Source: Chryseobacterium sp. SNU WT5
GTDB taxonomy: Bacteria; Bacteroidota; Bacteroidia; Flavobacteriales; Weeksellaceae
Reading direction: 5' to 3'
Assembly: GCF_007362475.1 (NCBI RefSeq)
Contig: NZ_CP041687.1
Span: forward strand, 2,480,001-2,544,000
DNA: 64,000 nucleotides
The position numbers were made by a program, and so were the translations under genes. Numbering within the stretch: the stretch's first letter is position 1; each line of letters opens with the position of its first letter. Below are positions 1 through 64,000 of this stretch, in pieces. The notes under the pieces are model-generated. The model saw only the letters and a program-made list of their open reading frames with translations, was not told where the DNA came from and searched no databases.

Positions 1-2
1 AT

Positions 3-797
3 AATAAACCCTATATAATGACAGGAGTTGAAATGACTGGTCATAAAATAGACTCAAAAATGTTGATAGATCTTGGAAATAGTGACGCAGTTTGGCTTTT
101 TCCTAAACTAATTGAAAATTTCGAATACAACAGACCTAATATTGATGACTATTTGGGTAGAGGTTTTAATGGGGACATATTCGGAAAAAGAAGCCGGATT
201 CACCGCATTTATATAGGTGATTTTATATTTGAAAAGCCATTAACTGCAATGCCGGATGAATATTCTATTCAAAATTTAAAACTCGTCCCGAACAGGAAAG
301 GATCAATTGGAAATGAGTTGCTAAGACGTTTCACCGTAGTATTTGACTATCCGGACAGAAAAATACTACTAAAAAAGAACAAATTTTTCCGAGATGCATT
401 TTTGTTTAATGCAAGTGGACTAGATATTCAGCATGATGGAATGGATTGGGAAAAGGATCTTGTAAAAATAGAAACGGTAAGAAACAGTCGGTCTACTGAA
501 GCAATAAATGTTTACCAAGCTGAATCTGGTTTTAGATATAATTTTGTCTTGAAACCAAAGTTTTCAGTAGCTGGCTGCAGAAAAGATTCACCATGTTTTG
601 TAGCTGGTATAAGGAAAAATGATCAAATAATTAGTGTTAACAATAAGAAGACCAGTGAATTGACCTTGCAGAAAATCAATAATATTTTAAAAGAAGATGA
701 TGGTACAAGAGTTAAAATACAAGTACAAAGAGCTGGTGAGATTCTAAACTTCACCATCACTTTAGTAGATCCTATACCTTACAAAGATGAAAATTGA
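3..797 (+). CDS. Aspartyl protease / PDZ domain protein (5' truncated by window edge)
   Basis: The reading frame is open to the left edge: codons upstream of the first ATG (position 18) read N-K-P-Y-I and continue the protein, so the real start lies outside the window. What remains is the second half of a retropepsin-like protein. The segment MLIDLGNSDAVWLF matches the hydrophobic-hydrophobic-D-(T/L)-G-x-S-D catalytic loop of bacterial retropepsin-like aspartyl proteases, although the usual Asp-Thr-Gly is Asp-Leu-Gly here. GNELLRRFTVVFDYP is the typical end of the protease fold. A PDZ domain follows (about residues 180-250 of the visible part, with GIRKNDQIISVNNKK as the carboxylate-binding region). 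Such proteins in Bacteroidetes are usually exported and of unknown substrate. The stop overlaps the next gene by 11 bases, which suggests co-translation. The Leu in the catalytic loop makes activity uncertain. Confidence 0.75.
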   Translation, partial: NKPYIMTGVEMTGHKIDSKMLIDLGNSDAVWLFPKLIENFEYNRPNIDDYLGRGFNGDIFGKRSRIHRIYIGDFIFEKPLTAMPDEYSIQNLKLVPNRKGSIGNELLRRFTVVFDYPDRKILLKKNKFFRDAFLFNASGLDIQHDGMDWEKDLVKIETVRNSRSTEAINVYQAESGFRYNFVLKPKFSVAGCRKDSPCFVAGIRKNDQIISVNNKKTSELTLQKINNILKEDDGTRVKIQVQRAGEILNFTITLVDPIPYKDEN

Positions 798-1314
798 AGA
801 AACTGCATTAGATCATATTCGTTCACTACCAAGATTTAAAATCTATACCGATATCTCTCGTGAGGAATATACGGAGTATTTAAGAGGTTTTTTAAATGAA
901 AGAACTCATGAATATACTGGAAATGTAAATAATGAGGCAGCAATAATTAGAGTAAAAACGGAAAACGATCATTATTGGAAACCTTGTCTCTCATTACGGA
1001 CGGAAATTGATACGGAAGAAAATAAAACTTTAATAAGAGGTATTTTTGGACCTACCTCTGCAGTTTGGACTTTTTTTATGTTCTTAAATTTTATTTTCGG
1101 AATCATGTGGATGGTTACCATCACGCTTTGGTATGTAGAAAAACAAATTAAAAGCAATGATTTTAGTTGGGCATTGCCCTTTTCTTTCGTGATGTTGTTT
1201 TTGTTGCTTCTAACTTTTTTGGCCGCCCGCGTTGGTAAATATCTAGCTAGAGAAGAGATGGCTAAGCTTCGAAAATTTGCCGAACAGTCAATCGCAAATT
1301 TGGAATCATGGTAA
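787..1314 (+). CDS. Small two-helix membrane protein, function unknown
   Basis: A 175-residue protein I do not recognise. Residues 1-85 are soluble and charged. Two hydrophobic segments follow at about 92-117 (rich in Phe, Trp and Met) and 127-147, and a basic/acidic amphipathic tail closes the protein. It has no signal peptide, so both ends are probably cytoplasmic with a hairpin in the inner membrane. The ATG lies inside the 3' end of the aspartyl-protease gene (11-base overlap), so the two genes are probably one transcription unit. The next gene downstream is on the opposite strand and starts 5 bases after the stop (converging ends). No motif points to catalysis. Confidence 0.7.
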   Translation: MKIEETALDHIRSLPRFKIYTDISREEYTEYLRGFLNERTHEYTGNVNNEAAIIRVKTENDHYWKPCLSLRTEIDTEENKTLIRGIFGPTSAVWTFFMFLNFIFGIMWMVTITLWYVEKQIKSNDFSWALPFSFVMLFLLLLTFLAARVGKYLAREEMAKLRKFAEQSIANLESW

Positions 1315-1319
1315 GCTGC

Positions 1320-2273
1320 TTATAAATCAGGTTCTTGAGCAGCGATTACTTTCTCTCTTTTTGTTTGTTCCTCTAAAATTTTGCTAAGGTGTGGTTCAAT
1401 GATCTTTCCTATTTCGTCAACTGAAATCTCATTTGAATTCGGGTCGTTTTCCAGAGATTTCCAAGGTTTCTTTTTGCCCCAATTATAGTCTCCAAATACA
1501 ATTACTGGAGTTCCATTTGCTTTTACAGTGGCACCACCCTTGTTTAAAATCCATTGATCTGCCCAGTTGTAAAGGTATTTTGCGTCTTCTCTAAGTAATC
1601 GTAAACAAGAATGAGATGCAGGATATCCTGGTAAATCATATTCGTGCCACCCAATTCCTAAGGTATTATGAATGTTAAAGTTATAGGGCAACTTCCAATC
1701 GCTATCTACGGTGGAGATCGCCAATTCCTTCTTCCAGTTTGCAAACATTAATCCGCGCTTCGTTTGAGCATTTTTCTTACCTAAACTTGTAGGTCCCCAT
1801 TTTATCAATGTTCCCTTTTCATAAAGAGCATAGGCTTGAATTGGATAAGAGAACAAAGCTATTTTCTTTACTTCTTTCAATTCTCCTAATTTTTTTGGAA
1901 AAGGGGAGTAGATCATCAAGGATTTATCAAATTTATCCGGAATAGAAAGAGTATCTGCCCGCCATTTATTTTTTGTATCAAGACGGTTCAAAGACAATAT
2001 GATATTTTGTTCTTCCTTTGAGAATTCTTTACTAAAAGCCGACATTACAGAGTCTTTTTTCTTTTTTGGGAAGATTAAGGTTCGGTAAGTAGTCCTATTT
2101 TTCTCAATAGAATCTTTTCTTAAAGAATCCTTCTTAATCGTTTCTATAGAATCTCTTTTAGAGCTAATGTCTGGATTTAAAGTCGTTTTTTTCTCGCATT
2201 GAATGATTAAAGAAAGTAGAAGAAATACAAAAATTAAATTTAAAAAAGGTAGTTTTTTATTCGCTGGATGCAT
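1320..2273 (-). CDS. L,D-transpeptidase (YkuD fold) lipoprotein
   Basis: A 317-residue exported protein. The N-terminus has a hydrophobic stretch (about residues 9-24) ending at Cys26 followed by E-K-K, a lipoprotein-type signal; Gln at -1 of the Cys is unusual. The catalytic region is YkuD-like: a His-containing strand (IGWHEYDLPGYPASHS) leads into SHSCLRLL, with Cys near residue 224 as the nucleophile. The family consensus is S-H-G-C-[IL]-R; here Gly is Ser. YkuD enzymes form or exchange 3-3 peptide cross-links in peptidoglycan or attach proteins to it, in the periplasm. The region between lipobox and catalytic domain is rich in Lys, Asp and Ser and is probably a linker. It is transcribed divergently from the EEP gene. 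Confidence 0.85.
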   Translation of the reverse strand: MHPANKKLPFLNLIFVFLLLSLIIQCEKKTTLNPDISSKRDSIETIKKDSLRKDSIEKNRTTYRTLIFPKKKKDSVMSAFSKEFSKEEQNIILSLNRLDTKNKWRADTLSIPDKFDKSLMIYSPFPKKLGELKEVKKIALFSYPIQAYALYEKGTLIKWGPTSLGKKNAQTKRGLMFANWKKELAISTVDSDWKLPYNFNIHNTLGIGWHEYDLPGYPASHSCLRLLREDAKYLYNWADQWILNKGGATVKANGTPVIVFGDYNWGKKKPWKSLENDPNSNEISVDEIGKIIEPHLSKILEEQTKREKVIAAQEPDL

Positions 2274-2439
2274 GGTTGTTTTTTATCGCATACCATTTAC
2301 AAGAATAGTACCATCAGCCAAGGAATTATTTATGTTTCATATAAAATACGAAGTAATAAAAATCGATGCGATAATATTAAGTTTATTAGAACCCAAATAA
2401 TGCGCGAAGATAAAAGATATTTTATACTAATATTGGGCT

Positions 2440-2474
2440 AAGTACTTTGTACTTATAGATAAATAGTATATTTT
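2440..2474 (+). promoter_or_regulatory. Probable promoter of the EEP gene with palindrome over the -33 element
   Basis: A TTG at 2447-2449 is followed after 17 bases by TATATTTT at 2467-2474, one base away from the Bacteroidetes -7 consensus TAnnTTTG. The predicted start of transcription is about 13 bases before the ATG at 2495. The TTG lies in a 15-base hairpin sequence, AAGTAC-TTT-GTACTT (2440-2454), which could be an operator. This is pattern matching only. Confidence 0.4.
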
Positions 2475-2494
2475 TATTGATCTTTTGAAAAAAT

Positions 2495-3574
2495 ATGTGG
2501 GAAATTTATCTGTTTTTTGTTTTTCTTTTATTTCTGCTGACGATACTACCAAAAATACCCAGTTCACATTGGATTTTTCGCGTAGCTGATTTTGGTAAAA
2601 TTCAGATTAATTATTTCAGCCTGCTTACCTTTTTTGGCGGATTTCTCTTTTATGAAAATGAGGGGTGGTGGTACACTCAATCGCTTTTGTTGGTGCTTAT
2701 TATATTTCATAGCGTTACGCTTATCAAATACACGCGATACTATCCAGTAAAGAAAATAATTTCTTCCGGTAAAAATTCTTCACAAAATATTAAAATTATT
2801 TCGGCCAACATTTACCAGTTCAATAACAAATACCATTTGTTTTCTGAACTCATTAAAAAACACCAACCCGATATTTTCCTCACCATGGAAAGCAACAAAA
2901 ATTGGGAAGAGTCGCTTCAGCACTTAGAAAGGGATTATCCTTATCATCACAAAGTGACGCTTGAGAATACTTACGGAATGCATTTTTATTCAAAGATGAA
3001 GGTTGAGCGTTCAAAGACTCATTTCTTCGTGGCTGATGATATTCCCAGTATAGAAGTACATATTACCACAAAAGATGGTTTTGAATTTGTTTTCTTTGGA
3101 GTTCACCCACCACCACCGAGTCCTACTGAAGAAAAAACTTCTAAGGAAAGAGACGGAGACTTATTAAGCGCTGCAAAACGAATTAAAGAGATAAAGAAAC
3201 CTGTTATTGTTATTGGAGATTTTAATAATGTCGCCTGGTCGAAATCCTCTATTTTATTCCGCAAAATAAGTCTTTTGATCGATCCTAGAGTTGGGAAAGC
3301 TTTTGTTTCAACTTTTCATGCGAAATATCGTTTGTTGAGGTTTCCAATTGATTTAATGTTTCATAGTGAAGATGTCTTCATCAAAGAATTAAAAACTTTA
3401 GAAAATTTTGGTTCAGATCATCTTCCTCTTTTTTGCGAGTTTTTTATAGACTATGAAAATAAAGACCAAAAAGACAAAATTGAAAAAGCTGATTCTGAAG
3501 AGAAAGCTGAAGCAATAGAAATGATCAAGGAAGGAATAGAAGAAGAAGGAAATAGGGAAATTTATGTAGACTAG
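2495..3574 (+). CDS. Membrane-anchored endonuclease/exonuclease/phosphatase (EEP) family protein
   Basis: A 359-residue protein with two to three N-terminal transmembrane segments (about residues 2-17, 39-53 and 57-73) and an EEP domain from about residue 97. Family landmarks are present in order: IISANIYQFN (strand with metal-binding Asn), LTMESNKNW (catalytic Glu), a His-rich loop FFGVHPPPPS, VIGDFNNVAWS (the G-D-F-N motif) and NFGSDHLPLFCEF (the S-D-H motif). EEP enzymes hydrolyse phosphodiesters in nucleic acids, phosphoinositides or sphingolipids; the membrane-anchored type without a nucleic-acid-specific extension cannot be assigned a substrate. The C-terminal 35 residues are almost entirely Glu, Lys and Ile, a charged tail. 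Confidence 0.8.
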   Translation: MWEIYLFFVFLLFLLTILPKIPSSHWIFRVADFGKIQINYFSLLTFFGGFLFYENEGWWYTQSLLLVLIIFHSVTLIKYTRYYPVKKIISSGKNSSQNIKIISANIYQFNNKYHLFSELIKKHQPDIFLTMESNKNWEESLQHLERDYPYHHKVTLENTYGMHFYSKMKVERSKTHFFVADDIPSIEVHITTKDGFEFVFFGVHPPPPSPTEEKTSKERDGDLLSAAKRIKEIKKPVIVIGDFNNVAWSKSSILFRKISLLIDPRVGKAFVSTFHAKYRLLRFPIDLMFHSEDVFIKELKTLENFGSDHLPLFCEFFIDYENKDQKDKIEKADSEEKAEAIEMIKEGIEEEGNREIYVD

Positions 3575-3612
3575 ATTTAGTAAAAGCCAATCTAATAAAT
3601 GTGTTGGTTACA

Positions 3613-4608
3613 TTATAAATGTTCTACTGGAGAATTACCAGAATCCATCACCTTTTTCTTAGAAGGTAAATTCATCAGTACGATTGCGAGAAGTATTAAT
3701 ATGATCCCAACCCATTGAATGACAACTACTTGTTCTCCTAAAAGAAGAAAGGCAGTGGTTACTGAAACGGGTAATTCTAAAGATGAAATGATACTTCCCA
3801 GACCCAATCCAGTTTTTGGAAAACCAATATTAAATAAAGTCGGTGGAATAATGGTCCCGAATAAAGCCAAAATGAAACCGTAGGTGTAAAATATGGAATA
3901 ATCAAAAGGTCTTATATGTTGTGTATTCGTGGTGAAATTTAAATAAAATGATTTCAATATGTCAAAATGAAGCGGACCAATTTGTGCAAAAAATAGAAAT
4001 ATAAAAACAATTACTGCTCCTCCAGAAAGCATAATAATACTCTTTCTAAGCGCAGGAATGTGTGTAGCAATCTTGTTTGAAGTAAACATGGTCATGGTGA
4101 AAGAAGCTGCTGCTAATAAACCCCACATTATTCCGCGCCAATCCAATTTTACATCTAAGTTAATGATGTTAGTTGCTAATACGGTTCCCACTAAAACAAT
4201 GATGGTTGCAAATATTTTTTTTGCATTCGGAAATTTCTTGGCAATAATACTTTCCGCGACTACACTGAACCAGACGGATTGCATTAAAAGAACAATGGCA
4301 ATCGATACATTGATATATTGAACAGAAAGATAGTAGAAAAGGCTTGTGAATCCTAAGGAAGTTCCAGCCAGCAAAAGCATTAAAATTTCTTTAGTTGTGG
4401 GAATTGCAAGCTGCTTTTTGGAAGTTGCTTTCTGAATTAAATTTAATATCAGCAGCCCTATAAAACCTAAAACAAACTGTGAGGTTGTAACCTCAGAAGT
4501 GGTGAAGCCATCTTGGTAAGATAATTTAACAAAACTTGCCAGCATTCCGAAAATACTGGCTCCCGCGGCAACAAATAAAACCCCTTTTAATATATTTTTC
4601 TTCTCCAT
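3613..4608 (-). CDS. EamA-family (DMT superfamily) transporter
   Basis: An inner-membrane protein with ten predicted helices in two EamA halves (about residues 5-140 and 155-300). The first half begins GVLFVAAGASIFGMLASFVK, and the second ends with the typical LLLGEQVVVIQWVGIILIL. EamA proteins export amino acids, metabolites or nucleotide sugars; the substrate cannot be read from the sequence. A longer reading frame starts at 4626 (M-Q-A-E-K-K), but the -7 element on this strand covers 4624-4631, so transcripts would begin after that ATG. I therefore place the start at Met 4608 (M-E-K-K-N). Confidence 0.8.
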   Translation of the reverse strand: MEKKNILKGVLFVAAGASIFGMLASFVKLSYQDGFTTSEVTTSQFVLGFIGLLILNLIQKATSKKQLAIPTTKEILMLLLAGTSLGFTSLFYYLSVQYINVSIAIVLLMQSVWFSVVAESIIAKKFPNAKKIFATIIVLVGTVLATNIINLDVKLDWRGIMWGLLAAASFTMTMFTSNKIATHIPALRKSIIMLSGGAVIVFIFLFFAQIGPLHFDILKSFYLNFTTNTQHIRPFDYSIFYTYGFILALFGTIIPPTLFNIGFPKTGLGLGSIISSLELPVSVTTAFLLLGEQVVVIQWVGIILILLAIVLMNLPSKKKVMDSGNSPVEHL

Positions 4609-4623
4609 CTTTTTTTCAGCCTG

Positions 4624-4631
4624 CAAACTTA
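4624..4631 (-). promoter_or_regulatory. -7 promoter element (TAAGTTTG) for the EamA transporter
   Basis: Read on the minus strand the bases are TAAGTTTG, an exact TAnnTTTG match. No TTG is seen at the usual 17-23 base distance upstream. Its position decides between the two possible starts of the transporter. Confidence 0.4.
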
Positions 4632-4696
4632 AGGTTTTAAAGTTTCTTAGTTTAAAAAAAGTAGAATAAAAAATAAAAGTAATTTAATAAAAAGAT

Positions 4697-6103
4697 TTAC
4701 TTTCTATACAATTCCAAATATCGCTGTGCAGAATGTTCCCAAGAGAAATCGTAGTTCATATTAGAATTCACCAGATCATTCATTAATTCTTTATTATTGT
4801 AGATAATCATTGCTCTATGAATTGCATGAACAGTTTCTTCAGCACTTGCTTCGCTAAAGTTAATTCCACTTCCACCCGTAGATAGATCTTCCACCGTATC
4901 TCGTAATCCACCAATGTAATGAACAATAGGAATTGTGCCGTATCTCATCGCATACATTTGGTTAAGTCCACAAGGCTCAACGCGAGAAGGCATTATTAAA
5001 AAATCCGAAGAAGCATAAATTTTATGAGAGAGATATTCTTTGTAACCTAAGTCCAGCGCAAAATTTGAAAATGTTTTTGAAAGATCCAACAGCTGATTTT
5101 CAATATTTTTATCTCCAGAACCAAGAACGACGAAATTTAATAATCCTTCTGTTTCCTGAATTGCTTTCTGAACGATCGCTGGTAGGAAATCAGCTCCTTT
5201 CTCACCGGCAAAACGGCCTATAAAACTAAAAAGTGGTAAATCTGGATTTAATTCATATTCTTTGCAAAGCGCATTTTTGTTTTTCTGCTTTCCTGGGATC
5301 GCATCTTTTTTGTCATAGTTATAATCTAAAAATGAATCAGTTTTTGGATTCCAAACGTCGGTATCAATACCGTTAATGATGCCATATGCTTTGGAATGCT
5401 CATTTCTCAATAAAGATTCCAGCCCCCGGAAATTTTCAAAAAGTTCATCCATGTAACCTCCCGATACGGCATTGAAGGCGTGACAGCATTTGATCATCGT
5501 TGCCAAAGGATTGAGAAATCCATTCCAATCCAATAAACCGACTTTGCTTCCATCAAACCACGGAAAGTAATCCAGCATTTCCCACTTCATGATTCCTTGG
5601 TATTCACCATTATGAATGGTTCCAATTGTTTTTACTCCTTTAAGAAAATTAAATTCCGGACAATTCTCCACCATAAAAGGTACTAATCCCGTATGATAAT
5701 CGTGACAATGTAATACATCTGGACGAATTTTCATGGCAGTCAACCAATGTAATACACCATGTTGAAAAGCTAGAAATTGTTGGCTTTCATCCCAATAACC
5801 GTAGGGATTATCGCGATCGAGTAGTCCTGGGATCTTAACCAAATAGAGATCAAATCCCAAAACATTCGAACGTTCTTTCATTACGATAACCTGGAAACTA
5901 TCATTGTGCTGGTGAATCCAACCATCAAATACTATTTCGAAACTATGTTCCTGCACGAAAGGTTTATTGTACCAAGGCATGACGACGCTGGCTTCAATAC
6001 CATCGATTTTATTCAAATATTTAGGCAAGGCACCAACAACATCCGCTAAACCACCAACTTTGGCAACGGGATAACATTCTATCGATAGGTTGAATATTTT
6101 CAT
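4697..6103 (-). CDS. glgA: Glycogen synthase (GT5)
   Basis: A 468-residue glycosyltransferase family 5 enzyme that transfers glucose from ADP- or UDP-glucose to the non-reducing end of alpha-1,4-glucan in the cytoplasm. The N-terminal nucleotide-sugar/glucan motif K-V-G-G-L-A-D-V-V-G-A-L-P occupies residues 15-27. HCHDYHTG lies at about 132-139, FIGRFAGEKG at 294-303, and the C-terminal sugar-nucleotide motif SRVEPCGLNQMYAMRYGT at 373-390 with Glu376. Length matches bacterial GlgA (about 470-480). It lies 68 bases downstream of glgB on the same strand, so glgB-glgA form an operon. No glgC (ADP-glucose pyrophosphorylase) is in the window, so the donor must be supplied from elsewhere. Confidence 0.95.
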   Translation of the reverse strand: MKIFNLSIECYPVAKVGGLADVVGALPKYLNKIDGIEASVVMPWYNKPFVQEHSFEIVFDGWIHQHNDSFQVIVMKERSNVLGFDLYLVKIPGLLDRDNPYGYWDESQQFLAFQHGVLHWLTAMKIRPDVLHCHDYHTGLVPFMVENCPEFNFLKGVKTIGTIHNGEYQGIMKWEMLDYFPWFDGSKVGLLDWNGFLNPLATMIKCCHAFNAVSGGYMDELFENFRGLESLLRNEHSKAYGIINGIDTDVWNPKTDSFLDYNYDKKDAIPGKQKNKNALCKEYELNPDLPLFSFIGRFAGEKGADFLPAIVQKAIQETEGLLNFVVLGSGDKNIENQLLDLSKTFSNFALDLGYKEYLSHKIYASSDFLIMPSRVEPCGLNQMYAMRYGTIPIVHYIGGLRDTVEDLSTGGSGINFSEASAEETVHAIHRAMIIYNNKELMNDLVNSNMNYDFSWEHSAQRYLELYRK

Positions 6104-6171
6104 ATAATAATTAATCTTCTGTTAAATTTATTTTATCTAAAAAAAGTAACTGATAGTTATCAATTTGATTT

Positions 6172-8094
6172 CTACTTGATCGTTTTGTTTATAGTGGGTT
6201 CTCCTTTGTTTATGTTAAGACGTAAAACGACAGCAGAAAGTGGAGGCAATCTTAAGGTCAACGATTCAATTTTCCTATAAGATATTTCTGCATTTATACC
6301 ACTACCTCCAAATTCTTTATCATCTGAGTTGAGAAGAACTTCCCAGGTTTTATCTCCATTAATTTCGATTTGATAATCTAAAACTCGGGGAGCCAGGTTC
6401 AAACTAATCATTAAAATATCCTTTTCTGATGCCCCTTTTCTTAAATATACAAAAACGGAGTTATCTTGATCATTGGCTTCGATCCATTCTAAACCTTCGG
6501 GTGAAAAATTGTTTTCATAAAGTGCTTTCTCATTTCGATACAAATGATTAAGTGCTTTTACAAACTTTTGCATACCTTGATGAAGAGGGTAGTCGAGAAG
6601 ATGCCAGTCAAGGCTCGTTTTAAAATCCCACTCATGAGTTTGGGCGAATTCATTTCCCATAAACAACAACTTGGCTCCTGGATGAGTAAACATATAGGTG
6701 TACAAGGCACGAAGATTTGCGAATTTTTCCCATTCATCGCCAGGCATTTTATAGATCATACTAGCTTTTCCATGCACGACCTCATCGTGCGAGAGTGGCA
6801 TCATGTAATTTTCATTATAAACGTAGGAGGATGCGAAAGTCAGTTGATGATGCTCCTGTTTTCTGTTGACTGGATCTAATTTGAAATAATTTAAGGTATC
6901 GTGCATCCAACCCATCATCCACTTCATACCGAAACCAATACCTCCATCGTAAACTGGTTTTGTAAGTTTAGGAAAATCGGAACTCTCCTCTGCAATAGTT
7001 ATCGTGTCGGGAAAATTTTTGTAAACCGCCTTATTAAAATCCTGTAGAAACTTTTTTGCTTCTAAGTTGATATTGTCTCCATCAATATTTGGTTCCCATT
7101 CGCCTTCATTCCGTGCATAATCTAAATACAATATCGAAGTTACCGCATCAACCCGTAATCCATCAGCATGATAACGGTCTAACCAAAATAAAGCGTTACT
7201 GATCAAAAACGATTTTACTTCTGGTCTGCCATAGTCGAAGATATAAGATTTCCATTCGGGATGAAAACCTTTTTTTGGGTCTTTGTGTTCGTATAGATGA
7301 GTACCATCAAATAAATGAAGCCCATTTGCGTCACCAGGAAAATGGGATGGAACCCAGTCCAGTAATACACCAATATCATTCTGGTGCAACTCATCAATCA
7401 AAAACATTAAATCCTGCGGTGAACCAAATCTGGAAGTGGCTCCGAAAAAGCCAGTGATTTGATAGCCCCAACTTGGATCGTAAGGATATTCCATTACTGG
7501 CATCAGTTCGACATGGGTAAATTCCATTTCTTTAATATACGGAATCAAATGGGCGGAAATTTCGCGATAGGTTAAGAATTTTTCTGGATTCTCGGTTGCT
7601 CGCATCCAAGATCCAAGATGAATTTCATACACGGACATTGGAGCTTTTAGGGAATTTCTGTTTGCTCTTTTCAACATCCAGGTTTTATCGTTCCACTCAT
7701 ACCAAGTAGTAGAAATTAAGGAGCCAGCCTGAACATTCTGTTCCCAACTTAAGGCGAAAGGATCTCCTTTTTCTAAAATAACACCATCATTTGTCAAAAT
7801 TCCATATTTGTAGACTTCTCCCCATTTTAACCCGACAATAAAACCTTCCCAAACTCCAGAACCATCCCATCTTGGCAATAGTTTGTGCGTTTCTGTATGC
7901 CAGTCGTTAAAATTTCCTATAACAGAAACCTCTTTTGCATGTGGAGCCCAAACTGAAAAATAAACACCATCCTGATCATTTACTTTTAAAGAATGTGCAC
8001 CAAATTTTTCGTATAATCTGTAATGATTTCCTTCCCGAAATAAATAAATATCATCATCGGTAAATAGGGAATAGGGAAGCACGGTTTTTATCAT
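6172..8094 (-). CDS. glgB: 1,4-alpha-glucan branching enzyme (GH13)
   Basis: A 640-residue branching enzyme that cuts alpha-1,4 chains and re-attaches them through alpha-1,6 bonds. A CBM48 module is at about residues 33-125 (VYFSVWAPHAKEVSVIGNFN) and the GH13 barrel from about 150 to 520. Catalytic residues are visible: Asp316 in DGLRVDA (nucleophile), Glu369 in ITIAEE (acid/base) and Asp437 in LSHDE (transition-state stabiliser). A C-terminal beta domain ends near 625. The length is that of the short, single-CBM48 form. It is the first gene of the glgB-glgA operon and is divergent from the aminotransferase gene across a 156-base gap. Confidence 0.95.
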   Translation of the reverse strand: MIKTVLPYSLFTDDDIYLFREGNHYRLYEKFGAHSLKVNDQDGVYFSVWAPHAKEVSVIGNFNDWHTETHKLLPRWDGSGVWEGFIVGLKWGEVYKYGILTNDGVILEKGDPFALSWEQNVQAGSLISTTWYEWNDKTWMLKRANRNSLKAPMSVYEIHLGSWMRATENPEKFLTYREISAHLIPYIKEMEFTHVELMPVMEYPYDPSWGYQITGFFGATSRFGSPQDLMFLIDELHQNDIGVLLDWVPSHFPGDANGLHLFDGTHLYEHKDPKKGFHPEWKSYIFDYGRPEVKSFLISNALFWLDRYHADGLRVDAVTSILYLDYARNEGEWEPNIDGDNINLEAKKFLQDFNKAVYKNFPDTITIAEESSDFPKLTKPVYDGGIGFGMKWMMGWMHDTLNYFKLDPVNRKQEHHQLTFASSYVYNENYMMPLSHDEVVHGKASMIYKMPGDEWEKFANLRALYTYMFTHPGAKLLFMGNEFAQTHEWDFKTSLDWHLLDYPLHQGMQKFVKALNHLYRNEKALYENNFSPEGLEWIEANDQDNSVFVYLRKGASEKDILMISLNLAPRVLDYQIEINGDKTWEVLLNSDDKEFGGSGINAEISYRKIESLTLRLPPLSAVVLRLNINKGEPTINKTIK

Positions 8095-8208
8095 TGCAGT
8101 ATTTTGAGTTTGCTTATAAAAGCAAATTTTTCAAGAAAAGCAGTGGAAGCATTTCTTCTTCAAATATATTTAAAATTAAGATAAGAAACTTAGCGCTCAT
8201 TTTAATTT

Positions 8209-8236
8209 TTTGAAAAACTTAATTTTAGTAAATTTG
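8209..8236 (+). promoter_or_regulatory. Promoter of the aminotransferase-galE operon
   Basis: TTTG at 8209-8212 and TAAATTTG at 8229-8236 are separated by 16 bases. This is a close match to the Bacteroidetes TTTG / TAnnTTTG promoter. The start codon follows 14 bases after the -7 element, so the leader would be very short. Confidence 0.5.
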
Positions 8237-8250
8237 AGGAAATATTATTT

Positions 8251-9384
8251 ATGAAAAAGATTCAGATGGTTGACCTTCAAAGTCAATATTATAAAATAAA
8301 ACCTGATGTTGATAATGCGGTTCTTAATGTGATGAATACTGCGGCATTTATTAACGGACCTGAAGTTAAATTTTTCCAATCCGAGTTAGAAGCGTATCTC
8401 GATGTAAAACATGTCATTCCTTGTGCGAATGGAACTGATGCTTTGCAGATTGCATTAATGGCGCTTAAGTTAGAAGAAGGTGATGAGGTGATTACCGCAG
8501 ATTTCACTTTCGCTGCGACCGTAGAGGTTATTCATTTGTTAAAATTGAAATCAGTTTTAGTGGATGTTGATTATGATACCTTTACCATCGATCCCGAAAA
8601 ATTAAAAGCGGCAATTACTCCAAAAACGAAAGCGATTATTCCTGTTCATTTGTTTGGACAATGTTCCAATATGGAAGAAATTCTAAAAATTGCAAAAGAA
8701 CATAACCTTCACGTCATAGAAGATAATGCCCAAGCTATTGGATCTGATTTTACTTTTTCTGATGGAACGGTTAAGAAATCCGGAACGATGGGAATTATGG
8801 GAACGACGTCGTTTTTCCCTTCTAAAAATTTAGGATGTTACGGTGATGGTGGAGCAATTTTTACGAATGATGATGCTTTAGCGCATCAACTTCGAGGCAT
8901 TGTAAATCACGGAATGTACGAAAGATATTACCATGATGAAGTTGGTGTAAACTCCCGTTTAGATAGTATTCAGGCGACGGTTCTGAGAAAAAAACTAACC
9001 TTACTCGATACTTATAATGAAGCTCGTAGAAAAGCTGCTGACTATTATGATGAAGCATTTGCTGATTGCAAAGATATCTTAACACCGACAAGAGCTGAAA
9101 ACTCAACGCACGTTTTTCATCAATATACTTTGAGAATTCTGAATGGAAAAAGAAACGAATTGCAACAATTCTTAACCGAAAAAGAAGTTCCTGCGATGAT
9201 CTATTATCCTGTGGCATTAAGAAAACAAAAAGCTTATTTCCAGGAAAGTAATGATGCTGATTTCGTGAATACAGATAAATTGTTGGAACAAGTTATTTCT
9301 TTGCCGATGCATACGGAACTAGATGATGAGCAGTTGAAGTATATTTCGGATGCGGTGTTGGAATTTATGAATAAAGTAGATTAA
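8251..9384 (+). CDS. DegT/DnrJ/EryC1/StrS-family sugar aminotransferase (WbpE-like)
   Basis: A 377-residue PLP-dependent aminotransferase of the family that aminates keto-sugars bound to nucleotides for surface polysaccharides. Landmarks are CANGTDALQIAL (cofactor phosphate loop, about residues 58-69), DFTFAAT, VIEDNAQAIGS (Asp that contacts the PLP ring nitrogen) and the Schiff-base lysine Lys192 in FFPSKNLGCYGDGG. The start MKKIQMVDLQSQY is typical. The closest subfamily by general look is WbpE/WlbE (UDP-3-keto-GlcNAcA aminotransferase), but other nucleotide-sugar substrates are possible. Its stop overlaps the galE start (TAATG), so the two are co-translated, in line with a role in glycan precursor supply. 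Confidence 0.85.
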   Translation: MKKIQMVDLQSQYYKIKPDVDNAVLNVMNTAAFINGPEVKFFQSELEAYLDVKHVIPCANGTDALQIALMALKLEEGDEVITADFTFAATVEVIHLLKLKSVLVDVDYDTFTIDPEKLKAAITPKTKAIIPVHLFGQCSNMEEILKIAKEHNLHVIEDNAQAIGSDFTFSDGTVKKSGTMGIMGTTSFFPSKNLGCYGDGGAIFTNDDALAHQLRGIVNHGMYERYYHDEVGVNSRLDSIQATVLRKKLTLLDTYNEARRKAADYYDEAFADCKDILTPTRAENSTHVFHQYTLRILNGKRNELQQFLTEKEVPAMIYYPVALRKQKAYFQESNDADFVNTDKLLEQVISLPMHTELDDEQLKYISDAVLEFMNKVD

Positions 9385-10406
9385 TGAAGACAATACTCGT
9401 TACCGGCGGTCTCGGTTATATTGGTTCCCACACGGTGGTAGAACTTTTACAAAATAATTTTGAAGTCATCATTGTAGATGATTTATCAAATTCAGAAAAA
9501 TTTATTTTAAATAATATTGAACAAGTTTCTGGAAAGAAACCCATTTTTTATCCTTTTGATTTAAGAAGAAAAGAATTGTTGGCTCAACTTTTTGATGCGC
9601 ATGAAATTGATGGTTGCATTAATTTTGCGGCTTTTAAAGCTGTAGGAGAGAGTCAGGAGAAACCTTTGGATTACTACGAAAACAATTTGTTTTCTTTGAT
9701 TAATATTTTACAGGAATTTAAAGAGAGAAATCTTTCCAATTTTATTTTTAGTTCATCTTGCACGGTTTATGGACAAGCTGATCAGCAGCCAATTGATGAG
9801 AATACTCCTTTGAAAATGCCGGAATCTTCTTACGGGAAGACGAAGCAAATGGGTGAGGAGATACTAAAAGATTTTGCGATCGCTTATCAAAAGAAAGTAT
9901 CTTTACTTCGTTACTTTAATCCAATAGGAGCACATCCTACCGCACTTTTAGGTGAGTTGCCGATTGGTATTCCTAATAATTTAGTTCCTTTCGTAACCCA
10001 AACAGCTTCTGGAATTAGAGAAAAACTTTCCATTTTTGGTAATGATTATGAAACGCTGGATGGAACAGCAGTTCGTGACTATATTTACGTAGTTGACTTG
10101 GCTAAGGCGCATGTTGCGGCTTTATTAAAATTGATGGCAGATCCTTCCGAAACTCTAATTGATATTTATAATCTGGGAACAGGAAAAGGATCATCTGTTA
10201 TGGAGGTGGTTGAAGCTTTTGAGGTTGCTAACAATGTGAAAGTGCCTTACCAGATTTGTGAACGCAGAGCAGGCGATATTACGATAGCTTATGCCAACGC
10301 GGATAAAGCCGAAAGGGAATTGGGCTGGAAAGCAAATACCTCTTTACAGGAAGCTTTGCGTACTACTTGGCAGTGGCAAAAGTATCTAGAAAACAGAAAT
10401 AAATAA
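9384..10406 (+). CDS. galE: UDP-glucose 4-epimerase
   Basis: A 340-residue extended short-chain dehydrogenase that interconverts UDP-glucose and UDP-galactose (and possibly the N-acetylated forms). The NAD-binding motif TGGLGYIGSH is at residues 7-16, the catalytic Ser at about 124 in FSSSCTVYG, and the catalytic Tyr150-x3-Lys154 in SSYGKTK. NPIGAHP and a C-terminal GWKANTSL region match GalE. Length is normal (about 338). It shares one base with the preceding aminotransferase gene and is followed by a strong terminator. Confidence 0.93.
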   Translation: MKTILVTGGLGYIGSHTVVELLQNNFEVIIVDDLSNSEKFILNNIEQVSGKKPIFYPFDLRRKELLAQLFDAHEIDGCINFAAFKAVGESQEKPLDYYENNLFSLINILQEFKERNLSNFIFSSSCTVYGQADQQPIDENTPLKMPESSYGKTKQMGEEILKDFAIAYQKKVSLLRYFNPIGAHPTALLGELPIGIPNNLVPFVTQTASGIREKLSIFGNDYETLDGTAVRDYIYVVDLAKAHVAALLKLMADPSETLIDIYNLGTGKGSSVMEVVEAFEVANNVKVPYQICERRAGDITIAYANADKAERELGWKANTSLQEALRTTWQWQKYLENRNK

Positions 10407-10421
10407 TATAGTCACAATAAT

Positions 10422-10460
10422 AAAAAAATCAGTCCCGTATTTATACAGGACTGATTTTTT
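10422..10460. terminator. Bidirectional intrinsic terminator between galE and the receptor gene
   Basis: An inverted repeat AAAAAATCAGTCC ... GGACTGATTTTTT with a 12-base loop has A-runs and T-runs on both sides. It can end galE on the plus strand and the TonB-linked receptor gene on the minus strand. Confidence 0.85.
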
Positions 10461-10484
10461 ATCTAAAGACTATTTATTTCATTA

Positions 10485-13052
10485 TTACATTGGTGGGCCT
10501 TGATCATCATCACCTGTCGCATTACTGTTAATATCTTTTTTACGTTTAGGTGCATCGATTTTGTCCCCTTGTTTGAAGCGGTAACTTAGAGAGATGCTAA
10601 ACTGTCGCGGCTGCCATTGCATGTAGCTGTATTGTGAGTAAGTAGGAGTAGTTATGAAATTTTCTCTCGAACGGGTATTGAAAATATCCTGAATGTTGAA
10701 AGAAATTGTTCCATTGCCTTTCCAGATGGTCTGGCTAGCCCCTAAGTTCACAGCATACATCGCTTCTCTTTTCGTAGATACGGTATTTTGTGCACCACGA
10801 TAAAAACCTTGTATTTGGAAACTTGTAGTTTTAGTTGGTTTAAAAGTATTTGTTAAACGGAATCTTGTAGAAAAACCATCTCCTGAGAAATCGAAATCTT
10901 CATAAGATCCTTCATTTTTATAACCATAAATATCTGCACTCCCCATAATTTTCCACCATTTGAAAGGGTCGTACGTTGCATTAATATCTAAACCATACTG
11001 AGTTTCTGTTCCGGCATTTACAGGCATCGTATAAATTACGGTATTACCATCTGTATTCACTCCGCTGTACTGATACATATTTACTTCATCCTCAGATTTT
11101 TTATAATATAGAGTCGGGTTGAAGGTGACTTTACTTTTTGATAGATTATAACCCAGTTCAAAAGAGTTTTCATAAGTAGGATCCAAATCTGGATTTCCGC
11201 TGAAAAGGTTTCTGTTGTTATTATAAGACATGAAAGGAATTAAAAAGAACGAACGTGGACGGTTAATTCTTCTTGAGTAATTCAATAACAATTGATTGTT
11301 TTTATTAAGATCATAACTTAAAAAGACGCTTGGGAAAAATTTGAGATAGTTTTTATCAACATTAATCTGCGTTGCATCACTAACTCTTTTAAAGTTGACG
11401 TTGATGTCTGTGTTTTCAGCTCTTAATCCTACTTGATATCCGAAATTGTCAATCTTGCTTTTAAATTGTGCATAACCAGCAAGAATATTTTCGTTATAAG
11501 AAGTCTTGCTTGTAAAATTTGGCAATACAGCAATTGGACCATTGTTTTTACTTTCGTCTACAAAGTAGTCGTAATCATTTTTGTTAGAGTCAAATCGTGC
11601 TCCAGCTTCAATCTTAGATGATTCTCCGATGGGCAATTCATAATCTGCTTTTGCTAAATATTTCGTGTTTTCGGAGGTTGTAAGAATGTTATTTAAAGTT
11701 AAAGTTGAATTATCAAATTCATTATCATAACCATTTTCAATGGTATTAGATTTTCCGTCGCTTTTACTTTTCTGGTAACTTCCTGCAAGTGAAATCAATT
11801 GACCATTATCGCCTATTTTCTGGTCGTAACCTAAATCTGCCTGGAATGAATTATTCGTGCTCGTTCCCATGTTCAAACGATTGGTGAACTGATCTTCTAA
11901 AACAAAAGGTACATTTGGATATCCTACTGCAAATCTGTCTTTTACAATAACGTTGTCAAAATAGTTAGTCTCTCCTGTGGATTCATTATCGAAAGTCCTG
12001 AACATTACAGAAGCGTTCAGAGTAGCCTTTTCAGTAACATCAACTAAAAAACCTGTGGTCACATTGTAATATTTACTTTCTCCTTCATTGGTCCCATTCT
12101 GAATTGATTTCATTGAAAAACCATCATTCAAAGTTTGAGGGTTTAAAAAGGAGTTGAATTCTGAATTATTTTGAGATTTATTTCTGCTGTAACCACCACC
12201 ACCATTGATGTAGTAAGTCCAAGAACCTTTTCTCCAGCTTAGATTCGTATTTAATCTCGTAGTTGGTAAATATCCTAAAGTCCCCTCTACACTACCGTTG
12301 AAACCAACTTTTTTTGATTTTTTTAATATAATGTTCAAAATACCGGCAGTTCCACTGGCTTCATATTTTGATGAAGGATTGGTGATTACTTCAATTCTTT
12401 CAATTTGATCAGCAGCAATGGACTGCAGAGCATTGGCTCCATCATCAATTCCTAACATAGAAGAAGGTTTGCCGTTGATCAGAAAACGTACATTGGAATT
12501 CCCACGCATTGAAACGGTTCCGTCTGTATCTACATCTACAGAAGGTACATTACTTAGAACATCTTGAAGATTACCACCTTTTGCAATGATGTCTAAAGAA
12601 GGATCATACACTTTTTTATCAATTTCTACACGATAAGCTTTTACGGCTTGTGCCGTAATAGTTACGCCTTGGATATCTTGTGTTTTTCCGGTTGTAACTG
12701 AGCTTTCATGTTCCACTGTAAATTTACCAAGATTTGCAGGACCAGAAATCTGCTTATTTAAAGTTGATTTTTTAAAATCAATCGCTTCGATGGTAATGTC
12801 GTAATTTCCGGGAGTTAAATCCAGTTTGTAGGTTCCTTTTTCGTCACTTAAAGTGGCGTCGCTAAAGAGTTTGTTCGCTTTATTACTAAAGGTTACAGAA
12901 GCGTAGGGAACCGCATTGTTTTGCTTGTCCGCAATGGTGCCAGTTACATTAACCTTTTGTTGCGCAAAAGCTAAACTTGCTGCTCCCAAAACGAAAGTTA
13001 ATCCTAAAGACCGTTTTTTGATAATTGATGCAATCTCAATTTTGTTGCTCAT
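10485..13052 (-). CDS. TonB-dependent receptor-like outer-membrane beta-barrel protein
   Basis: An 855-residue outer-membrane protein. A signal peptide (about residues 1-30) ends ASLAFAQ. It is followed by a carboxypeptidase-regulatory-like beta domain (NVTGTIADKQNNAVPYASVTF, about 32-120), a plug-like domain (GGNLQDVLSNVPSVDVDTDGT, then QIERIEVITNPSSKYEA and GTAGILNIILKK) and a long beta-barrel of the OMP_b-brl family that closes with FSISLSYRFKQGDKID. The architecture is that of a SusC/TonB-type receptor without an adjacent SusD gene, so a carbohydrate-uptake role is not supported; iron, cofactor or peptide uptake are possible. The C-terminal tail is Lys/Asp-rich and ends DDDQGPPM. A palindrome lies in its promoter region. 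Confidence 0.85.
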   Translation of the reverse strand: MSNKIEIASIIKKRSLGLTFVLGAASLAFAQQKVNVTGTIADKQNNAVPYASVTFSNKANKLFSDATLSDEKGTYKLDLTPGNYDITIEAIDFKKSTLNKQISGPANLGKFTVEHESSVTTGKTQDIQGVTITAQAVKAYRVEIDKKVYDPSLDIIAKGGNLQDVLSNVPSVDVDTDGTVSMRGNSNVRFLINGKPSSMLGIDDGANALQSIAADQIERIEVITNPSSKYEASGTAGILNIILKKSKKVGFNGSVEGTLGYLPTTRLNTNLSWRKGSWTYYINGGGGYSRNKSQNNSEFNSFLNPQTLNDGFSMKSIQNGTNEGESKYYNVTTGFLVDVTEKATLNASVMFRTFDNESTGETNYFDNVIVKDRFAVGYPNVPFVLEDQFTNRLNMGTSTNNSFQADLGYDQKIGDNGQLISLAGSYQKSKSDGKSNTIENGYDNEFDNSTLTLNNILTTSENTKYLAKADYELPIGESSKIEAGARFDSNKNDYDYFVDESKNNGPIAVLPNFTSKTSYNENILAGYAQFKSKIDNFGYQVGLRAENTDINVNFKRVSDATQINVDKNYLKFFPSVFLSYDLNKNNQLLLNYSRRINRPRSFFLIPFMSYNNNRNLFSGNPDLDPTYENSFELGYNLSKSKVTFNPTLYYKKSEDEVNMYQYSGVNTDGNTVIYTMPVNAGTETQYGLDINATYDPFKWWKIMGSADIYGYKNEGSYEDFDFSGDGFSTRFRLTNTFKPTKTTSFQIQGFYRGAQNTVSTKREAMYAVNLGASQTIWKGNGTISFNIQDIFNTRSRENFITTPTYSQYSYMQWQPRQFSISLSYRFKQGDKIDAPKRKKDINSNATGDDDQGPPM

Positions 13053-13087
13053 AATTTTAGTTTAAACTATACAGATTGTTTTTTAGT

Positions 13088-13111
13088 ACAAAAGTTAAAT
13101 TAAACTTTTGT
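13088..13111. promoter_or_regulatory. Palindrome upstream of the TonB-linked receptor gene
   Basis: ACAAAAGTT and AACTTTTGT are perfect 9-base inverted arms around a 6-base AT spacer, 36 bases upstream of the receptor start codon. The position suits an operator for a dimeric regulator, but no known site was recognised. Confidence 0.35.
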
Positions 13112-13178
13112 TTAAATATTTCTAAATTTTCAAAAAATCTCTAATTTTTTGATTTGTAATGAAATAGTAGAATAAATG

Positions 13179-14216
13179 TTATTTGATGTTTTTAGAATTG
13201 AGCCATTGCTGGTATGCTTTTGCGTTTATTTCGTGCTGCGCAGCGCTGGCTGTAAATTTGTGAAATCCAAACTTTGCAGGATCTGCACACATATAAATGA
13301 AATTATTACTTTCTGAATTGAGAACCGCATCAACCGAATTCTTATCAACCATACAGATTGGTCCTGGTGGAATACCTGCCGAAAAATACGTGTTATATGG
13401 AGAAGCTTCCTTTAAATGTTTATAGAAAACTCTTCTGATTGGATCTCCCTGGAAATTATTCGCTTTACTTACCGCATAAATAACCGTAGGGTCACTTTGT
13501 AATTTCATTCCTTTTCTGTGACGATTCAGATACAGGCCTGCAACCGTTTTCATTTCGTCAGGTTTACCGCCGGTTTCTTTATATACCAATGATGCCAACG
13601 CGTAGATTTGGTCACGACTTAACCCTAAACTTTGCTCTTTTGCTTTGCGTTCGGGTGTCCAGAAATGATCATATTCTTTTTCAAACTTTTTAAAGAAATC
13701 TTCAGGAGTGACGGTCCAGAAAAAATTGTAAGTATCAATGAAAAAATATTTCTTAAGATCTTCCGCATTTGTAAGACCTTTTTCACTTGCGATTTTATTC
13801 AAATCTTTTGCAAATCTTAAAGAGTCTAGTTCTGTTTTTTTGGCGACTTTTCCAATCATTTGATAGACGGTAAAAAAGTCTCCAATTCGGAAAGTATTTT
13901 CAGTTTGATTTCCGGCTTTAATCATATTCACTAAATCAGTGTTACTGGTTCCTGATTTAATTCGATAACGACCTGCCCGAAAAAAACGGGACATATTTTT
14001 ACTTGTTGCCACTTCAGCAAACTGTTCCTTATTCTTGATATAAGGAGTAATCGAGTCTAATATAGAATTGAAATTTGCAGAGTGCGGAATAAGCACATAA
14101 CCTTCTTTGGTTACATTGTTTCCGTAATATTTCTTATAATATTGATATCCAAAAAAACTTCCGATTGCAAAAATCAGAAATACAATGATCGAAATAATCC
14201 CAACGTTTATTTTCAT
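13179..14216 (-). CDS. mltG: Endolytic peptidoglycan transglycosylase MltG
   Basis: A 345-residue YceG/MltG protein that cleaves nascent glycan strands at the outer face of the inner membrane and so limits strand length. One N-terminal transmembrane helix (about residues 4-26) precedes a LysM-like subdomain. The catalytic domain contains ALASLVYKETGGKPDEM with the catalytic Glu, AGLYLNRHRKGMKLQSDPTVIYAV, and SPYNTY ... GIPPGPICMV, all strongly conserved in the family. Length is typical. It lies 18 bases downstream of dapF on the same strand. The pairing is sensible, since dapF supplies meso-diaminopimelate for the same wall. Confidence 0.95.
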   Translation of the reverse strand: MKINVGIISIIVFLIFAIGSFFGYQYYKKYYGNNVTKEGYVLIPHSANFNSILDSITPYIKNKEQFAEVATSKNMSRFFRAGRYRIKSGTSNTDLVNMIKAGNQTENTFRIGDFFTVYQMIGKVAKKTELDSLRFAKDLNKIASEKGLTNAEDLKKYFFIDTYNFFWTVTPEDFFKKFEKEYDHFWTPERKAKEQSLGLSRDQIYALASLVYKETGGKPDEMKTVAGLYLNRHRKGMKLQSDPTVIYAVSKANNFQGDPIRRVFYKHLKEASPYNTYFSAGIPPGPICMVDKNSVDAVLNSESNNFIYMCADPAKFGFHKFTASAAQHEINAKAYQQWLNSKNIK

Positions 14217-14234
14217 AAATTCAATTGATATACC

Positions 14235-15011
14235 TTATATATTAATTTTGCCTTTAAATACCTGCTTTGCCGGACCTTCTAACCAAATGTTTTTAAAGCC
14301 TGCTCCGTCCTGTTCAGCATAAACTTTTAAATTTCCACCCAGAACTTTTACTTTTACAGAAGATTGGTTTTTATCTTTTAGAAAAACCAATGCTGATGCA
14401 GTTGCACCGGTTCCACAACTGAAAGTTTCATCTTCCACTCCTCTTTCGTAAGTTCGAATGAAGATCTCATCTTCATAAATTTTTTCCACGAAATTCACAT
14501 TGATTCCTTCTTGACAATAAGACGCAGAATTTCTAATTATGTTACCATTTTCGTAAACTTTATAATTCTTTAACTTTTCTACGAAGGTTACATAGTGTGG
14601 AGAACCTGTATTTAACTCGAAATTTCCGTCAATTCTTTTAATTGATTCTACATCAATCATCTTTAATTTTATTACACCATTTTGAATTTCTGCTTCGTGT
14701 AGACCGTCAATCGCGATAAAAGTGACGTGGCCTTCGAATAGGTCGAGGAAATGAGCAAAGGCAACAATGCATCTTCCACCGTTTCCGCACATCGTACTTT
14801 CATTACCATCAGAATTGTAATAAACCATTTTAAAATTTGCAGAAGCATCATTTTCTAATAAAATCAATCCATCACCACCGATGCCAAAACGTCGGTCACA
14901 TATTTTTTCTATAATTTGCTGATCTTTAGGAAACTGTAAATCCCGGTTATCGATCATTACGAAATCATTTCCTGTTCCTTGGTACTTAAAAAATTCGATG
15001 GTATTTTGCAT
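14235..15011 (-). CDS. dapF: Diaminopimelate epimerase
   Basis: Converts LL- to meso-diaminopimelate by a two-base mechanism with two cysteines, in lysine and peptidoglycan synthesis. From the chosen start (MQNTIEFFKYQGTGNDF) the acid/base cysteines are Cys75 in MCGNGGRC and Cys199 in FSCGTGATAS, both with the invariant surroundings. Length is 258 residues, which is normal. An upstream in-frame ATG at 15035 would add eight residues (M-R-V-N-T-F-Y-F) that have no counterpart in the family, so I use the Met at 15011. It is followed by mltG in an operon. Confidence 0.95.
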   Translation of the reverse strand: MQNTIEFFKYQGTGNDFVMIDNRDLQFPKDQQIIEKICDRRFGIGGDGLILLENDASANFKMVYYNSDGNESTMCGNGGRCIVAFAHFLDLFEGHVTFIAIDGLHEAEIQNGVIKLKMIDVESIKRIDGNFELNTGSPHYVTFVEKLKNYKVYENGNIIRNSASYCQEGINVNFVEKIYEDEIFIRTYERGVEDETFSCGTGATASALVFLKDKNQSSVKVKVLGGNLKVYAEQDGAGFKNIWLEGPAKQVFKGKINI

Positions 15012-15099
15012 AAAATAAAAGGTATTTACCCTCATGATTTTGGGACTGCAAAGATACTTAAAACTTTATCAATCAAAGAGAAAGTGAACATTGATAAAA

Positions 15100-15771
15100 T
15101 TAGTTAATGTGCTTTCCTTGACTTGTTTTCTTCCATTCAAAATATCCGACAAATGCCATTGCAGTGAAAACGAAAAATTGAAGAGAGGTTATCCCTAAAC
15201 CTTTGTAAATCATCATCGGGATACATATTAAATCACCTACGATCCAAAAGATCCAGTTTTCGATTTTCCTTTTTGCCATCAACCACATTCCCACCAAGAA
15301 TATTGCGGTTGTAAGGACATCTAACCAATTTGCCCAATCCAAATGATACAATCCAAGTTGAACATTTTCCATTGAAAAATGATTATCAATAAAAGGTTTG
15401 TAATAATAAACGATGGTTACTAATAGTAAGCTGATCAGGAATAAAGCGGTTGCGAAAACCCATTCCTTGTTTGTTGCCCAAGAAACCTCAACATGAATAT
15501 GATCCTTAGAACTTCTTGACCACAAAATCCATCCGTAAATACTCATCACCGTGTAGTAAAAATTAATCATCATGTCCCCAAGCAATCCAAATTTATAGAG
15601 GATATAGACATATAAAACAGTAGAAATAATTCCGGTAGGATAGACCCAAATATTTTTTCGAATTGAAAAAAATACACTTAATAAACCAAAAATAGTTGCG
15701 GTTATTTCGAGTGCTATTTGATAACCGTCATAAGACTCGTAAGGTTGTAAAAACAGATCGTAAAAATTCAT
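15100..15771 (-). CDS. pnuC: PnuC-family nicotinamide riboside transporter
   Basis: A 223-residue integral membrane protein with about seven helices (for example 20-38, 43-61, 68-86, 107-126, 147-165 and 175-205). The PnuC landmarks WVYPTGIISTVLYVYILYKF, a Trp/Tyr-rich YGWILWSRS, and the C-terminal DLICIPMMIYKGLGITSLQF repeat half are visible. PnuC proteins move nicotinamide riboside by facilitated diffusion; related PnuT proteins carry thiamine. No TPP riboswitch core is seen upstream, so nicotinamide riboside is the more likely substrate. The gene lies downstream of the Crp/Fnr gene on the same strand, separated by 189 bases. Confidence 0.88.
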   Translation of the reverse strand: MNFYDLFLQPYESYDGYQIALEITATIFGLLSVFFSIRKNIWVYPTGIISTVLYVYILYKFGLLGDMMINFYYTVMSIYGWILWSRSSKDHIHVEVSWATNKEWVFATALFLISLLLVTIVYYYKPFIDNHFSMENVQLGLYHLDWANWLDVLTTAIFLVGMWLMAKRKIENWIFWIVGDLICIPMMIYKGLGITSLQFFVFTAMAFVGYFEWKKTSQGKHIN

Positions 15772-15828
15772 GGTCTCAAAGATAAGAATTTCAGTAAATA
15801 AATTGAGGTGGGAAAGATGTGGGTATGC

Positions 15829-15850
15829 GGTCTCTAACGTAAATGAGACC
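15829..15850. repeat. Hairpin in the pnuC leader region
   Basis: GGTCTC - 10 bases - GAGACC is a perfect 6-base inverted repeat, 58 bases upstream of pnuC. The 6-mer GGTCTC occurs again just before the pnuC start codon (15772-15777). No T-run follows, so this is not an obvious terminator. A regulatory hairpin is possible. Confidence 0.25.
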
Positions 15851-15960
15851 CAATGAATATGGTTTGATTATTTCCAGAGTAAGAGTTTCAACTCGGAAGC
15901 TTCAGAATTTTACTGAAATAGTAGTAATAATTCAGTCAGGTGGAGAACATCTTATAGATA

Positions 15961-16569
15961 TTACAGAAGCTCAATTTTATTTCGGGACAGAATAAGTAAT
16001 TTCTCTTTTTCCATTTGTTTTAAAACGCGACTCGCAGCTTCTCGGGTAATTCCAAGTTCATCTGCCAATTGCTGATGGGTTACTGAAATTTCTTTTGAGT
16101 TGTAAAGCTGCGTTTTCTGTTTGATTAAATGCAAAAGGCGAGTGTCAATTTTTTGAAAAGCCACAGAATTCACAATATGAAGTAATTCTTCAAAACGTTT
16201 TTGATAAAGATTAAAAATAAAATCTGTCCAGTCTGGATATTTTTTTACCCAATCTTTAGCCTTATCTGCAGGAATCATCATCAATTCTGCATCTTCCTCT
16301 ACAAGTGCTTTGATTGTAGAAGTTTCATTTTTCATTCCGGCAAGTATCGAAACAATGCAGCTTTCACCAGGAGTTAAGTAATAGAGTAGAATTTCGCGTC
16401 CATCATTTTCGGTACGAAATACTTTAATGCTTCCCGAAATTACCACAGGGATATTTTTGATATATGAATCCATATTGATAATGGTTTCACCGGCAGAAAA
16501 ATGTTTAAGATTGCCAGAATCTTGAATCTCTTTAACCAAGTCTGCCTGGAAAATTTCTGTTAAAATCAT
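15961..16569 (-). CDS. Crp/Fnr-family transcriptional regulator
   Basis: A 202-residue cytoplasmic regulator. A cyclic-nucleotide-binding-like domain covers about residues 15-115 (SGSIKVFRTENDGREILLYYLTPGESC) and a winged helix-turn-helix about 140-195 (VTHQQLADELGITREAASRVLKQME). The cysteine pattern of Fnr is absent: only one Cys (in GESCIVS) is visible, so an iron-sulfur oxygen sensor is unlikely. Nor is a complete cAMP pocket convincing. The ligand is unknown. It is divergent from an amino-acid permease across 215 bases, which makes that permease a candidate target. Confidence 0.85.
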   Translation of the reverse strand: MILTEIFQADLVKEIQDSGNLKHFSAGETIINMDSYIKNIPVVISGSIKVFRTENDGREILLYYLTPGESCIVSILAGMKNETSTIKALVEEDAELMMIPADKAKDWVKKYPDWTDFIFNLYQKRFEELLHIVNSVAFQKIDTRLLHLIKQKTQLYNSKEISVTHQQLADELGITREAASRVLKQMEKEKLLILSRNKIELL

Positions 16570-16755
16570 GGCTTAAAGTTAAAGAATATTTAGTTCGAAA
16601 AAATTTCATAATTTTAAACAGGTAACTTTAGAAGTAGTTTTTTTTCTTTTTTTAAGGTTTTCCAACTTCCATATGGATATCAATGTTTTATCTGTTATCA
16701 AACAATTTTTCAAAAAGAAATTGGTGAATTATAGTTAATAATTACTAATTTTTTA

Positions 16756-16763
16756 TATTTTTG
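16756..16763 (+). promoter_or_regulatory. -7 promoter element (TATTTTTG) of the amino-acid permease
   Basis: An exact TAnnTTTG match 21 bases before the ATG at 16785. The nearest upstream TTG (16722-16724) is 31 bases away, which is too far. The TTG of this element has to be rejected as a translation start (see the permease). Confidence 0.45.
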
Positions 16764-16784
16764 GAAATCTTAAACAAATATAAC

Positions 16785-18263
16785 ATGTCAAATCTTTGGA
16801 AAACTAAATCTCTTGCCCAACTTCTGCAAACTGCGGATGAGTCGGAAAAGGGATTAAAAAGAACACTGAGTGCAGCGTCACTGGTGGCTTTAGGAATTGG
16901 AGCAATTATCGGAGCCGGCTTATTCTCACTAACAGGAATTGCGTCTGCAGAAAATGCAGGACCTGCTGTGGTGTACTCTTTTATATTAGCAGCTCTTGGT
17001 TGTGCCTTTGCGGGTTTATGTTATGCAGAATTTGCATCAATGATCCCTGTGGCAGGTAGTGCATATACTTATTCTTATGCTACCATGGGAGAATTTATGG
17101 CTTGGATTATTGGATGGGATTTGGTTTTAGAATATGCTCTTGGAGCAGCTACAGTTGCGGCTTCATGGTCACAATACGTCGCGAAGTTTATGTTGACCTT
17201 CGGGGTCACATTGCCAAATTCTTTGTTACATGGTCCTTGGGATGAAACCCCAGGTTATTTAAATTTACCAGCGATTATCATTATCTGTCTGCTTTCTTTA
17301 CTTCTAATCAAAGGAACTAAGGAATCAGCATTGATCAATAATATTTTAGTAATTCTAAAAGTAACAGTTGTATTAGTATTTATCGCACTTGGATGGGGTT
17401 TTATTAATCCGGCGAATCATGATCCATTTATCCCGATTAACCAAGGAGAAGTGCTTATGTCTCAAGGTAAGATGGGCTTCTTTGAGTTTTTCCATAGTGA
17501 TTATTTCGGTAAATATGGATGGAGCGGTATCTTAAGAGGAGCTGGGGTTGTATTCTTTGCTTTTATTGGATTTGATGCGGTAAGTACTGCAGCACAGGAA
17601 GCAAAAAACCCACAGAAAGGCATGCCAATCGGAATTATTGGATCTCTAATTATCTGTACCGTTTTATATGTATTGTTCTCTTATGTATTGACAGGATTAG
17701 AAAATTATGTAAACTTCAAAGGGGATGCGAGTCCAGTAACGACCGCATTCGCTAAGACAGGATATACGTTCTTAAATGCAGCCCTAACAATTGCTATTAT
17801 CGCAGGATATACTTCTGTAATGTTGGTGATGTTGATGGGACAGAGTAGAGTATTCTATAGCATGAGTGTTGATGGATTATTGCCGAAGTTCTTCAGTGAT
17901 CTGCATTCAAAAAGTAGTACGCCGTGGAAAACTAATGTAGTTTTTATGATTTTCGTAAGTTTATTTGCTGGTTTTGTACCCGTATCAGACTTAGGACACA
18001 TGGTAAGTATTGGTACTTTGTTCGCATTCTCACTTGTATGTATCGGAATTATTGTCATGAGAAAAACGAATCCAGATGCCGTTCGTGGTTTCCGCGTTCC
18101 TTTAGTGCCATTTCTGCCAATTCTAGGTGTGGTCATCTGTGTAGCATTGATGGCTGGTTTACCAATAGAAAGTTGGGAGCGACTGGGGATTTGGTTAGCC
18201 TTAGGGTTGATAATTTATTTCCTCTACGGTCAGAAAAATTCAAAAATTAATGATACTCATTAA
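16785..18263 (+). CDS. APC-family amino-acid permease
   Basis: A 492-residue inner-membrane transporter with about 12-13 helices. The first helix carries the APC signature ALGIGAIIGAGLFSLTG with the unwound Gly-rich segment that binds the amino-acid backbone. YAEFASMIPVAGSAYTYSYATMGEFMAWIIGWDL follows. The pattern is that of the cationic amino acid transporter (CAT/YfnA) branch. An in-frame TTG at 16761 would extend the protein, but it is part of the -7 promoter element, so the ATG at 16785 (M-S-N-L-W-K) is used. A second, longer member of the same family lies at 23178-24866. Expression may be linked to the divergent Crp/Fnr gene. Confidence 0.88.
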   Translation: MSNLWKTKSLAQLLQTADESEKGLKRTLSAASLVALGIGAIIGAGLFSLTGIASAENAGPAVVYSFILAALGCAFAGLCYAEFASMIPVAGSAYTYSYATMGEFMAWIIGWDLVLEYALGAATVAASWSQYVAKFMLTFGVTLPNSLLHGPWDETPGYLNLPAIIIICLLSLLLIKGTKESALINNILVILKVTVVLVFIALGWGFINPANHDPFIPINQGEVLMSQGKMGFFEFFHSDYFGKYGWSGILRGAGVVFFAFIGFDAVSTAAQEAKNPQKGMPIGIIGSLIICTVLYVLFSYVLTGLENYVNFKGDASPVTTAFAKTGYTFLNAALTIAIIAGYTSVMLVMLMGQSRVFYSMSVDGLLPKFFSDLHSKSSTPWKTNVVFMIFVSLFAGFVPVSDLGHMVSIGTLFAFSLVCIGIIVMRKTNPDAVRGFRVPLVPFLPILGVVICVALMAGLPIESWERLGIWLALGLIIYFLYGQKNSKINDTH

Positions 18264-18265
18264 AA

Positions 18266-18300
18266 AATATAATCCCATCTTTATAAGGTGGGATTTTTAA
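18266..18300 (+). terminator. Intrinsic terminator of the permease gene
   Basis: AATCCCA - 11 bases - TGGGATT followed by TTT, with an upstream A-run, immediately after the permease stop codon. Confidence 0.75.
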
Positions 18301-18314
18301 TATCCTTAAAGCTT

Positions 18315-19328
18315 ATGAATAAGATCTTGTTAGTGCTATTTTCAGCAATGAGTTTAGGTGTTTTTGCGCAGAATGTCAGTTTTTCTACTTTATTAAAAGA
18401 TGATATTTCAATTCGTGCCTTACAAATTAATGATGGTAAAGTTTGGTATACCGGAACCGATTCTAAATTTGGCTACGTGAATATAAATGATTCTACAGAG
18501 AAGAAGCAGTTGATACTATCTGACAAGAAGTTTCAATTTAGAACTCTCGCTCAGACTAGGACTGCTTTTTATACGGTCAATATTGAAAGTCCTGCTTATT
18601 TCTTTAAGATTAATAAAAAAGATTTAAGTTCTAGGATAATTGCTGCAGATACTGTAAAAACTGCTTTTTTCGATGCTTTTATTTTTGATCAAAAGAACCG
18701 CGGACTGGCGGTAAGTGATCCATATAAGGATGGCAAAGCTCATTTTAAATTGTTCTTCAATTCAAAGGTTCCAGTGCACTCATACCCATCTTATCTTCCA
18801 GGAGAAGCGCACTTTGCAGCCAGCAATTCTAACATTGCGATGAAAGGGAACAATATCTGGATTGCTAGCGGTGGTACCCATGCCCGTATTTTTAAAAATA
18901 ACTTAAAAAAGCCTAACATATGGAACGTTTATAAAACTCCATTTATCCAAGGAACATCTTCCCAAGGGATTTATTCCATTGATTTTTACAATGATCAATT
19001 TGGTATTGCAGTCGGCGGCGATTATACCAAACAAGAAGAAAACATCAATAATATCGCCACAACAAATGATGGTGGAAAAACCTGGGAGATTCAAGCTTCC
19101 GGAACAAATGGTGGTTACAAAACCTGCGTAAAAATCAGACCTAAATCGAAAGGCAAAGATATTGTCGCAGTTGGTGATCAGAACATAGAATTTTCCAGTG
19201 ATTACGGAAAAACGTGGAAAATTATTTCTGAAGAGAAAGGGCTATATGTTTGCGAATGGGTTGATGCCAACACCCTTGTTTTCGCTGGAAAAAATAGAAT
19301 TATAAAGATGAAGTTGAATGAACAATGA
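18315..19328 (+). CDS. Exported BNR/YCF48-like beta-propeller protein
   Basis: A 337-residue protein with a signal peptide (MNKILLVLFSAMSLGVFAQ, cleavage after Ala-Gln). Aspartate/Trp-containing repeats such as TTNDGGKTWEI and FSSDYGKTWKI are BNR (Asp-box) or YCF48-type blades, so the fold is probably a beta-propeller. Bacteroidetes homologues are often annotated as oxidoreductases, without evidence. The longer reading frame begins with a GTG at 18288 inside the preceding terminator, so I use ATG 18315. The stop overlaps (ATGA) the start of the DUF2255 pseudogene, so the two were co-translated. Confidence 0.75.
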   Translation: MNKILLVLFSAMSLGVFAQNVSFSTLLKDDISIRALQINDGKVWYTGTDSKFGYVNINDSTEKKQLILSDKKFQFRTLAQTRTAFYTVNIESPAYFFKINKKDLSSRIIAADTVKTAFFDAFIFDQKNRGLAVSDPYKDGKAHFKLFFNSKVPVHSYPSYLPGEAHFAASNSNIAMKGNNIWIASGGTHARIFKNNLKKPNIWNVYKTPFIQGTSSQGIYSIDFYNDQFGIAVGGDYTKQEENINNIATTNDGGKTWEIQASGTNGGYKTCVKIRPKSKGKDIVAVGDQNIEFSSDYGKTWKIISEEKGLYVCEWVDANTLVFAGKNRIIKMKLNEQ

Positions 19329-19697
19329 ATAAAAATGCCGCACTTCAATATATCAAATCCAACAATCATATCGGAATAAAAGCAGGAACAGAAAGGAATT
19401 CCTTCTTACAAATCTGGATGGTCATTTGTTGATGACAGGATTTTTGCTCGTTCTTGGGGTTTTGCAGAGAGAAGTTGGTACAATACTTTCCTAAATAATC
19501 CTTTTGGTGAAATACAGGGCGGTGATGCTATCTTTAAAATTAAAGCAGAGATTCCCGAAAAGGAAAATGGCTTGATGGAGAAAATTAATAATGCCTACTT
19601 GTCTAAATATACGTCCACAGAACACAATAAAAAATATGCAGAAGGAATTATTGAAGAAGATCATATTGAGAAAACAATGGAATTTATCATTTTGTAG
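19325..19697 (+). pseudogene. DUF2255-family gene with a single-base frameshift
   Basis: The first frame, from ATG 19325, reads MNKNAALQYIKSNNHIGIKA then GTERNSFLQIWMVIC and hits TGA at 19430. The second frame, from 19431, reads DDRIFARSWGFAERSWYNTF and continues to a TAG at 19695. Removing one T from the run at 19425-19427 turns the junction into ...WMV-I-V-D-D-R-IFARSW, a single continuous protein of 123 residues. That is the normal DUF2255 size, with the family's IKAGT...F..IW.V...R.FARSW pattern. It is therefore either a very recent pseudogene or a sequencing error in a T-run. The function of DUF2255 is unknown. It overlaps the YCF48-like gene by four bases. Confidence 0.85.
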
Positions 19698-19796
19698 AAC
19701 TGAATTCTCAATATTGTGTCGATTTTCTTTGGATAAATTAAAAATTACGGAAATCTTCAACCATCAAATTGATTTCATCGCTCCTAACTTATTTCG

Positions 19797-19804
19797 TATT
19801 TTTG
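19797..19804 (+). promoter_or_regulatory. -7 promoter element (TATTTTTG) of hemN
   Basis: An exact TAnnTTTG match, with TTG at 19769-19771 about 25 bases upstream, slightly longer than usual. Transcription would start near 19811, which leaves about 50 bases of leader before the preferred ATG at 19861. Confidence 0.45.
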
Positions 19805-19860
19805 CAATGTGAAATTTCAAAATGAATTTCAGAAATCTTTCTAAAAAAACTTACTTCGAC

Positions 19861-21219
19861 ATGAACTCTTTGATCGATAAATACAATATTCCGGGACCTC
19901 GTTATACTTCTTATCCAACTGTTCCTTTTTGGGATGATGCTAGTTTTACAAGCGAACTTTGGCAGGAATCAGTGATCCGTACTTTTAATGAAACCAATGA
20001 TTCAGAAGGGATTTCGGTGTATATCCACTTACCATTTTGTGAGAAACTATGTACCTTCTGTGCATGTCACAAAAGAATTACCAAGCAGCATTCAGTAGAA
20101 ACACCTTATTTAGAATCTGTTTTAAAAGAATGGGATTTATATGTCAAATTATTTGGGAGAACTCCAAAGATTAAAGAATTACATTTAGGTGGTGGTACAC
20201 CAACTTTCTTCTCGCCAGAAAATTTAAAGATATTATTAGAAGGCATTTTCTCAAAAGCAGAAATTGCTGAAAATCCCGAATTCTCTTTCGAAGGTCATCC
20301 TAATAATACCACCAGAGGGCATTTGCAAACTTTATACGATCTAGGTTTTAGAAGAGCCAGTTTTGGAGTACAGGATTATGATCCACAAGTTCAGAAAGCG
20401 ATCAATAGAATTCAACCTTTTGAAAATGTGAAAAATGTAACCGATATGGCCAGAGAAATTGGTTATAAAGGTGTTTCTCATGATTTAGTGTTTGGATTAC
20501 CATTTCATACTTGGGAGAAAATGGAATATACCATTCGTAAAACTTTGGAACTGAAACCAGACCGTTTGGCATTTTATTCTTACGCCCATGTTCCTTGGAT
20601 TAAAGGGGTTGGACAAAGAGGTTTCGATGAAAATGATTTGCCAAGTGGTGAAGAAAAAAGAAAATTATATACCAACGGAAAAAAATTATTAGAAGAGCTA
20701 GGTTATATCGAAGTTGGGATGGATCACTTTGCTTTGCCACATGACGATCTTTATCAGTCGATGGTTTCGGGAGATATTCACCGTAATTTTATGGGATATT
20801 CTTCCAGTAAAACCAAATTAATGGTAGGTTTAGGAATGTCGGCAATTTCTGATTCCTGGTATGCGTTTGCTCAAAGTAACAAAAGCGTGGAAGAATATCA
20901 GAAGATTGTAGAAGATGGAATTATTCCAGTTGTGAAAGGACATATTTTAAATCAAGAAGACTTAGTGATCAGACAACATATCCTAAATTTAATGTGCCGG
21001 TTAGAAACTTCTTGGGATCTACAAACCAGTTTTCCTGAAATTGAAAATGCCTTGGAAGCTTTAAAAGAAATGCAAACTGACGGTTTAGTTGAAATTACGG
21101 ATAATAAGATAAAAATAACCGAAAAAGGTCGTGCTTTCACAAGAAATGTGGCGATGACTTTTGATTTAAGAATGATGCGAAATAAGCCCGAAACCCGGAT
21201 TTTTTCGATGACGATATAA
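19861..21219 (+). CDS. hemN: Oxygen-independent coproporphyrinogen III oxidase (radical SAM)
   Basis: A 452-residue radical-SAM enzyme that decarboxylates coproporphyrinogen III to protoporphyrinogen IX without oxygen, in haem synthesis. The N-terminal signature GPRYTSYPTVPFW is the HemN-specific substrate region. The cluster motif is C-x3-C-x2-C-x-C (Cys60, 64, 67 and 69) in FCEKLCTFCACHKRI. LGGGTPTFF is the SAM-binding Gly motif and the C-terminal HemN domain is complete. These features separate it from the look-alike HemW. The start at 19861 (M-N-S-L-I-D-K-Y) is preferred to ATG 19822, because the latter adds 13 residues and lies almost on the predicted transcription start. Confidence 0.95.
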   Translation: MNSLIDKYNIPGPRYTSYPTVPFWDDASFTSELWQESVIRTFNETNDSEGISVYIHLPFCEKLCTFCACHKRITKQHSVETPYLESVLKEWDLYVKLFGRTPKIKELHLGGGTPTFFSPENLKILLEGIFSKAEIAENPEFSFEGHPNNTTRGHLQTLYDLGFRRASFGVQDYDPQVQKAINRIQPFENVKNVTDMAREIGYKGVSHDLVFGLPFHTWEKMEYTIRKTLELKPDRLAFYSYAHVPWIKGVGQRGFDENDLPSGEEKRKLYTNGKKLLEELGYIEVGMDHFALPHDDLYQSMVSGDIHRNFMGYSSSKTKLMVGLGMSAISDSWYAFAQSNKSVEEYQKIVEDGIIPVVKGHILNQEDLVIRQHILNLMCRLETSWDLQTSFPEIENALEALKEMQTDGLVEITDNKIKITEKGRAFTRNVAMTFDLRMMRNKPETRIFSMTI

Positions 21220-21224
21220 TTAGG

Positions 21225-21253
21225 AAAGCGACTTGAGAAAGTCGCTTTTTTTA
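21225..21253 (+). terminator. Intrinsic terminator of hemN
   Basis: AAAGCGACTT - GAGA - AAGTCGCTTT followed by a T-run, six bases after the hemN stop. Confidence 0.9.
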
Positions 21254-21422
21254 TTTGCAGTTTTGTTAATACCTCTCCCTTTATCAAAGTAAGCAGAGAT
21301 TTGACTATCTTTATGAGTACAAGTATTTTACAGATATTTTTAATTAGAAAAACAAATATTAAAATTTTACAATATGAAATTCTCAATTTGAAAAGTACTA
21401 CCAATTATTTATCCGCTTTATT

Positions 21423-21935
21423 ATGATTATTACAAATAGCAATCTCGATGATATTCCAGAAATTTTTAGACTTTACAGGCTGGCTACCGATTATCAAAAG
21501 CTCGCATTTCCGGGAAATATATGGCCAGAGTTTGACCTAGATTTCATTGCAACGGAAGTAATTGAGAACAGGCAGTTCAAATTAGTAATTGACAATACAA
21601 TTGCCTGCATTTGGGCAATTACTTACAATGATGCAATGATCTGGGAAGAGAAGGAAAATAATGACGCAATTTACATTCACCGCATTGCAACTAACCCTAA
21701 ATTTCGTGGAAATAATTTGGTCCAAATCATTTCCGATTGGGCCAAAGATTTTGGTAAAAAAGAATATAAGAAATTTATTAGAATGGATACTTGTGGACAA
21801 AATGATCGACTGATCAATCATTATAAAAACTGTGGTTTTGACTTCTTAGGAATGAAAAAATTGAAAGATTCTTATGGCTTACAGGCCCATTATCAAGATG
21901 CTGATGTTTGCTTTTTCGAGATCAAATTAGATTAA
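21423..21935 (+). CDS. GNAT-family N-acetyltransferase
   Basis: A 170-residue cytoplasmic protein with the GNAT fold. Motif A is visible in YIHRIATNPKFRGNNLVQII (about residues 81-100, the acetyl-CoA pyrophosphate loop). The downstream RMDTCGQNDRLINHYKNCGFDFLG segment is the typical motif B with the Asn/Tyr pair. The substrate cannot be predicted. It stands alone between the hemN terminator and the VIT1 gene. Confidence 0.8.
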   Translation: MIITNSNLDDIPEIFRLYRLATDYQKLAFPGNIWPEFDLDFIATEVIENRQFKLVIDNTIACIWAITYNDAMIWEEKENNDAIYIHRIATNPKFRGNNLVQIISDWAKDFGKKEYKKFIRMDTCGQNDRLINHYKNCGFDFLGMKKLKDSYGLQAHYQDADVCFFEIKLD

Positions 21936-22144
21936 TTATTCTTAAAATTGATGACTAAATATTATCATCATCCTAATCTATCATCGATCGGTTTTTTAAA
22001 AATGTTATTAAAAGATCTTGCTCATCATAATTTAATATATATGCTTTTATACTTTTTTTAGACGTAATTTTGAGTTATGAAAGAAATATTTTTTTGAAGA
22101 TCAAGAAATATTTTTGTAGTGTAGTATAACTTTAATTCTCCAAG

Positions 22145-22846
22145 ATGCTTACAATCGACAATTACCTGGATGCTCATTATATACACCGCAGCAATTGGCT
22201 CCGAGCTGCAGTTCTTGGTGCTAATGATGGGATAATTTCCGTATCCAGTCTTGCGATTGGAGTAGCAGCCGCAAGTTCTTCCTCAGAACCAATTGTCTTA
22301 GCGACGGTCGCTGCCTTAATCGCTGGAGCTTTGTCAATGGCAGCCGGAGAATACGTTTCTGTAAGCTCTCAGACCGATATCGAACTAGCGGACATCGAAA
22401 GAGAGAAGTTAGAATTATTGGAAATGCCAGAAGAAGAATTGATGATGCTAGCACAGATTTATGAGAAGAGAGGACTGAAAAAAGAAACTGCGCTGCAGGT
22501 CGCTCGAGAATTAACGGAAGTAGATGTTTTAGGTGCTCATGTTCGTGATGAATTAGGAATTACAGAAATGAGCCAAGCTAATCCTATCCAGGCTGCACTG
22601 GCTTCTGGAAGTGCGTTTACGGTTGGCGGCATTTTGCCACTTTTAGTTGTGCTTTTTGCACCGTTGAAAGGAATGGAATATTGGCTGTATGGTTTTACCA
22701 TTCTGTTTCTGATTATTTTAGGCGCTTTTGCTGCAAAAACAGGAGGTTCAAAAATTTCTACTGCACTCGTCCGTATTACTATTTGGGGAACGATCGCGAT
22801 GGGTCTATCTGCATTCGTTGGTTACCTATTTGGAGTAAATGTTTAA
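22145..22846 (+). CDS. VIT1/CCC1-family iron/manganese transporter
   Basis: A 233-residue membrane protein of five helices. The N-terminal family signature WLRAAVLGANDGIISVSSLAIGV and AGALSMAAGEYVSVSSQTDIE are clear. Between helices 2 and 3 is the Glu-rich cytoplasmic metal-binding segment (about residues 80-125), also typical. VIT1/CCC1 proteins move Fe2+ or Mn2+ out of the cytosol, in exchange for protons in studied examples. An exact TAnnTTTG element (22110-22117) lies 27 bases before the ATG. The gene stands alone and is followed by a terminator. Confidence 0.9.
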   Translation: MLTIDNYLDAHYIHRSNWLRAAVLGANDGIISVSSLAIGVAAASSSSEPIVLATVAALIAGALSMAAGEYVSVSSQTDIELADIEREKLELLEMPEEELMMLAQIYEKRGLKKETALQVARELTEVDVLGAHVRDELGITEMSQANPIQAALASGSAFTVGGILPLLVVLFAPLKGMEYWLYGFTILFLIILGAFAAKTGGSKISTALVRITIWGTIAMGLSAFVGYLFGVNV

Positions 22847-22950
22847 TTTATACCTAATATAGTGGATTATTAAACGATAGAGTGCAAATAACATTTTTTT
22901 GTTTATCCATCTACCAAAAATTCACGTTATAAATTTTCAAAGTATTATAA

Positions 22951-22980
22951 AAAAGGCGTTTCCCCGGAATCGCCTTTTCT
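22951..22980 (+). terminator. Intrinsic terminator after the VIT1 gene
   Basis: AAAAGGCG - 12 bases - CGCCTTTT. The rest of the 331-base gap from 22847 to 23177 holds nothing else that I can identify. Confidence 0.8.
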
Positions 22981-23177
22981 GTTTGTGAGCTACTTAAATT
23001 TTTAAACTTTTGTTTTCCTATGTGGAACTCAAAACATATTTTGAAGTCGGACGATAGTCTCCATATCGGATATTTGTAGATTTAGGTAAATCCATAATCG
23101 AAAATAGGAATATATCGAAGGAATACCTTTTTATCTTATTAATAAAATAGAAAATATTTCAATTCGATTGCCCACCA

Positions 23178-24866
23178 TTAATCTAAATCCCCATTAAGTT
23201 CTCGGTGTAATTTGCTTTTTCTGTAGCCGTAAGAGAAGTAGATAATTAATCCAAATCCAAACCAGACCAAGAAATAAAACCAGTTATCATGAGTCATTCC
23301 TGTTAGTAAATATAAACAGGAACTTAAACCCATTAACGGAATTAAAGAAAGATTTTTTACAAAGGCCAAAACGCAAAGACCGATATTTAAAATGAGGAAT
23401 ACGGTCATTGAAATTCTAAATTCTCCTTCCAAAGGATCGTTCCAATTCATTAAATTATGGAAGAATGATGGTTGCCATAAGTAAAAGAAAACCACTCCTC
23501 CCAGGAATACAGCAGGAAAAATAAATCGGGCATTGATGTAAGGCATGTGGAATCTACCGGGTAGTTTTTCTTTGGATGGCAGGAGGAGAACGCCACCACA
23601 GACTAAGACAAAGGCAAAGATGGTTCCAATACTTGTAAAATCAAGAATAAATGATTTATCGGTAAAGAGGATAGGAATCCCAACGACCAGTCCTGTTATA
23701 ATGGTTGCAAATGAAGGCGTTTTATATTTAGGATGAATGGTCATAAATTTCTTAGGCATTAGACCATCTCGACTCATCGCATACCAAATTCTAGGCTGAC
23801 CCATTTGGAAGACCAATAAAACCGTTGTAATCGCCACAATTGCGACAAAAGAAACAGTTATTTCCATCCAGGCAACGTTTGCATTAGATTTTTCAAAGAT
23901 GAAGGAAAGTGGGTCTCCAACTCCGTCAAATTTTTTGTAATCTACCATTCCGGTTAGAACCAGCGTTAAAATAATATAAATTACCGTACATAAGATCAAT
24001 GATATGATCATTCCTCGCGGGAGATTCTTTTGTGGATCTTTTGTTTCTTCGGAGAGTACACTCAATGCGTCAAAACCAATGTAGGCGAAGAAAACACCCG
24101 AAACTGCGCTCATTACCCCTGCAAAGCCATTAGGCATAAAAGAAGGAACTTGAGTTTCTGGATTAATAGGCGTCCAATTATCAATATTAACATAAGCGAC
24201 GCCGACTAAAATTATCAAAACAATTACCGCAAGTTTCATTAAAACCAAGGCATTATTGAAATTCTTACTTTCCCGTACTCCCCTGTAAACCAACCAGGTA
24301 ATTAATCCATTAATCACTAATGCAGGAACATCTAGAATTATTTTTAAATTTCCTACCAGTGGTGCATTATTCCAAGCGTTCAGTAATTCCTTATTGGTGG
24401 AACCATTTAGGAAAGCTTTTTTAGCTTCAGGATAACTACAAGACAGGGATTCAGGAATATGTACCCCAACTCTCCCCATGAAACTTGTAAAGTAATCCGA
24501 CCAGGAAAAGGCTACGTAAATGTTTCCGAAGGAGTATTCCATAATCAAAGCCCAACCGATAATCCAGGCGATTAGTTCACCAAAACTCGCGTAAGCATAA
24601 GTATAGGCGGAACCAGCTGTAGGAATTCTACTAGCAAATTCTGCATAACATAATGCGGTGAAACCACATGCAAAACCACAAATGATGTATAGGATAATTA
24701 CTCCTGGACCACCACGGAAAACTGCCTCCCCTAATGAACTGAAACTTCCAGCTCCAATAATTGCTGCAATACCGAAAAATACAATATCCCAAACCCCTAA
24801 AACTCGTACTAATCCTGACGAATGATCACTCTCCTTATATTGTTTTCTTCTAAAAAGTTGGTTCAT
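23178..24866 (-). CDS. APC-family cationic amino-acid permease
   Basis: A 562-residue inner-membrane transporter with about 14 helices, longer than the family member at 16785-18263 because of an extended periplasmic loop (about residues 140-180, with two Cys) and extra C-terminal helices. The signature is IIGAGSFSSLGEAVFRGGPG in helix 1, followed by YAEFASRIPTAGSAYTYAYASFGELIAWIIGWAL, as in the CAT branch. GFDALSVLSEETKDPQKNLPRGMI in the loop after helix 6 is also characteristic. The substrate is probably basic or neutral amino acids but is not proven. It is transcribed divergently from the T9SS cargo gene. Confidence 0.88.
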   Translation of the reverse strand: MNQLFRRKQYKESDHSSGLVRVLGVWDIVFFGIAAIIGAGSFSSLGEAVFRGGPGVIILYIICGFACGFTALCYAEFASRIPTAGSAYTYAYASFGELIAWIIGWALIMEYSFGNIYVAFSWSDYFTSFMGRVGVHIPESLSCSYPEAKKAFLNGSTNKELLNAWNNAPLVGNLKIILDVPALVINGLITWLVYRGVRESKNFNNALVLMKLAVIVLIILVGVAYVNIDNWTPINPETQVPSFMPNGFAGVMSAVSGVFFAYIGFDALSVLSEETKDPQKNLPRGMIISLILCTVIYIILTLVLTGMVDYKKFDGVGDPLSFIFEKSNANVAWMEITVSFVAIVAITTVLLVFQMGQPRIWYAMSRDGLMPKKFMTIHPKYKTPSFATIITGLVVGIPILFTDKSFILDFTSIGTIFAFVLVCGGVLLLPSKEKLPGRFHMPYINARFIFPAVFLGGVVFFYLWQPSFFHNLMNWNDPLEGEFRISMTVFLILNIGLCVLAFVKNLSLIPLMGLSSCLYLLTGMTHDNWFYFLVWFGFGLIIYFSYGYRKSKLHRELNGDLD

Positions 24867-24970
24867 TGTAATTATTTAATTTACACAAATGTAACAGAAA
24901 AATTTAAAAAAGATGATTTTTTAGCACCTTTATACTAAAATAGGCTCTTATTCTGTTTGTATAAATAACG

Positions 24971-24978
24971 TATTTTTG
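24971..24978 (+). promoter_or_regulatory. -7 promoter element (TATTTTTG) of the T9SS cargo gene
   Basis: An exact TAnnTTTG match 15 bases before the ATG at 24994. An in-frame TTG at 24976 is part of this element and is unlikely to be a translation start. Confidence 0.45.
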
Positions 24979-24993
24979 CCAAAAATTGAAAGC

Positions 24994-27900
24994 ATGCCCA
25001 AAATTTACTTTTCTTTATCTCTTTTTATATTTTCTTTGGGTTTTAGCCAGTCAGTCAATTTATTTAATCCAGCAGATCAACTAGGTTATCCGCAAACTCA
25101 ATATTTCTGTCCTGCAGAACAATTTGATTTAGAAGTAGATGCGGTAGCGAGCTCTACCGGAGATTACGCGATAACGAGCGTTTCCCCAAGCGATTATCAA
25201 CTAGGCGCAGGCTCTATTCCTATTAAGTTTCCCGGGGCAAGTTCCAGTATTTTTAGTGAAGCTTTTCCAATTGGATTCAATTTTAGTTTTTATGGAAAAA
25301 CTTACACCAATGTAGTGATGGGAAGCAACGGTCGTTTAGTTTTTACCAATGATGCAGCTCTTGATAATCTTAAAGATAAAACAGTTTATAAAGATCGTAC
25401 ATTTAGTGGTATTACCGGTTATAATAGCTATTCGGCATTACCATCTAAGGATTATAATAAAGTTTACCAAAATGATCCGTTAAAAGAGCTAAATCTTGCG
25501 CAGATATTTTTTGGATATACTGATTTGGTCGATCGTTCTGTAAATTCAAGCGTAACTTATCTGTATAACAATGTTATGATCGGAGCAGTAAAAGGACTTT
25601 TGGTCTCTTTTCAAAATCAGATCAGAACTAACGGAACAGGTGATATTTCAAGTGTAGGATATTACAGTTATATTTTAATTTTGGAAGATGGTCGAATTGT
25701 TATTTATGTAAATGGTAAAAATGAAATAAAATACAACGCGATATTAGGGATTCAGAATGAAGATGCATCGAAATTTAGAGTTCCGGAACATAGTTCTAAG
25801 CCCACTTCTGATTATAATAATGGGCCTTGGAAAAGTGAAGGGAAAGCCTGGCTTTTTACACCCAATCAAAAATTGACTCCAGTTTTTAAGTGGACAAATA
25901 ACGGAAATCCTGTGGGAACGAATTCTAATACTTTACATGACTTTGCACCAAATGATAATGATGTTTTAAAAGTGGTAGTTACTTATGTTGATCCGGATAA
26001 TGGAACTCAAATTGGCGCAAGCGTTTCTGACCAAGTTCTATTTAAAAGTTTGCAAACTCCTGTAATTACAACGGTAAATTCTACTTGTGCACAGATTGAT
26101 TTGGAAACAGCGTCGATTCCTGATGTTAGTTATGAATGGCGAAAAGTAGGAAGTACAACCATTTTATCCTCCACTAATAAATTATCAGGTACTTCAAGCG
26201 GTGATTATGTTGTAAAGATAATACGAAATGGTTCTGTAGGTTTGTGTAGCTTAGATTCTGCCCCAGTTTCATTAGTATTGAATGGTACTTTCCCACCATT
26301 TAATGACAGTCCAAAATTTATTTGTAAAACCGATGGTAGTACACAAACGACTGTTGATTTATACAATTATTACGCAGCAAATCCTACCCAATATTCCCTG
26401 AAGTTTCAGGAAAACGGTGTTGATATCGCTAATCCTACTAATTTTGTAATTGATGAAAATGTAAAGAGAACCATTACAATTATTGCAGAAAGTTTGAGTA
26501 CAACTTCATCATGTCCTTTCACCAAAACATTTGATCTTACCTTTATTTCCTTACCATTAACTAATTCAGAATATGTAGCAAGTGATTTATGTTTTGGAAC
26601 AGATAATTACAATCTCTCTAATTTCGAGAATCAATATTTTACGGAAAAAAATTATCAGTTTACTTATTCAATAGATGGTGGAATGTCTTATCAGACCAAA
26701 ACTTCTGTAAATCCACAACTTAATAATCTGGTTTTTGTCAAAATAAAACATCCGGATGTGACTTGCGAATCAGTGGTGAAATTAAAATTTAATTTTTATC
26801 CTGCAATTGAAATTAAACCATATTCTCAGTTTCCTGAACATTGTCATAGCAGTACAGAATACTTTGATTTAAATATTACCAAAGCTCAATTAGAATATTC
26901 ACCAGATATTAAAGTTACATTTTTCACTGATTTGGCACTGACCAACCCAATTGTCAATTTAAATTACCGTGGAAGTGGAAAAGTTTTTATTAAAATTGAA
27001 AATACAGCTACAAACTGTGTTGCAGATACAATTCCAGAATTAGATTTAAAAATTTATCCTAAACCAGATTTAATAAAAGGTACGCCAGAAACTAAATATT
27101 CCCAATGTGGAACCACGGTTTTCAATTTAACTACTAATATCAATGATTATATAGGAAACTGGACTCGGTATTCAGAAATACGATATTATGATTATGCGGG
27201 AAATTTACTTTCTCAATCTGAATGGGAAAATTATGATCTTTCAGTTCGCCTGCAACCTTATATGGTTTTTGTTTATAATGCAACCAATAATCTACAATGC
27301 TCTGACCGAATTAATTTTCAATTAATAGAATATAAGAAACCTGTTTCAATCAAATCGCAGATTTTAATTTGTGCAGAACTCACTTACGCTATTGATGATT
27401 TTAAAAATCAAGTAATCAATAATTCTTCAAATTATACTTTCACCGATCTTTCGCGTGATCCACTTCCTAATAATTTCAATCTGTCTTCTTTGCCGGTAAC
27501 GGTTGACTTTTTAATGAAAGATAACACTACAGGATGTATTTCTGATCCTCAAACAGTTAATTTTGTTCAAGGTGGAAATTCGGCTTTAGATGCAACAGCA
27601 ATCGATTACCCACTTTGCGATACAGATTTCGATGGAAAAACAGCATTTAAGTTAGATTCGAAAAAATCAGATTTTACGACAGATCCTGCAGCGACTTTTA
27701 AATATTTTAAAGATGCCAGTCTGAGTCAATCCATCGGTTCAACATATACGAATGAAATTGCTTTTGCTCAAACCGTTTATGTTCGAATTACGATTCCTAC
27801 TTTCTGTCCAACGGTAGCAGAAATTAATTTAAAAGTGAATATTCCTTCAAAATCTACGACGCTAAAGGATGATCCATATTTTATTTGTTACGGCGAAACA

Positions 27901-28542
27901 TTGACCATCGATGCAGGTCCGGAAAATGATTCTATCGTCTGGAGTGATGGGCAGACCGGACGATTCGGTACTTTCACTGAGGCAGGAACTTATTCCGTAA
28001 CATTACATAACGGTCAGTATGGTTGTCCTTACACGCACAACTTTACAATTTCTGATGAGAATCAGCCAAAAATTAAAGTCATCAACCAAACCAATACTTC
28101 CATTGAAGTGATCGCCGAAGGTGGTGCGAAACCGTACAAATACTATTTTAACGGAATTCCACAAAATTCTAATGTGCTACAAAATCCGACCGCTTCTTCT
28201 TACGTCATTCAGGTAGAATCTGCAACGGGATGTTTTGGTCCACCACAAACCGTGTATTTTATTAAGATCAATAATGCATTTACACCCAATAGTGACGGCA
28301 AAAATGACGTATGGAAAATCGATAATTTAGATAAAATGGAACAGGTTTCTATTGTGATCGTCGATCGAAACGGAACCAAAATTTTTGAATCCACTAATCC
28401 AAATAAAAGCGAATGGGATGGTAGGCACAACGGCAAAAGTTTGCCAACTTCGACGTATTGGTATGTTGTTTCGTGGTACGATTCTGTGACCCAAAAAACG
28501 GACCAGCGTCAAGGTTGGGTTTTGCTGAAGAACAGAGATTAG
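24994..28542 (+). CDS. Large secreted protein with T9SS type B sorting domain
   Basis: A 1182-residue exported protein. The signal peptide MPKIYFSLSLFIFSLGFSQ is followed by a jelly-roll-like N-terminal region (about residues 50-290, NVVMGSNGRLVFTND). Several Cys-containing beta modules follow, probably Ig-like repeats. The C-terminal 85 residues begin with NNAFTPNSDGKNDVWKI and contain VIVDRNGTKIFES and EWDGRHNGKSLPTSTYWYVV. This is the gliding-motility-associated (CHU_C, type B) signal that targets cargo through the type IX secretion system to the cell surface. No catalytic motif is seen, so adhesion or a surface-layer role is the likeliest. The annotated start uses ATG 24994, since the TTG at 24976 lies in the promoter. 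Confidence 0.85.
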   Translation: MPKIYFSLSLFIFSLGFSQSVNLFNPADQLGYPQTQYFCPAEQFDLEVDAVASSTGDYAITSVSPSDYQLGAGSIPIKFPGASSSIFSEAFPIGFNFSFYGKTYTNVVMGSNGRLVFTNDAALDNLKDKTVYKDRTFSGITGYNSYSALPSKDYNKVYQNDPLKELNLAQIFFGYTDLVDRSVNSSVTYLYNNVMIGAVKGLLVSFQNQIRTNGTGDISSVGYYSYILILEDGRIVIYVNGKNEIKYNAILGIQNEDASKFRVPEHSSKPTSDYNNGPWKSEGKAWLFTPNQKLTPVFKWTNNGNPVGTNSNTLHDFAPNDNDVLKVVVTYVDPDNGTQIGASVSDQVLFKSLQTPVITTVNSTCAQIDLETASIPDVSYEWRKVGSTTILSSTNKLSGTSSGDYVVKIIRNGSVGLCSLDSAPVSLVLNGTFPPFNDSPKFICKTDGSTQTTVDLYNYYAANPTQYSLKFQENGVDIANPTNFVIDENVKRTITIIAESLSTTSSCPFTKTFDLTFISLPLTNSEYVASDLCFGTDNYNLSNFENQYFTEKNYQFTYSIDGGMSYQTKTSVNPQLNNLVFVKIKHPDVTCESVVKLKFNFYPAIEIKPYSQFPEHCHSSTEYFDLNITKAQLEYSPDIKVTFFTDLALTNPIVNLNYRGSGKVFIKIENTATNCVADTIPELDLKIYPKPDLIKGTPETKYSQCGTTVFNLTTNINDYIGNWTRYSEIRYYDYAGNLLSQSEWENYDLSVRLQPYMVFVYNATNNLQCSDRINFQLIEYKKPVSIKSQILICAELTYAIDDFKNQVINNSSNYTFTDLSRDPLPNNFNLSSLPVTVDFLMKDNTTGCISDPQTVNFVQGGNSALDATAIDYPLCDTDFDGKTAFKLDSKKSDFTTDPAATFKYFKDASLSQSIGSTYTNEIAFAQTVYVRITIPTFCPTVAEINLKVNIPSKSTTLKDDPYFICYGETLTIDAGPENDSIVWSDGQTGRFGTFTEAGTYSVTLHNGQYGCPYTHNFTISDENQPKIKVINQTNTSIEVIAEGGAKPYKYYFNGIPQNSNVLQNPTASSYVIQVESATGCFGPPQTVYFIKINNAFTPNSDGKNDVWKIDNLDKMEQVSIVIVDRNGTKIFESTNPNKSEWDGRHNGKSLPTSTYWYVVSWYDSVTQKTDQRQGWVLLKNRD

Positions 28543-28602
28543 AGCAGATTCTAATTTTAAATCTTGAATCTTCTATCGCATCTTAAACTTATAATTTTAA
28601 AG

Positions 28603-28682
28603 TTATCCACATATCCACAACCAACAAATAAACTTGTATAAGCAATAACTTTTCTTTATTTTCGTTGATTAAATGTGGAAAA
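28603..28682. other. Cluster of DnaA-box-like sequences in an AT-rich gap
   Basis: In the 210-base gap between two exported-protein genes, a perfect DnaA box TTATCCACA lies at 28603-28611. A one-mismatch box (ATATCCACA, 28611-28619) follows directly, and an inverted one-mismatch box (TGTGGAAAA, 28674-28682) lies 55 bases on. The sequence between is AT-rich. This could be a chromosomal origin or a DnaA-titrating/regulatory site. Confidence 0.3.
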
Positions 28683-28752
28683 GCGCTGTTAGTGTTAGAA
28701 GCTCTTACAGTGCTATACATGTTCCTAAAAACTTCCCGAAAATCAGGATTAA

Positions 28753-31716
28753 ATGAATTCAAAGAAAATCTTAATAGCCACGGCCATCTTCTATTTCGGC
28801 TTATCCGAGGCACAACAATCTCAATACTTTAGCGACCGCGAAAATTACCGTTTCAATCTCGCAGAAAACCTATACCAAAATAAAATTTATAACGCTTCTC
28901 AGTTTGAATATGCACGACAGTATTTCTACAATGAGAATCTCTCCAATTCAAAGAAAGAAGCGGCTCAGTTTTTTGATAATGTCATTGGTGTTATTTTAAG
29001 AAAGAATCATGCAGAGCAAGGGTTAGATGCTTTTATTAAAGAGTATCCGAACTCGGCTTATTTTGCGCAGGCGAACTTACCATTGGCAGATTTTTATTTG
29101 GCTCAAAAGGATTTTGATAAAGCCCTGGAAACGTTGAAAAACGTAAATCAATATCAACTTTCAAGAGAAGAAAATACACAGTATATCATGAAACTCGGTT
29201 ATGCGAAATTCATGACCGGCGATTCTCAAGGGGCGATCGAAGCTTTAGAAGAAGCGTACAAAACAAGCGAAGGTTCCGACAAAAACGATATCGCTTATAT
29301 GTTGGGTCATCTGTATTATGCAGACGGACAAAATGATCAGGCATTTACCTTTTTTGATCAGATCAAAGATAACGAGAAATACGCACGCGTTGTAAAACCT
29401 TATTACGTGCAGTTATATTTCAACGACAAAGATTACGATAAAGCAATTTTAGAAGGAAATTCATTGCTTAACGAAAATATTTCAGCAGATTATAAAGCCG
29501 AAGTTCATAAAATGATCGGTGAAAGTTATTTTATGAAAGGCGATTACAGTTCTGCTTATCCACACTTAAAAATTTATCTGGAAAGCAAAGGAAAACCATC
29601 TGAAAGTGATCTGTATGAAATGGGATTTGTTTCAGCACATCTTAAAAAATATGATGAAGCCGTTTCTTATTATAATCAGTTATTGAACAGCAATTCGGCG
29701 ACTTCTCAAAACGCATATTACCAGTTGGGAAATGCTTATTTAGAAGTTGGTAAAAAACAGGAAGCACTTTCTGCGTTCCGGTCGGCGTATCAAATGACTT
29801 ACGATCCGAAAGTTCAGCAACTCGCACATTTGCAATATGCTAAACTGAGTTATGAACTCGGGAATCCATTTGAATCCGCATCAAATGTCATTCAAAGTTA
29901 TATTTCAAAATATCCAAACAGTCCGGATACGAAAGAAATGAAATCACTTTTGGTGAAATCTTATCTGTATTCCGGTGATTACAAAGGAACTTTGGCAGCC
30001 ATCGACAAAATGCCAAATTCAACACCAGAAACGGATAAAGTAGATCAGGAAGTTTCTTACTTAATTGGAACAGAAGAATTCAACAAAGGAAATTTAGACG
30101 CTGCTGAAAAATATTTCTTAAGAAGTTTAGAATTTAATATCAATAAGGAATTTAATTCCAGAGCCTTGTATTGGTTGGCGCAAACTTATTATCAGAAATC
30201 AAATTATCCTTCTGCGATCGTTCGTTTCGAAAAACTGCAGACCGAAAACTTTCCGGAAAAACAGCAGCTGAATTATGATCTGGGTTACGCGTACTTTAAA
30301 TCAAAGAAATTTGACAAAGCTAAAGAATATTTCAAGGCATATTTAAATAATCCAAAACCGGAATTTAAAAATGATGCAGAACTACGGTTGGCAGATACCT
30401 ATTATGCGAATAATGATCTGAATGAAGCGATCGCTATTTATGATAAATCGGAAAGTGCTGATGATTACACGATGTTCCAGAAAGCGATGGCTTTAGGATT
30501 TAAAGGGGATACTGTTGCAAAGATCGCAGAACTGAAGAAGTTGCAAACCCAGTATAAAAACTCAGAATATTTTGACGATGCTCAATATGAGATCGGAACG
30601 GCATATGCGGCAAATGATGACTTCAAAAACTCGAACGATTATTTTACACAGGTTATTAAAACCAGTACTGATAAAGATTTGGTAGCGAATGCTCAAATTT
30701 ATCGTGCTCAGAATTATATCGATCAAAACGAAGATTCCAAAGCCTTATCTGAATTAAAGTCCCTTGGAAATCAGTATAAAAATACGGCTTTTGCCAGTAA
30801 AATTGTTCAGGCAGCAAGACCGATCTTTATTAAAAATAATGATGTTGCCGGTTATCAGAATTTTGCCCAAAGTTTAGGCGTTCGGATCGATGCTTCAGAA
30901 ATTGACGAAATTAATCTGAATCGTGCGAAAACGTTCTACGCCAATAAAGACTACAAAAATGCAATTCCTTTATTTGAAAAATATCTAACGCAGAATCCAA
31001 CGGGCGAAGGTTTATATCAGGCGCAATATGAATTGGGTGAAAGTTATTTCCAAACGAGTAACTCCACGAAAGCGTTGTTGGTTTTACAGGAAGTTGCAAA
31101 TGTACAGAATGATTATCAGGAAGATGCGCAAACCAGAATTGCACAGATTTTTATCGCACAGAATAATAGTAATGAGGCGAAGAAATATTTAGTGTCGCTT
31201 TCTAATTCGACTAACGTAAATGTGAAAAATTTCGCCAATTTTGAATTAATGAAGATTTATGCGGACGAAAAAGATTTCAGAAAAGCAGAAATGCTGGCTG
31301 ATTTGGTTTTGCAAAACCCTAAAAATTCAGCTTCGGTGAACGAATTAGCCAAAGTAATTAAAGCCAGAAGTCTGATGAATAATGGAAAAGATAACGAGGC
31401 AAAAACGGCGTACACTGCTTTAGAAAAATCTTCTAATACCGAGGTTGCCGCAGAAGCTTTATACGCAAAAGCGTTTTATCAAAACAAAGGAAAAGCTTTT
31501 AAATCCTCCAATGAAACTATTTTCAAACTGGCCAATAATTATGCTTCTGAAGAATATTGGGGCGCAAAATCTTTGGTTTTAATGGTTAGGAATTATATCG
31601 GTTTGAAAGATAATTACCAGGCGAGTTATACCGCGGATCAGATCATCGCCAATTACGGTGATTTCCCGGAAATTGTTGCAGAAGCCAAAGATTTAAAAAA
31701 GCAAATTAAGAAATAG
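28753..31716 (+). CDS. Exported tetratricopeptide-repeat protein
   Basis: A 987-residue protein with a signal peptide (MNSKKILIATAIFYFGLSEA, cut near Ala-Gln). The rest is alpha-helical and built from more than twenty TPR/Sel1-like repeats. Recurrent units such as A-x-Y-x-L-G-x-x-Y, YFKSKKFDKAKEYFKAYL and AQYELGESYFQTSNSTKAL occur from about residue 50 to the end. It is probably periplasmic or attached to the outer membrane and serves as a protein-binding scaffold. The outer-membrane barrel gene follows 133 bases downstream on the same strand, suggesting a two-component envelope complex. No catalytic residues are recognised. Confidence 0.85.
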   Translation: MNSKKILIATAIFYFGLSEAQQSQYFSDRENYRFNLAENLYQNKIYNASQFEYARQYFYNENLSNSKKEAAQFFDNVIGVILRKNHAEQGLDAFIKEYPNSAYFAQANLPLADFYLAQKDFDKALETLKNVNQYQLSREENTQYIMKLGYAKFMTGDSQGAIEALEEAYKTSEGSDKNDIAYMLGHLYYADGQNDQAFTFFDQIKDNEKYARVVKPYYVQLYFNDKDYDKAILEGNSLLNENISADYKAEVHKMIGESYFMKGDYSSAYPHLKIYLESKGKPSESDLYEMGFVSAHLKKYDEAVSYYNQLLNSNSATSQNAYYQLGNAYLEVGKKQEALSAFRSAYQMTYDPKVQQLAHLQYAKLSYELGNPFESASNVIQSYISKYPNSPDTKEMKSLLVKSYLYSGDYKGTLAAIDKMPNSTPETDKVDQEVSYLIGTEEFNKGNLDAAEKYFLRSLEFNINKEFNSRALYWLAQTYYQKSNYPSAIVRFEKLQTENFPEKQQLNYDLGYAYFKSKKFDKAKEYFKAYLNNPKPEFKNDAELRLADTYYANNDLNEAIAIYDKSESADDYTMFQKAMALGFKGDTVAKIAELKKLQTQYKNSEYFDDAQYEIGTAYAANDDFKNSNDYFTQVIKTSTDKDLVANAQIYRAQNYIDQNEDSKALSELKSLGNQYKNTAFASKIVQAARPIFIKNNDVAGYQNFAQSLGVRIDASEIDEINLNRAKTFYANKDYKNAIPLFEKYLTQNPTGEGLYQAQYELGESYFQTSNSTKALLVLQEVANVQNDYQEDAQTRIAQIFIAQNNSNEAKKYLVSLSNSTNVNVKNFANFELMKIYADEKDFRKAEMLADLVLQNPKNSASVNELAKVIKARSLMNNGKDNEAKTAYTALEKSSNTEVAAEALYAKAFYQNKGKAFKSSNETIFKLANNYASEEYWGAKSLVLMVRNYIGLKDNYQASYTADQIIANYGDFPEIVAEAKDLKKQIKK

Positions 31717-31789
31717 ATTTTTAGACATTAGACAAGAGACGTAGCTTTGTGTAAACACCGGCGAGCTGCGAAGTGGCACAATAAAAGAG

Positions 31790-31808
31790 CAATGGGTGAA
31801 ACCCATTG
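31790..31808. repeat. Hairpin CAATGGGT-GAA-ACCCATTG
   Basis: A perfect 8-base inverted repeat in the gap between the TPR and outer-membrane genes. There is no T-run, so it is unlikely to be a simple terminator. It may be a dispersed repeat remnant or an mRNA-stabilising stem. Confidence 0.4.
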
Positions 31809-31849
31809 AAACTTAAGTAAACCATTGATAGGTCAAAAAAACAAAATAA

Positions 31850-33628
31850 ATGAACAAAAGAATTCAGCATATATTTTTCATCGGATTATTATTTTCCTCA
31901 ACTGCAGTTTTTTCCCAGATCAAGGAAGAAAAATTGATTTTAGACCGAAAGCGGGAACCGGAAGTGAAGAAGATCGAGAAAAAGAAAACTTCCATTGAAG
32001 CAGAAAAAAATTATCCACCTGAAGAAAAATCTGCAAATCCACCAACTTATGATATCACGAACGTTCCGGCATCGTCAGATTTTAAAACGTCGTTGATTCA
32101 GGGTGAAGATATTTCGCCCAAATTTGATGCGGAATATCAAAATAACTATTTCCAACTCGGAATGGGGAATTACGGAAAAATTCTGGCAGACGGGAATATT
32201 TCAACCAAGTTAGAAAACGGACTGGAAGTAGGCGGAGATGTTCATTTCCTTTCTACGACTGGTTTAAGAAAAGTGTATGACTGGAATTCCAAACAAAATT
32301 CGGGGAATGTTGGCGTGTATCTTAATTCTTATGGTGAGAAAGGGAAATTGAGCGTGAATGCTGATTATGGTTTAAAAGATTATCATTATTACGGAATTTA
32401 TGCTTTTACCCCTTCTTCAAATAATATCGATTTAAAGCAGAAAACGAATCGTATTAAGATTAACGGTTATTATGATTTTTACTCCAATGATATTCTAAAT
32501 GATGTTCGCCTGAAATCGTCCTTTCTAAGCGATCATTTTAATGCAAAGGAAAATCAGGCAGAAGTGATGTTGAATTTATCTAAGCATGGAGTAGAATTAC
32601 CGGCTTTTGATGATGTTAATTTTAATGCTGATTTGGGCGTGAATGTAGAAACCGTGAAAACGGATTTTGAATTACTTAACAAAAATTCGTCTCAGTTCCT
32701 GAATGCGACTTTAGTGCCGAAAATGACTTTCTTTAAAGGAAAATCTTATTTAATGATCGGTTCGGACTTTTCGTTTTTAAATGCGAAGAATTCAAATTTA
32801 ATTTTGGCTGAACAGGTGAAAAATAGTAAAACCTACTGGTTTCCAAAAGCGGAATTACAGTTTGCAGCAGCCGATGAATTCAAGTTTTACGCAGGAATTA
32901 CAGGGGGGTTAAAACTAAATACCTACGCTAATTTACTGGAGCAGAATCCTTATTTGGTTTCTGATCAGGAACTGCGTGCGACAGAAACCAAGTATAAATT
33001 CTACTTTGGTTTGCGTGGAGATATTGATCAAAATATCAAATATGATTTCAGTGCAGGATTCGGGAAAATGAACGATATTCTGTTCTTTAAAGCGAACGGA
33101 TTATTTAATGATGTAGTTGATTATAACCGCCTCGCGTATGATTATGCCAATACATTCTCTTCTGTTTATGACAATGGAACAGTGAGTGAGGCAAAAGCCA
33201 GTGTGCAGTATTTCCCTTTGGCAAACCTGGCTTTGGATGCTGAGTTGAATTTTGAAAAATACAATTTGGATAATAATGAGAATATTTTCAACAAACCTTT
33301 GGTGAGAGCCAGTATTGGAGGAAAATATACAATGTTGGATAAAAAGTTAAGTTTAGGAGCAAAAGCAATTTTTGCGACGGATCAAACTACGAATTCATTT
33401 GAAGTGAATAATGATGGCATTAATCCTAACATATTTATCTCTTCAGAGAACAGAAATGACAAAGTTGGCGGATTTGCTGATTTAAATTTGTCTGTAGAGT
33501 ACAAAGTTCACAAAAATTTCAGTATTTTCGCACTCGGAAACAATTTACTCAACACCAAGTATCAAACTTACAAAGGTTATAAAGTTTTGGGAGCACAGAT
33601 TTTGGGAGGAGTGAAGATTTCTTTTTAG
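31850..33628 (+). CDS. Outer-membrane beta-barrel protein (TonB-receptor-like barrel without obvious plug)
   Basis: A 592-residue protein with signal peptide (MNKRIQHIFFIGLLFSSTAVFSQ). A Lys/Glu-rich linker (about residues 25-60) follows, then alternating beta strands typical of an outer-membrane barrel, ending with the C-terminal Phe (QILGGVKISF) that is the usual barrel-assembly signal. No complete plug domain or TonB box is visible. FSIFALGNNLLNTKYQTYKGYKVLG near the end matches the last strands of TonB-dependent receptors. Following the TPR gene on the same strand, it may be its outer-membrane partner. Substrate unknown. Confidence 0.75.
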   Translation: MNKRIQHIFFIGLLFSSTAVFSQIKEEKLILDRKREPEVKKIEKKKTSIEAEKNYPPEEKSANPPTYDITNVPASSDFKTSLIQGEDISPKFDAEYQNNYFQLGMGNYGKILADGNISTKLENGLEVGGDVHFLSTTGLRKVYDWNSKQNSGNVGVYLNSYGEKGKLSVNADYGLKDYHYYGIYAFTPSSNNIDLKQKTNRIKINGYYDFYSNDILNDVRLKSSFLSDHFNAKENQAEVMLNLSKHGVELPAFDDVNFNADLGVNVETVKTDFELLNKNSSQFLNATLVPKMTFFKGKSYLMIGSDFSFLNAKNSNLILAEQVKNSKTYWFPKAELQFAAADEFKFYAGITGGLKLNTYANLLEQNPYLVSDQELRATETKYKFYFGLRGDIDQNIKYDFSAGFGKMNDILFFKANGLFNDVVDYNRLAYDYANTFSSVYDNGTVSEAKASVQYFPLANLALDAELNFEKYNLDNNENIFNKPLVRASIGGKYTMLDKKLSLGAKAIFATDQTTNSFEVNNDGINPNIFISSENRNDKVGGFADLNLSVEYKVHKNFSIFALGNNLLNTKYQTYKGYKVLGAQILGGVKISF

Positions 33629-33687
33629 TGAAGAATAATGTGATTAAAAATATTAATTATTAATCATCAATTTTTAATTATAAAAAT

Positions 33688-33761
33688 GGCTGCGTAGTTC
33701 AACTGGATAGAATATCAGATTTCGGCTCTGAGGGTTGGGGGTTCGAATCCCTTCGCGGTCA
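33688..33761 (+). tRNA. tRNA-Arg (anticodon UCG)
   Basis: A complete cloverleaf. The acceptor stem is GGCTGCG/CGCGGTC (two G-U pairs) and the discriminator is A. The anticodon stem TCAGA/TCTGA encloses the loop TTTCGGC, with UCG as anticodon. The T arm GGGGG-TTCGAAT-CCCTT completes the fold. CCA is not encoded, as usual in this phylum. UCG reads CGA and other CGN arginine codons. Confidence 0.9.
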
Positions 33762-33764
33762 CTT

Positions 33765-33803
33765 AAAGAAGGATAAAATTAATTTTTTATCCTTCTTTGT
33801 TTT
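33765..33803 (+). terminator. Intrinsic terminator after tRNA-Arg
   Basis: AAAGAAGGATAAA and TTTATCCTTCTTT form a perfect 13-base stem, followed by GTTTT, four bases after the tRNA. Confidence 0.85.
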
Positions 33804-33879
33804 AATACGAGAAGAATTAACCATACGAATTTTTATATTCGTCTAGTAAATTAGATGTTATTTTTATAATCATCTTTAA

Positions 33880-34040
33880 ATGGAATATTTTTTATATGTT
33901 TTAAAGAATAACAAAGATGGAAGACTATACAAAGGTTAGATATCAAATCTTCTAAACCGAATAAGACAAAAGAATTCGGGTAGGGTTAGGTCCACCAAAG
34001 GTTTTATGCCGTAGGAAAGTTCCTTGAATGTTCAAAAGTA
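33880..34040 (+). pseudogene. Degenerate GIY-YIG endonuclease gene
   Basis: From ATG 33880 the frame reads MEYFLYVLKNNKDGRLYKG, then a TAG at 33937, then ISNLLNRIRQKNSGRVRSTK and GFMP, then a second TAG at 34012. The pattern follows the GIY-YIG single-domain family (YhbQ/URI type): Y-[FV]-Y-[IV]-L-K-x-x-x-D-G-x-[LY]-Y-x-G and a later R-[LIV]-x-x-H-N-S-G...ST-x-x-x-[PR]-W. The first stop sits where Gln or another polar residue is usual and the second where Trp is conserved (TGG to TAG). It is a remnant, 118 bases downstream of tRNA-Arg. Confidence 0.75.
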
Positions 34041-34075
34041 AACGGCAAAACTATAACACGTTCTGCCGTTTTCAT
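34040..34075. terminator. Hairpin terminator downstream of ohr
   Basis: AAACGGCA - 16 bases - TGCCGTTT with short T-rich flanks on both strands, located between the GIY-YIG remnant (plus) and the end of the ohr operon (minus). The gap from here to 34152 holds nothing else recognised. Confidence 0.55.
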
Positions 34076-34152
34076 TTTCAATTAAATCTTCTATTCGATT
34101 TAATTTTCTATATATAATGATGGCTTTAAAAATAACTCTAAATAATATCGAA

Positions 34153-34575
34153 TTAATTATTGGTCACAGAAAGTTTAACCTCAATATTATTTCGGGTGGC
34201 GTTGGAGTAAGGACAAACCTGATGAGCTTGTTCTGTCAGCTTCTGAGCGTCTCTTAAGGAAACGCCTGGCACATTTACATCTAATTCAACCGCCAAGCCA
34301 AAACCGCCGTTTTCAATTTGACCAATGCTTACTTTTGCTTTCACGGTAGTTTCGCCAGTTTCCATCTTTGATTTCTTGATCATAAGGTTTAAAGCACTGT
34401 CAAAACATGCTGAATATCCTGCTGCAAAAAGCATTTCAGGATTGGCGAAATCATCATTTGCCCCACCCAGAGCTTTTGGTGTTTTTACATCCAATTCCAA
34501 AATTCCGTTTTCACTTTCAACATGTCCGTCGCGGCCACCTTTTGCGGTGACGCTTGTTGTATATAATGTTTTCAT
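34153..34575 (-). CDS. ohr: Organic hydroperoxide resistance protein (OsmC/Ohr family)
   Basis: A 140-residue cytoplasmic thiol peroxidase that reduces organic (fatty-acid) hydroperoxides. The two redox cysteines are in their Ohr contexts: Cys57 in GYSACFDSALN and Cys121 in HQVCPYSNATR. The catalytic Arg is expected near residue 15 (GGRDGHVESENG, the Ohr rather than OsmC signature). Length is normal. It is the last gene of a nitroreductase-ohrR-ohr operon, with five bases between ohrR and ohr. Confidence 0.95.
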   Translation of the reverse strand: MKTLYTTSVTAKGGRDGHVESENGILELDVKTPKALGGANDDFANPEMLFAAGYSACFDSALNLMIKKSKMETGETTVKAKVSIGQIENGGFGLAVELDVNVPGVSLRDAQKLTEQAHQVCPYSNATRNNIEVKLSVTNN

Positions 34576-34580
34576 ATTTG

Positions 34581-35015
34581 TTATTTTTCTATTATTTGCA
34601 TTAACTTATTAATTGTTACTTTCATTTCCAGGATATCAGCTTCTGATAAATTGAGTTTTTCCTGCATTTTTCCTGGGATTATACAGGCTTTTTTCTGAAG
34701 TTGATTTCCTTCCTCCGTAAGAAAAACTTCTACTACACGTTCATCTTCTTTCTTTCGATGTCTGATGATATAGGATTTTGCTTCGAGTCTTTTTAATAAA
34801 GGTGTTAAAGTTCCGCTATCCAGATAGAGCTTTTCACCGATTTGATTCACTGTCAATCTTTCATATTCCCAAAGTACCATCATGACCAAATACTGAGAGT
34901 AGGTGATATCTAATTCCTCAAGGAAAGGGCGGTACATCCCCGTAATTTCTTTGGCGATCAAATAAAATGGAAAACATAATTGATCTCCTAATTTTGGGGT
35001 GTCTAAATTTTTCAT
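34581..35015 (-). CDS. ohrR: MarR-family organic peroxide sensor OhrR
   Basis: A 144-residue winged-helix regulator. The peroxide-sensing Cys is Cys14 in LGDQLCFPFYLI, the position and context of Cys15 in Bacillus OhrR. The partner residues lie in TGMYRPFLEELDITYSQYLVMMVLWE. The HTH and wing are at about 50-95 (LTVNQIGEKLYLDSGTLTPLLKRLE). Other Cys residues are few (one, in KKACIIPG), which could be a resolving cysteine as in two-Cys OhrR proteins. It probably represses its own operon through the palindrome at 35725-35750, released when Cys14 is oxidised. Confidence 0.92.
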   Translation of the reverse strand: MKNLDTPKLGDQLCFPFYLIAKEITGMYRPFLEELDITYSQYLVMMVLWEYERLTVNQIGEKLYLDSGTLTPLLKRLEAKSYIIRHRKKEDERVVEVFLTEEGNQLQKKACIIPGKMQEKLNLSEADILEMKVTINKLMQIIEK

Positions 35016-35046
35016 TATTTGAAATTGAAAGTATTAAATCAATTAA

Positions 35047-35679
35047 TTATTTTTTAATAATAAATTCCTCCATCGGAATTCTCACTTTTTTCATATGAGA
35101 AAGGTAATCTTTTTCGAGATCTCGATATCCCAGATAGAGAAGGCTTACACTTTTCAATCCCATTTCTTTCAAACCGAGCATTTTATCTACCACCTCATTG
35201 CTGAAACCTTCAGCGGGTGTACTATCAATCTTTAATTCTGCTGCTTGAGCCATTGCCAGTCCTAAAGCGATATACGTTTGTCTTGCCGTGTGTGCGAAGT
35301 TTTCTTCAGCAGTTTGAGCATTATATATTTCTTTCAGTTTATCGGTATAACTGCCGAATCTGCCTCTTGGCAACTCTCTCACATCAGTGTGGTAGTCGTA
35401 TACTTTATCAATTTTTTCATCAGAATAGCGATCCCAGGCCGCAAATACCAAAACCTGAGAACAGTCTTTCATTACTTCAGGATTCAAAGCACCTTGAACC
35501 ATTTTTTCTTTCAATTCCTGGTTTTCTACCACGATGATACGGAAAGGTTGAAGTCCTGAGGAGGTAGGTGCTAATCTCGCTGCTTCTAATATTTTATCAA
35601 GATCTTCTGCTGCAACTTTTTTTGAAGGGTCATAAGCTTTTACAGCGTGTCTCCATTTTAAATCTTCTATTAATGACAT
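35047..35679 (-). CDS. NAD(P)H-dependent nitroreductase-family oxidoreductase
   Basis: A 210-residue FMN-dependent protein of the NfsB-like family. FMN contacts are visible in WRHAVKAYDPSKKV, APTSSGLQPFRIIVVE and LGLAMAQAAELKIDSTPAEGF (about residues 145-170). It reduces quinones or nitro compounds in characterised relatives; the physiological electron acceptor here is unknown. It is the first gene of the operon with ohrR and ohr (31-base gap), so it is probably induced by organic hydroperoxides. Confidence 0.85.
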   Translation of the reverse strand: MSLIEDLKWRHAVKAYDPSKKVAAEDLDKILEAARLAPTSSGLQPFRIIVVENQELKEKMVQGALNPEVMKDCSQVLVFAAWDRYSDEKIDKVYDYHTDVRELPRGRFGSYTDKLKEIYNAQTAEENFAHTARQTYIALGLAMAQAAELKIDSTPAEGFSNEVVDKMLGLKEMGLKSVSLLYLGYRDLEKDYLSHMKKVRIPMEEFIIKK

Positions 35680-35712
35680 ACTTTAAATATTTATTGTTTT
35701 AATTTTGAACTG

Positions 35713-35750
35713 CAAATATAACGAACAATTAAATTGTACACAATTTAATT
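35713..35750 (-). promoter_or_regulatory. Promoter and OhrR operator of the nitroreductase-ohrR-ohr operon
   Basis: On the minus strand the -7 element TATATTTG lies at 35713-35720 and TTG at 35741-35743, with 20 bases between: a full match to the Bacteroidetes promoter. Over and between them lies a 24-base palindrome, AATTAAATTGT-AC-ACAATTTAATT (35727-35750), preceded by a further overlapping half site so that ACAATT-A-AATTGT is at 35725-35737. This closely resembles the Bacillus subtilis OhrR operator core (TACAATT/AATTGTA). A repressor bound there would block RNA polymerase. Confidence 0.75.
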
Positions 35751-35848
35751 TAAAAATGATGTTGATTGTAAAAATAAATAATGTGAATAAAAATAATAAT
35801 TTTTATAATTTCTCCCATAGATCTTAGGCAAATATCCTCGATAAATCC

Positions 35849-35856
35849 TATGTTTG
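35849..35856 (+). promoter_or_regulatory. -7 promoter element (TATGTTTG) of the histone-H1-like gene
   Basis: An exact TAnnTTTG match 18 bases before the ATG at 35875. The region at the -33 position has only TTAG. Confidence 0.4.
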
Positions 35857-35874
35857 CAGCCTAAATTTATTTAC

Positions 35875-36051
35875 ATGAAAGAACTTATTGAAAAAATCAA
35901 CGCTGAATTTGAAACATTCACAACCGAATCAAACCAACAATTAGAAAAAGGAAACAAAGCAGCGGGTACCAGAGCTCGTAAATCAGCTTTAGAATTAAGC
36001 AAATTGTTCAAGGATTTCAGAAAAGTTTCTGTAGAAGAATCTAAGAAATAA
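35875..36051 (+). CDS. Small histone-H1-like protein
   Basis: A 58-residue basic/acidic helical protein, MKELIEKINAEFETFTTESN at its start, followed by KGNKAAGTRARKSALELSK, the motif of the histone-H1-like (Hc1-type) small proteins of Flavobacteriia. These are thought to bind DNA and help to compact the nucleoid; in this short form direct evidence is limited. The start at 35875 is chosen because the -7 element (35849-35856) overlaps the upstream in-frame start at 35854. It stands alone with its own promoter and a strong terminator, which fits high expression. Confidence 0.8.
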   Translation: MKELIEKINAEFETFTTESNQQLEKGNKAAGTRARKSALELSKLFKDFRKVSVEESKK

Positions 36052-36058
36052 GACCTTT

Positions 36059-36087
36059 TAAGCCAGCTGTTTAGCTGGTTTTTTTAT
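36059..36087 (+). terminator. Intrinsic terminator of the histone-H1-like gene
   Basis: AGCCAGCT - GTTT - AGCTGGTT followed by a T-run. Confidence 0.9.
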
Positions 36088-36121
36088 TTACAAATTTTGA
36101 GGAATATAAAGAGATTAATCG

Positions 36122-36150
36122 AAAAAACCGCCTGAAATTTCAGACGGTTT
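36122..36150 (-). terminator. Intrinsic terminator of the transaldolase-like gene
   Basis: AAACCGCCTGAAA and TTTCAGACGGTTT form a 13-base stem with one mismatch. On the minus strand it ends in a run of T, 27 bases after the aldolase stop. Confidence 0.85.
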
Positions 36151-36176
36151 ATATATTTAACAAGATAAATTTTTTC

Positions 36177-36830
36177 TTATCCCATTTTTTTAGCATCAGC
36201 AACAAACTGCGCTAAACCTTTATCAGTCAATGGATGATTCAATAAATTAAGAATTGAATCTAGCGGCGATGTAATCACATCTGCACCGATTTTAGCACAG
36301 TTGATAATATGCATTGGCGAACGAATCGACGCTGCAAGAATTTCTGTATCGAACATGTAGTTATCAAATATAATTCTGATTTCTTCGATCAGGTTCATTC
36401 CAGCTACAGATATATCATCTAATCTTCCTAAGAACGGAGAAACATAATTAGCTCCCGCTTTCGCCGCCAATAAGGCTTGGCCGGCTGAGAAAATTAAAGT
36501 ACAGTTTGTTTTGATCCCTTTGTTGGAGAAATATTTTAAAGCTTTGATACCGTCTTTGATCATTGGAATTTTTACCACGATGTTTGGGTGAATCGCTGCT
36601 AATTCGTCGCCTTCCTTGATCATTTCTTCATAAGTAGTGCTTAGAACTTCCGCAGAGATATCTCCATCAACAATTTCGCAAATAGTTTTGTAATGGTTCA
36701 GAATTGCTTCTTTTCCACTAATTCCTTCTTTTGCCATTAATGAAGGATTGGTGGTAACTCCATCTAAAATTCCTAAATCCTGCGCTTCTTTAATTTGCTC
36801 AAGATTGGCCGTGTCAATAAAAAATTTCAT
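36177..36830 (-). CDS. Transaldolase / fructose-6-phosphate aldolase family protein
   Basis: A 217-residue class I aldolase of the short transaldolase (TalC/FSA) type. Motifs are [30 protein letters not shown] and the Schiff-base lysine Lys87 in IVVKIPM, plus [31 protein letters not shown]. This size class includes true transaldolases of the pentose phosphate pathway and fructose-6-phosphate aldolases. The two are separated by a Tyr/Phe near residue 131 in the conserved Thr-Leu-(I/V)-Phe-Ser segment, where this protein has Phe (TLIFSAGQ), the state found in transaldolases, so transaldolase is more likely. It stands alone with its own terminator. Confidence 0.85.
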
Positions 36831-36847
36831 ATTACTTTTTGTTTTTG

Positions 36848-36855
36848 CAAAGGTA
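36848..36855 (-). promoter_or_regulatory. -7 promoter element (TACCTTTG) of the transaldolase-like gene
   Basis: An exact TAnnTTTG match on the minus strand 18 bases before the start codon. No TTG lies at the standard distance. Confidence 0.4.
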
Positions 36856-36915
36856 AGATTTTCGGGTGCAACTAAAAAGAGATTTAAGTTCTAAAATAAT
36901 GGTGAATCTTTTTCT

Positions 36916-36934
36916 ACCACAAAAGTCACAAAAG
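36916..36934. repeat. Dispersed 19-mer, copy 1, in a 344-base gene-free gap
   Basis: ACCACAAAAGTCACAAAAG occurs identically here, at 41245-41263 and at 43280-43298, always between genes. The gap 36831-37174 also holds, near 37109-37140, the words GTGTCATTCGTGAAATC and TATATTTGTGTT, which have the look of short dispersed repeats common in this family. No gene is seen in the gap. Confidence 0.7.
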
Positions 36935-37174
36935 TTTTTTATGTTTTTAGATACTTGACATATAAGTCAAACGAGTCTTTAATATAATAAGTTGTAATTA
37001 CTTTCAGATATAAAAGTGCGCATCAGCAGGTCTTAAATTTACGAACGAAATCTTAATAATCTTAACGCTTTAACCCAAAAACTTAATGGTGAAATTTTTG
37101 TGCAAAAGTGTCATTCGTGAAATCATTGGTATATTTGTGTTTAATATTTTTTAGAAATAAAATCGATTAAAAAA

Positions 37175-37429
37175 TTATTTCGCAGCCAGTTTCTCCTCAA
37201 TCACAACTAATGCAGATTTTACATCGCGCATTTTCTCCATGGATTCCGCATCGATTTCAATATCAAAAACTTCTTCTACGTCTAAAACAACATCTACCAA
37301 ATTAGCCGAATTGATGTTCAGATCATTGATGAAATCTGTGTTTTCATTAATAGTATTTAAAGCTTCCTCATTTTTGACATAAGGTTTTACGATTGATTTT
37401 AACTTTTGAATAGCCTCTTCCTTGTTCAT
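37175..37429 (-). CDS. Acyl carrier protein of the biosynthetic operon
   Basis: An 84-residue four-helix carrier protein. The phosphopantetheine site is Ser41 in INDLNINSANLVDVVLDVEE, in the place of the canonical Asp-Ser-Leu (here Asn-Ser-Ala). The following acidic helix (EEVFDIEIDAESMEKMRDV) is the partner-recognition helix. A longer frame begins at 37498 inside the ketosynthase gene; the Met at 37429 (M-N-K-E-E-A) is chosen because it has an A-rich upstream region and gives a normal ACP. It is the last gene of the operon, 19 bases after the ketosynthase. The altered motif marks it as a specialised ACP and not the housekeeping one. Confidence 0.88.
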   Translation of the reverse strand: MNKEEAIQKLKSIVKPYVKNEEALNTINENTDFINDLNINSANLVDVVLDVEEVFDIEIDAESMEKMRDVKSALVVIEEKLAAK

Positions 37430-37448
37430 ATTTTGTAATTGAAATTTA

Positions 37449-38723
37449 TTAAGAATATTTTTTAAAGATAACACATCCGTTAACGTCGCCAAAACCAAAA
37501 CTTACCTTCGCAGCAATATTTATTGCTTTTTCTAAAAGTTGCTGCGGAATACGATCAGTATTAATGATTGCCGTAATTTCGTGATTCAAATCTTCGCAAT
37601 TGATATTGGGAGCGACAAAATTTTCATTCAGTTGCAAAATCGCCGCAACGGCTTCAATACTCCCTGCCGCAGAAAGACAATGGCCTGTCAAAGCTTTGAG
37701 AGAATTGATATAAGGGAAATCTTTACCCGAACGGTTTAAAGCTTCGGCTAAGTTTTGAATTTCGGTGCTGTCTTTTGAAGTTGCGGTTAAATGTCCACTG
37801 ATAAAATCGATGTCTTTTGCTTCAATTCCAGAATCTAAAATTGCATCTTTTACACATTTTTGAACGGCAGTAGAATTCGGAGCAGTCATACTTCCGCCAC
37901 CGCGTTGACCGCCGCTGTTTAGATTTCCTCCTAAAATTTCGCAATAAATTTTTGTATTTCTTGCTAAAGCAGATTCTAAATCTTCCACGACCAAAGCACC
38001 AGCGCCACTTCCGGGAACAAAACCTGCAGCGGATGCACTCATCGGACGAGAGGCAGATTTTGGATTATTATTAGATTTAAAATTGCAAACTTTGATCGCA
38101 TCAAAACCTGCCCAAATATACGGTCCGGAATCGCTCGTACTTCCGGCTAATATTCTTTTTGCTTTTCCCGCTTTTATGCGGTCGAAAGCCATTAAAATAC
38201 TTTCTGTTCCTGTTGTACACGCAGAAGAATTGGTGGTGACTTGATTTCCTAAACCTAATTTTCCACCAAGATAAGCGCTGATTCCGCTGTTCATCGTTTG
38301 AGAAACGGCGGTACTTCCCAATCTTCTTGTTTGAAGCGCATCAATTTTATAAATACTTTCTCGAAATTTTTCAATTCCAGAAGTTCCAGCACCAAATATA
38401 GTTCCGCTATCCCAATCCGGATTTTCACCGGCTGAGATTTCTAAACCTGCGTCTTTCCAAGCATCTAAACCTGCAATAACGCCATACATAATTCCGGTCG
38501 AATTGAAATTTCGTAATTCTAAATCAGTGAAATATTGGTGTAAATTATTTTTATCAATGGGCGGAGTTCCGGAAACCTGACAGGAAAACTGCAAATCGGC
38601 CAATTGTTGATCAAACTGAATTCCAGAACGACCTTCTTTTAAAGCTGATTTAAAATCTTCCAAACCAACGCCATTCGGTGCAACGACACCTAAACCTGTT
38701 ATGACTACGCGGATTTCTTTCAT
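37449..38723 (-). CDS. Beta-ketoacyl-ACP synthase (FabF/KAS II-like)
   Basis: A 424-residue condensing enzyme that extends acyl-ACP with malonyl-ACP. The Cys-His-His triad is complete: Cys169 in NSSACTTGTES, His311 in ISGHLTATSKDS and His348 in ALTGHCLSAAGS. In housekeeping FabF the second motif reads N-A-H-G-T-S-T; here Gly-His-Leu-Thr-Ala-Thr is a clear departure and typical of specialised KS in aryl-polyene/phenolic-lipid loci. It is preceded by a repeat-filled 232-base gap after the dehydratase gene and followed by the ACP gene. Confidence 0.88.
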   Translation of the reverse strand: MKEIRVVITGLGVVAPNGVGLEDFKSALKEGRSGIQFDQQLADLQFSCQVSGTPPIDKNNLHQYFTDLELRNFNSTGIMYGVIAGLDAWKDAGLEISAGENPDWDSGTIFGAGTSGIEKFRESIYKIDALQTRRLGSTAVSQTMNSGISAYLGGKLGLGNQVTTNSSACTTGTESILMAFDRIKAGKAKRILAGSTSDSGPYIWAGFDAIKVCNFKSNNNPKSASRPMSASAAGFVPGSGAGALVVEDLESALARNTKIYCEILGGNLNSGGQRGGGSMTAPNSTAVQKCVKDAILDSGIEAKDIDFISGHLTATSKDSTEIQNLAEALNRSGKDFPYINSLKALTGHCLSAAGSIEAVAAILQLNENFVAPNINCEDLNHEITAIINTDRIPQQLLEKAINIAAKVSFGFGDVNGCVIFKKYS

Positions 38724-38754
38724 TGTTTTTACACTAATTTATATTACTATTTTG

Positions 38755-38930
38755 CACACAGATTTCACAGATTAACACAGATTTTCTAAGTATTGAATCT
38801 TCGTAAATCAATGCAATCTATGCGGTGTTTTACTTAATATCTATTGCTATTTTTCACACAGATTTACACAGATTCCACAGATTTTTAAACTGCTGCATCC
38901 GTGAATATCTGTGGAATCTGTGCGCGACAT
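38755..38930. repeat. Two 100-base tandem hairpin repeats inside the biosynthetic operon
   Basis: Each unit starts with CACACAGATTT(C)ACACAGATT-type triplets (38755 and 38855, exactly 100 bases apart). In the second unit an inverted partner follows (ATATCTGTGGAATCTGTG, near 38905-38922), and the first unit has a decayed one near 38795-38825. CACAGATT repeats three times in each left arm. Read as RNA, each unit can form a long imperfect hairpin. It lies between the dehydratase and ketosynthase genes. Confidence 0.75.
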
Positions 38931-38955
38931 TTTGCGAAACTTGTACTATTAAAAA

Positions 38956-39384
38956 CTATTTAATAATTCCCGCCATTGTTCCTTCACAAACGATCTCTGA
39001 TTTTTCATTCAACATTTTCACTTTGCATTTTAACTTGTTAAATCTAAAATATATTTTCTCTGAGATTACAGTAACTTTTTCACCCGGAAAAACGGGTTTT
39101 AGAAATTCGATTTCAGTTGCAGTTAAACCGATCTGACTTTCTTCAGTCAGATCATCTCCAACCAGAAAAATACCTAAACAAACCAATCCGATTTGTGCCA
39201 TGGTTTCGGTTAAGATAACTCCTGGTGTAATTGGTTGAGTTTTAAAATGACCTTTATAAAAATCTAAATCTTCTTTAAAAGTAAAAGTTCCGGTCACGCC
39301 ATTTTCATCAACGCTAACCAAATCATCCACAAATAAAAATGGAGTAGTGTATGGTAGTTTTTCTAAAATTTCTGCAATATTCAT
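38956..39384 (-). CDS. 3-hydroxyacyl-ACP dehydratase (FabZ-like hot-dog fold)
   Basis: A 142-residue hot-dog protein. The catalytic pair is His46 in FYKGHFKTQPITPGV and Glu60 in ILTETMAQIG, with the same spacing of 14 residues as in FabZ. It would dehydrate the 3-hydroxyacyl-ACP formed after each condensation. Its ATG directly follows the stop of the reductase gene (no bases between), so the two are translationally coupled. Because a FabZ for primary fatty-acid synthesis is expected elsewhere in the genome, this copy is probably pathway-specific. Confidence 0.85.
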   Translation of the reverse strand: MNIAEILEKLPYTTPFLFVDDLVSVDENGVTGTFTFKEDLDFYKGHFKTQPITPGVILTETMAQIGLVCLGIFLVGDDLTEESQIGLTATEIEFLKPVFPGEKVTVISEKIYFRFNKLKCKVKMLNEKSEIVCEGTMAGIIK

Positions 39385-40182
39385 TTAACTTAAATGTTCG
39401 CCACCATCGACGGGAATTACACAACCATTAATCCAAGCGGCTTCATCCTGACATAATAAACTCACCACATTCGCGACATCTTCGGGCGTTGTTAACCGTT
39501 TAAAAGGATTGCGCTTTTTAGTATGTTCTTTTATTTCTTCACTTCCCGGAATCATTTGTAAGGATCTTGTATCAGTAACTCCGGCTTGAATACAATTTGA
39601 TCTTAAACCAAAAGGTGCAAATTCTAAAGCGATATTTCTGGAGATTGCTTCCAAAGCTGCTTTTGCGGCAGAAACTGCTCCATAATTATTGATAGGTTTT
39701 GAACTTCCTTCACTTGTAAAAGCGAGAATTCTTGCGTCTGCTGCAAATAATTTTTCATTGAATATTAATTTCGTCCAATCGTATAAACTTGTTGCCATCG
39801 CCTGAAGCGTGATGCAGAAATCATCGGTCGAAAGACTTTCGCTTTCTGAGCCGATCATTGGTTTTAAATTTCCTTTAGCAATGCTGTGCAAAAGACAACG
39901 AGTTTTTCCAGCTGAACCTAAAGCGGTTTTTAATTCTGTTAAAATATCCTGTTGATGTTCTGGATTTAAAACGTCTTTATTTAAACTTAAAAACTGAATA
40001 TTTTGATTTTTAATTAAAGTAAATTCTTCATTGATACTTTCCATTTCCGCACGAGAACTACGGTGAATAATACAAATATTCATTCCTTCGGAAGCTAATT
40101 TTTTTGCAGAAGCTAATCCTAATCCTGAACTTCCACCCAGAATTAAAGCCCAATAATTGGTATTTTCAAATCTTCTTACCAT
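39385..40182 (-). CDS. SDR-family acyl-ACP reductase with FabI-type active site
   Basis: A 265-residue short-chain dehydrogenase. The cofactor motif is GGSSGLGLASAKKLASEG. The catalytic pair is Tyr167-x6-Lys174 in NNYGAVSAAKAALEA, the spacing of enoyl-ACP reductase FabI, and not the Tyr-x3-Lys spacing of FabG ketoreductases. CLLHSIAKG corresponds to the LVHSI segment of FabI. An enoyl-ACP reductase-like activity is therefore more likely than ketoreduction, but the family also contains keto reductases. The gene overlaps the polyketide synthase gene by seven bases and abuts the dehydratase gene. Confidence 0.8.
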   Translation of the reverse strand: MVRRFENTNYWALILGGSSGLGLASAKKLASEGMNICIIHRSSRAEMESINEEFTLIKNQNIQFLSLNKDVLNPEHQQDILTELKTALGSAGKTRCLLHSIAKGNLKPMIGSESESLSTDDFCITLQAMATSLYDWTKLIFNEKLFAADARILAFTSEGSSKPINNYGAVSAAKAALEAISRNIALEFAPFGLRSNCIQAGVTDTRSLQMIPGSEEIKEHTKKRNPFKRLTTPEDVANVVSLLCQDEAAWINGCVIPVDGGEHLS

Positions 40183-41228
40183 TGCAATAAAACTCGTTGT
40201 GCAGAAAATCCAGGTCCGAAACTTAACATTAAACCTTTCTCACCTTTCTGCGGTTTTTGATTTATAATTTCTTCTAAAACATAAAGCACTGTCGCGCTCG
40301 ACATATTTCCATACAGTCTTAAAATCTCTTTCGTCGTATCAATGTTTTTACCCAAATCAGAAAATAAACCTTCTACCATTTGAACGATTTTCTTTCCACC
40401 TGGATGAAAAATAAGATAATCAATATCTTTAATTTCTAAATTTTGTTTGGCTAAAAACGGATGAATAATATTTGGAAAATGTTCGCCAATTGTATCAGGA
40501 ACCTCAATATCTAAAATCATTTGCAATCCAGAATTCGTCAGTTTGAAACCCATCATGTGTTCATTGTTGTAAAAATGATACATTTCTTCCGCCAGAATTT
40601 CCGGACCTTCTGCGTTTTCTTCTGATGATAAAAGCACACATGCCGCGCCATCGCCGAAAATCGCTGCACTCACAATATTTGCCATTGAGAAATCCTCCAA
40701 TTGAAAAGTTGCGGTCGGACTTTCTACTGCGATCACAGCAGCACGTTTCCCCGGATTTGCCTGCAAAAAATTTTTGGCATAAATAATTCCAGAAACGCCG
40801 GCTGCACAACCCATTTCGGTAACGGGCAAACGAACGATATCCTGGCGTAAATTTAATTTATTAATGAGATAAGCATCAAGCGAAGGAATCATAATCCCGG
40901 TACAACTTACGGTGATAATATAGTCCAATGATTGTGGATCCCAATCGGTTTTTTTCAAAGATTTGTCCAAAACTTGTTCGCCTAAAATAACGACTTCACG
41001 GGCATAAATATCATTTTTATCTTCAAAAGATGTTGCAGTGAAAACTTCGGCCGGATCCATAATGGAATACCTTTCATCAACTGCGGCACCTTCAAAAATC
41101 TTTTTGACTTTCCGTACAAAGCGGCTTTCCTGACCTGCTAACCAAAGATCAAGAAATGGTAAAACTTCAGAAGTTTTTCGGGAATATTTTGGAAGTTGCT
41201 TGGCAACCGTAACTATTTTTACACTCAT
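40176..41228 (-). CDS. Type III polyketide synthase (chalcone/stilbene synthase family)
   Basis: A 350-residue CoA-type condensing enzyme. The catalytic triad is Cys141 (TEMGCAAGVSG), His275 (YLIFHPGGKKI) and Asn308 (LYGNMSSATV), with the C-terminal GPGFSAQ loop. Bacterial relatives make alkylresorcinols or alkylpyrones by extending a fatty-acyl starter with malonyl-CoA. A longer frame from 41258 would translate part of a dispersed repeat; the Met at 41228 (M-S-V-K-I-V) is the better start. The methyltransferase gene lies upstream across a 172-base repeat-containing gap. The pathway enzymes around it suggest the starter comes from the adjoining ACP system. Confidence 0.93.
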   Translation of the reverse strand: MSVKIVTVAKQLPKYSRKTSEVLPFLDLWLAGQESRFVRKVKKIFEGAAVDERYSIMDPAEVFTATSFEDKNDIYAREVVILGEQVLDKSLKKTDWDPQSLDYIITVSCTGIMIPSLDAYLINKLNLRQDIVRLPVTEMGCAAGVSGIIYAKNFLQANPGKRAAVIAVESPTATFQLEDFSMANIVSAAIFGDGAACVLLSSEENAEGPEILAEEMYHFYNNEHMMGFKLTNSGLQMILDIEVPDTIGEHFPNIIHPFLAKQNLEIKDIDYLIFHPGGKKIVQMVEGLFSDLGKNIDTTKEILRLYGNMSSATVLYVLEEIINQKPQKGEKGLMLSFGPGFSAQRVLLQW

Positions 41229-41244
41229 ATACTGAATATGTTTT

Positions 41245-41394
41245 ACCACAAAAGTCACAAAAGAGGAATGATGATAACTATTATTAAAGAAGTTTACAAA
41301 AGAGAAAATTTATTAATTTTAGTCAAGATTTGTGCACTTTTGCAATGATATATCATTCAGCTTGCCATTCAAAAACTTATATGTCTTTTGTGGT
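41245..41394. repeat. 150-base element with inverted ends, containing 19-mer copy 2
   Basis: The element begins with the 19-mer ACCACAAAAGTCACAAAAG (41245-41263) and ends with CTTTTGTGGT (41385-41394), the inverse of its first ten bases. The interior is AT-rich without an open frame. It resembles a small non-coding mobile or hairpin repeat. It occupies most of the gap between the methyltransferase and polyketide synthase genes. Confidence 0.55.
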
Positions 41395-41400
41395 TTTAAT

Positions 41401-42111
41401 TTATTTATTAATGATCCATTGGTAGCGGAAAGCCCACTTCCATTTGATGCTGTATTTTTTTAGACCTAATTGTTTTGAGAATTTCTGTAGATCTTCTTTT
41501 TTGAAACCTCTTAAAATAGAAATCAGTCCGTCATTCGCGGTCATTTTTTCTAATCTGAAAATAAAGATAATCATTTGAAACAAGCGATAGGCTAATTTAC
41601 TTCGCTGTAAATCATTGACGACGATTCCTTTTTTGACCAGATTTAAAATAACACGCAGTATTTTTAGAATTTCATCATCTTTGAAATGATGTAAAGTCAA
41701 AGTGATCAAAGCGATATCGATTTTATATTTTGAGAAATCGTAAAGAAAAATATCTTCGGCGAGATAGGTAATATTTTTAAAATCGGTTGAACATTTTTCA
41801 GCGTGGCGAATCGTCGCTTCGTTGGCATCGATGCCGATCAACTGAAATTTTAGATTATTTTGAGTTCCAAATTTTGAAAGCATTCGAAGCATATCGCCAC
41901 TTCCACAACCAAAATCCATAATGGTGATGGTTTGGTCTTTTCGAAGATCTTTAATTAAATGTTGAACGCCTTCTAAAGTCACAGCGTTTCCACCGAGCAA
42001 TTGATTAATTCGCGCAATGTCATCCAAAGCGGTGACCAACCCTTCATTATCCATCGAAAAATCATCCATCGATTCTTCAAGATCTGTTCTGTACGTGGTA
42101 TCTAAAGCCAT
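41401..42111 (-). CDS. SAM-dependent methyltransferase of the polyketide operon
   Basis: A 236-residue class I methyltransferase. Motif I is IMDFGCGSGDMLRML (about residues 64-78), and motif II with the acidic ribose-binding residue is IGIDANEATIRHAE. The C-terminal region is basic and hydrophobic and could contact a membrane-embedded lipid substrate. In Streptomyces griseus a methyltransferase next to a type III polyketide synthase (SrsB) methylates the resorcinol product. The ATG overlaps the stop of the flavoprotein gene by one base (TAATG). Confidence 0.85.
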   Translation of the reverse strand: MALDTTYRTDLEESMDDFSMDNEGLVTALDDIARINQLLGGNAVTLEGVQHLIKDLRKDQTITIMDFGCGSGDMLRMLSKFGTQNNLKFQLIGIDANEATIRHAEKCSTDFKNITYLAEDIFLYDFSKYKIDIALITLTLHHFKDDEILKILRVILNLVKKGIVVNDLQRSKLAYRLFQMIIFIFRLEKMTANDGLISILRGFKKEDLQKFSKQLGLKKYSIKWKWAFRYQWIINK

Positions 42112-43253
42112 TAATTTTGAGTCATTTTGATTTCTTTTCCGTGAGTTTTTCTAATGATGATCGGAAGTAGGAAAGGAAGATAAGTTATTAAATTAGTCAA
42201 AACTTCAGAGAGTTTTGAATGTTCTAAAATACTACCTAAAATTCGGCCATACCATAATCTTTGTTTGAAGTTTTTATTCCAGTTTGCAGAATAATTCTGT
42301 TCCATTTGCTGACGGGAAATTTCACCTTTTAAAAAACTAATCGTTTGTTCTGAAGCTAACTTAGCACTATGAATCGCCATGGCCATTCCGTTTCCACATA
42401 AGGGATGAATTAGTCCTGCAGTATCGCCCATCATTAAAATATGATCTTCGACGTTTTCTTTTTTTTCAAAACAAATCTGACTGATCGTCAAAGGTTTTTC
42501 AAAAACGGATTTAGAGTTTTCTAAAATGTTTTTTAAATGAGGATTTTGAGAGATTACTTTTTGCTGAAACTCTTCAATGTTTTTAAATTTCTTGAACGAT
42601 TTAAAATTAGTCAAATAACAGATATTGAGCAAATTATTTTCAACTTTTGAAACACCGCAATAGCCGCCTTTAAAATTATGTAAGCCAACAACATCATCCG
42701 GAAAATTTCCTTTGTAATGAGACTTCACCGCTAACCAAGGCGATTTCTGTTCGATGAAATCCCGTCTCATTTTTACATCTATATTGGATCTTTTTCCAAA
42801 TCCACCCAAAACGACTTTCGAGGTCAAAATTTTTCCGGAAGCCAAATGAACTTCAAAAAGGTCATCTTTAAAAATAACCTCATTCACTTGATCTTCGATA
42901 ATATCACAGTTTTGAGCTAACGCTTTTAAATAAAGTGCCTGATCCAAAGTATAACGGCTGATCCCAAAACCACCGAGTGGAAGTTTCGTTTCTATGGTTC
43001 TTCCAGACTCTGATGAAAATTGTAAAAATGTAATGTGGGTCGGTTTTAAATCCTCAATATCTACGTTAAGCCATTTGAAATAGGGAAGGACTTCATTGGA
43101 AATATATTCGCCGCAGACTTTATGTTTTGGATAGTGATTCTTTTCAATAACTATGACTTCAACTCCCATTTTTGAGAGGTGAATCGCGCTTGTTAAACCT
43201 GCCAAACCGCCGCCAATAATGATGACTTTGGATGTTGTAATTGAACCGTCCAA
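42111..43253 (-). CDS. FAD-dependent oxidoreductase (geranylgeranyl-reductase/hydroxylase-like)
   Basis: A flavoprotein of about 380 residues. The Rossmann motif VIIIGGGLAGLTSAIHL is at the N-terminus. GDTAGLIHPLCGNGMAMAIHSA is the second FAD motif, typical of the geranylgeranyl-reductase and PHBH-like families. No in-frame ATG exists before the Rossmann motif. The frame is closed by TGA at 43290-43292 and the only candidates are TTG at 43286, inside a dispersed repeat, and TTG at 43253 (L-D-G-S-I-T). I use 43253. With the methyltransferase and type III synthase it mirrors the S. griseus SrsC-SrsB-SrsA set. It is first in the operon. Confidence 0.85.
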   Translation of the reverse strand: MDGSITTSKVIIIGGGLAGLTSAIHLSKMGVEVIVIEKNHYPKHKVCGEYISNEVLPYFKWLNVDIEDLKPTHITFLQFSSESGRTIETKLPLGGFGISRYTLDQALYLKALAQNCDIIEDQVNEVIFKDDLFEVHLASGKILTSKVVLGGFGKRSNIDVKMRRDFIEQKSPWLAVKSHYKGNFPDDVVGLHNFKGGYCGVSKVENNLLNICYLTNFKSFKKFKNIEEFQQKVISQNPHLKNILENSKSVFEKPLTISQICFEKKENVEDHILMMGDTAGLIHPLCGNGMAMAIHSAKLASEQTISFLKGEISRQQMEQNYSANWNKNFKQRLWYGRILGSILEHSKLSEVLTNLITYLPFLLPIIIRKTHGKEIKMTQN

Positions 43254-43279
43254 TTTTTTATTAAAAGTAAAGAATATAA

Positions 43280-43298
43280 ACCACAAAAGTCACAAAAG
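43280..43298. repeat. Dispersed 19-mer, copy 3, upstream of the flavoprotein gene
   Basis: Identical to the words at 36916 and 41245. It lies where the operon promoter would be expected (gap 43254-43341). Confidence 0.7.
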
Positions 43299-43341
43299 TT
43301 TTGGCGGTCTAAAAATCATTTTTAAAAAGAGCATAGAATTT

Positions 43342-44274
43342 CTAATCAATTTTTTGCCACTTCTGCTTTTCCATTATAGCGCGAACGGCTGCGTAAAACT
43401 TTACTAGCCCTAGAGAACCGCGCTCACCATAATCGTAGATGGTTTTAGTTTTTCCGTTATCGTACACTACTTTAATTTCTGTGGCAGGACAATCAGAACA
43501 GTCAATGAAATATTTCTCTTTTAAATTTTTGAAATCAATACCGTTAAGATATGAATCTAAATTTTCAAAATCCTGCTTATTATTTCCAAAGAAATTACCT
43601 TCTAAATTTTTATAAAATTTTGAATTTAAAATAATTGAATCTTTTTTTAAAGACAAAGTATAGTATACTCCAGGTACATAACCACCGAACTGGGTAAAAA
43701 TGATTTCCGAAATTAAATGATTATTTTTTGTTTTAACAAATTCTGTAAGTTCATTATTTCTGATCATTAAAGTATCAAACTTCAAAATGTCATTTAAATC
43801 ATCAAATCTTGGTTTGAAATTTAATACTTTAATTAAATTCTGATCATTATAATTTATTGTTTTGGCAGAGAAGATCGCGTACACGCCTTTCCTTCCTGAA
43901 TTTAAAATTTTATATCCGTTGGAGGTACTTAGCAAAACAACACAATTCTTGGTATCGCCATCTGGATCAATATACATTTTGACAACGTTGCCAGAACTGT
44001 CTTTTGGATATTCCAGATTGACCAAATAATCCTGTTTTCCATCCTGATTGAAATCGGCTTTATAGATTGGTTTTAGATTTTCTTTCGCAATTATTTTTCT
44101 AAAAGATTTAATCGAATCAATGAAGTTTTCACCGGTCCAAAAATCTGTTTTTAATACCAGATCCTTGTAATTTTTATCAGCATGAATAATTTCTAATATT
44201 TGTTGGTCTGTCAGATCTTTTTTCTCACACGATAAGATCAGAAACAGACCCAAAAACAGAATAATGAATTTCAT
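43342..44274 (-). CDS. Hypothetical lipoprotein with Asp-rich loop
   Basis: A 310-residue exported protein. The N-terminus MKFIILFLGLFLILSCEKK is a lipoprotein signal with Cys16. A calcium-binding-type loop DFNQDGKQDYLVNL (about residues 74-87) resembles FG-GAP/VCBS repeats, and DPDGDTKNC nearby is also acidic. The C-terminal region has a DCSDCPATEIKVVYDNGKTKTIYDYG segment. I do not recognise a family. It precedes the polyketide operon on the same strand, separated by 88 bases that hold repeat copy 3, so co-transcription is possible but not shown. Confidence 0.7.
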   Translation of the reverse strand: MKFIILFLGLFLILSCEKKDLTDQQILEIIHADKNYKDLVLKTDFWTGENFIDSIKSFRKIIAKENLKPIYKADFNQDGKQDYLVNLEYPKDSSGNVVKMYIDPDGDTKNCVVLLSTSNGYKILNSGRKGVYAIFSAKTINYNDQNLIKVLNFKPRFDDLNDILKFDTLMIRNNELTEFVKTKNNHLISEIIFTQFGGYVPGVYYTLSLKKDSIILNSKFYKNLEGNFFGNNKQDFENLDSYLNGIDFKNLKEKYFIDCSDCPATEIKVVYDNGKTKTIYDYGERGSLGLVKFYAAVRAIMEKQKWQKID

Positions 44275-44315
44275 AGTTAAATTATAGAAAAGAAAGATAC
44301 AAATTTAAACAAAGC

Positions 44316-44342
44316 AAAAAACCTCACGTTTCCGCAAGGTTC
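44316..44342 (-). terminator. Probable terminator of acs
   Basis: On the minus strand a short stem AACCT...AGGTT is followed by a T-run (A-run 44316-44321 on the plus strand). A 16-base tandem repeat of CTCATCAACACAT starts at 44366. It lies 60 bases after the acs stop. Confidence 0.55.
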
Positions 44343-44401
44343 AATTATAATTAATTACTTGTGTTCTCATCAACACATTATCTCATCAACACATCATCAA
44401 A

Positions 44402-46309
44402 TCAAATCTTCTCATTCTTAATCTCCTCCACAATCTCTGGATTCAAAAGTGTAGAAGTATCTCCGAAATTAGCAAAATCACCTTCCGCAATTTTTCTCAA
44501 AATACGACGCATGATTTTGCCGGAACGTGTTTTCGGCAAGGCAGAAACAAACTGAATTTTATCCAGTTTTGCGATCGGTCCTATCGTATCTGAAATCACT
44601 CCGTTTATTTCTTTTCTCAAATTATCTTTATCACGTTCCTCACCGCTGTCTTTCAGCATTACGAAACCATACAGCGCACTTCCCTTCACATCGTGCGGAT
44701 ATCCAACGATCGCAGATTCTGCCACAGCTGGATGTTGATTAACACTATCCTCAATGGGTGCAGTTCCCAAATTATGACCGGAAACAATGATCACGTCATC
44801 AACACGTCCGGTGATTCTGTAGTAACCAACTTCATCTCTCAAAGCGCCATCTCCCGTAAAATATTTTCCAGGGAAAGCCGTGAAATAAGTTTCTTTATAT
44901 CTTTGATGATCTCCCCAAATCGTACGCGCAATTCCGGGCCACGGAAAACGAATACAGAGATTTCCATCAACCTGATTTCCGGTAATTTCGTTACGTTTAT
45001 CATCCATTAAAACGGGCTGAATTCCCGGCAAAGGCAACGTCGCGTAAGTCGGTTTTGTTGGCGTGATAAAAGGCAAAGGCGAAATCATAATTCCACCCGT
45101 TTCAGTTTGCCACCAAGTATCAACAATTGGACATTTTTTCTTGCCAACATGATCGTTATACCAATGCCACGCTTCATCATTGATCGGTTCACCAACGGAT
45201 CCAATCACTCTTAAACTAGACAGATCATGTTTTTCCACCCATTCGTAAGATTCTTTTGCCAAGGCACGAATTGCGGTCGGAGCCGTATAAAATTGAGTTA
45301 CTTTATGTTTTTCAATAACTTTCCAGAAACGATCGGGTTCAGGATAAGTCGGAACTCCTTCAAAAATAACGGTCGTCGCACCATTTGCCAACGGTCCGTA
45401 CAAAATGTAGGAATGTCCCGTGATCCAGCCGATATCCGCCGTACACCAGTAAATATCATTCTCTTTATAGTTGAAAACATTTTTAAAAGTATAAGCAGTG
45501 AAAACCATAAATCCTGCCGTCGTATGCAACATTCCTTTCGGTTTTCCCGTCGAGCCGGAAGTATATAAAATAAACAAAGGATCCTCCGCATCCATGATCA
45601 CTGAAATAAAATCAGAAGGGGCTTTGTCATAAAGTGGAGCCAGCCAAATATCCCGTCCTTTTTTCATTTTCACTTCGCCGCCAGTTCTTTTCACCACCAA
45701 AACTTTTTCAACAGTCGGACATTTATCTACGGCTTCATCGATGATTCCTTTCAAATCAATGGATTTTGCACCACGGAAACTTCCATCGGAACAAATGATC
45801 ACTTTCGCACCACAATCATTCACTCTGGATTCTACAGCATTGGCAGAAAATCCCGCAAAAATTACGGAGTGAATCGCACCCAATCTCGCACAAGCCAACA
45901 TCGTAACCGCCAGTTCCGGAATCATCGGCAGATAAATACAAACCCGATCGCCTTTCTCCACGCCTAAATCACGCAGCACATTGGCCATTTTGCAAACGCG
46001 ATCGCGCAACTCTCTGTACGAAATATGTTGCGCCTCTTCTTTCGGATCATTCGGTTCAAAAATAATCGCCGTTTTATCGCCACGTTCATTCAAATGCCGA
46101 TCAATACAGTTTTTGGTGATGTTCAGTTTTGCATTTTTAAACCACTCAATTTTCGCATTTTCCATATCGTAAGAAACCACTTTCGACCAGCGTTGGTACC
46201 ACACAAAATTTTCATCAGCAACCTTATCCCAGAATTTTTTCGGGTTTTTAATCGATTTTTTGTACTGTTTAAAATAGTCCGGCAAATCGTCTATCACATA
46301 ATTTTTCAT
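44402..46309 (-). CDS. acs: Acetate--CoA ligase (AMP-forming)
   Basis: A 635-residue adenylate-forming enzyme that turns acetate, ATP and CoA into acetyl-CoA. The ATP-binding P-loop is ILYTSGSTGKPKGML. The adenylation core contains VDTWWQTETGG, the acetate-pocket Trp/Thr context of Acs. The hinge is GRVDDVIIVSGHNLGT, and the C-terminal acetyl-lysine regulatory site is PKTRSGKIMRR. The N-terminal ACS domain (WDKVADENFVWYQRWSKV) is present and the length is typical. The enzyme is probably inactivated by lysine acetylation, as in other bacteria. It is divergent from pyrB. Confidence 0.95.
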   Translation of the reverse strand: MKNYVIDDLPDYFKQYKKSIKNPKKFWDKVADENFVWYQRWSKVVSYDMENAKIEWFKNAKLNITKNCIDRHLNERGDKTAIIFEPNDPKEEAQHISYRELRDRVCKMANVLRDLGVEKGDRVCIYLPMIPELAVTMLACARLGAIHSVIFAGFSANAVESRVNDCGAKVIICSDGSFRGAKSIDLKGIIDEAVDKCPTVEKVLVVKRTGGEVKMKKGRDIWLAPLYDKAPSDFISVIMDAEDPLFILYTSGSTGKPKGMLHTTAGFMVFTAYTFKNVFNYKENDIYWCTADIGWITGHSYILYGPLANGATTVIFEGVPTYPEPDRFWKVIEKHKVTQFYTAPTAIRALAKESYEWVEKHDLSSLRVIGSVGEPINDEAWHWYNDHVGKKKCPIVDTWWQTETGGIMISPLPFITPTKPTYATLPLPGIQPVLMDDKRNEITGNQVDGNLCIRFPWPGIARTIWGDHQRYKETYFTAFPGKYFTGDGALRDEVGYYRITGRVDDVIIVSGHNLGTAPIEDSVNQHPAVAESAIVGYPHDVKGSALYGFVMLKDSGEERDKDNLRKEINGVISDTIGPIAKLDKIQFVSALPKTRSGKIMRRILRKIAEGDFANFGDTSTLLNPEIVEEIKNEKI

Positions 46310-46341
46310 AATATTTTATTTTTTTTAATTCTAATTTTATT

Positions 46342-46445
46342 CAGGAGCCAGGAACCTGCTATCCGCTCATACTCCTCACGCCCAAGCTTTTCCCAACGCC
46401 TGTTGTGGGGTAACCGCTTCTATCAGGGCTAGTTAGTCGCGGAGA
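46342..46445. repeat. GC-rich intergenic element between acs and the pyrB leader
   Basis: About 104 bases of clearly higher GC content in an otherwise AT-rich gap, containing GGAGCCAGGAACCTGCTATC, a central TTGTGGGG and the end GCTTCTATCAGGGCTAG. From memory, elements with the pattern GGAGC..CCTGCT.TCCGCT ... CCGCTTC.ATCAGGGCTA are dispersed in Chryseobacterium and Flavobacterium genomes. It holds no open reading frame and may encode a structured RNA or be a decayed mobile repeat. Confidence 0.5.
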
Positions 46446-46664
46446 TTGTTTTTTAAAGTTACTTTAAAATTTACAGATAGCATTAATTTAATATGTACAA
46501 AATAAAATTATCATTTTTTAAATAATTATAGTCGCTTTTGGAAATTGCTCATAAACGTCATTATAATAGTCATTTGTGTAATTTAATAGAGAGCAGATAG
46601 TGTTTTTTTTTCTCTTTCATCACCCCAAATGAAAAAATCAATTTTTCATTTCAAAATAAAATTA

Positions 46665-46672
46665 TATCTTTG
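46665..46672 (+). promoter_or_regulatory. -7 promoter element (TATCTTTG) of the pyrB leader
   Basis: An exact TAnnTTTG match ending seven bases before the leader-peptide ATG at 46679, so the leader mRNA would be nearly leaderless. The -33 region is T-rich without a clear TTG. Confidence 0.5.
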
Positions 46673-46678
46673 CATCTA

Positions 46679-46747
46679 ATGAAAAGAACATTTCCATTAG
46701 ACAATTTACATAAAGGCAGTAATGCCGATATTCACGATATTTATTAG
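46679..46747 (+). CDS. 22-residue leader peptide of the pyrB operon
   Basis: An open frame of 22 codons (M-K-R-T-F-P-L-D-N-L, ending D-I-H-D-I-Y) with ATG just after a good -7 element. The stop codon TAG (46745-46747) lies one base before the intrinsic terminator at 46749-46780. A ribosome at the stop would cover the 5' arm of the stem. There is no upstream plus-strand gene, so a terminator here only makes sense as an attenuator. A GGCA-GTAA-TGCC stem inside the frame (near 46715-46727) may serve as a pause site. This is the arrangement of the enterobacterial pyrBI leader; the sequence is unrelated. Confidence 0.6.
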   Translation: MKRTFPLDNLHKGSNADIHDIY

Positions 46748-46748
46748 C

Positions 46749-46780
46749 AAAACGAAGCTCCATTGGCTTCGTTTTTTTTT
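46749..46780 (+). terminator. Attenuator terminator in the pyrB leader
   Basis: AAAACGAAGC - 7 bases - GCTTCGTTTT followed by a further run of T (to 46780), placed between the leader-peptide stop and the pyrB start codon at 46799. It is an intrinsic terminator by every visible criterion. Confidence 0.85.
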
Positions 46781-46798
46781 GATTTAAAAACTAAAATT

Positions 46799-47704
46799 AT
46801 GCTCAGAACTGCCGACTTATCCGTAGAAAAAATCAACAAATTGCTTCAGGAAGCCGACGAATTTTCCAAAGGGAAAGTTTTGAAAGCCAAAACTGAAATT
46901 TATGTTTCCAACCTATTTTTTGAAGACAGTACCAGAACAAAAACAAGTTTTGATGTCGCTGAAAGAAAGTTGGGACTCAATGTTGTTCCCTTTGATGTTT
47001 CTGCAAGCTCTGTAAATAAGGGAGAATCTTTATATGATACGGTTAAAACGCTGAAAAGTATTGGAGTTGATCTTTGTGTGATCCGACACAAAAAAGAGAA
47101 ATTTTATGATGATTTTAAAGGAATTGATATTTCTATCATCAATGGTGGTGATGGTACTGGAAATCACCCATCGCAGAATCTTTTAGATTTAATGACCATT
47201 GAGCAGGAATTTGGCAAATTCACAGGACTGAAAGTTGGTATTGTAGGTGATATTAAACACAGCAGAGTTGCAAATTCTAATGCAGAAGTTTTAAGAAAGC
47301 TCGGAGCAAAAGTGTATTTCTCTGGACCGGAACAATGGTTTGACGAAGGCACGATAATTAACGGAACTTATCTGTCAATAGACGATTTAATTAAAGAAGT
47401 AGATGTTTTAATGCTATTGAGAATTCAACATGAAAGACATGATAGTGATGAGAAACTAAAGTTCTCTACAGAAAAATACCACCGACAATTCGGTTTAACA
47501 AAAGAGCGGGAGCGCGCAATGAAGAAGAATGCAATCATTATGCATCCGGCACCTATCAACAGAGGTGTAGAGATTGATGATGAGTTGGTAGAATGTAAAC
47601 GTTCCAGAATTTTCAAACAAATGGAAAATGGGGTCTTCGCAAGAATGGCCATACTGAAAACCGCTTTGGAAACAAAAGGATTTGAATTCGTAGAAAAAAA
47701 GTAA
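46799..47704 (+). CDS. pyrB: Aspartate carbamoyltransferase catalytic subunit
   Basis: A 301-residue enzyme for the first committed step of pyrimidine synthesis, carbamoyl phosphate plus aspartate to carbamoyl aspartate. The carbamoyl-phosphate motif is FEDSTRTKTSFDVAERKLG, with Ser-Thr-Arg-Thr. HPSQNLLDLMTI is the second substrate loop, and LMLLRIQHERH with the following MHPAPINRGVEID completes the active site. The start is ATG 46799; the TTG at 46763 is inside the terminator. No pyrI is adjacent, so the allosteric regulatory subunit is absent, and regulation is probably by attenuation. carA starts 15 bases downstream. Confidence 0.95.
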   Translation: MLRTADLSVEKINKLLQEADEFSKGKVLKAKTEIYVSNLFFEDSTRTKTSFDVAERKLGLNVVPFDVSASSVNKGESLYDTVKTLKSIGVDLCVIRHKKEKFYDDFKGIDISIINGGDGTGNHPSQNLLDLMTIEQEFGKFTGLKVGIVGDIKHSRVANSNAEVLRKLGAKVYFSGPEQWFDEGTIINGTYLSIDDLIKEVDVLMLLRIQHERHDSDEKLKFSTEKYHRQFGLTKERERAMKKNAIIMHPAPINRGVEIDDELVECKRSRIFKQMENGVFARMAILKTALETKGFEFVEKK

Positions 47705-47719
47705 GAATAAAAAATATAA

Positions 47720-48808
47720 ATGAAAAAGAAATTAGTATTAGAATCTGGAGAGGTTTTCCATGGCAATGGTTTCGGAGCCGATCAGGAAATTGAAGGCGAA
47801 GTAGTATTCAATACGGGAATGACGGGTTATCAGGAATTAATTTCTGATCCTTCCTACTGCGGACAAATCGTTTGCATGACCTATCCTTTGATCGGAAATT
47901 ACGGAATTAACCGTGATGATTATGAGAGTATAGAACCCGCAATTAAAGGTCTAATTGTAAAAGAAGTTTGCGATTTTCCATCGAATTTCCGAAACCAAAT
48001 GACGTTGAGTGAGTTCTTTCAAAAAAGAAATCTTTCCGGTATTTCCGGAATTGATACCAGAAGATTAACACGTATCATTCGTAACTCAGGGAGTGTTAAA
48101 GCTAAGATTGTTAATGAAAACGCAGATGAGAATTCAGTTATAGCTAGCTTAAAAAACACCGAATTTAATACCGATCAAGTGGCACGAGTATCAACAAAAA
48201 CCGCTTACGCAAGTCCTGGAAGAGGTTTGAAAGTTGTTTTGGTAGACTTCGGTTCAAAATTGGGAATTTTAAGAGAACTTACTCAAAGAGATTGCGATGT
48301 TACCGTAGTTTCGCACGATATCACTGCCGAAGAGATTCTATTAATGAATCCAGACGGAATCATGCTTTCCAATGGTCCCGGAGATCCACAAGATGTGAAA
48401 GGAGCAACCGAAATGATTCAGAAATTATTGGGTAAAGTTCCAGTTTTCGGAATCTGTTTAGGTCATCAATTAATTGCGCTTGCAAGTGGAGCCAAAACGT
48501 TCAAATTAAAGTTTGGACATCGCGGTGGAAATCACCCGGTTTTAGATTTGAAAACGAATAAAGTTGCCATCACTTCTCAAAATCACAGTTATGCTGTCGA
48601 TCAGGAATCTTTAAAAAATACCGATTTAGAAGAAACGCACATTGCTTTAAATGACCGAACAAATGAAGGTGTAAAACATAAACTTTATCCTTGTTTTTCT
48701 GTTCAGCATCATCCGGAATCCAGTCCTGGTCCCGAAGATTCAAATTATTTGTTTGATGAATTTATTGAAATGATGGAACAGTTTAAAGTCAAAGATTCGT
48801 CAATTTAA
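47720..48808 (+). CDS. carA: Carbamoyl-phosphate synthase small (glutaminase) subunit
   Basis: A 362-residue protein that releases ammonia from glutamine for CarB. The N-terminal CPSase domain has FNTGMTGYQELISDPSYCGQ. The class I glutamine amidotransferase domain has the nucleophile elbow VFGICLGHQLIA and the HHPESSPGPEDS end with the catalytic His-Glu pair. Length is usual (about 360-380). It follows pyrB by 15 bases, so pyrB and carA share the attenuator. A Bro-N gene separates it from carB. Confidence 0.95.
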   Translation: MKKKLVLESGEVFHGNGFGADQEIEGEVVFNTGMTGYQELISDPSYCGQIVCMTYPLIGNYGINRDDYESIEPAIKGLIVKEVCDFPSNFRNQMTLSEFFQKRNLSGISGIDTRRLTRIIRNSGSVKAKIVNENADENSVIASLKNTEFNTDQVARVSTKTAYASPGRGLKVVLVDFGSKLGILRELTQRDCDVTVVSHDITAEEILLMNPDGIMLSNGPGDPQDVKGATEMIQKLLGKVPVFGICLGHQLIALASGAKTFKLKFGHRGGNHPVLDLKTNKVAITSQNHSYAVDQESLKNTDLEETHIALNDRTNEGVKHKLYPCFSVQHHPESSPGPEDSNYLFDEFIEMMEQFKVKDSSI

Positions 48809-48825
48809 GTTTAACAACTTTTATT

Positions 48826-49653
48826 ATGAAAACCACGAATATCCAACTTTTTGAACAAAAACAAGTTCGTTCGGTGTGGGACGAGGAGCAAGAGAAATGG
48901 TATTTTTCAGTGCAGGATGTTGTAGAGGTTTTGACTGAAAGCAGCGATGTTAAACAATATATTAAACGCTTACTTTCAAGAGATGAATCTTTAAAATTAA
49001 ACTGGGGTACAATTTGTACCCTAGTTGAAATGCAAGCTGCAGATGGAAAAAGACGAAAAATACAAGCGTCAGATACCAAAGGACTTTTAAGAATTATCCA
49101 ATCCGTTCCTTCTAAAAAAGCAGAACCTTTTAAACTTTGGTTGGCTCAAGTCGGTTCAGATCGACTCGATGAAATGCAGGATCCGGAGTTAAGCATTAAT
49201 AAAGCAATGCAGGATTATTTGAATTTAGGATATTCCGAAAATTGGATTAATCAAAGATTAAAAAGTATTGAAATCCGAAAAGAATTAACAGATGAATGGA
49301 AACGTCTTGGAATGAAAGGAGGACAACAATTCGCCGTCCTAACAGATATCATCACTAAAGGTTGGAGTGATAAAAACACCAAAGAATACAAAAAACACAA
49401 AGGTCTTAAAAAAGAAAATCTTCGGGATAATATGACCAACACCGAATTGATTCTGAATATGTTGGCAGAAGCATCTACGAAAGATATTTCGCAAGCAGTA
49501 AATCCCGAAACTTTTGATGAAAATAAAACCGTTGCACAACAAGGTGGAAATGTTGCAAAAGTAGCAAGGCTGGAATTAGAATCTAAAACCGGTAAAAAAG
49601 TAGTGAGTGATTTATCTGCGAAAAAAATGTTAGAAAATAAACCTAAAAAATAA
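48826..49653 (+). CDS. Bro-N domain protein inserted between carA and carB
   Basis: A 275-residue protein unrelated to pyrimidine synthesis. Its N-terminus (EEQEKWYFSVQDVVEVLTES, then SDVKQYIKRLLSRDESLK and DTKGLLRIIQSVPSKKAEPF, residues 18-110) is the BRO/KilA-type Bro-N domain found in phage antirepressors and in DinD-like proteins. The C-terminal half (about 115-275) is a conserved partner domain (MQDYLNLGYSENWINQRLKS, ITKGWSDKNTKEYKKHKGLK). Bro-N binds DNA in characterised cases. The role here is unknown; it could be a domesticated phage gene. Gaps are 17 bases from carA and 43 bases to carB, so it lies within the transcription unit. Codon use is not visibly different. Confidence 0.75.
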   Translation: MKTTNIQLFEQKQVRSVWDEEQEKWYFSVQDVVEVLTESSDVKQYIKRLLSRDESLKLNWGTICTLVEMQAADGKRRKIQASDTKGLLRIIQSVPSKKAEPFKLWLAQVGSDRLDEMQDPELSINKAMQDYLNLGYSENWINQRLKSIEIRKELTDEWKRLGMKGGQQFAVLTDIITKGWSDKNTKEYKKHKGLKKENLRDNMTNTELILNMLAEASTKDISQAVNPETFDENKTVAQQGGNVAKVARLELESKTGKKVVSDLSAKKMLENKPKK

Positions 49654-49696
49654 TTTAAAAGTATATAATCTTCACTTTTAAATCAAAGTAAAAAAA

Positions 49697-52600
49697 ATGA
49701 AAAGAACCGACATAAAAACAATTTTAGTAATTGGCTCTGGTCCCATCATCATCGGACAGGCCGCAGAATTCGATTACGCAGGAACTCAGGCTTGCTTATC
49801 TTTAAGAGAAGAAGGTTACAAAGTAATCCTCATCAACTCTAATCCGGCAACGATTATGACCGATGTAGAAATTGCTGACAAAGTTTATATCGAACCGATC
49901 TCTTTGGAATTCGTAAGTCATATTATACGCAAAGAAAGACCAGATGCGCTTTTACCAACGTTGGGCGGACAAACCGGATTAAACATGGCAGTAGAATTGG
50001 AAAATTCTGGAATTCTTGAAGAATGTAAAGTGGAAGTTTTAGGAACTAAACTTTCGGCCATTAATCAAGCTGAAGACCGTGATTTATTCCGGAATTTGAT
50101 GCGGGAATTAAAAGAACCCGTTCCGGATTCTGATATTGTAAATAATGTTCAGTCTGCGTTGGAATTTGCTCATAACATTGGTTATCCTGTGATTGTTCGT
50201 CCAGCATTTACGATGGGAGGAACTGGTGGTGGAATTGCAAATAATGATGAAGAACTGAAAGAGATTACAAGTTTCGGATTAAAATATAGTCCAGTTCGCC
50301 AGTGTTTGATCGAGAAATCAATTGCTGGTTTCAAAGAGATCGAATATGAAGTAATGCGCGACAAAAACGACAATGCAATCGTTGTCTGTAATATGGAAAA
50401 TATTGACCCGGTTGGAATTCATACTGGAGATTCAATCGTAGTGGCGCCTTCGCAAACGCTTTCTGATAGAGAATACCAAATGTTGAGAAACTCTTCATTA
50501 AAAATTATTCGTGCTTTAGGAATCGAAGGTGGATGTAATGTTCAACTGGCTTTGGATCCGAATTCTTACGATTATTATATCATTGAAGTAAATCCAAGAG
50601 TTTCCCGTTCATCAGCTTTAGCAAGTAAAGCAACCGGTTATCCGATTGCGAAAATTGCCGCTAAAATTGCGGTTGGTTTGACTTTAGATGAAATTATGAA
50701 TCCAGTGACAGGAAAAACCTACGCATGTTTTGAACCCGCTTTGGATTATGTAGTGACGAAATTCCCACGTTTTCCTTTTGATAAATTTGAAACTGCTGAC
50801 CGACGACTTTCTACCCAAATGAAAGCGACTGGTGAAGTCATGGCAATCGGTCGTAATTTTGAGGAATCTTTGCAGAAAGCAATCCGTTCTCTGGAAACTG
50901 GTTTAAGACATATCGGCCTCAAATCAAAAGATGCTGCAGCTTTAACCGACGAGGAAATCGAAAGAAGAATAAGAGTTTGTGATGATGAGCGTTTGTTCAT
51001 TATTGGTGATGCTTTACGACGAGGTTACGACTGGGAAAAAATAGTAGAGTGGAGCAAAATCGATAAATTCTTCATTTGGAAAATTAAAAAATTGATCGAT
51101 TTCGAAAAGGTAATCGCTGAAAACAAATTCAATAAGGAAATTTTATTGGAAGCCAAGAAATTAGGGTTTTCAGATATGAGTATCGCCACTTTATGGGATT
51201 CTACTCAAAAAGAAATTTTTGAATACCGAAAAAATAACGGAGTGATGCCGGTTTATAAAATGGTTGATACTTGCGCCGCAGAATTCGAAAGTGAGACCCC
51301 TTATTTTTACGGGACTTACGAAGAAGAAAACGAAAGTGTTCCTTCTGATAAAGAAAAAATTATCGTTTTAGGTTCTGGTCCGATCAGAATTGGTCAAGGA
51401 GTAGAATTCGATTACGCGACAGTTCACTCGGTTTGGGCAATAAAAGAAATGGGCTACGAAGCAATTATCATTAATAATAATCCGGAAACTGTTTCTACCG
51501 ATTTCTCGATCTCAGATAAATTATATTTCGAACCGATTACGGAAGAAGATGTGATGAACATCATCGAACTCGAAAAGCCAAAAGGCGTTGTTGTTCAGTT
51601 TGGCGGCCAGACCGCCATCAACTTAGCGGATAAATTAGCAGCACATGGCGTTCAGATCTTGGGAACCTCACTTGAAGATTTAGACCGTGCTGAAAATCGA
51701 AATAAATTTGAAGCTGCCCTTCAGGAAATGGGAATTCCGCAACCTTTAGGGAAAACCTGTTTTACGAAAGAAGATGCTTTGGTCATTGCCAATGAGATCG
51801 GTTTCCCGGTTTTAGTTCGTCCGAGTTACGTATTGGGTGGAAGAGCCATGGAAATCGTTTATGATGAACATGAACTTGATCATTATATGACGAATGCGGT
51901 GAAAGAAAATCCGGAACATCCAATATTGATCGATCGTTATTTGACCGGAAAAGAAGTTGAAGTTGATGCGATTTCTGACGGCGAAACGGTGGTGATTCCT
52001 GGAATTATGGAACATATCGAACGAGCAGGAGTTCACTCCGGAGATTCGATCGCGGTTTATCCACCTCAAAATATCAGCGCTGAACAAATTGCAACTTTGG
52101 TCGATTACACGGAAAGATTGGCGAAAGGATTGAACGTTATTGGATTAATGAATATTCAATATGTGTTATATCAAGGTGGAGTTTATGTGATCGAAGTGAA
52201 TCCAAGATCAAGTAGAACCGTTCCTTTCTTATCAAAAATTACGGAAATCCCGATGGCGAATTTAGCCACAAAAGTGATCCTTGGACAGAAATTAAAAGAC
52301 TTAGGTTACAAAAACGGATTGGCTCCAGTGAAAGAAGGAGTTTACGTGAAAGTTCCCGTCTTCTCTTTCTCAAAATTAACGAGAGTTGATATTTCCCTCG
52401 GACCAGAGATGAAATCGACTGGCGAAGTAATGGGGAAAGATACCACGCTTGAAAAAGCATTATACAAAGGTTTAATTGGCGCCGGAAGAAAAGTTCCTTT
52501 GCATGGTGCGATTCTGTTCACTGTTGCCGATAAACATAAGCCAGAAGCTTGTGAATTGGCGAGAAGATTCCAGGAGATTGGATTTAGAATTTGGGCAACC

Positions 52601-52879
52601 GAAGGAACTGCCAATTATTTTGAAGAACATGGCGTTCGCACTAAAATAGGTTACAAAATTGAAGAGAATCCAGAAATAAATCTGATTGATTTAATTCAAA
52701 CCGGAAAAGTTCAATACATTGTAAATACCATGACCAAAGGTAAACAATCCGAAAGAGATGGTTTCCAGATCCGAAGAACTTCTGTAGAAAACGGCGTTCC
52801 GTGTTTGACTTCAATGGATACGGTGGAAGCGATTTTAAAAGTGATTGAAAGTATGAGTTTTAAAATGGAGAAGATGTAA
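49697..52879 (+). CDS. carB: Carbamoyl-phosphate synthase large subunit
   Basis: A 1060-residue enzyme with two homologous ATP-grasp halves. The first begins [20 protein letters not shown] and the second [20 protein letters not shown] (about residue 554), each with its ATP-grasp domain ([15 protein letters not shown] and [15 protein letters not shown]). The halves phosphorylate bicarbonate and carbamate, and ammonia tunnels from CarA. The C-terminal MGS-like allosteric domain is present ([20 protein letters not shown], about 930-1050), so UMP/ornithine-type regulation is possible. The protein is full length and in frame. Confidence 0.96.
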
Positions 52880-52886
52880 ATTATTC

Positions 52887-52919
52887 AAACCTTCAAGGAT
52901 TTAAAATCCTTGAAGGTTT
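52887..52919. terminator. Perfect hairpin after carB
   Basis: AAACCTTCAAGGAT - TTAAA - ATCCTTGAAGGTTT is a perfect 14-base stem directly after the carB stop. Without a long T-run it may be a dispersed palindromic repeat, a transcript stabiliser or a weak terminator. Confidence 0.6.
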
Positions 52920-52932
52920 AGAAAATAAAAGA

Positions 52933-52961
52933 AAGGCGAAGAATTATTCTTCGCTTTTTTT
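52933..52961 (+). terminator. Intrinsic terminator of the pyrimidine operon
   Basis: GCGAAGAA - TTA - TTCTTCGC followed by a T-run. The same stem sequence (GCGAAGA/TCTTCGC) is used again at 56887-56911. Confidence 0.88.
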
Positions 52962-53053
52962 GAAACAAATTTTAGATTAGCAATTCTAAGAACTTTCCTA
53001 ATCTGTCAAAATTAATATTTCGAAAAAACAAATCTAACCAAAAAATCATTTTA

Positions 53054-53061
53054 TATATTTG
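53054..53061 (+). promoter_or_regulatory. -7 promoter element (TATATTTG) of the SNF2 gene
   Basis: An exact TAnnTTTG match, 16 bases before the ATG at 53078. Confidence 0.45.
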
Positions 53062-53077
53062 AAAAAATTTAGCTAAA

Positions 53078-56000
53078 ATGGATGTTAAAACCATTAAGAA
53101 ATACATCAAAGATAATAGCAATCCTAGCTCCAGAAGCAATTCTTATTACGTAGATCCTAAATTGATTAGCCATTCTAACTCCCATTTTGAGTTTACTTAT
53201 GATGGAAATTCTGGATATGATTATCAAATTTTAGTTGATTTTCAAAACGGAATAGAAACTTCCTGCAATTGTCCTTATAAAAATAATTATCCGGGAATTT
53301 GTAAACATGTCATCGCTTCTTTGAATACAATTATTGTTAATTATGCAGATCAAATTGTAAATGCCATCACGACTGGTCAAAATGTAGATTTATTTGGAAA
53401 TATTATTCCCGCAAAAAATATTCAAATAAAAAAAACAATTCCAGAAATAAAGTATCAGTCTGATAAAATTTTTCTACCAGATGCAATAATTACGGATGAG
53501 ATTATTGAAGAATGGACTGTACAGCCTGATAATCGATATAAAGGTCCAGATGAACTTCAAATTGTTGAAGTTGATAAAAATGAAGTCCATTTTCAATTAA
53601 AAGGTTGGTACAGCTATAATCAGATTTTGAAATTTGATCTCAAAACAAATTTCATAGATTTTAAATGCAGTTGTGCTAAACATAAAAAGATGTGTGAACA
53701 TTTGGCAACAGCATTAAAAAAAATTGTAGAAGTTTTTGGTAATGATTTTTTCACCGAAAATTATTTTCAGAAAAAAATTGAGAAAATTGTGGTTGAAAAT
53801 GGTTTTTCGCTCGATGAAGATTACCATTCTATTTTCAATTTTCAATTGACCTCAAGAGGTTTTCAGGCAAGTTACAAAGTGGATAATTTAGTTTCAGGTT
53901 CTCGAGACATTTCCATTTTGATAGAGAACGATTTAGATGATATGTCAATCAAACTACCCGAATTTTCCAAAGTGGTTAATGATTTTGGTTTGGGTGTTTT
54001 TTTTGAATTTTACCGAAAAACCTTTACCAGAACAAACCTTTTTCAAGCAAAATATAACAAAACCAGAACCGATTTTTCTTCTTCTGTAGTTCCAATTAAT
54101 TCCAGCAATTTTGAGGACGCTTTGATGGTTTATGATAGCGCAGAAGAGCAAACACTTATCTTAAAATCCATCCAAATTGATCGAAGTTTGGCAAAGTTTA
54201 AGATTTCTAAAGATATTCAATACCTAAAGAAAGCCGTTTCTGCCAATGTATATTTTTTGAAATTGATAGAAAATAAATTCAATTTTATTTTTGATGGAGG
54301 CAAAAGTCTGGTTCGCAAAAACCTTACACAAGCAAAAATTGAAAATAAAGATATCAAATTATTTTTCAGTTTATCTGAAACGCCTTACTTCTATACTTTA
54401 AAAGCGAAACTCTGTATTGAAGATAAAAATTACAATTTAAATGCCGCAGCATTGCAGATTTCGCCACTTTATATTTTTTTGGATAATCTCATAATTCCGA
54501 TTAGAGATGCAAAATTATCTGCTTATATTTTGCATTATCAAAAGTTTTCAGAAATTAGTTACCTCAAAAAAGATACTCCAGAATTTTTTGATAAAATCAT
54601 CAAACCCTTATCTAAAAAATTCGAAATTCAGTCGACTGTTTTTAAAAAAAGCAAAGCGAAAACTGGCGAAGAATTATTAGAAAAACAAGTATATCTTACA
54701 GATCATGTTGGAGAATTTATCGTTTTTAAACTGGCGGTGAAATATAAAGATCAATTGGTAGATGTACTTTCTACAGAGTTTTTATTTGATGAAAATCAGA
54801 AAAAATTATTGGAAAGAAATCAATCTTTTGAGGACAATTTTGTTGAGGAATTCCGGAGCCTTCATCCCAATTTTGAAACACAGGAAAATATCTTTTTTCT
54901 GACTCCCGAGGAACTTTTCGAAAACTATTGGATGTTACATTCCATCGAAAGAATGAAGCAATTAGGAATGACTGTTTTTGGCGCGAACGATTTAAAATCT
55001 TTTAAATTTAATTTGAATAAGCCCGTAATTCAAGTTAATTTAAAGTCGGATATTGATTGGTTTGATATCGAAATTGACATCAGTTTTGGCAATCAAAAAG
55101 TCAATATTAAAGAATTGCAAAAAGCATTTATAAAGAAATCAAATTATGTAACTCTGGGCGACGGAACATTAGGAATTCTCCCAGAAGAATGGATGAAAAA
55201 ATTTGCAAACTATTTCAAAACTGGTGAAGTAAAGAAAAACGGAATTCAAATGTCCAATTATCAGTTCGGAATTATTGACGAATTGTATCAGGAAGTAGAC
55301 ACAAAACCTGATTTTCTGGAAGAATTGTACCGTAAAAAAAATCGTTTGCAAAACATCACTGAAATTGAAACAGTTGCGATTCCAAAAGGGATAAAAGCAA
55401 AACTTCGAGATTATCAACAACATGGTTTGAACTGGCTTGCTTTTCTAGACAAAAACCAATTGGGTGGCTGTTTAGCAGACGATATGGGTTTAGGTAAAAC
55501 TTTACAAACCATTGCTTTTTTGCAACATTTGAAAGTAACAAATCCCAACATTCAGCCTTCATTAATTATTGCGCCAACTTCCTTAATTTTTAACTGGCGA
55601 AATGAAATAGATAAGTTTTGTCCAACCCTGAAAATGCTCACTTTTACAGGATTAAACAGACACGAAAACAAAGACGATTTTAAGAAATATGATGTAATCA
55701 TTTCTACTTATGGTTCCTTATTAAATGATATTCAATTTTTAAAAGATTTTAAATTTCATTATGTCATTTTAGATGAAAGTCAAGCCATAAAAAATCCGAA
55801 TTCTAAAAGATATAAAGCGGTTAGATTATTAAATTCTTACAATAAAATTGCACTTACTGGAACACCTATTGAAAATAATACTTTTGATTTGTATGCTCAA
55901 CTCAATTTCCTAAATCCTGGATTATTGGGTAATATGACCCATTTCAAAAAGATTTTTTCAGATGCAATTGATAAAGAAAAAGATATTGCAGCATCGCAAA

Positions 56001-56785
56001 TCTTGAGTAAAATTATTACGCCATTTATGTTGCGAAGAACCAAAGAACAAGTTGCCACAGAATTGCCGGAAAAAACAGAAAGCATTATTTTCTGTGAAAT
56101 GGAAAAAGAGCAACGTGCAGTTTACAACACTTTCAAAGATAAATACCGTGATTATTTATTGAACAAAATTGATGAAAACGGGGTGGAAAAATCGCAAATG
56201 TATATTTTAGAAGGTTTAACTAAACTACGGCAAATTTGTAATTCGACTGCGCTTATTCCAGCGGAAGAGGATTTTGGAAATTACTCGGTAAAACTCGAAA
56301 TTTTGATGGAAAATATCAAAGAAAAAACAGGAAATCATAAAATTTTGGTTTTTTCGCAGTTTGTAAAAATGCTTCAAATTGTAAAAACAAGACTAGAAGA
56401 AGATCAGATTTCATATGAATATCTGGACGGACAAACTACCAATAGACAAGAACGGGTAGAAAAATTTCAAAATAATGCCGATATTCGGGTGTTTTTAATC
56501 AGTCTTAAAGCAGGCGGAACTGGGTTAAATTTGACTGAGGCGGATTATGTTTTCATCATCGATCCGTGGTGGAATCCTGCGGTAGAAAATCAAGCGATTG
56601 ATCGTTGTTATCGAATCGGACAAACCAAAAAAGTAATGGCGTATCGTATGATTTGTAAAGATACTATCGAAGAAAAAATTGTTTCGCTGCAGAAAAAAAA
56701 GGAAAATGTAGCTTCGAGTATTATTTCGATAGATGAGGAGAAAAAATCATTTGATATCAATGAAGTGAAGGAATTGTTTAGTTAA
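53078..56785 (+). CDS. SNF2-family ATPase with two SWIM zinc fingers
   Basis: A 1235-residue double-stranded-DNA translocase. Two C-x-C-x(n)-C-x-H SWIM fingers are at Cys63/Cys65/Cys75/His77 and Cys197/Cys199/Cys206/His208. The helicase N-terminal lobe has the Walker A DDMGLGKTLQT (about residue 802) and a DESQ box (about 899) for DEAH-type Walker B. The C-terminal lobe has KILVFSQFVKMLQI, EYLDGQTTNRQERV, FLISLKAGGTGLNLTEADYV and RCYRIGQTKKV (motif VI). The organisation matches the RapA/HepA-related bacterial SNF2 group with SWIM. Possible roles are DNA repair or remodelling of protein-DNA complexes. It has its own promoter and terminator. Confidence 0.92.
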   Translation: MDVKTIKKYIKDNSNPSSRSNSYYVDPKLISHSNSHFEFTYDGNSGYDYQILVDFQNGIETSCNCPYKNNYPGICKHVIASLNTIIVNYADQIVNAITTGQNVDLFGNIIPAKNIQIKKTIPEIKYQSDKIFLPDAIITDEIIEEWTVQPDNRYKGPDELQIVEVDKNEVHFQLKGWYSYNQILKFDLKTNFIDFKCSCAKHKKMCEHLATALKKIVEVFGNDFFTENYFQKKIEKIVVENGFSLDEDYHSIFNFQLTSRGFQASYKVDNLVSGSRDISILIENDLDDMSIKLPEFSKVVNDFGLGVFFEFYRKTFTRTNLFQAKYNKTRTDFSSSVVPINSSNFEDALMVYDSAEEQTLILKSIQIDRSLAKFKISKDIQYLKKAVSANVYFLKLIENKFNFIFDGGKSLVRKNLTQAKIENKDIKLFFSLSETPYFYTLKAKLCIEDKNYNLNAAALQISPLYIFLDNLIIPIRDAKLSAYILHYQKFSEISYLKKDTPEFFDKIIKPLSKKFEIQSTVFKKSKAKTGEELLEKQVYLTDHVGEFIVFKLAVKYKDQLVDVLSTEFLFDENQKKLLERNQSFEDNFVEEFRSLHPNFETQENIFFLTPEELFENYWMLHSIERMKQLGMTVFGANDLKSFKFNLNKPVIQVNLKSDIDWFDIEIDISFGNQKVNIKELQKAFIKKSNYVTLGDGTLGILPEEWMKKFANYFKTGEVKKNGIQMSNYQFGIIDELYQEVDTKPDFLEELYRKKNRLQNITEIETVAIPKGIKAKLRDYQQHGLNWLAFLDKNQLGGCLADDMGLGKTLQTIAFLQHLKVTNPNIQPSLIIAPTSLIFNWRNEIDKFCPTLKMLTFTGLNRHENKDDFKKYDVIISTYGSLLNDIQFLKDFKFHYVILDESQAIKNPNSKRYKAVRLLNSYNKIALTGTPIENNTFDLYAQLNFLNPGLLGNMTHFKKIFSDAIDKEKDIAASQILSKIITPFMLRRTKEQVATELPEKTESIIFCEMEKEQRAVYNTFKDKYRDYLLNKIDENGVEKSQMYILEGLTKLRQICNSTALIPAEEDFGNYSVKLEILMENIKEKTGNHKILVFSQFVKMLQIVKTRLEEDQISYEYLDGQTTNRQERVEKFQNNADIRVFLISLKAGGTGLNLTEADYVFIIDPWWNPAVENQAIDRCYRIGQTKKVMAYRMICKDTIEEKIVSLQKKKENVASSIISIDEEKKSFDINEVKELFS

Positions 56786-56886
56786 TTTCCTTGAATGCTA
56801 ATGCTTTAAAGTATAATAATCTACACTCGATATTTTTAGAAATAATGAATTCAACGCAGAATTACAATTATTAATATCCAGACAAA

Positions 56887-56911
56887 AAAGCGAAGAACAA
56901 ATCTTCGCTTT
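56887..56911. terminator. Bidirectional terminator between the SNF2 and anti-sigma genes
   Basis: AAAGCGAAGA - ACAAA - TCTTCGCTTT, with A-runs and T-runs on both sides. Confidence 0.85.
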
Positions 56912-56935
56912 TATATTTTAAAATAAGTTTTCTTT

Positions 56936-57712
56936 CTATATCGTGCCCATCACATACATTTCCTCCATAGTCGGGGTTGCGTTTCCACCTTCCTTTTCGA
57001 GAGTGATGGCGAAGGCTTGTGCATTATCAACTGATTTCATTTCTTGCACTGTCGAATCTGATTTCGCAGAATACATTCCCATATCTACAGGTTTACCATC
57101 TACAATCGCCCAAAGTTGATATTGTTTTCCAGTTGGTGCGGCCGGCAGATTTTTGATTTCCAGAAATACCTTTTTCGAAGTGTGCCAGTAAACATCTGCC
57201 AACATATTCGGATGATTTTCAACGCCTTTCAATTCAATTTTTTTTGAATTCATGATCATAGAGTTCATTTGTTCTAAATTGGAAACTTTGGTTGAAAGTT
57301 CAATGTTGTTTTGTGCAATTTTTTCTAACTGCGCACTTTTCGATCCAACTTCATAACCCATATAACCCAATCCGAAAAGTACAGCTACAGAAGCCGCTTT
57401 CATCCACATCGGGAAATTGGTTGCCGGAGTTTCAATCTTTTTTTTCTGCGTTAAAGGGATTATTTTTCCTCCAACTGATTCCAGATTTCCAAACTCAATT
57501 TTACTGCGGATCGCAGCTTCTAAATGAGCTGGAGGTTGAATGGCTTGACTTGTTGCTAATTGTTCGAAAATCTGTTGTACTTCAAAAACTGCTTGCATTA
57601 CTTCCGCATTATTTTTCATCACACATTCCAAGATCGAAGATTCCTCCGGAGAAATATTCCCCGTTACGTATGCTTCGATGACGCCTGATGATATGTAAGT
57701 TTTTATATCCAC
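56936..57712 (-). CDS. Anti-sigma factor (RskA-like, anti-sigma-K)
   Basis: A 258-residue single-pass membrane protein. The N-terminal cytoplasmic part (about residues 1-80) is the sigma-binding module, one transmembrane helix is at about 102-120 (MWMKAASVAVLFGLGYMGYE), and the periplasmic C-terminal domain is of the RskA type (ADVYWHTSKKVFLEIKNLP, GKQYQLWAIVDGKPVDMG and FAITLEKEGGNATP). The start codon is GTG, two bases after the stop of the sigma gene, so the two are translationally coupled. It probably holds the sigma factor inactive until an envelope or redox signal leads to its degradation. Confidence 0.88.
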   Translation of the reverse strand: MDIKTYISSGVIEAYVTGNISPEESSILECVMKNNAEVMQAVFEVQQIFEQLATSQAIQPPAHLEAAIRSKIEFGNLESVGGKIIPLTQKKKIETPATNFPMWMKAASVAVLFGLGYMGYEVGSKSAQLEKIAQNNIELSTKVSNLEQMNSMIMNSKKIELKGVENHPNMLADVYWHTSKKVFLEIKNLPAAPTGKQYQLWAIVDGKPVDMGMYSAKSDSTVQEMKSVDNAQAFAITLEKEGGNATPTMEEMYVMGTI

Positions 57713-57714
57713 TT

Positions 57715-58290
57715 TTATTTAATTAAAAAAAATAAAAAAATAAATTTAAATTCCTTTAAAATTTCTCGTAGTTCTATTAATGCAGCTCTTGTTCTTGTTT
57801 TTACGGTTCCGAGTGGTATTTGTAATTCTTCAGCTATTTCTTCTTGAGTTAATCCTCCGAAATAAGCTTTGTTAATAATTATTTTGTAATCATCTCGCAA
57901 CGTATTTACCCGATCCTGCACTTCATTAAATTCATGAGACTGTTCCGTAGAAAGTCCTATACCATCATTTACGAAGTCTGGGATACTTTGGTTTTGTAAA
58001 TCGTTCTGAAAAGATTTTGATTTTAATCGGTCAATAGCAGAATTTCTAGCGATATTCAGCATCCACGTGTATAATGAAGCTTTTGTAGCATCGAAACTTT
58101 TAGCAGAATTCCAGATTTTTACAAAAACATCCTGCAAAACTTCATTGGCTTCTACCTCATACCGAACGATTCTGATGATGACTCCATAAAGTGCACCCGA
58201 ATAATTTTTGTATAAATAATTAAACCCTTTTTCATCTCTACTTAATAGTAAAGACAAAATTTGATCTGGTGAAAGGGTTTCTTTAATCAA
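57715..58290 (-). CDS. ECF RNA polymerase sigma factor (SigK-like)
   Basis: A 191-residue extracytoplasmic-function sigma factor. Region 2 is at about residues 30-95 (NEVLQDVFVKIWNSAKSFDATKASLYTWMLNIARNSAIDRL) and region 4 at about 130-180 (GGLTQEEIAEELQIPLGTVKTRTRAALIELREIL). The start codon is TTG. The nearest in-frame stop upstream is TGA and no ATG lies between, so initiation is weak, which would help to keep the sigma factor low. The anti-sigma gene follows in the same operon. Divergent msrB and fasciclin genes are candidate targets. Confidence 0.9.
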   Translation of the reverse strand: MIKETLSPDQILSLLLSRDEKGFNYLYKNYSGALYGVIIRIVRYEVEANEVLQDVFVKIWNSAKSFDATKASLYTWMLNIARNSAIDRLKSKSFQNDLQNQSIPDFVNDGIGLSTEQSHEFNEVQDRVNTLRDDYKIIINKAYFGGLTQEEIAEELQIPLGTVKTRTRAALIELREILKEFKFIFLFFLIK

Positions 58291-58306
58291 TAGTTGTATT
58301 CGACCT

Positions 58307-58314
58307 CAAAAGTA
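58307..58314 (-). promoter_or_regulatory. -7 promoter element (TACTTTTG) of the sigma/anti-sigma operon
   Basis: An exact TAnnTTTG match on the minus strand, 16 bases before the TTG start of the sigma gene. Confidence 0.4.
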
Positions 58315-58383
58315 GTTTTTTTATTTAAGATATAAAACCAAAATCTCAAGTTCTCCGTATATCCTTGTATAATTAATAAAGAA

Positions 58384-58920
58384 ATGAAAAATTTAATTAA
58401 AATATCAGCAGTCTTATTATTAGGAACCTTCGGTTTTCAAAATATGAATGCGCAGAAAATTCAGAAAGTGAATGGTAAAAATATCGTCAATCCTTTTTAT
58501 TCCAGAACGGATACGAAGATTTTAAAAGTGAAGAATTCAGAATGGAAAAAAGTTTTGAACAACAATCTTTATTTGGTTTCCCGATTGAATGAAACTGAAA
58601 TGGCAAATACCGGAAAGTATAATAAATTCGATGGTTTAGGAACGTATTATTGTGCGGCGTGTGGAAATGCACTTTTCAAATCTGATGCAAAATTTGCCAG
58701 TACATGCGGTTGGCCAAGTTTTTTTGAAACCATAACACCTAAGTCTGTTATCTATAAAAAAGACCTGTCTTATAATATGGTGAGACAAGAAGTGCGATGC
58801 GGAAGATGCGATGCTCATTTAGGTCACCTTTTCGATGATGGACCAACTGCGAACAAAAAGAGATTTTGTATGAATTCTATTTCCCTTGAATTTGAACCCA
58901 TTGCAAAAAATTCTAAATAA
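58384..58920 (+). CDS. msrB: Exported peptide-methionine (R)-S-oxide reductase
   Basis: A 178-residue enzyme that repairs methionine-R-sulfoxide in proteins. A signal peptide (MKNLIKISAVLLLGTFGFQN, cut near Met-Asn-Ala-Gln) places it in the periplasm. Two Cys-x2-Cys zinc sites are present (YCAACGN and RCGRCDAH). The catalytic Cys is in RFCMNSISLEF, as in MsrB enzymes. GWPSFFETI matches the MsrB substrate region. Being exported and next to a sigma/anti-sigma pair, it may be part of an envelope oxidative-stress response. Confidence 0.92.
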   Translation: MKNLIKISAVLLLGTFGFQNMNAQKIQKVNGKNIVNPFYSRTDTKILKVKNSEWKKVLNNNLYLVSRLNETEMANTGKYNKFDGLGTYYCAACGNALFKSDAKFASTCGWPSFFETITPKSVIYKKDLSYNMVRQEVRCGRCDAHLGHLFDDGPTANKKRFCMNSISLEFEPIAKNSK

Positions 58921-58943
58921 TTTCAATTAAAATAAATCCAAAC

Positions 58944-58957
58944 CGAGTTTCAACTCG
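58944..58957. promoter_or_regulatory. Palindrome upstream of the fasciclin gene
   Basis: CGAGTT-TC-AACTCG is an inverted repeat with 6-base arms, 49 bases before the fasciclin ATG. It could be an operator. The msrB stop lies 26 bases before it. Confidence 0.25.
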
Positions 58958-59005
58958 TAACTGATCATAACACAAACATAATAAATAACATTAAAACAAT
59001 TTAAA

Positions 59006-59581
59006 ATGAACTTTTCAAAAATCACCACAGCAGCTTTAGCTTTAACAATGACTTTAGCGATCGGAAACACCGCCAACGCACAGAAGATGGCTAAGAAAGA
59101 AAAAACAGTAATGGTTGGAGGAGCGCCAATGTACGCTACCAAAAACATTGTTGAAAATGCAGTAAATTCAAAAGACCACACCACGTTAGTTGCCGCTGTA
59201 AAAGCTGCCGGATTGGTAGAAACTTTATCGAGCAAAGGACCTTTCACGGTTTTCGCTCCAACCAATGCAGCTTTTGCGAAATTACCTGCCGGAACAGTAG
59301 AGATGTTGATAAAACCGGAAAACAAAGCAATGCTAACGAAAATATTAACCTATCACGTAGTTCCTGGAAAAATTTCTGGAAAAGACCTAATGACTTGGGT
59401 TAAGAAAAATAATGAAAAATACATGGCCAAAACCGTTCAGGGAGAAGAATTAACATTCTGGATGAAAGGTCAAAAATTATACGTTACAGATGCAAAAAAC
59501 AATTCTGCCCAGATTACAATTGCAGATGTTAACCAATCAAATGGAGTTATACACGTAATCGATACCGTGTTAATGCCATAG
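59006..59581 (+). CDS. Exported fasciclin-domain protein
   Basis: A 191-residue protein with signal peptide (about residues 1-27, ending TANAQK) and one fasciclin (FAS1) domain from about residue 50. FAS1 landmarks are LVETLSSKGPFTVFAPTNAAFAKLP, ILTYHVVPGKISGKDL and NQSNGVIHVIDTVLMP. FAS1 proteins mediate adhesion at the cell surface. In Mycobacterium tuberculosis the fasciclin genes mpt70/mpt83 are controlled by SigK and RskA, and here a SigK-like/RskA-like pair is adjacent. It is followed by a terminator with a UUCG tetraloop. Confidence 0.9.
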   Translation: MNFSKITTAALALTMTLAIGNTANAQKMAKKEKTVMVGGAPMYATKNIVENAVNSKDHTTLVAAVKAAGLVETLSSKGPFTVFAPTNAAFAKLPAGTVEMLIKPENKAMLTKILTYHVVPGKISGKDLMTWVKKNNEKYMAKTVQGEELTFWMKGQKLYVTDAKNNSAQITIADVNQSNGVIHVIDTVLMP

Positions 59582-59605
59582 TTTCATAGTTTTATTTTTA
59601 ATGGT

Positions 59606-59638
59606 GCCACTTAGACTTCGGTTTAGGTGGCTTTTTTT
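59606..59638 (+). terminator. Terminator of the fasciclin gene with UUCG tetraloop
   Basis: GCCACTTAGAC - TTCG - GTTTAGGTGGC (11-base stem with two G-U pairs) followed by a run of seven T. The C(UUCG)G loop is exceptionally stable. Confidence 0.9.
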
Positions 59639-59723
59639 GACCCTAAATTTATTGAATATTGAATTGCAATTTTTTATATCTTTAGTCTTTGTTAAAATTT
59701 TCTTCACTAATATAATTAAACTT

Positions 59724-60323
59724 ATGAAAAAATTATTCGTTACTCTTTTCTTATCGTTTTCCCTTTGTGGGTTTTCGCAATTTAATGTTCCTACAGCTAG
59801 TCCGCGCCAGAAAGTAGAACAGCAATTCTCAATGACCAAAATTTCTGTTGATTACGGCAGACCTGGCATTAAAGGGAGAAAAGTTTTTGGTGAACTCGTT
59901 CCTTATGGAAAAGTTTGGCGTGCAGGTGCAAATAGTGCAACCAAAATAACTTTTGATCAAAATGTCAACTTCGGTGGGAAAGAGGTGATGGCAGGAACAT
60001 ACGGTTTATTCGTTATTCCTATGGAGAAAGATTGGAAAGTAATCTTAAATAAAGATGCCAATCAGTGGGGCGCTTATTCTTACGATGAGAAACTAAATAT
60101 TGCAGACGTAACAGTTCCAGTTCAAAAATTAGCTGATAAACAAGAATGGTTTGAGATTTCTCTAAATCCAATTGATGCTCATTCTTCAGATCTGGTTTTT
60201 AAATGGGATATGACGAAAGTGGTAATTCCGGTAAAAGAAGCCAAACCCGAAATGGTTACAAAAATTATTGAGAAACTCAATGAAATTAAGCAGATTGAAA
60301 AAGATGCCGCAGCTAAAAAATAA
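59724..60323 (+). CDS. Exported DUF2911 family protein
   Basis: A 199-residue protein with signal peptide (MKKLFVTLFLSFSLCGFSQ). A DUF2911 domain follows (about residues 30-150: DYGRPGIKGRKVFGELVPYG, WRAGANSATKITFD and GTYGLFVIP). The function of DUF2911 is unknown; the proteins are usually exported in Bacteroidetes. The reading frame is open upstream to 59601, across the preceding terminator, so the Met at 59724 is chosen. A Lys/Glu-rich C-terminal tail ends the protein. Confidence 0.82.
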   Translation: MKKLFVTLFLSFSLCGFSQFNVPTASPRQKVEQQFSMTKISVDYGRPGIKGRKVFGELVPYGKVWRAGANSATKITFDQNVNFGGKEVMAGTYGLFVIPMEKDWKVILNKDANQWGAYSYDEKLNIADVTVPVQKLADKQEWFEISLNPIDAHSSDLVFKWDMTKVVIPVKEAKPEMVTKIIEKLNEIKQIEKDAAAKK

Positions 60324-60326
60324 TTC

Positions 60327-60352
60327 AAAGTGAACTTCGGTTCACTTTTTTT
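60327..60352 (+). terminator. Terminator of the DUF2911 gene with UUCG tetraloop
   Basis: AAAGTGAAC - TTCG - GTTCACTTT, a perfect 9-base stem followed by a T-run. Confidence 0.92.
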
Positions 60353-60445
60353 ATGGGATTACTTGTAGCGGTTATGATTGCTATATTTTCTAAAATTTAA
60401 TCTTTCTTCTTTATAAAATGATAGAGAATATTCCAAAATGATTAT

Positions 60446-60453
60446 TATCTTTG
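60446..60453 (+). promoter_or_regulatory. -7 promoter element (TATCTTTG) of the TPP-riboswitch operon
   Basis: An exact TAnnTTTG match placed so that transcription would start at about 60457-60460, just where the riboswitch P1 stem begins. Confidence 0.55.
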
Positions 60454-60456
60454 CGA

Positions 60457-60530
60457 CACATCGGGGTGCCTTCTGGCTGAGATAATACCCGTATAACTTG
60501 CTCTGGTTAGGACCAGCGAAAGGAATGTAA
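60457..60530 (+). promoter_or_regulatory. TPP (thiamine pyrophosphate) riboswitch
   Basis: The conserved core of the THI element is present in order: ATCGGGGTGCC, then CTGGCTGAGATAATACCC (the CUGAGA pyrimidine-sensing segment), then CTTGCTCTGGTTAGGACCAGC (the diphosphate-sensing helix region) and GCGAAAGGAA. The ends ACAT...ATGT can pair as P1. Downstream, GATCT...AGATC (60531-60549) forms a hairpin 20-40 bases before the ATG, with no T-run, so control may act on translation. TPP binding would turn the operon off. Confidence 0.92.
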
Positions 60531-60569
60531 GATCTTTTACAAAGAGATCCCGGTGGTAAAATATTATTT

Positions 60570-61298
60570 ATGGAAAAAGAAATAAATAAAACCGCCCAAT
60601 CCCAATTAATTTTTGATGGAATTCGCTCTTGGCAAGGACGTAAGGAATGGTTTTTCAACCGCCAATATACCGATCGGTATGAAGATTATTACGAAGGAAA
60701 ATACAAACGTGCAGAAATTGAGCAAAAAGCTGTTATGGCTGCCTTAATCAAAGCTGATGTTCGAAATCAAACCCTTTTAGAATTTGGCTGTGGCACGACC
60801 CGATTCACCCGATGGTGGCACCAAATCGGTTTGGAAGCAACTGGCGGAGATATTTCTCCTTTCATGCTTTCGCAGGCTCTTTACCGCTGGGGTGGCGATC
60901 TTACCATGGCGGATGTTCATCATATGCCTTTCAAAGATCAAAGTTTTGATCTGCTGGTTTTCATGAATACTTTTGAATACTATCAAAATCCTGAGCAAGT
61001 AATTGCAGAAGCATCGCGCGTTTGTAAAAATGGCTTTGCAATGGGAATGATGAATAAGTTAACGCCCAAATTCATTCGCAGAAGAGTGCAGCAATCTTTT
61101 GGAGCGAATGAATACTATCGAACAGCCACTTTTTACACTCCAAAAACTTTAATAGACTTGCTCGAAAAAAATCTTCAACATCGTGAATTTGAAATTACGT
61201 GGATGTGTACAGGTTTACCCAAATGGTTTCCTGTAAAAGAATGGAAAATGCCTTACGGTGATTTTTTTGGCGTTTACGTAAAGTTTCTTGATGTATGA
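60570..61298 (+). CDS. SAM-dependent methyltransferase in the TPP-riboswitch operon
   Basis: A 242-residue class I methyltransferase. The N-terminal region (WQGRKEWFFNRQYTDRYEDYYEGKYKRAEIEQK) is not a standard domain. Motif I is TLLEFGCGTTRFTRWW (about residues 68-83), motif II ATGGDISPFMLSQA, motif III TMADVHHMPFKDQSFDLLVFMNTFEY. The C-terminal third is a cap with Trp/Tyr-rich segments. No family with a defined substrate is recognised. Because a TPP riboswitch controls the operon, its substrate is probably a thiamine precursor, a degradation product, or a related metabolite. The stop overlaps the next ATG by four bases. Confidence 0.85.
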   Translation: MEKEINKTAQSQLIFDGIRSWQGRKEWFFNRQYTDRYEDYYEGKYKRAEIEQKAVMAALIKADVRNQTLLEFGCGTTRFTRWWHQIGLEATGGDISPFMLSQALYRWGGDLTMADVHHMPFKDQSFDLLVFMNTFEYYQNPEQVIAEASRVCKNGFAMGMMNKLTPKFIRRRVQQSFGANEYYRTATFYTPKTLIDLLEKNLQHREFEITWMCTGLPKWFPVKEWKMPYGDFFGVYVKFLDV

Positions 61299-62338
61299 AA
61301 ATAAATAATGATCTTATCAATAACACTTTATTAAATCAATTGGGATATCGGAATAAAAATGTTTTAAAAGGACCTTCTTTCGGTGTTGACAGTAGTTTAA
61401 TAAAAATTTCGGACGAGTTAGAAATGGTCTCTGCAAGTGATCCATTATCGTATTTACCAAAATTGGGTCCCGAACTGTCTGCCTATTTATCTGTTCATTT
61501 AATTGCCAATGATATTGTGACTTCTGGTGTTTCACCACAATATTTTCAGATGGTTTTAAATTTACCCGAAGACATGACGGAAAAAGTATTCCAAGAATAT
61601 TGGACCGCAATTCATTACGAGTGTGAAAAAAATAAAATCGCAATTACGGGCGGACATACCGGTTGGGTAATGGGACACAATTCTACCGTGAGTGGAGGAG
61701 GAACAATGTTCGCAATCGCGCCAAAAGGAAGTTTGTTGACGTCGGATCAAGCAGAAGTAGGAGACGTGATGTTGATGACTAAACACGCTGGAATTGCTTC
61801 TACGGCGATCTTAGGTTTGTATTTTCCTGAAACTTCAAAGAAACTTTTTAAAGGAGAAGAACCTTTCGATTTTCTTCAATTATTTCACCAAATAAGTGTG
61901 ATGCGTGAAGGTTTACTCGCTGCGGAATTTAATAAGAAAAATCCAGGATCTGTAAAAGCGATGCATGATATAACGGAAGGTGGAGTACTAAACGCATTTG
62001 CCGAATTTTCGATTGCAGCCGGGATTCGGTGTGAATTGGATTTACGAAAAGTTCCAGTTTTAAAAGAGCAATGGAAGTTGTTGGATCAATTCAATCTTTC
62101 GCCTTTTGAAATTATTGGAGCAGGAAGTATGCTGATGAGCGTCAATCCCAGTAAAATTGAAGAATTACTGAATTTTTTAAATTTAAATGGAATTCAAGCA
62201 ACGGTGATAGGATCTTTTCATAATAAAGAGCGTTCAACTTACAAAGACCTCAATGGAAATGTGATGGATTTAAAACCGATAGAATTAGATCCTTATTGGA
62301 AAGCATTTGGGAATGCCTTAGAAAAGGAATGGTTATGA
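61295..62338 (+). CDS. PurM/AIR-synthase-fold protein (ThiL/HypE-related)
   Basis: A 347-residue protein of the AIR-synthase superfamily, whose members (PurM, ThiL, HypE, SelD) bind ATP across a dimer interface. The N-terminal half has GPSFGVDSSLIKISDELEMVSASDPLSYLP and HLIANDIVTSGVSPQYFQMVLNLP (the Asn-Asp-(I/L)-x-x-x-G pattern), then KIAITGGHTGWVMGHNSTVSGG. The C-terminal half has MHDITEGGVLNAFAEFSIAAG. It lacks the ThiL Gly-Asp-Asp-Ala-Ala motif (here G-V-D-S-S), so it is not orthologous to ThiL by sight. In this operon a phosphorylation or condensation step in thiamine synthesis is likely. Confidence 0.82.
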   Translation: MKINNDLINNTLLNQLGYRNKNVLKGPSFGVDSSLIKISDELEMVSASDPLSYLPKLGPELSAYLSVHLIANDIVTSGVSPQYFQMVLNLPEDMTEKVFQEYWTAIHYECEKNKIAITGGHTGWVMGHNSTVSGGGTMFAIAPKGSLLTSDQAEVGDVMLMTKHAGIASTAILGLYFPETSKKLFKGEEPFDFLQLFHQISVMREGLLAAEFNKKNPGSVKAMHDITEGGVLNAFAEFSIAAGIRCELDLRKVPVLKEQWKLLDQFNLSPFEIIGAGSMLMSVNPSKIEELLNFLNLNGIQATVIGSFHNKERSTYKDLNGNVMDLKPIELDPYWKAFGNALEKEWL

Positions 62339-62934
62339 AAAAAGAATTGTATCTAATATTGGATTGCAGTATTGATTTTGAATTACTGTTCTCTCAAGCG
62401 AAACAAGCCTTAGAAGGTGGTGCGGACAAAATTCAGCTGTTTAATGCTCATCGTTTTACAAATTTAGAAATTGCACAACTGCTTAAACTTTGTCACCATT
62501 ATCACGCATTATTGCTCATTAATCAAGATTTTGACTTTGCAATTTCAAATAATTGTGATGGAGTGCATTTCGACGAATTACCAGACTCCTGGGATTCTGA
62601 TAAAGTTCCAACCTCTTTCTTAGTTGGTCTTACCGTTGGAAATGATGAAAACACCATTAAAAAAGCAATTGAGAATTCAGTTGATTATATTTCGTTTTGT
62701 AGTTTGTATCCCACGAAATCTGCGACAAATTGTGAAATAATCAATCACCAAAACATTATAAAAGCGTCGGAGAACTTTAGTATTCCGATTTATGTAGCTG
62801 GTGGAATAACCCCCGAACATTTAGATGAAATAAAAGATTGGCCAATAGCAGGAATCGCCATGATCACAGGAATTACTGAAGCTGAAAATATAACAGCTCG
62901 CGTTAAAGAAATTAAAAAAAGAATAAACCCATGA
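62335..62934 (+). CDS. ThiE/TenI-like thiamine phosphate synthase homologue
   Basis: A 199-residue TIM-barrel protein of the thiamine-phosphate synthase family, which joins hydroxymethylpyrimidine diphosphate and thiazole phosphate. Conserved segments are INQDFDFAISNNCDGVHFDELPDSW, GLTVGNDENTIKKAIENSVDYISFCSLYPTKSATN and IPIYVAGGITPEHL. The diphosphate motif near strand 2, normally Gln-x-Arg-x-Lys, reads IQLFNAHRFTN here, without the paired basic residues, so the substrate or chemistry may differ. The start is ATG 62335, overlapping the preceding stop by four bases. The upstream Met at 62296 is inside the PurM-like gene. Confidence 0.85.
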   Translation: MKKELYLILDCSIDFELLFSQAKQALEGGADKIQLFNAHRFTNLEIAQLLKLCHHYHALLLINQDFDFAISNNCDGVHFDELPDSWDSDKVPTSFLVGLTVGNDENTIKKAIENSVDYISFCSLYPTKSATNCEIINHQNIIKASENFSIPIYVAGGITPEHLDEIKDWPIAGIAMITGITEAENITARVKEIKKRINP

Positions 62935-63206
62935 CTCAAGAAAAATTAGATAAAATGTGCTGTCCATTTGATAAAAATGATTTGCATTTGGAAATTTACA
63001 GAGAAGATCAAACACAGGTTTTAGAGGGTTTATTTACCTGCGCTTCTTGTAAACGATATTTCCCCATCATCTCTGGAATACCGATTATGATTCCGGATGA
63101 ATATCGGGAACTTTCATTTGAACAAGGCTTTTTAGATCGATATCAACATCAAATGCCTAAACTACAATCCAACTTTCGAGTGGATGAAATAAAAGTTTTA
63201 GGATAA
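62931..63206 (+). CDS. Trm112-like small zinc protein
   Basis: A 91-residue protein. MCCPFDKNDLHLEIY and FTCASCKRYFPIISGIPIMIP match the Trm112/UPF0434 family (C-P-x-[CD]-K ... C-x2-C ... [YF]-P-I-x-x-G-I-P). Four cysteines (near residues 10, 11, 38 and 41) can bind zinc. Trm112 proteins act as activators of methyltransferases in eukaryotes and archaea. The operon's first gene is a methyltransferase, so it may be its partner. The ATG overlaps the ThiE-like stop by four bases. It ends the operon; the following 160 bases hold a hairpin and the ada promoter. Confidence 0.82.
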   Translation: MTQEKLDKMCCPFDKNDLHLEIYREDQTQVLEGLFTCASCKRYFPIISGIPIMIPDEYRELSFEQGFLDRYQHQMPKLQSNFRVDEIKVLG

Positions 63207-63208
63207 TT

Positions 63209-63258
63209 CTTTTTCTAAAAATTAGGAACTTTCTTTAGTTTTTAGAAATCAGAAAAAG
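63209..63258 (+). other. Hairpin downstream of the TPP-riboswitch operon
   Basis: CTTTTTCT - AAAAATTA pairs with TAGTTTTT and AGAAAAAG, with a bulge. There is no clear T-run, so this is a possible 3' stabilising or weak termination structure. Confidence 0.35.
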
Positions 63259-63320
63259 AGGAGACTTTAATTGTAATTTTATTCAACTTTTGGTTTAAAA
63301 AATAGTTGTCGACTTTTCGG

Positions 63321-63351
63321 TTGTGTTGCGATTTGTATTCGTGTATTTTTG
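63321..63351 (+). promoter_or_regulatory. Promoter of ada
   Basis: TTG at 63321-63323 and TATTTTTG at 63344-63351, separated by 20 bases, is a full match to the Bacteroidetes promoter. The ATG follows 16 bases after the -7 element. Confidence 0.6.
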
Positions 63352-63366
63352 TTTTAAATTTACGAC

Positions 63367-64000
63367 ATGGAACTTTCAAACGACCTCATGTATCAAGCTT
63401 CAGTTGATAAAAACCCTGATTTTGAAGGCGTTTTTTGGATGGGCGTGAAAACAACTGGAATATTTTGCCGACCAACGTGTACCGCACGAAAACCGAAACC
63501 TGAAAATGTAGAGTTTTTTCAAAATACAAAAGATGCTATATTAAAAGGGTATCGACCTTGCAAAGTTTGTAAACCATTAGAAAATCCAGATGAAACTCCA
63601 GAGTATATTCAAAAGATTTTAGAAGAATTAAGAGAAGATCCTTCTTTGAAATTTAAAGATTTTGATTTGGTCGAGCGTGGAGTAGAGCCGGCTACAATTA
63701 GAAGATGGTTTCAAAAAAACCACGGAATGACCTTTCATGCATTTCAAAGAATGTTCCGGTTAAATACGGCTTTTAAAAAAATACAGCAAGGTGATAATAT
63801 TATGAAAACTGCTTATGATAGTGGTTTCGAAAGTTTAAGCGGTTTTAATGAAAGTTTCAAATCGATATTTGGAGTTTCTCCCAAAAATTCTAAAACGCAA
63901 AAAATTATTGATCTTAAAAGAATCGAAACTCCGATCGGAACAATGTATGCTGCAGCGGTTGAAGAAGGGATTTGCATGCTAGAATTCACCGACCGAAAAA
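63367..64000 (+). CDS. ada: Bifunctional Ada regulator / O6-methylguanine-DNA methyltransferase (3' truncated)
   Basis: The reading frame runs from ATG 63367 out of the right edge; about 211 codons are visible. The Ada zinc domain has all four cysteines (Cys34 and Cys38 in GIFCRPTCTARKP, Cys65 and Cys68 in RPCKVCKP), of which the first is the phosphotriester methyl acceptor. An AraC-type HTH follows (about residues 100-170: VERGVEPATIRRWFQKNHGMTFHAFQRMFR and YDSGFESLSGFNESFKSIFGVSP). The methyltransferase domain begins at about 180 (ETPIGTMYAAAVEEGICMLEF); the active-site PCHR segment would lie beyond the window. Confidence 0.92.
   Translation, partial: MELSNDLMYQASVDKNPDFEGVFWMGVKTTGIFCRPTCTARKPKPENVEFFQNTKDAILKGYRPCKVCKPLENPDETPEYIQKILEELREDPSLKFKDFDLVERGVEPATIRRWFQKNHGMTFHAFQRMFRLNTAFKKIQQGDNIMKTAYDSGFESLSGFNESFKSIFGVSPKNSKTQKIIDLKRIETPIGTMYAAAVEEGICMLEFTDRK

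Follow-up and report, generated by a model that had tools for sequence, protein, structure and literature searches.

A riboswitch-linked four-gene cassette of Bacteroidota as a candidate vitamin B1 supply module

Four genes that follow a TPP riboswitch in Chryseobacterium sp. SNU WT5 form a fixed cassette rather than a chance arrangement, and the same genes, order and riboswitch recur across Bacteroidota. We consider it somewhat probable (roughly 55%) that this cassette acts on its own, under TPP control, as a supply module for vitamin B1 and yields either thiamine phosphate itself or a vitamer that is converted to it. This reading is favored because the cassette is under TPP control, tends to exclude the known pathway, travels as a unit and encodes folds that bind phosphates of the thiamine type. 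Among the open-licence papers listed in literature searches, none describes the four-gene set. PMC2211319 mentions that TPP riboswitches in metagenomes can precede hypothetical genes, which it does not name, and an earlier sighting of the cassette among them is possible.

Architecture of the operon

The operon lies on the forward strand of the analyzed 64,000-nucleotide stretch (hereafter the window). A possible promoter element, TATCTTTG (60446-60453), fits TAnnTTTG, the -7 consensus of Bacteroidetes. The TPP aptamer at 60452-60541, proposed in the initial annotation with the Rfam covariance model as its check, is recognized by that model: cmscan matches RF00059 over its full length (1-105) with 62.6 bits, above the gathering score of 54.3, and an E-value of 6.5e-10 in 64 kb. 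The four genes downstream encode a class I SAM methyltransferase (MT, 242 aa, 60570-61298), an ATPase of the PurM/HypE/SelD/ThiL superfamily (AIRS, 347 aa, 61295-62338), a ThiE/TenI-fold protein (199 aa, 62335-62934) and a Trm112-like zinc-ribbon protein (91 aa, 62931-63206). As the initial annotation described, the three gene junctions are successive ATGA overlaps, at 61295, 62335 and 62931. The start of the ThiE-like gene was set at the ATG at 62335 because of this overlap, and the TTG start at 62296 in the ORF list was dropped.

All Pfam domains of the operon score above their cut-offs, namely Methyltransf_11 (68.4 bits), AIRS (39 bits), AIRS_C (59.5 bits), TMP-TENI (101.6 bits) and Trm112p (PF03966; 27.9 bits, cut-off 22). 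None of the four proteins is assigned by NCBIfam, where the best equivalog of each remains below its cut-off.

Conservation and spread of the cassette

A scan for the MT in 84,980 species genomes yielded 179 encoded relatives, of which the best 80 were taken for locus analysis. These 80 are distributed over flavobacterial, sphingobacterial, cytophagal, saprospiral and other Bacteroidota. In 76 of the 80 loci all four genes are present in one order and on one strand; the remaining four are cut by contig ends and stop 49-148 bases before them. None of the four genes is ever missing from a complete locus. The genes around the cassette gave no hint of its function: each neighboring family is shared by nine loci at most, and thiamine genes are not among them.

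The riboswitch is conserved together with the genes. A TPP signature lies within 450 bases upstream of the operon in 77 of these best 80 loci, so that the case envisaged against the initial proposal, the same genes generally standing without a TPP element, was not encountered. Infernal places a TPP element at the operon in 8/9 loci, and in 6/6 loci from an independent draw of phylum genomes. Among 30 cassette genomes, 28 contain a TPP match, and matched coordinates place one match at the operon in all 28. Three loci, two from Neolewinella and one on a Cyclobacteriaceae contig (L019, L031 and L042), have no TPP signature, and a permissive Rfam search of them was also empty; the two Neolewinella cassette genomes contain no TPP match anywhere in the genome.

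The cassette is sparsely distributed around the window. It is present in only 1/36 genomes of the window's genus, and a search of 100 relatives detected the AIRS gene only in the window's own genome and in one other of the family (G048), whose locus combines all four genes with a TPP riboswitch scoring 66.8 bits. In Arenibacter, 8/18 genomes carry the cassette, and the whole cassette can occur twice in one genome (L052 with L070; L063 with L068).

A pattern of replacement of the known genes is visible in one genus of the window's family (g21). Of the six genomes sampled, five encode ThiC and ThiG but no cassette; in the remaining one (G399) the situation is reversed. The MT of G399 is 90.9% identical to that of Mangrovivirga, which belongs to another order, and 89.2% identical to that of Rufibacter, compared with 62.9% to the window in its own family. 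Its MT and AIRS genes have a GC content of 43-44% within a stretch of 38.5%, and the cassette, located on a 1.84 Mb contig, has its own TPP riboswitch (67.1 bits). The simplest reading of these sequences would be that a self-sufficient unit was acquired across orders.

The four proteins

The MT is 59-70% identical to 17 cassette homologues and weakly matches Bud23-type chains. The Trm112-like protein conserves CCP..D and C..C, and its score against NF038101 is below the cut-off (63.4 vs 77). The Trm112p domain and the weak match to Bud23-type chains are what the pair has in common with Trm112 and its methyltransferase partners, such as Bud23; the differences are the score against NF038101 and the location in an operon with thiamine-type genes. 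Their shared operon suggests that the MT and the Trm112-like protein may form a physical complex.

The initial annotation of the second protein as PurM-like is correct at the level of the superfamily (AIRS and AIRS_C) and can be refined, in that its predicted model is closest to HypE. The protein scores below the equivalog cut-offs of HypE (55.5 vs 251.6), ThiL (57.1 vs 184.15), SelD (56.9 vs 125) and PurM (28.3 vs 236.35). HypE carries a C-terminal cysteine, which the cassette family lacks: a cysteine occurs within the last six residues in 2/77 sequences and as the final residue in 0/77. Haloarchaeal relatives of AIRS are at most 30.6% identical among the matches listed. On Haloarcula plasmids (L187 and L191), a distant AIR synthase family gene adjoins, in divergent orientation, genes for thiamine binding and for a thiamine ABC transporter; the relatives in Haloferax and Halobacterium are not beside thiamine-binding genes. 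These neighborhoods were set aside as a functional clue, the relatives being too distant.

The third protein has the ThiE fold, which bears out one half of the label 'ThiE-like'; the other half fails, as the pyrophosphate site of ThiE is not retained. Its scores remain below the cut-offs of both TIGR00693 (ThiE; 96.9 vs 145.1) and the TenI equivalog (55.6 vs 251). In ThiE, Arg59, Lys61, Lys159, Asp93 and Asp112 have roles in holding pyrophosphate and Mg2+ (the K159A structure is 3o16). Equivalents of Arg59, Lys61, Lys159 and Asp112 are found in 0/77 family members, and that of Asp93 in 2/77. Only the thiazole-phosphate half-site, which is common to ThiE (thiamine phosphate synthase) and TenI (thiazole tautomerase), is retained. 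Two cysteines are invariant in the 77 sequences (Cys122 and Cys133 in the window) and set the protein apart from both enzymes.

Thiamine genes in the host genomes

We compared 43 distinct cassette genomes, drawn from a set of 30 and from 14 in an even phylum sample; the counts for ThiE, ThiL, ThiD and TPK cover the 30. ThiC was detected in 2/30 and 0/14 genomes, together 2/43. Full-length ThiG (>349 bits) is likewise present in 2/43, the same two genomes (G105 and G127), which contain the cassette alongside the full known pathway; the raw ThiG tally of 37/56 over the cut-off includes short matches of at most ~30 bits. Accordingly, 41/43 cassette genomes are without ThiC and full-length ThiG. 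The earlier idea of an alternative thiamine branch is supported, but not the further proposal of a ThiE-type reaction as its last step: the pyrophosphate/Mg2+ residues are gone, and 28/30 genomes have no full-length ThiD-type kinase (>150 bits; present in 2/30). A ThiD-type kinase makes HMP-PP. A second TMP-TENI protein over the cut-off is present in 4/30 genomes, TPK in 4/30 and ThiL over the cut-off in 30/30.

Twenty relatives without the cassette served as a comparison and contain ThiC in 1/20, TPK in 20/20 and ThiL in 20/20. ThiL is no special partner of the cassette because it is equally present in these controls; it occurs in 50/50 genomes, although 19/20 controls are without ThiC and all 20 have TPK. 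Since 19/20 cassette-free relatives are also without ThiC, the lack of ThiC is usual in the window's family, with or without the cassette. In the even sample of 392 phylum genomes, the cassette (by its MT) occurs in 14 genomes, ThiC in 130 and both in none; for this 0/14 overlap, Fisher's test gives p = 0.0065 without correction for kinship. The window's own genome (G000) has no ThiC, and its best ThiG match is 24.6 bits over 96 of 247 positions. Besides a separate true ThiL (315 bits), it encodes TPK and a transporter of the PnuC type, and a TonB receptor gene lies behind a TPP-type element that scores 45.3 bits, below the cut-off.

Thiamine uptake and the wider TPP regulon

Proteins of the PnuC/PnuT family are encoded by 37/43 cassette genomes; the six without them all belong to one family (f38), of which nine cassette genomes were tested. 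At 20 stretches viewed around other TPP sites, the next gene downstream encodes a TonB-type receptor in 15 cases, called with Pfam for L113 and by sequence inspection for the others. A ThiC operon, a PnuC-type gene and an NAD(P)HX-repair-like gene each follow one of the remaining sites, and two sites have no same-strand gene nearby. As receptors stand behind most other TPP sites, the cassette belongs to the thiamine uptake regulon in most hosts. TPP control, with TPP sites that also stand in front of genes for TonB-type receptors and PnuC-type transporters in the hosts, is the likeness to the Bacteroidetes TPP regulon (thiSEGCHF-tenI, OMthi and pnuT-tnr3) described by Costliow and Degnan (2017; PMC5613172). 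The cassette differs from that regulon in that none of its genes is thiS, thiG, thiC, thiH or thiF and in that it usually replaces rather than accompanies them; the gene set is indeed unusual for a thiamine operon, as had been surmised.

The two strong TPP riboswitches at L116 (1166-1262, +; 60.5 bits) and L122 (G106:C20:61975-62061, -; 72.2 bits) have no same-strand gene of at least 90 aa directly downstream. In Parapedobacter sp. SGR-10 (L119, 1144-1238, +), a TPP riboswitch of 71.2 bits precedes a gene that, judged by eye, resembles bifunctional NAD(P)HX epimerase/dehydratase; the gene after it resembles, on the same basis, dihydrolipoyl dehydrogenase. At L121 (3770-5424, +) and L132 (5668-7455, -), a TPP site and a TonB-type receptor are followed by a DUF6687 protein (Pfam, L132) and then by a ~190-207 aa protein that starts MSSHHV and fits no known family; the genes behind these receptors are possible new thiamine uptake genes. 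Downstream of two receptor genes, proteins of 187-207 aa were suspected of being TPK-like, but comparison with Pfam, NCBIfam and PDB sequences did not bear this out.

TPK is missing in most of the 30 hosts, and we considered the cassette as their only source of TMP. This idea is weakened because of the PnuC-type proteins in 37/43 genomes and because a NadR-like P-loop kinase, recognized by pattern only, lies near PnuC in 9/30 loci looked at; its substrate could be thiamine or nicotinamide riboside.

What the cassette may do

ThiC/ThiG-less bacteria of one phylum often carry this riboswitch-controlled block, which suggests a way to make or rescue B1. In a supply module, low TPP would allow the riboswitch to permit the making of the four co-translated proteins, and TPP would switch the cassette off. 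The MT and the Trm112-like protein would work jointly as one methyltransferase; the initial annotation proposed that the methylation could repair or build a precursor. AIRS may spend ATP on an intermediate with an amide or phosphate group, which it would activate or phosphorylate. The third protein, with its ThiE fold, would hold a phosphorylated thiazole-type ligand in the half-site common to ThiE and TenI, with the invariant cysteine pair perhaps replacing the HMP-PP chemistry of ThiE. The product, probably thiamine phosphate or a vitamer one step away from it, would be converted by ThiL to TPP.

Several observations weigh against a supply module. The absence of ThiC is unspecific among the window's relatives in its family. 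Thiamine import looks feasible for most hosts and the window's genome also has TPK, and the cassette may therefore be dispensable. Two genomes (G105 and G127) hold both the cassette and the full pathway, and the cassette is rare in the window's genus. Finally, PMC12448291 reports that one isolate (E3M18) of Arenibacter, a partly cassette-bearing genus, requires B1.

A more ambitious form of the proposal, which we regard as doubtful, is a third way to B1 beside the ThiC/ThiG type and the eukaryotic THI5/THI4 type. It would be a self-contained route of four genes, independent of ThiC and ThiG, in which a methyltransferase that depends on Trm112, an ATPase resembling HypE and a ThiE relative with cysteines form thiamine phosphate, and it would have spread across Bacteroidota partly by horizontal transfer. 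A complete alternative de novo route, in which the cassette makes thiamine phosphate from common metabolites without ThiC and ThiG, with the methyl group from SAM, ring closure by the PurM-fold ATPase and sulfur through the cysteine pair, appears unlikely. The zero overlap with ThiC, the replacement pattern in g21, the transfer of the cassette as a unit and the 6/9 tested f38 cassette genomes without ThiC, ThiG and any PnuC/PnuT protein speak for it; however, four proteins seem few for two rings, and most hosts retain TPP-controlled receptors. Marine Flavobacteriales without the known cluster, which may or may not carry the cassette, are also reported as B1 auxotrophs (PMC12448291).

Slightly less likely still is a role in repair or detoxification, by which damaged thiamine or a thiamine antagonist would be returned to usable vitamin. 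TPP control, hosts of the auxotroph type, the presence of a methyltransferase and a ThiE fold that retains only the thiazole-phosphate half-site would all suit such a role, but no neighboring gene points to repair. Moreover, we know of no thiamine damage product that requires a SAM methyltransferase together with a PurM-fold ATPase.

That the cassette makes a modified thiamine or an antagonist of thiamine, as bacimethrin clusters do, is very improbable: a methyltransferase does stand next to a ThiE relative under TPP control, but Pfam detects neither a thiaminase gene nor a thymidylate-synthase-like one among the four, conserved neighbors are absent and antibiotic clusters would not usually show a fixed spread over a phylum. 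It is equally improbable that the third protein is a functional, if divergent, ThiE and that the operon, with its three other genes, serves precursor salvage, given the lost active-site residues, the lack of ThiD in 28/30 cassette genomes and the fact that the other three genes are never missing from complete loci.

Implications

As a TPP-controlled thiamine operon, the cassette is of a known kind with a new gene set; a proven route free of ThiC and ThiG would be a new pathway. Its four enzymes are unassigned, but their regulation points clearly to the pathway concerned, and the question arises of what role a ThiE fold with two cysteines plays. B1 auxotrophy is commonly called from missing thiC and thiG. 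If the cassette makes or rescues B1, many Bacteroidota would be misjudged in models of vitamin exchange.
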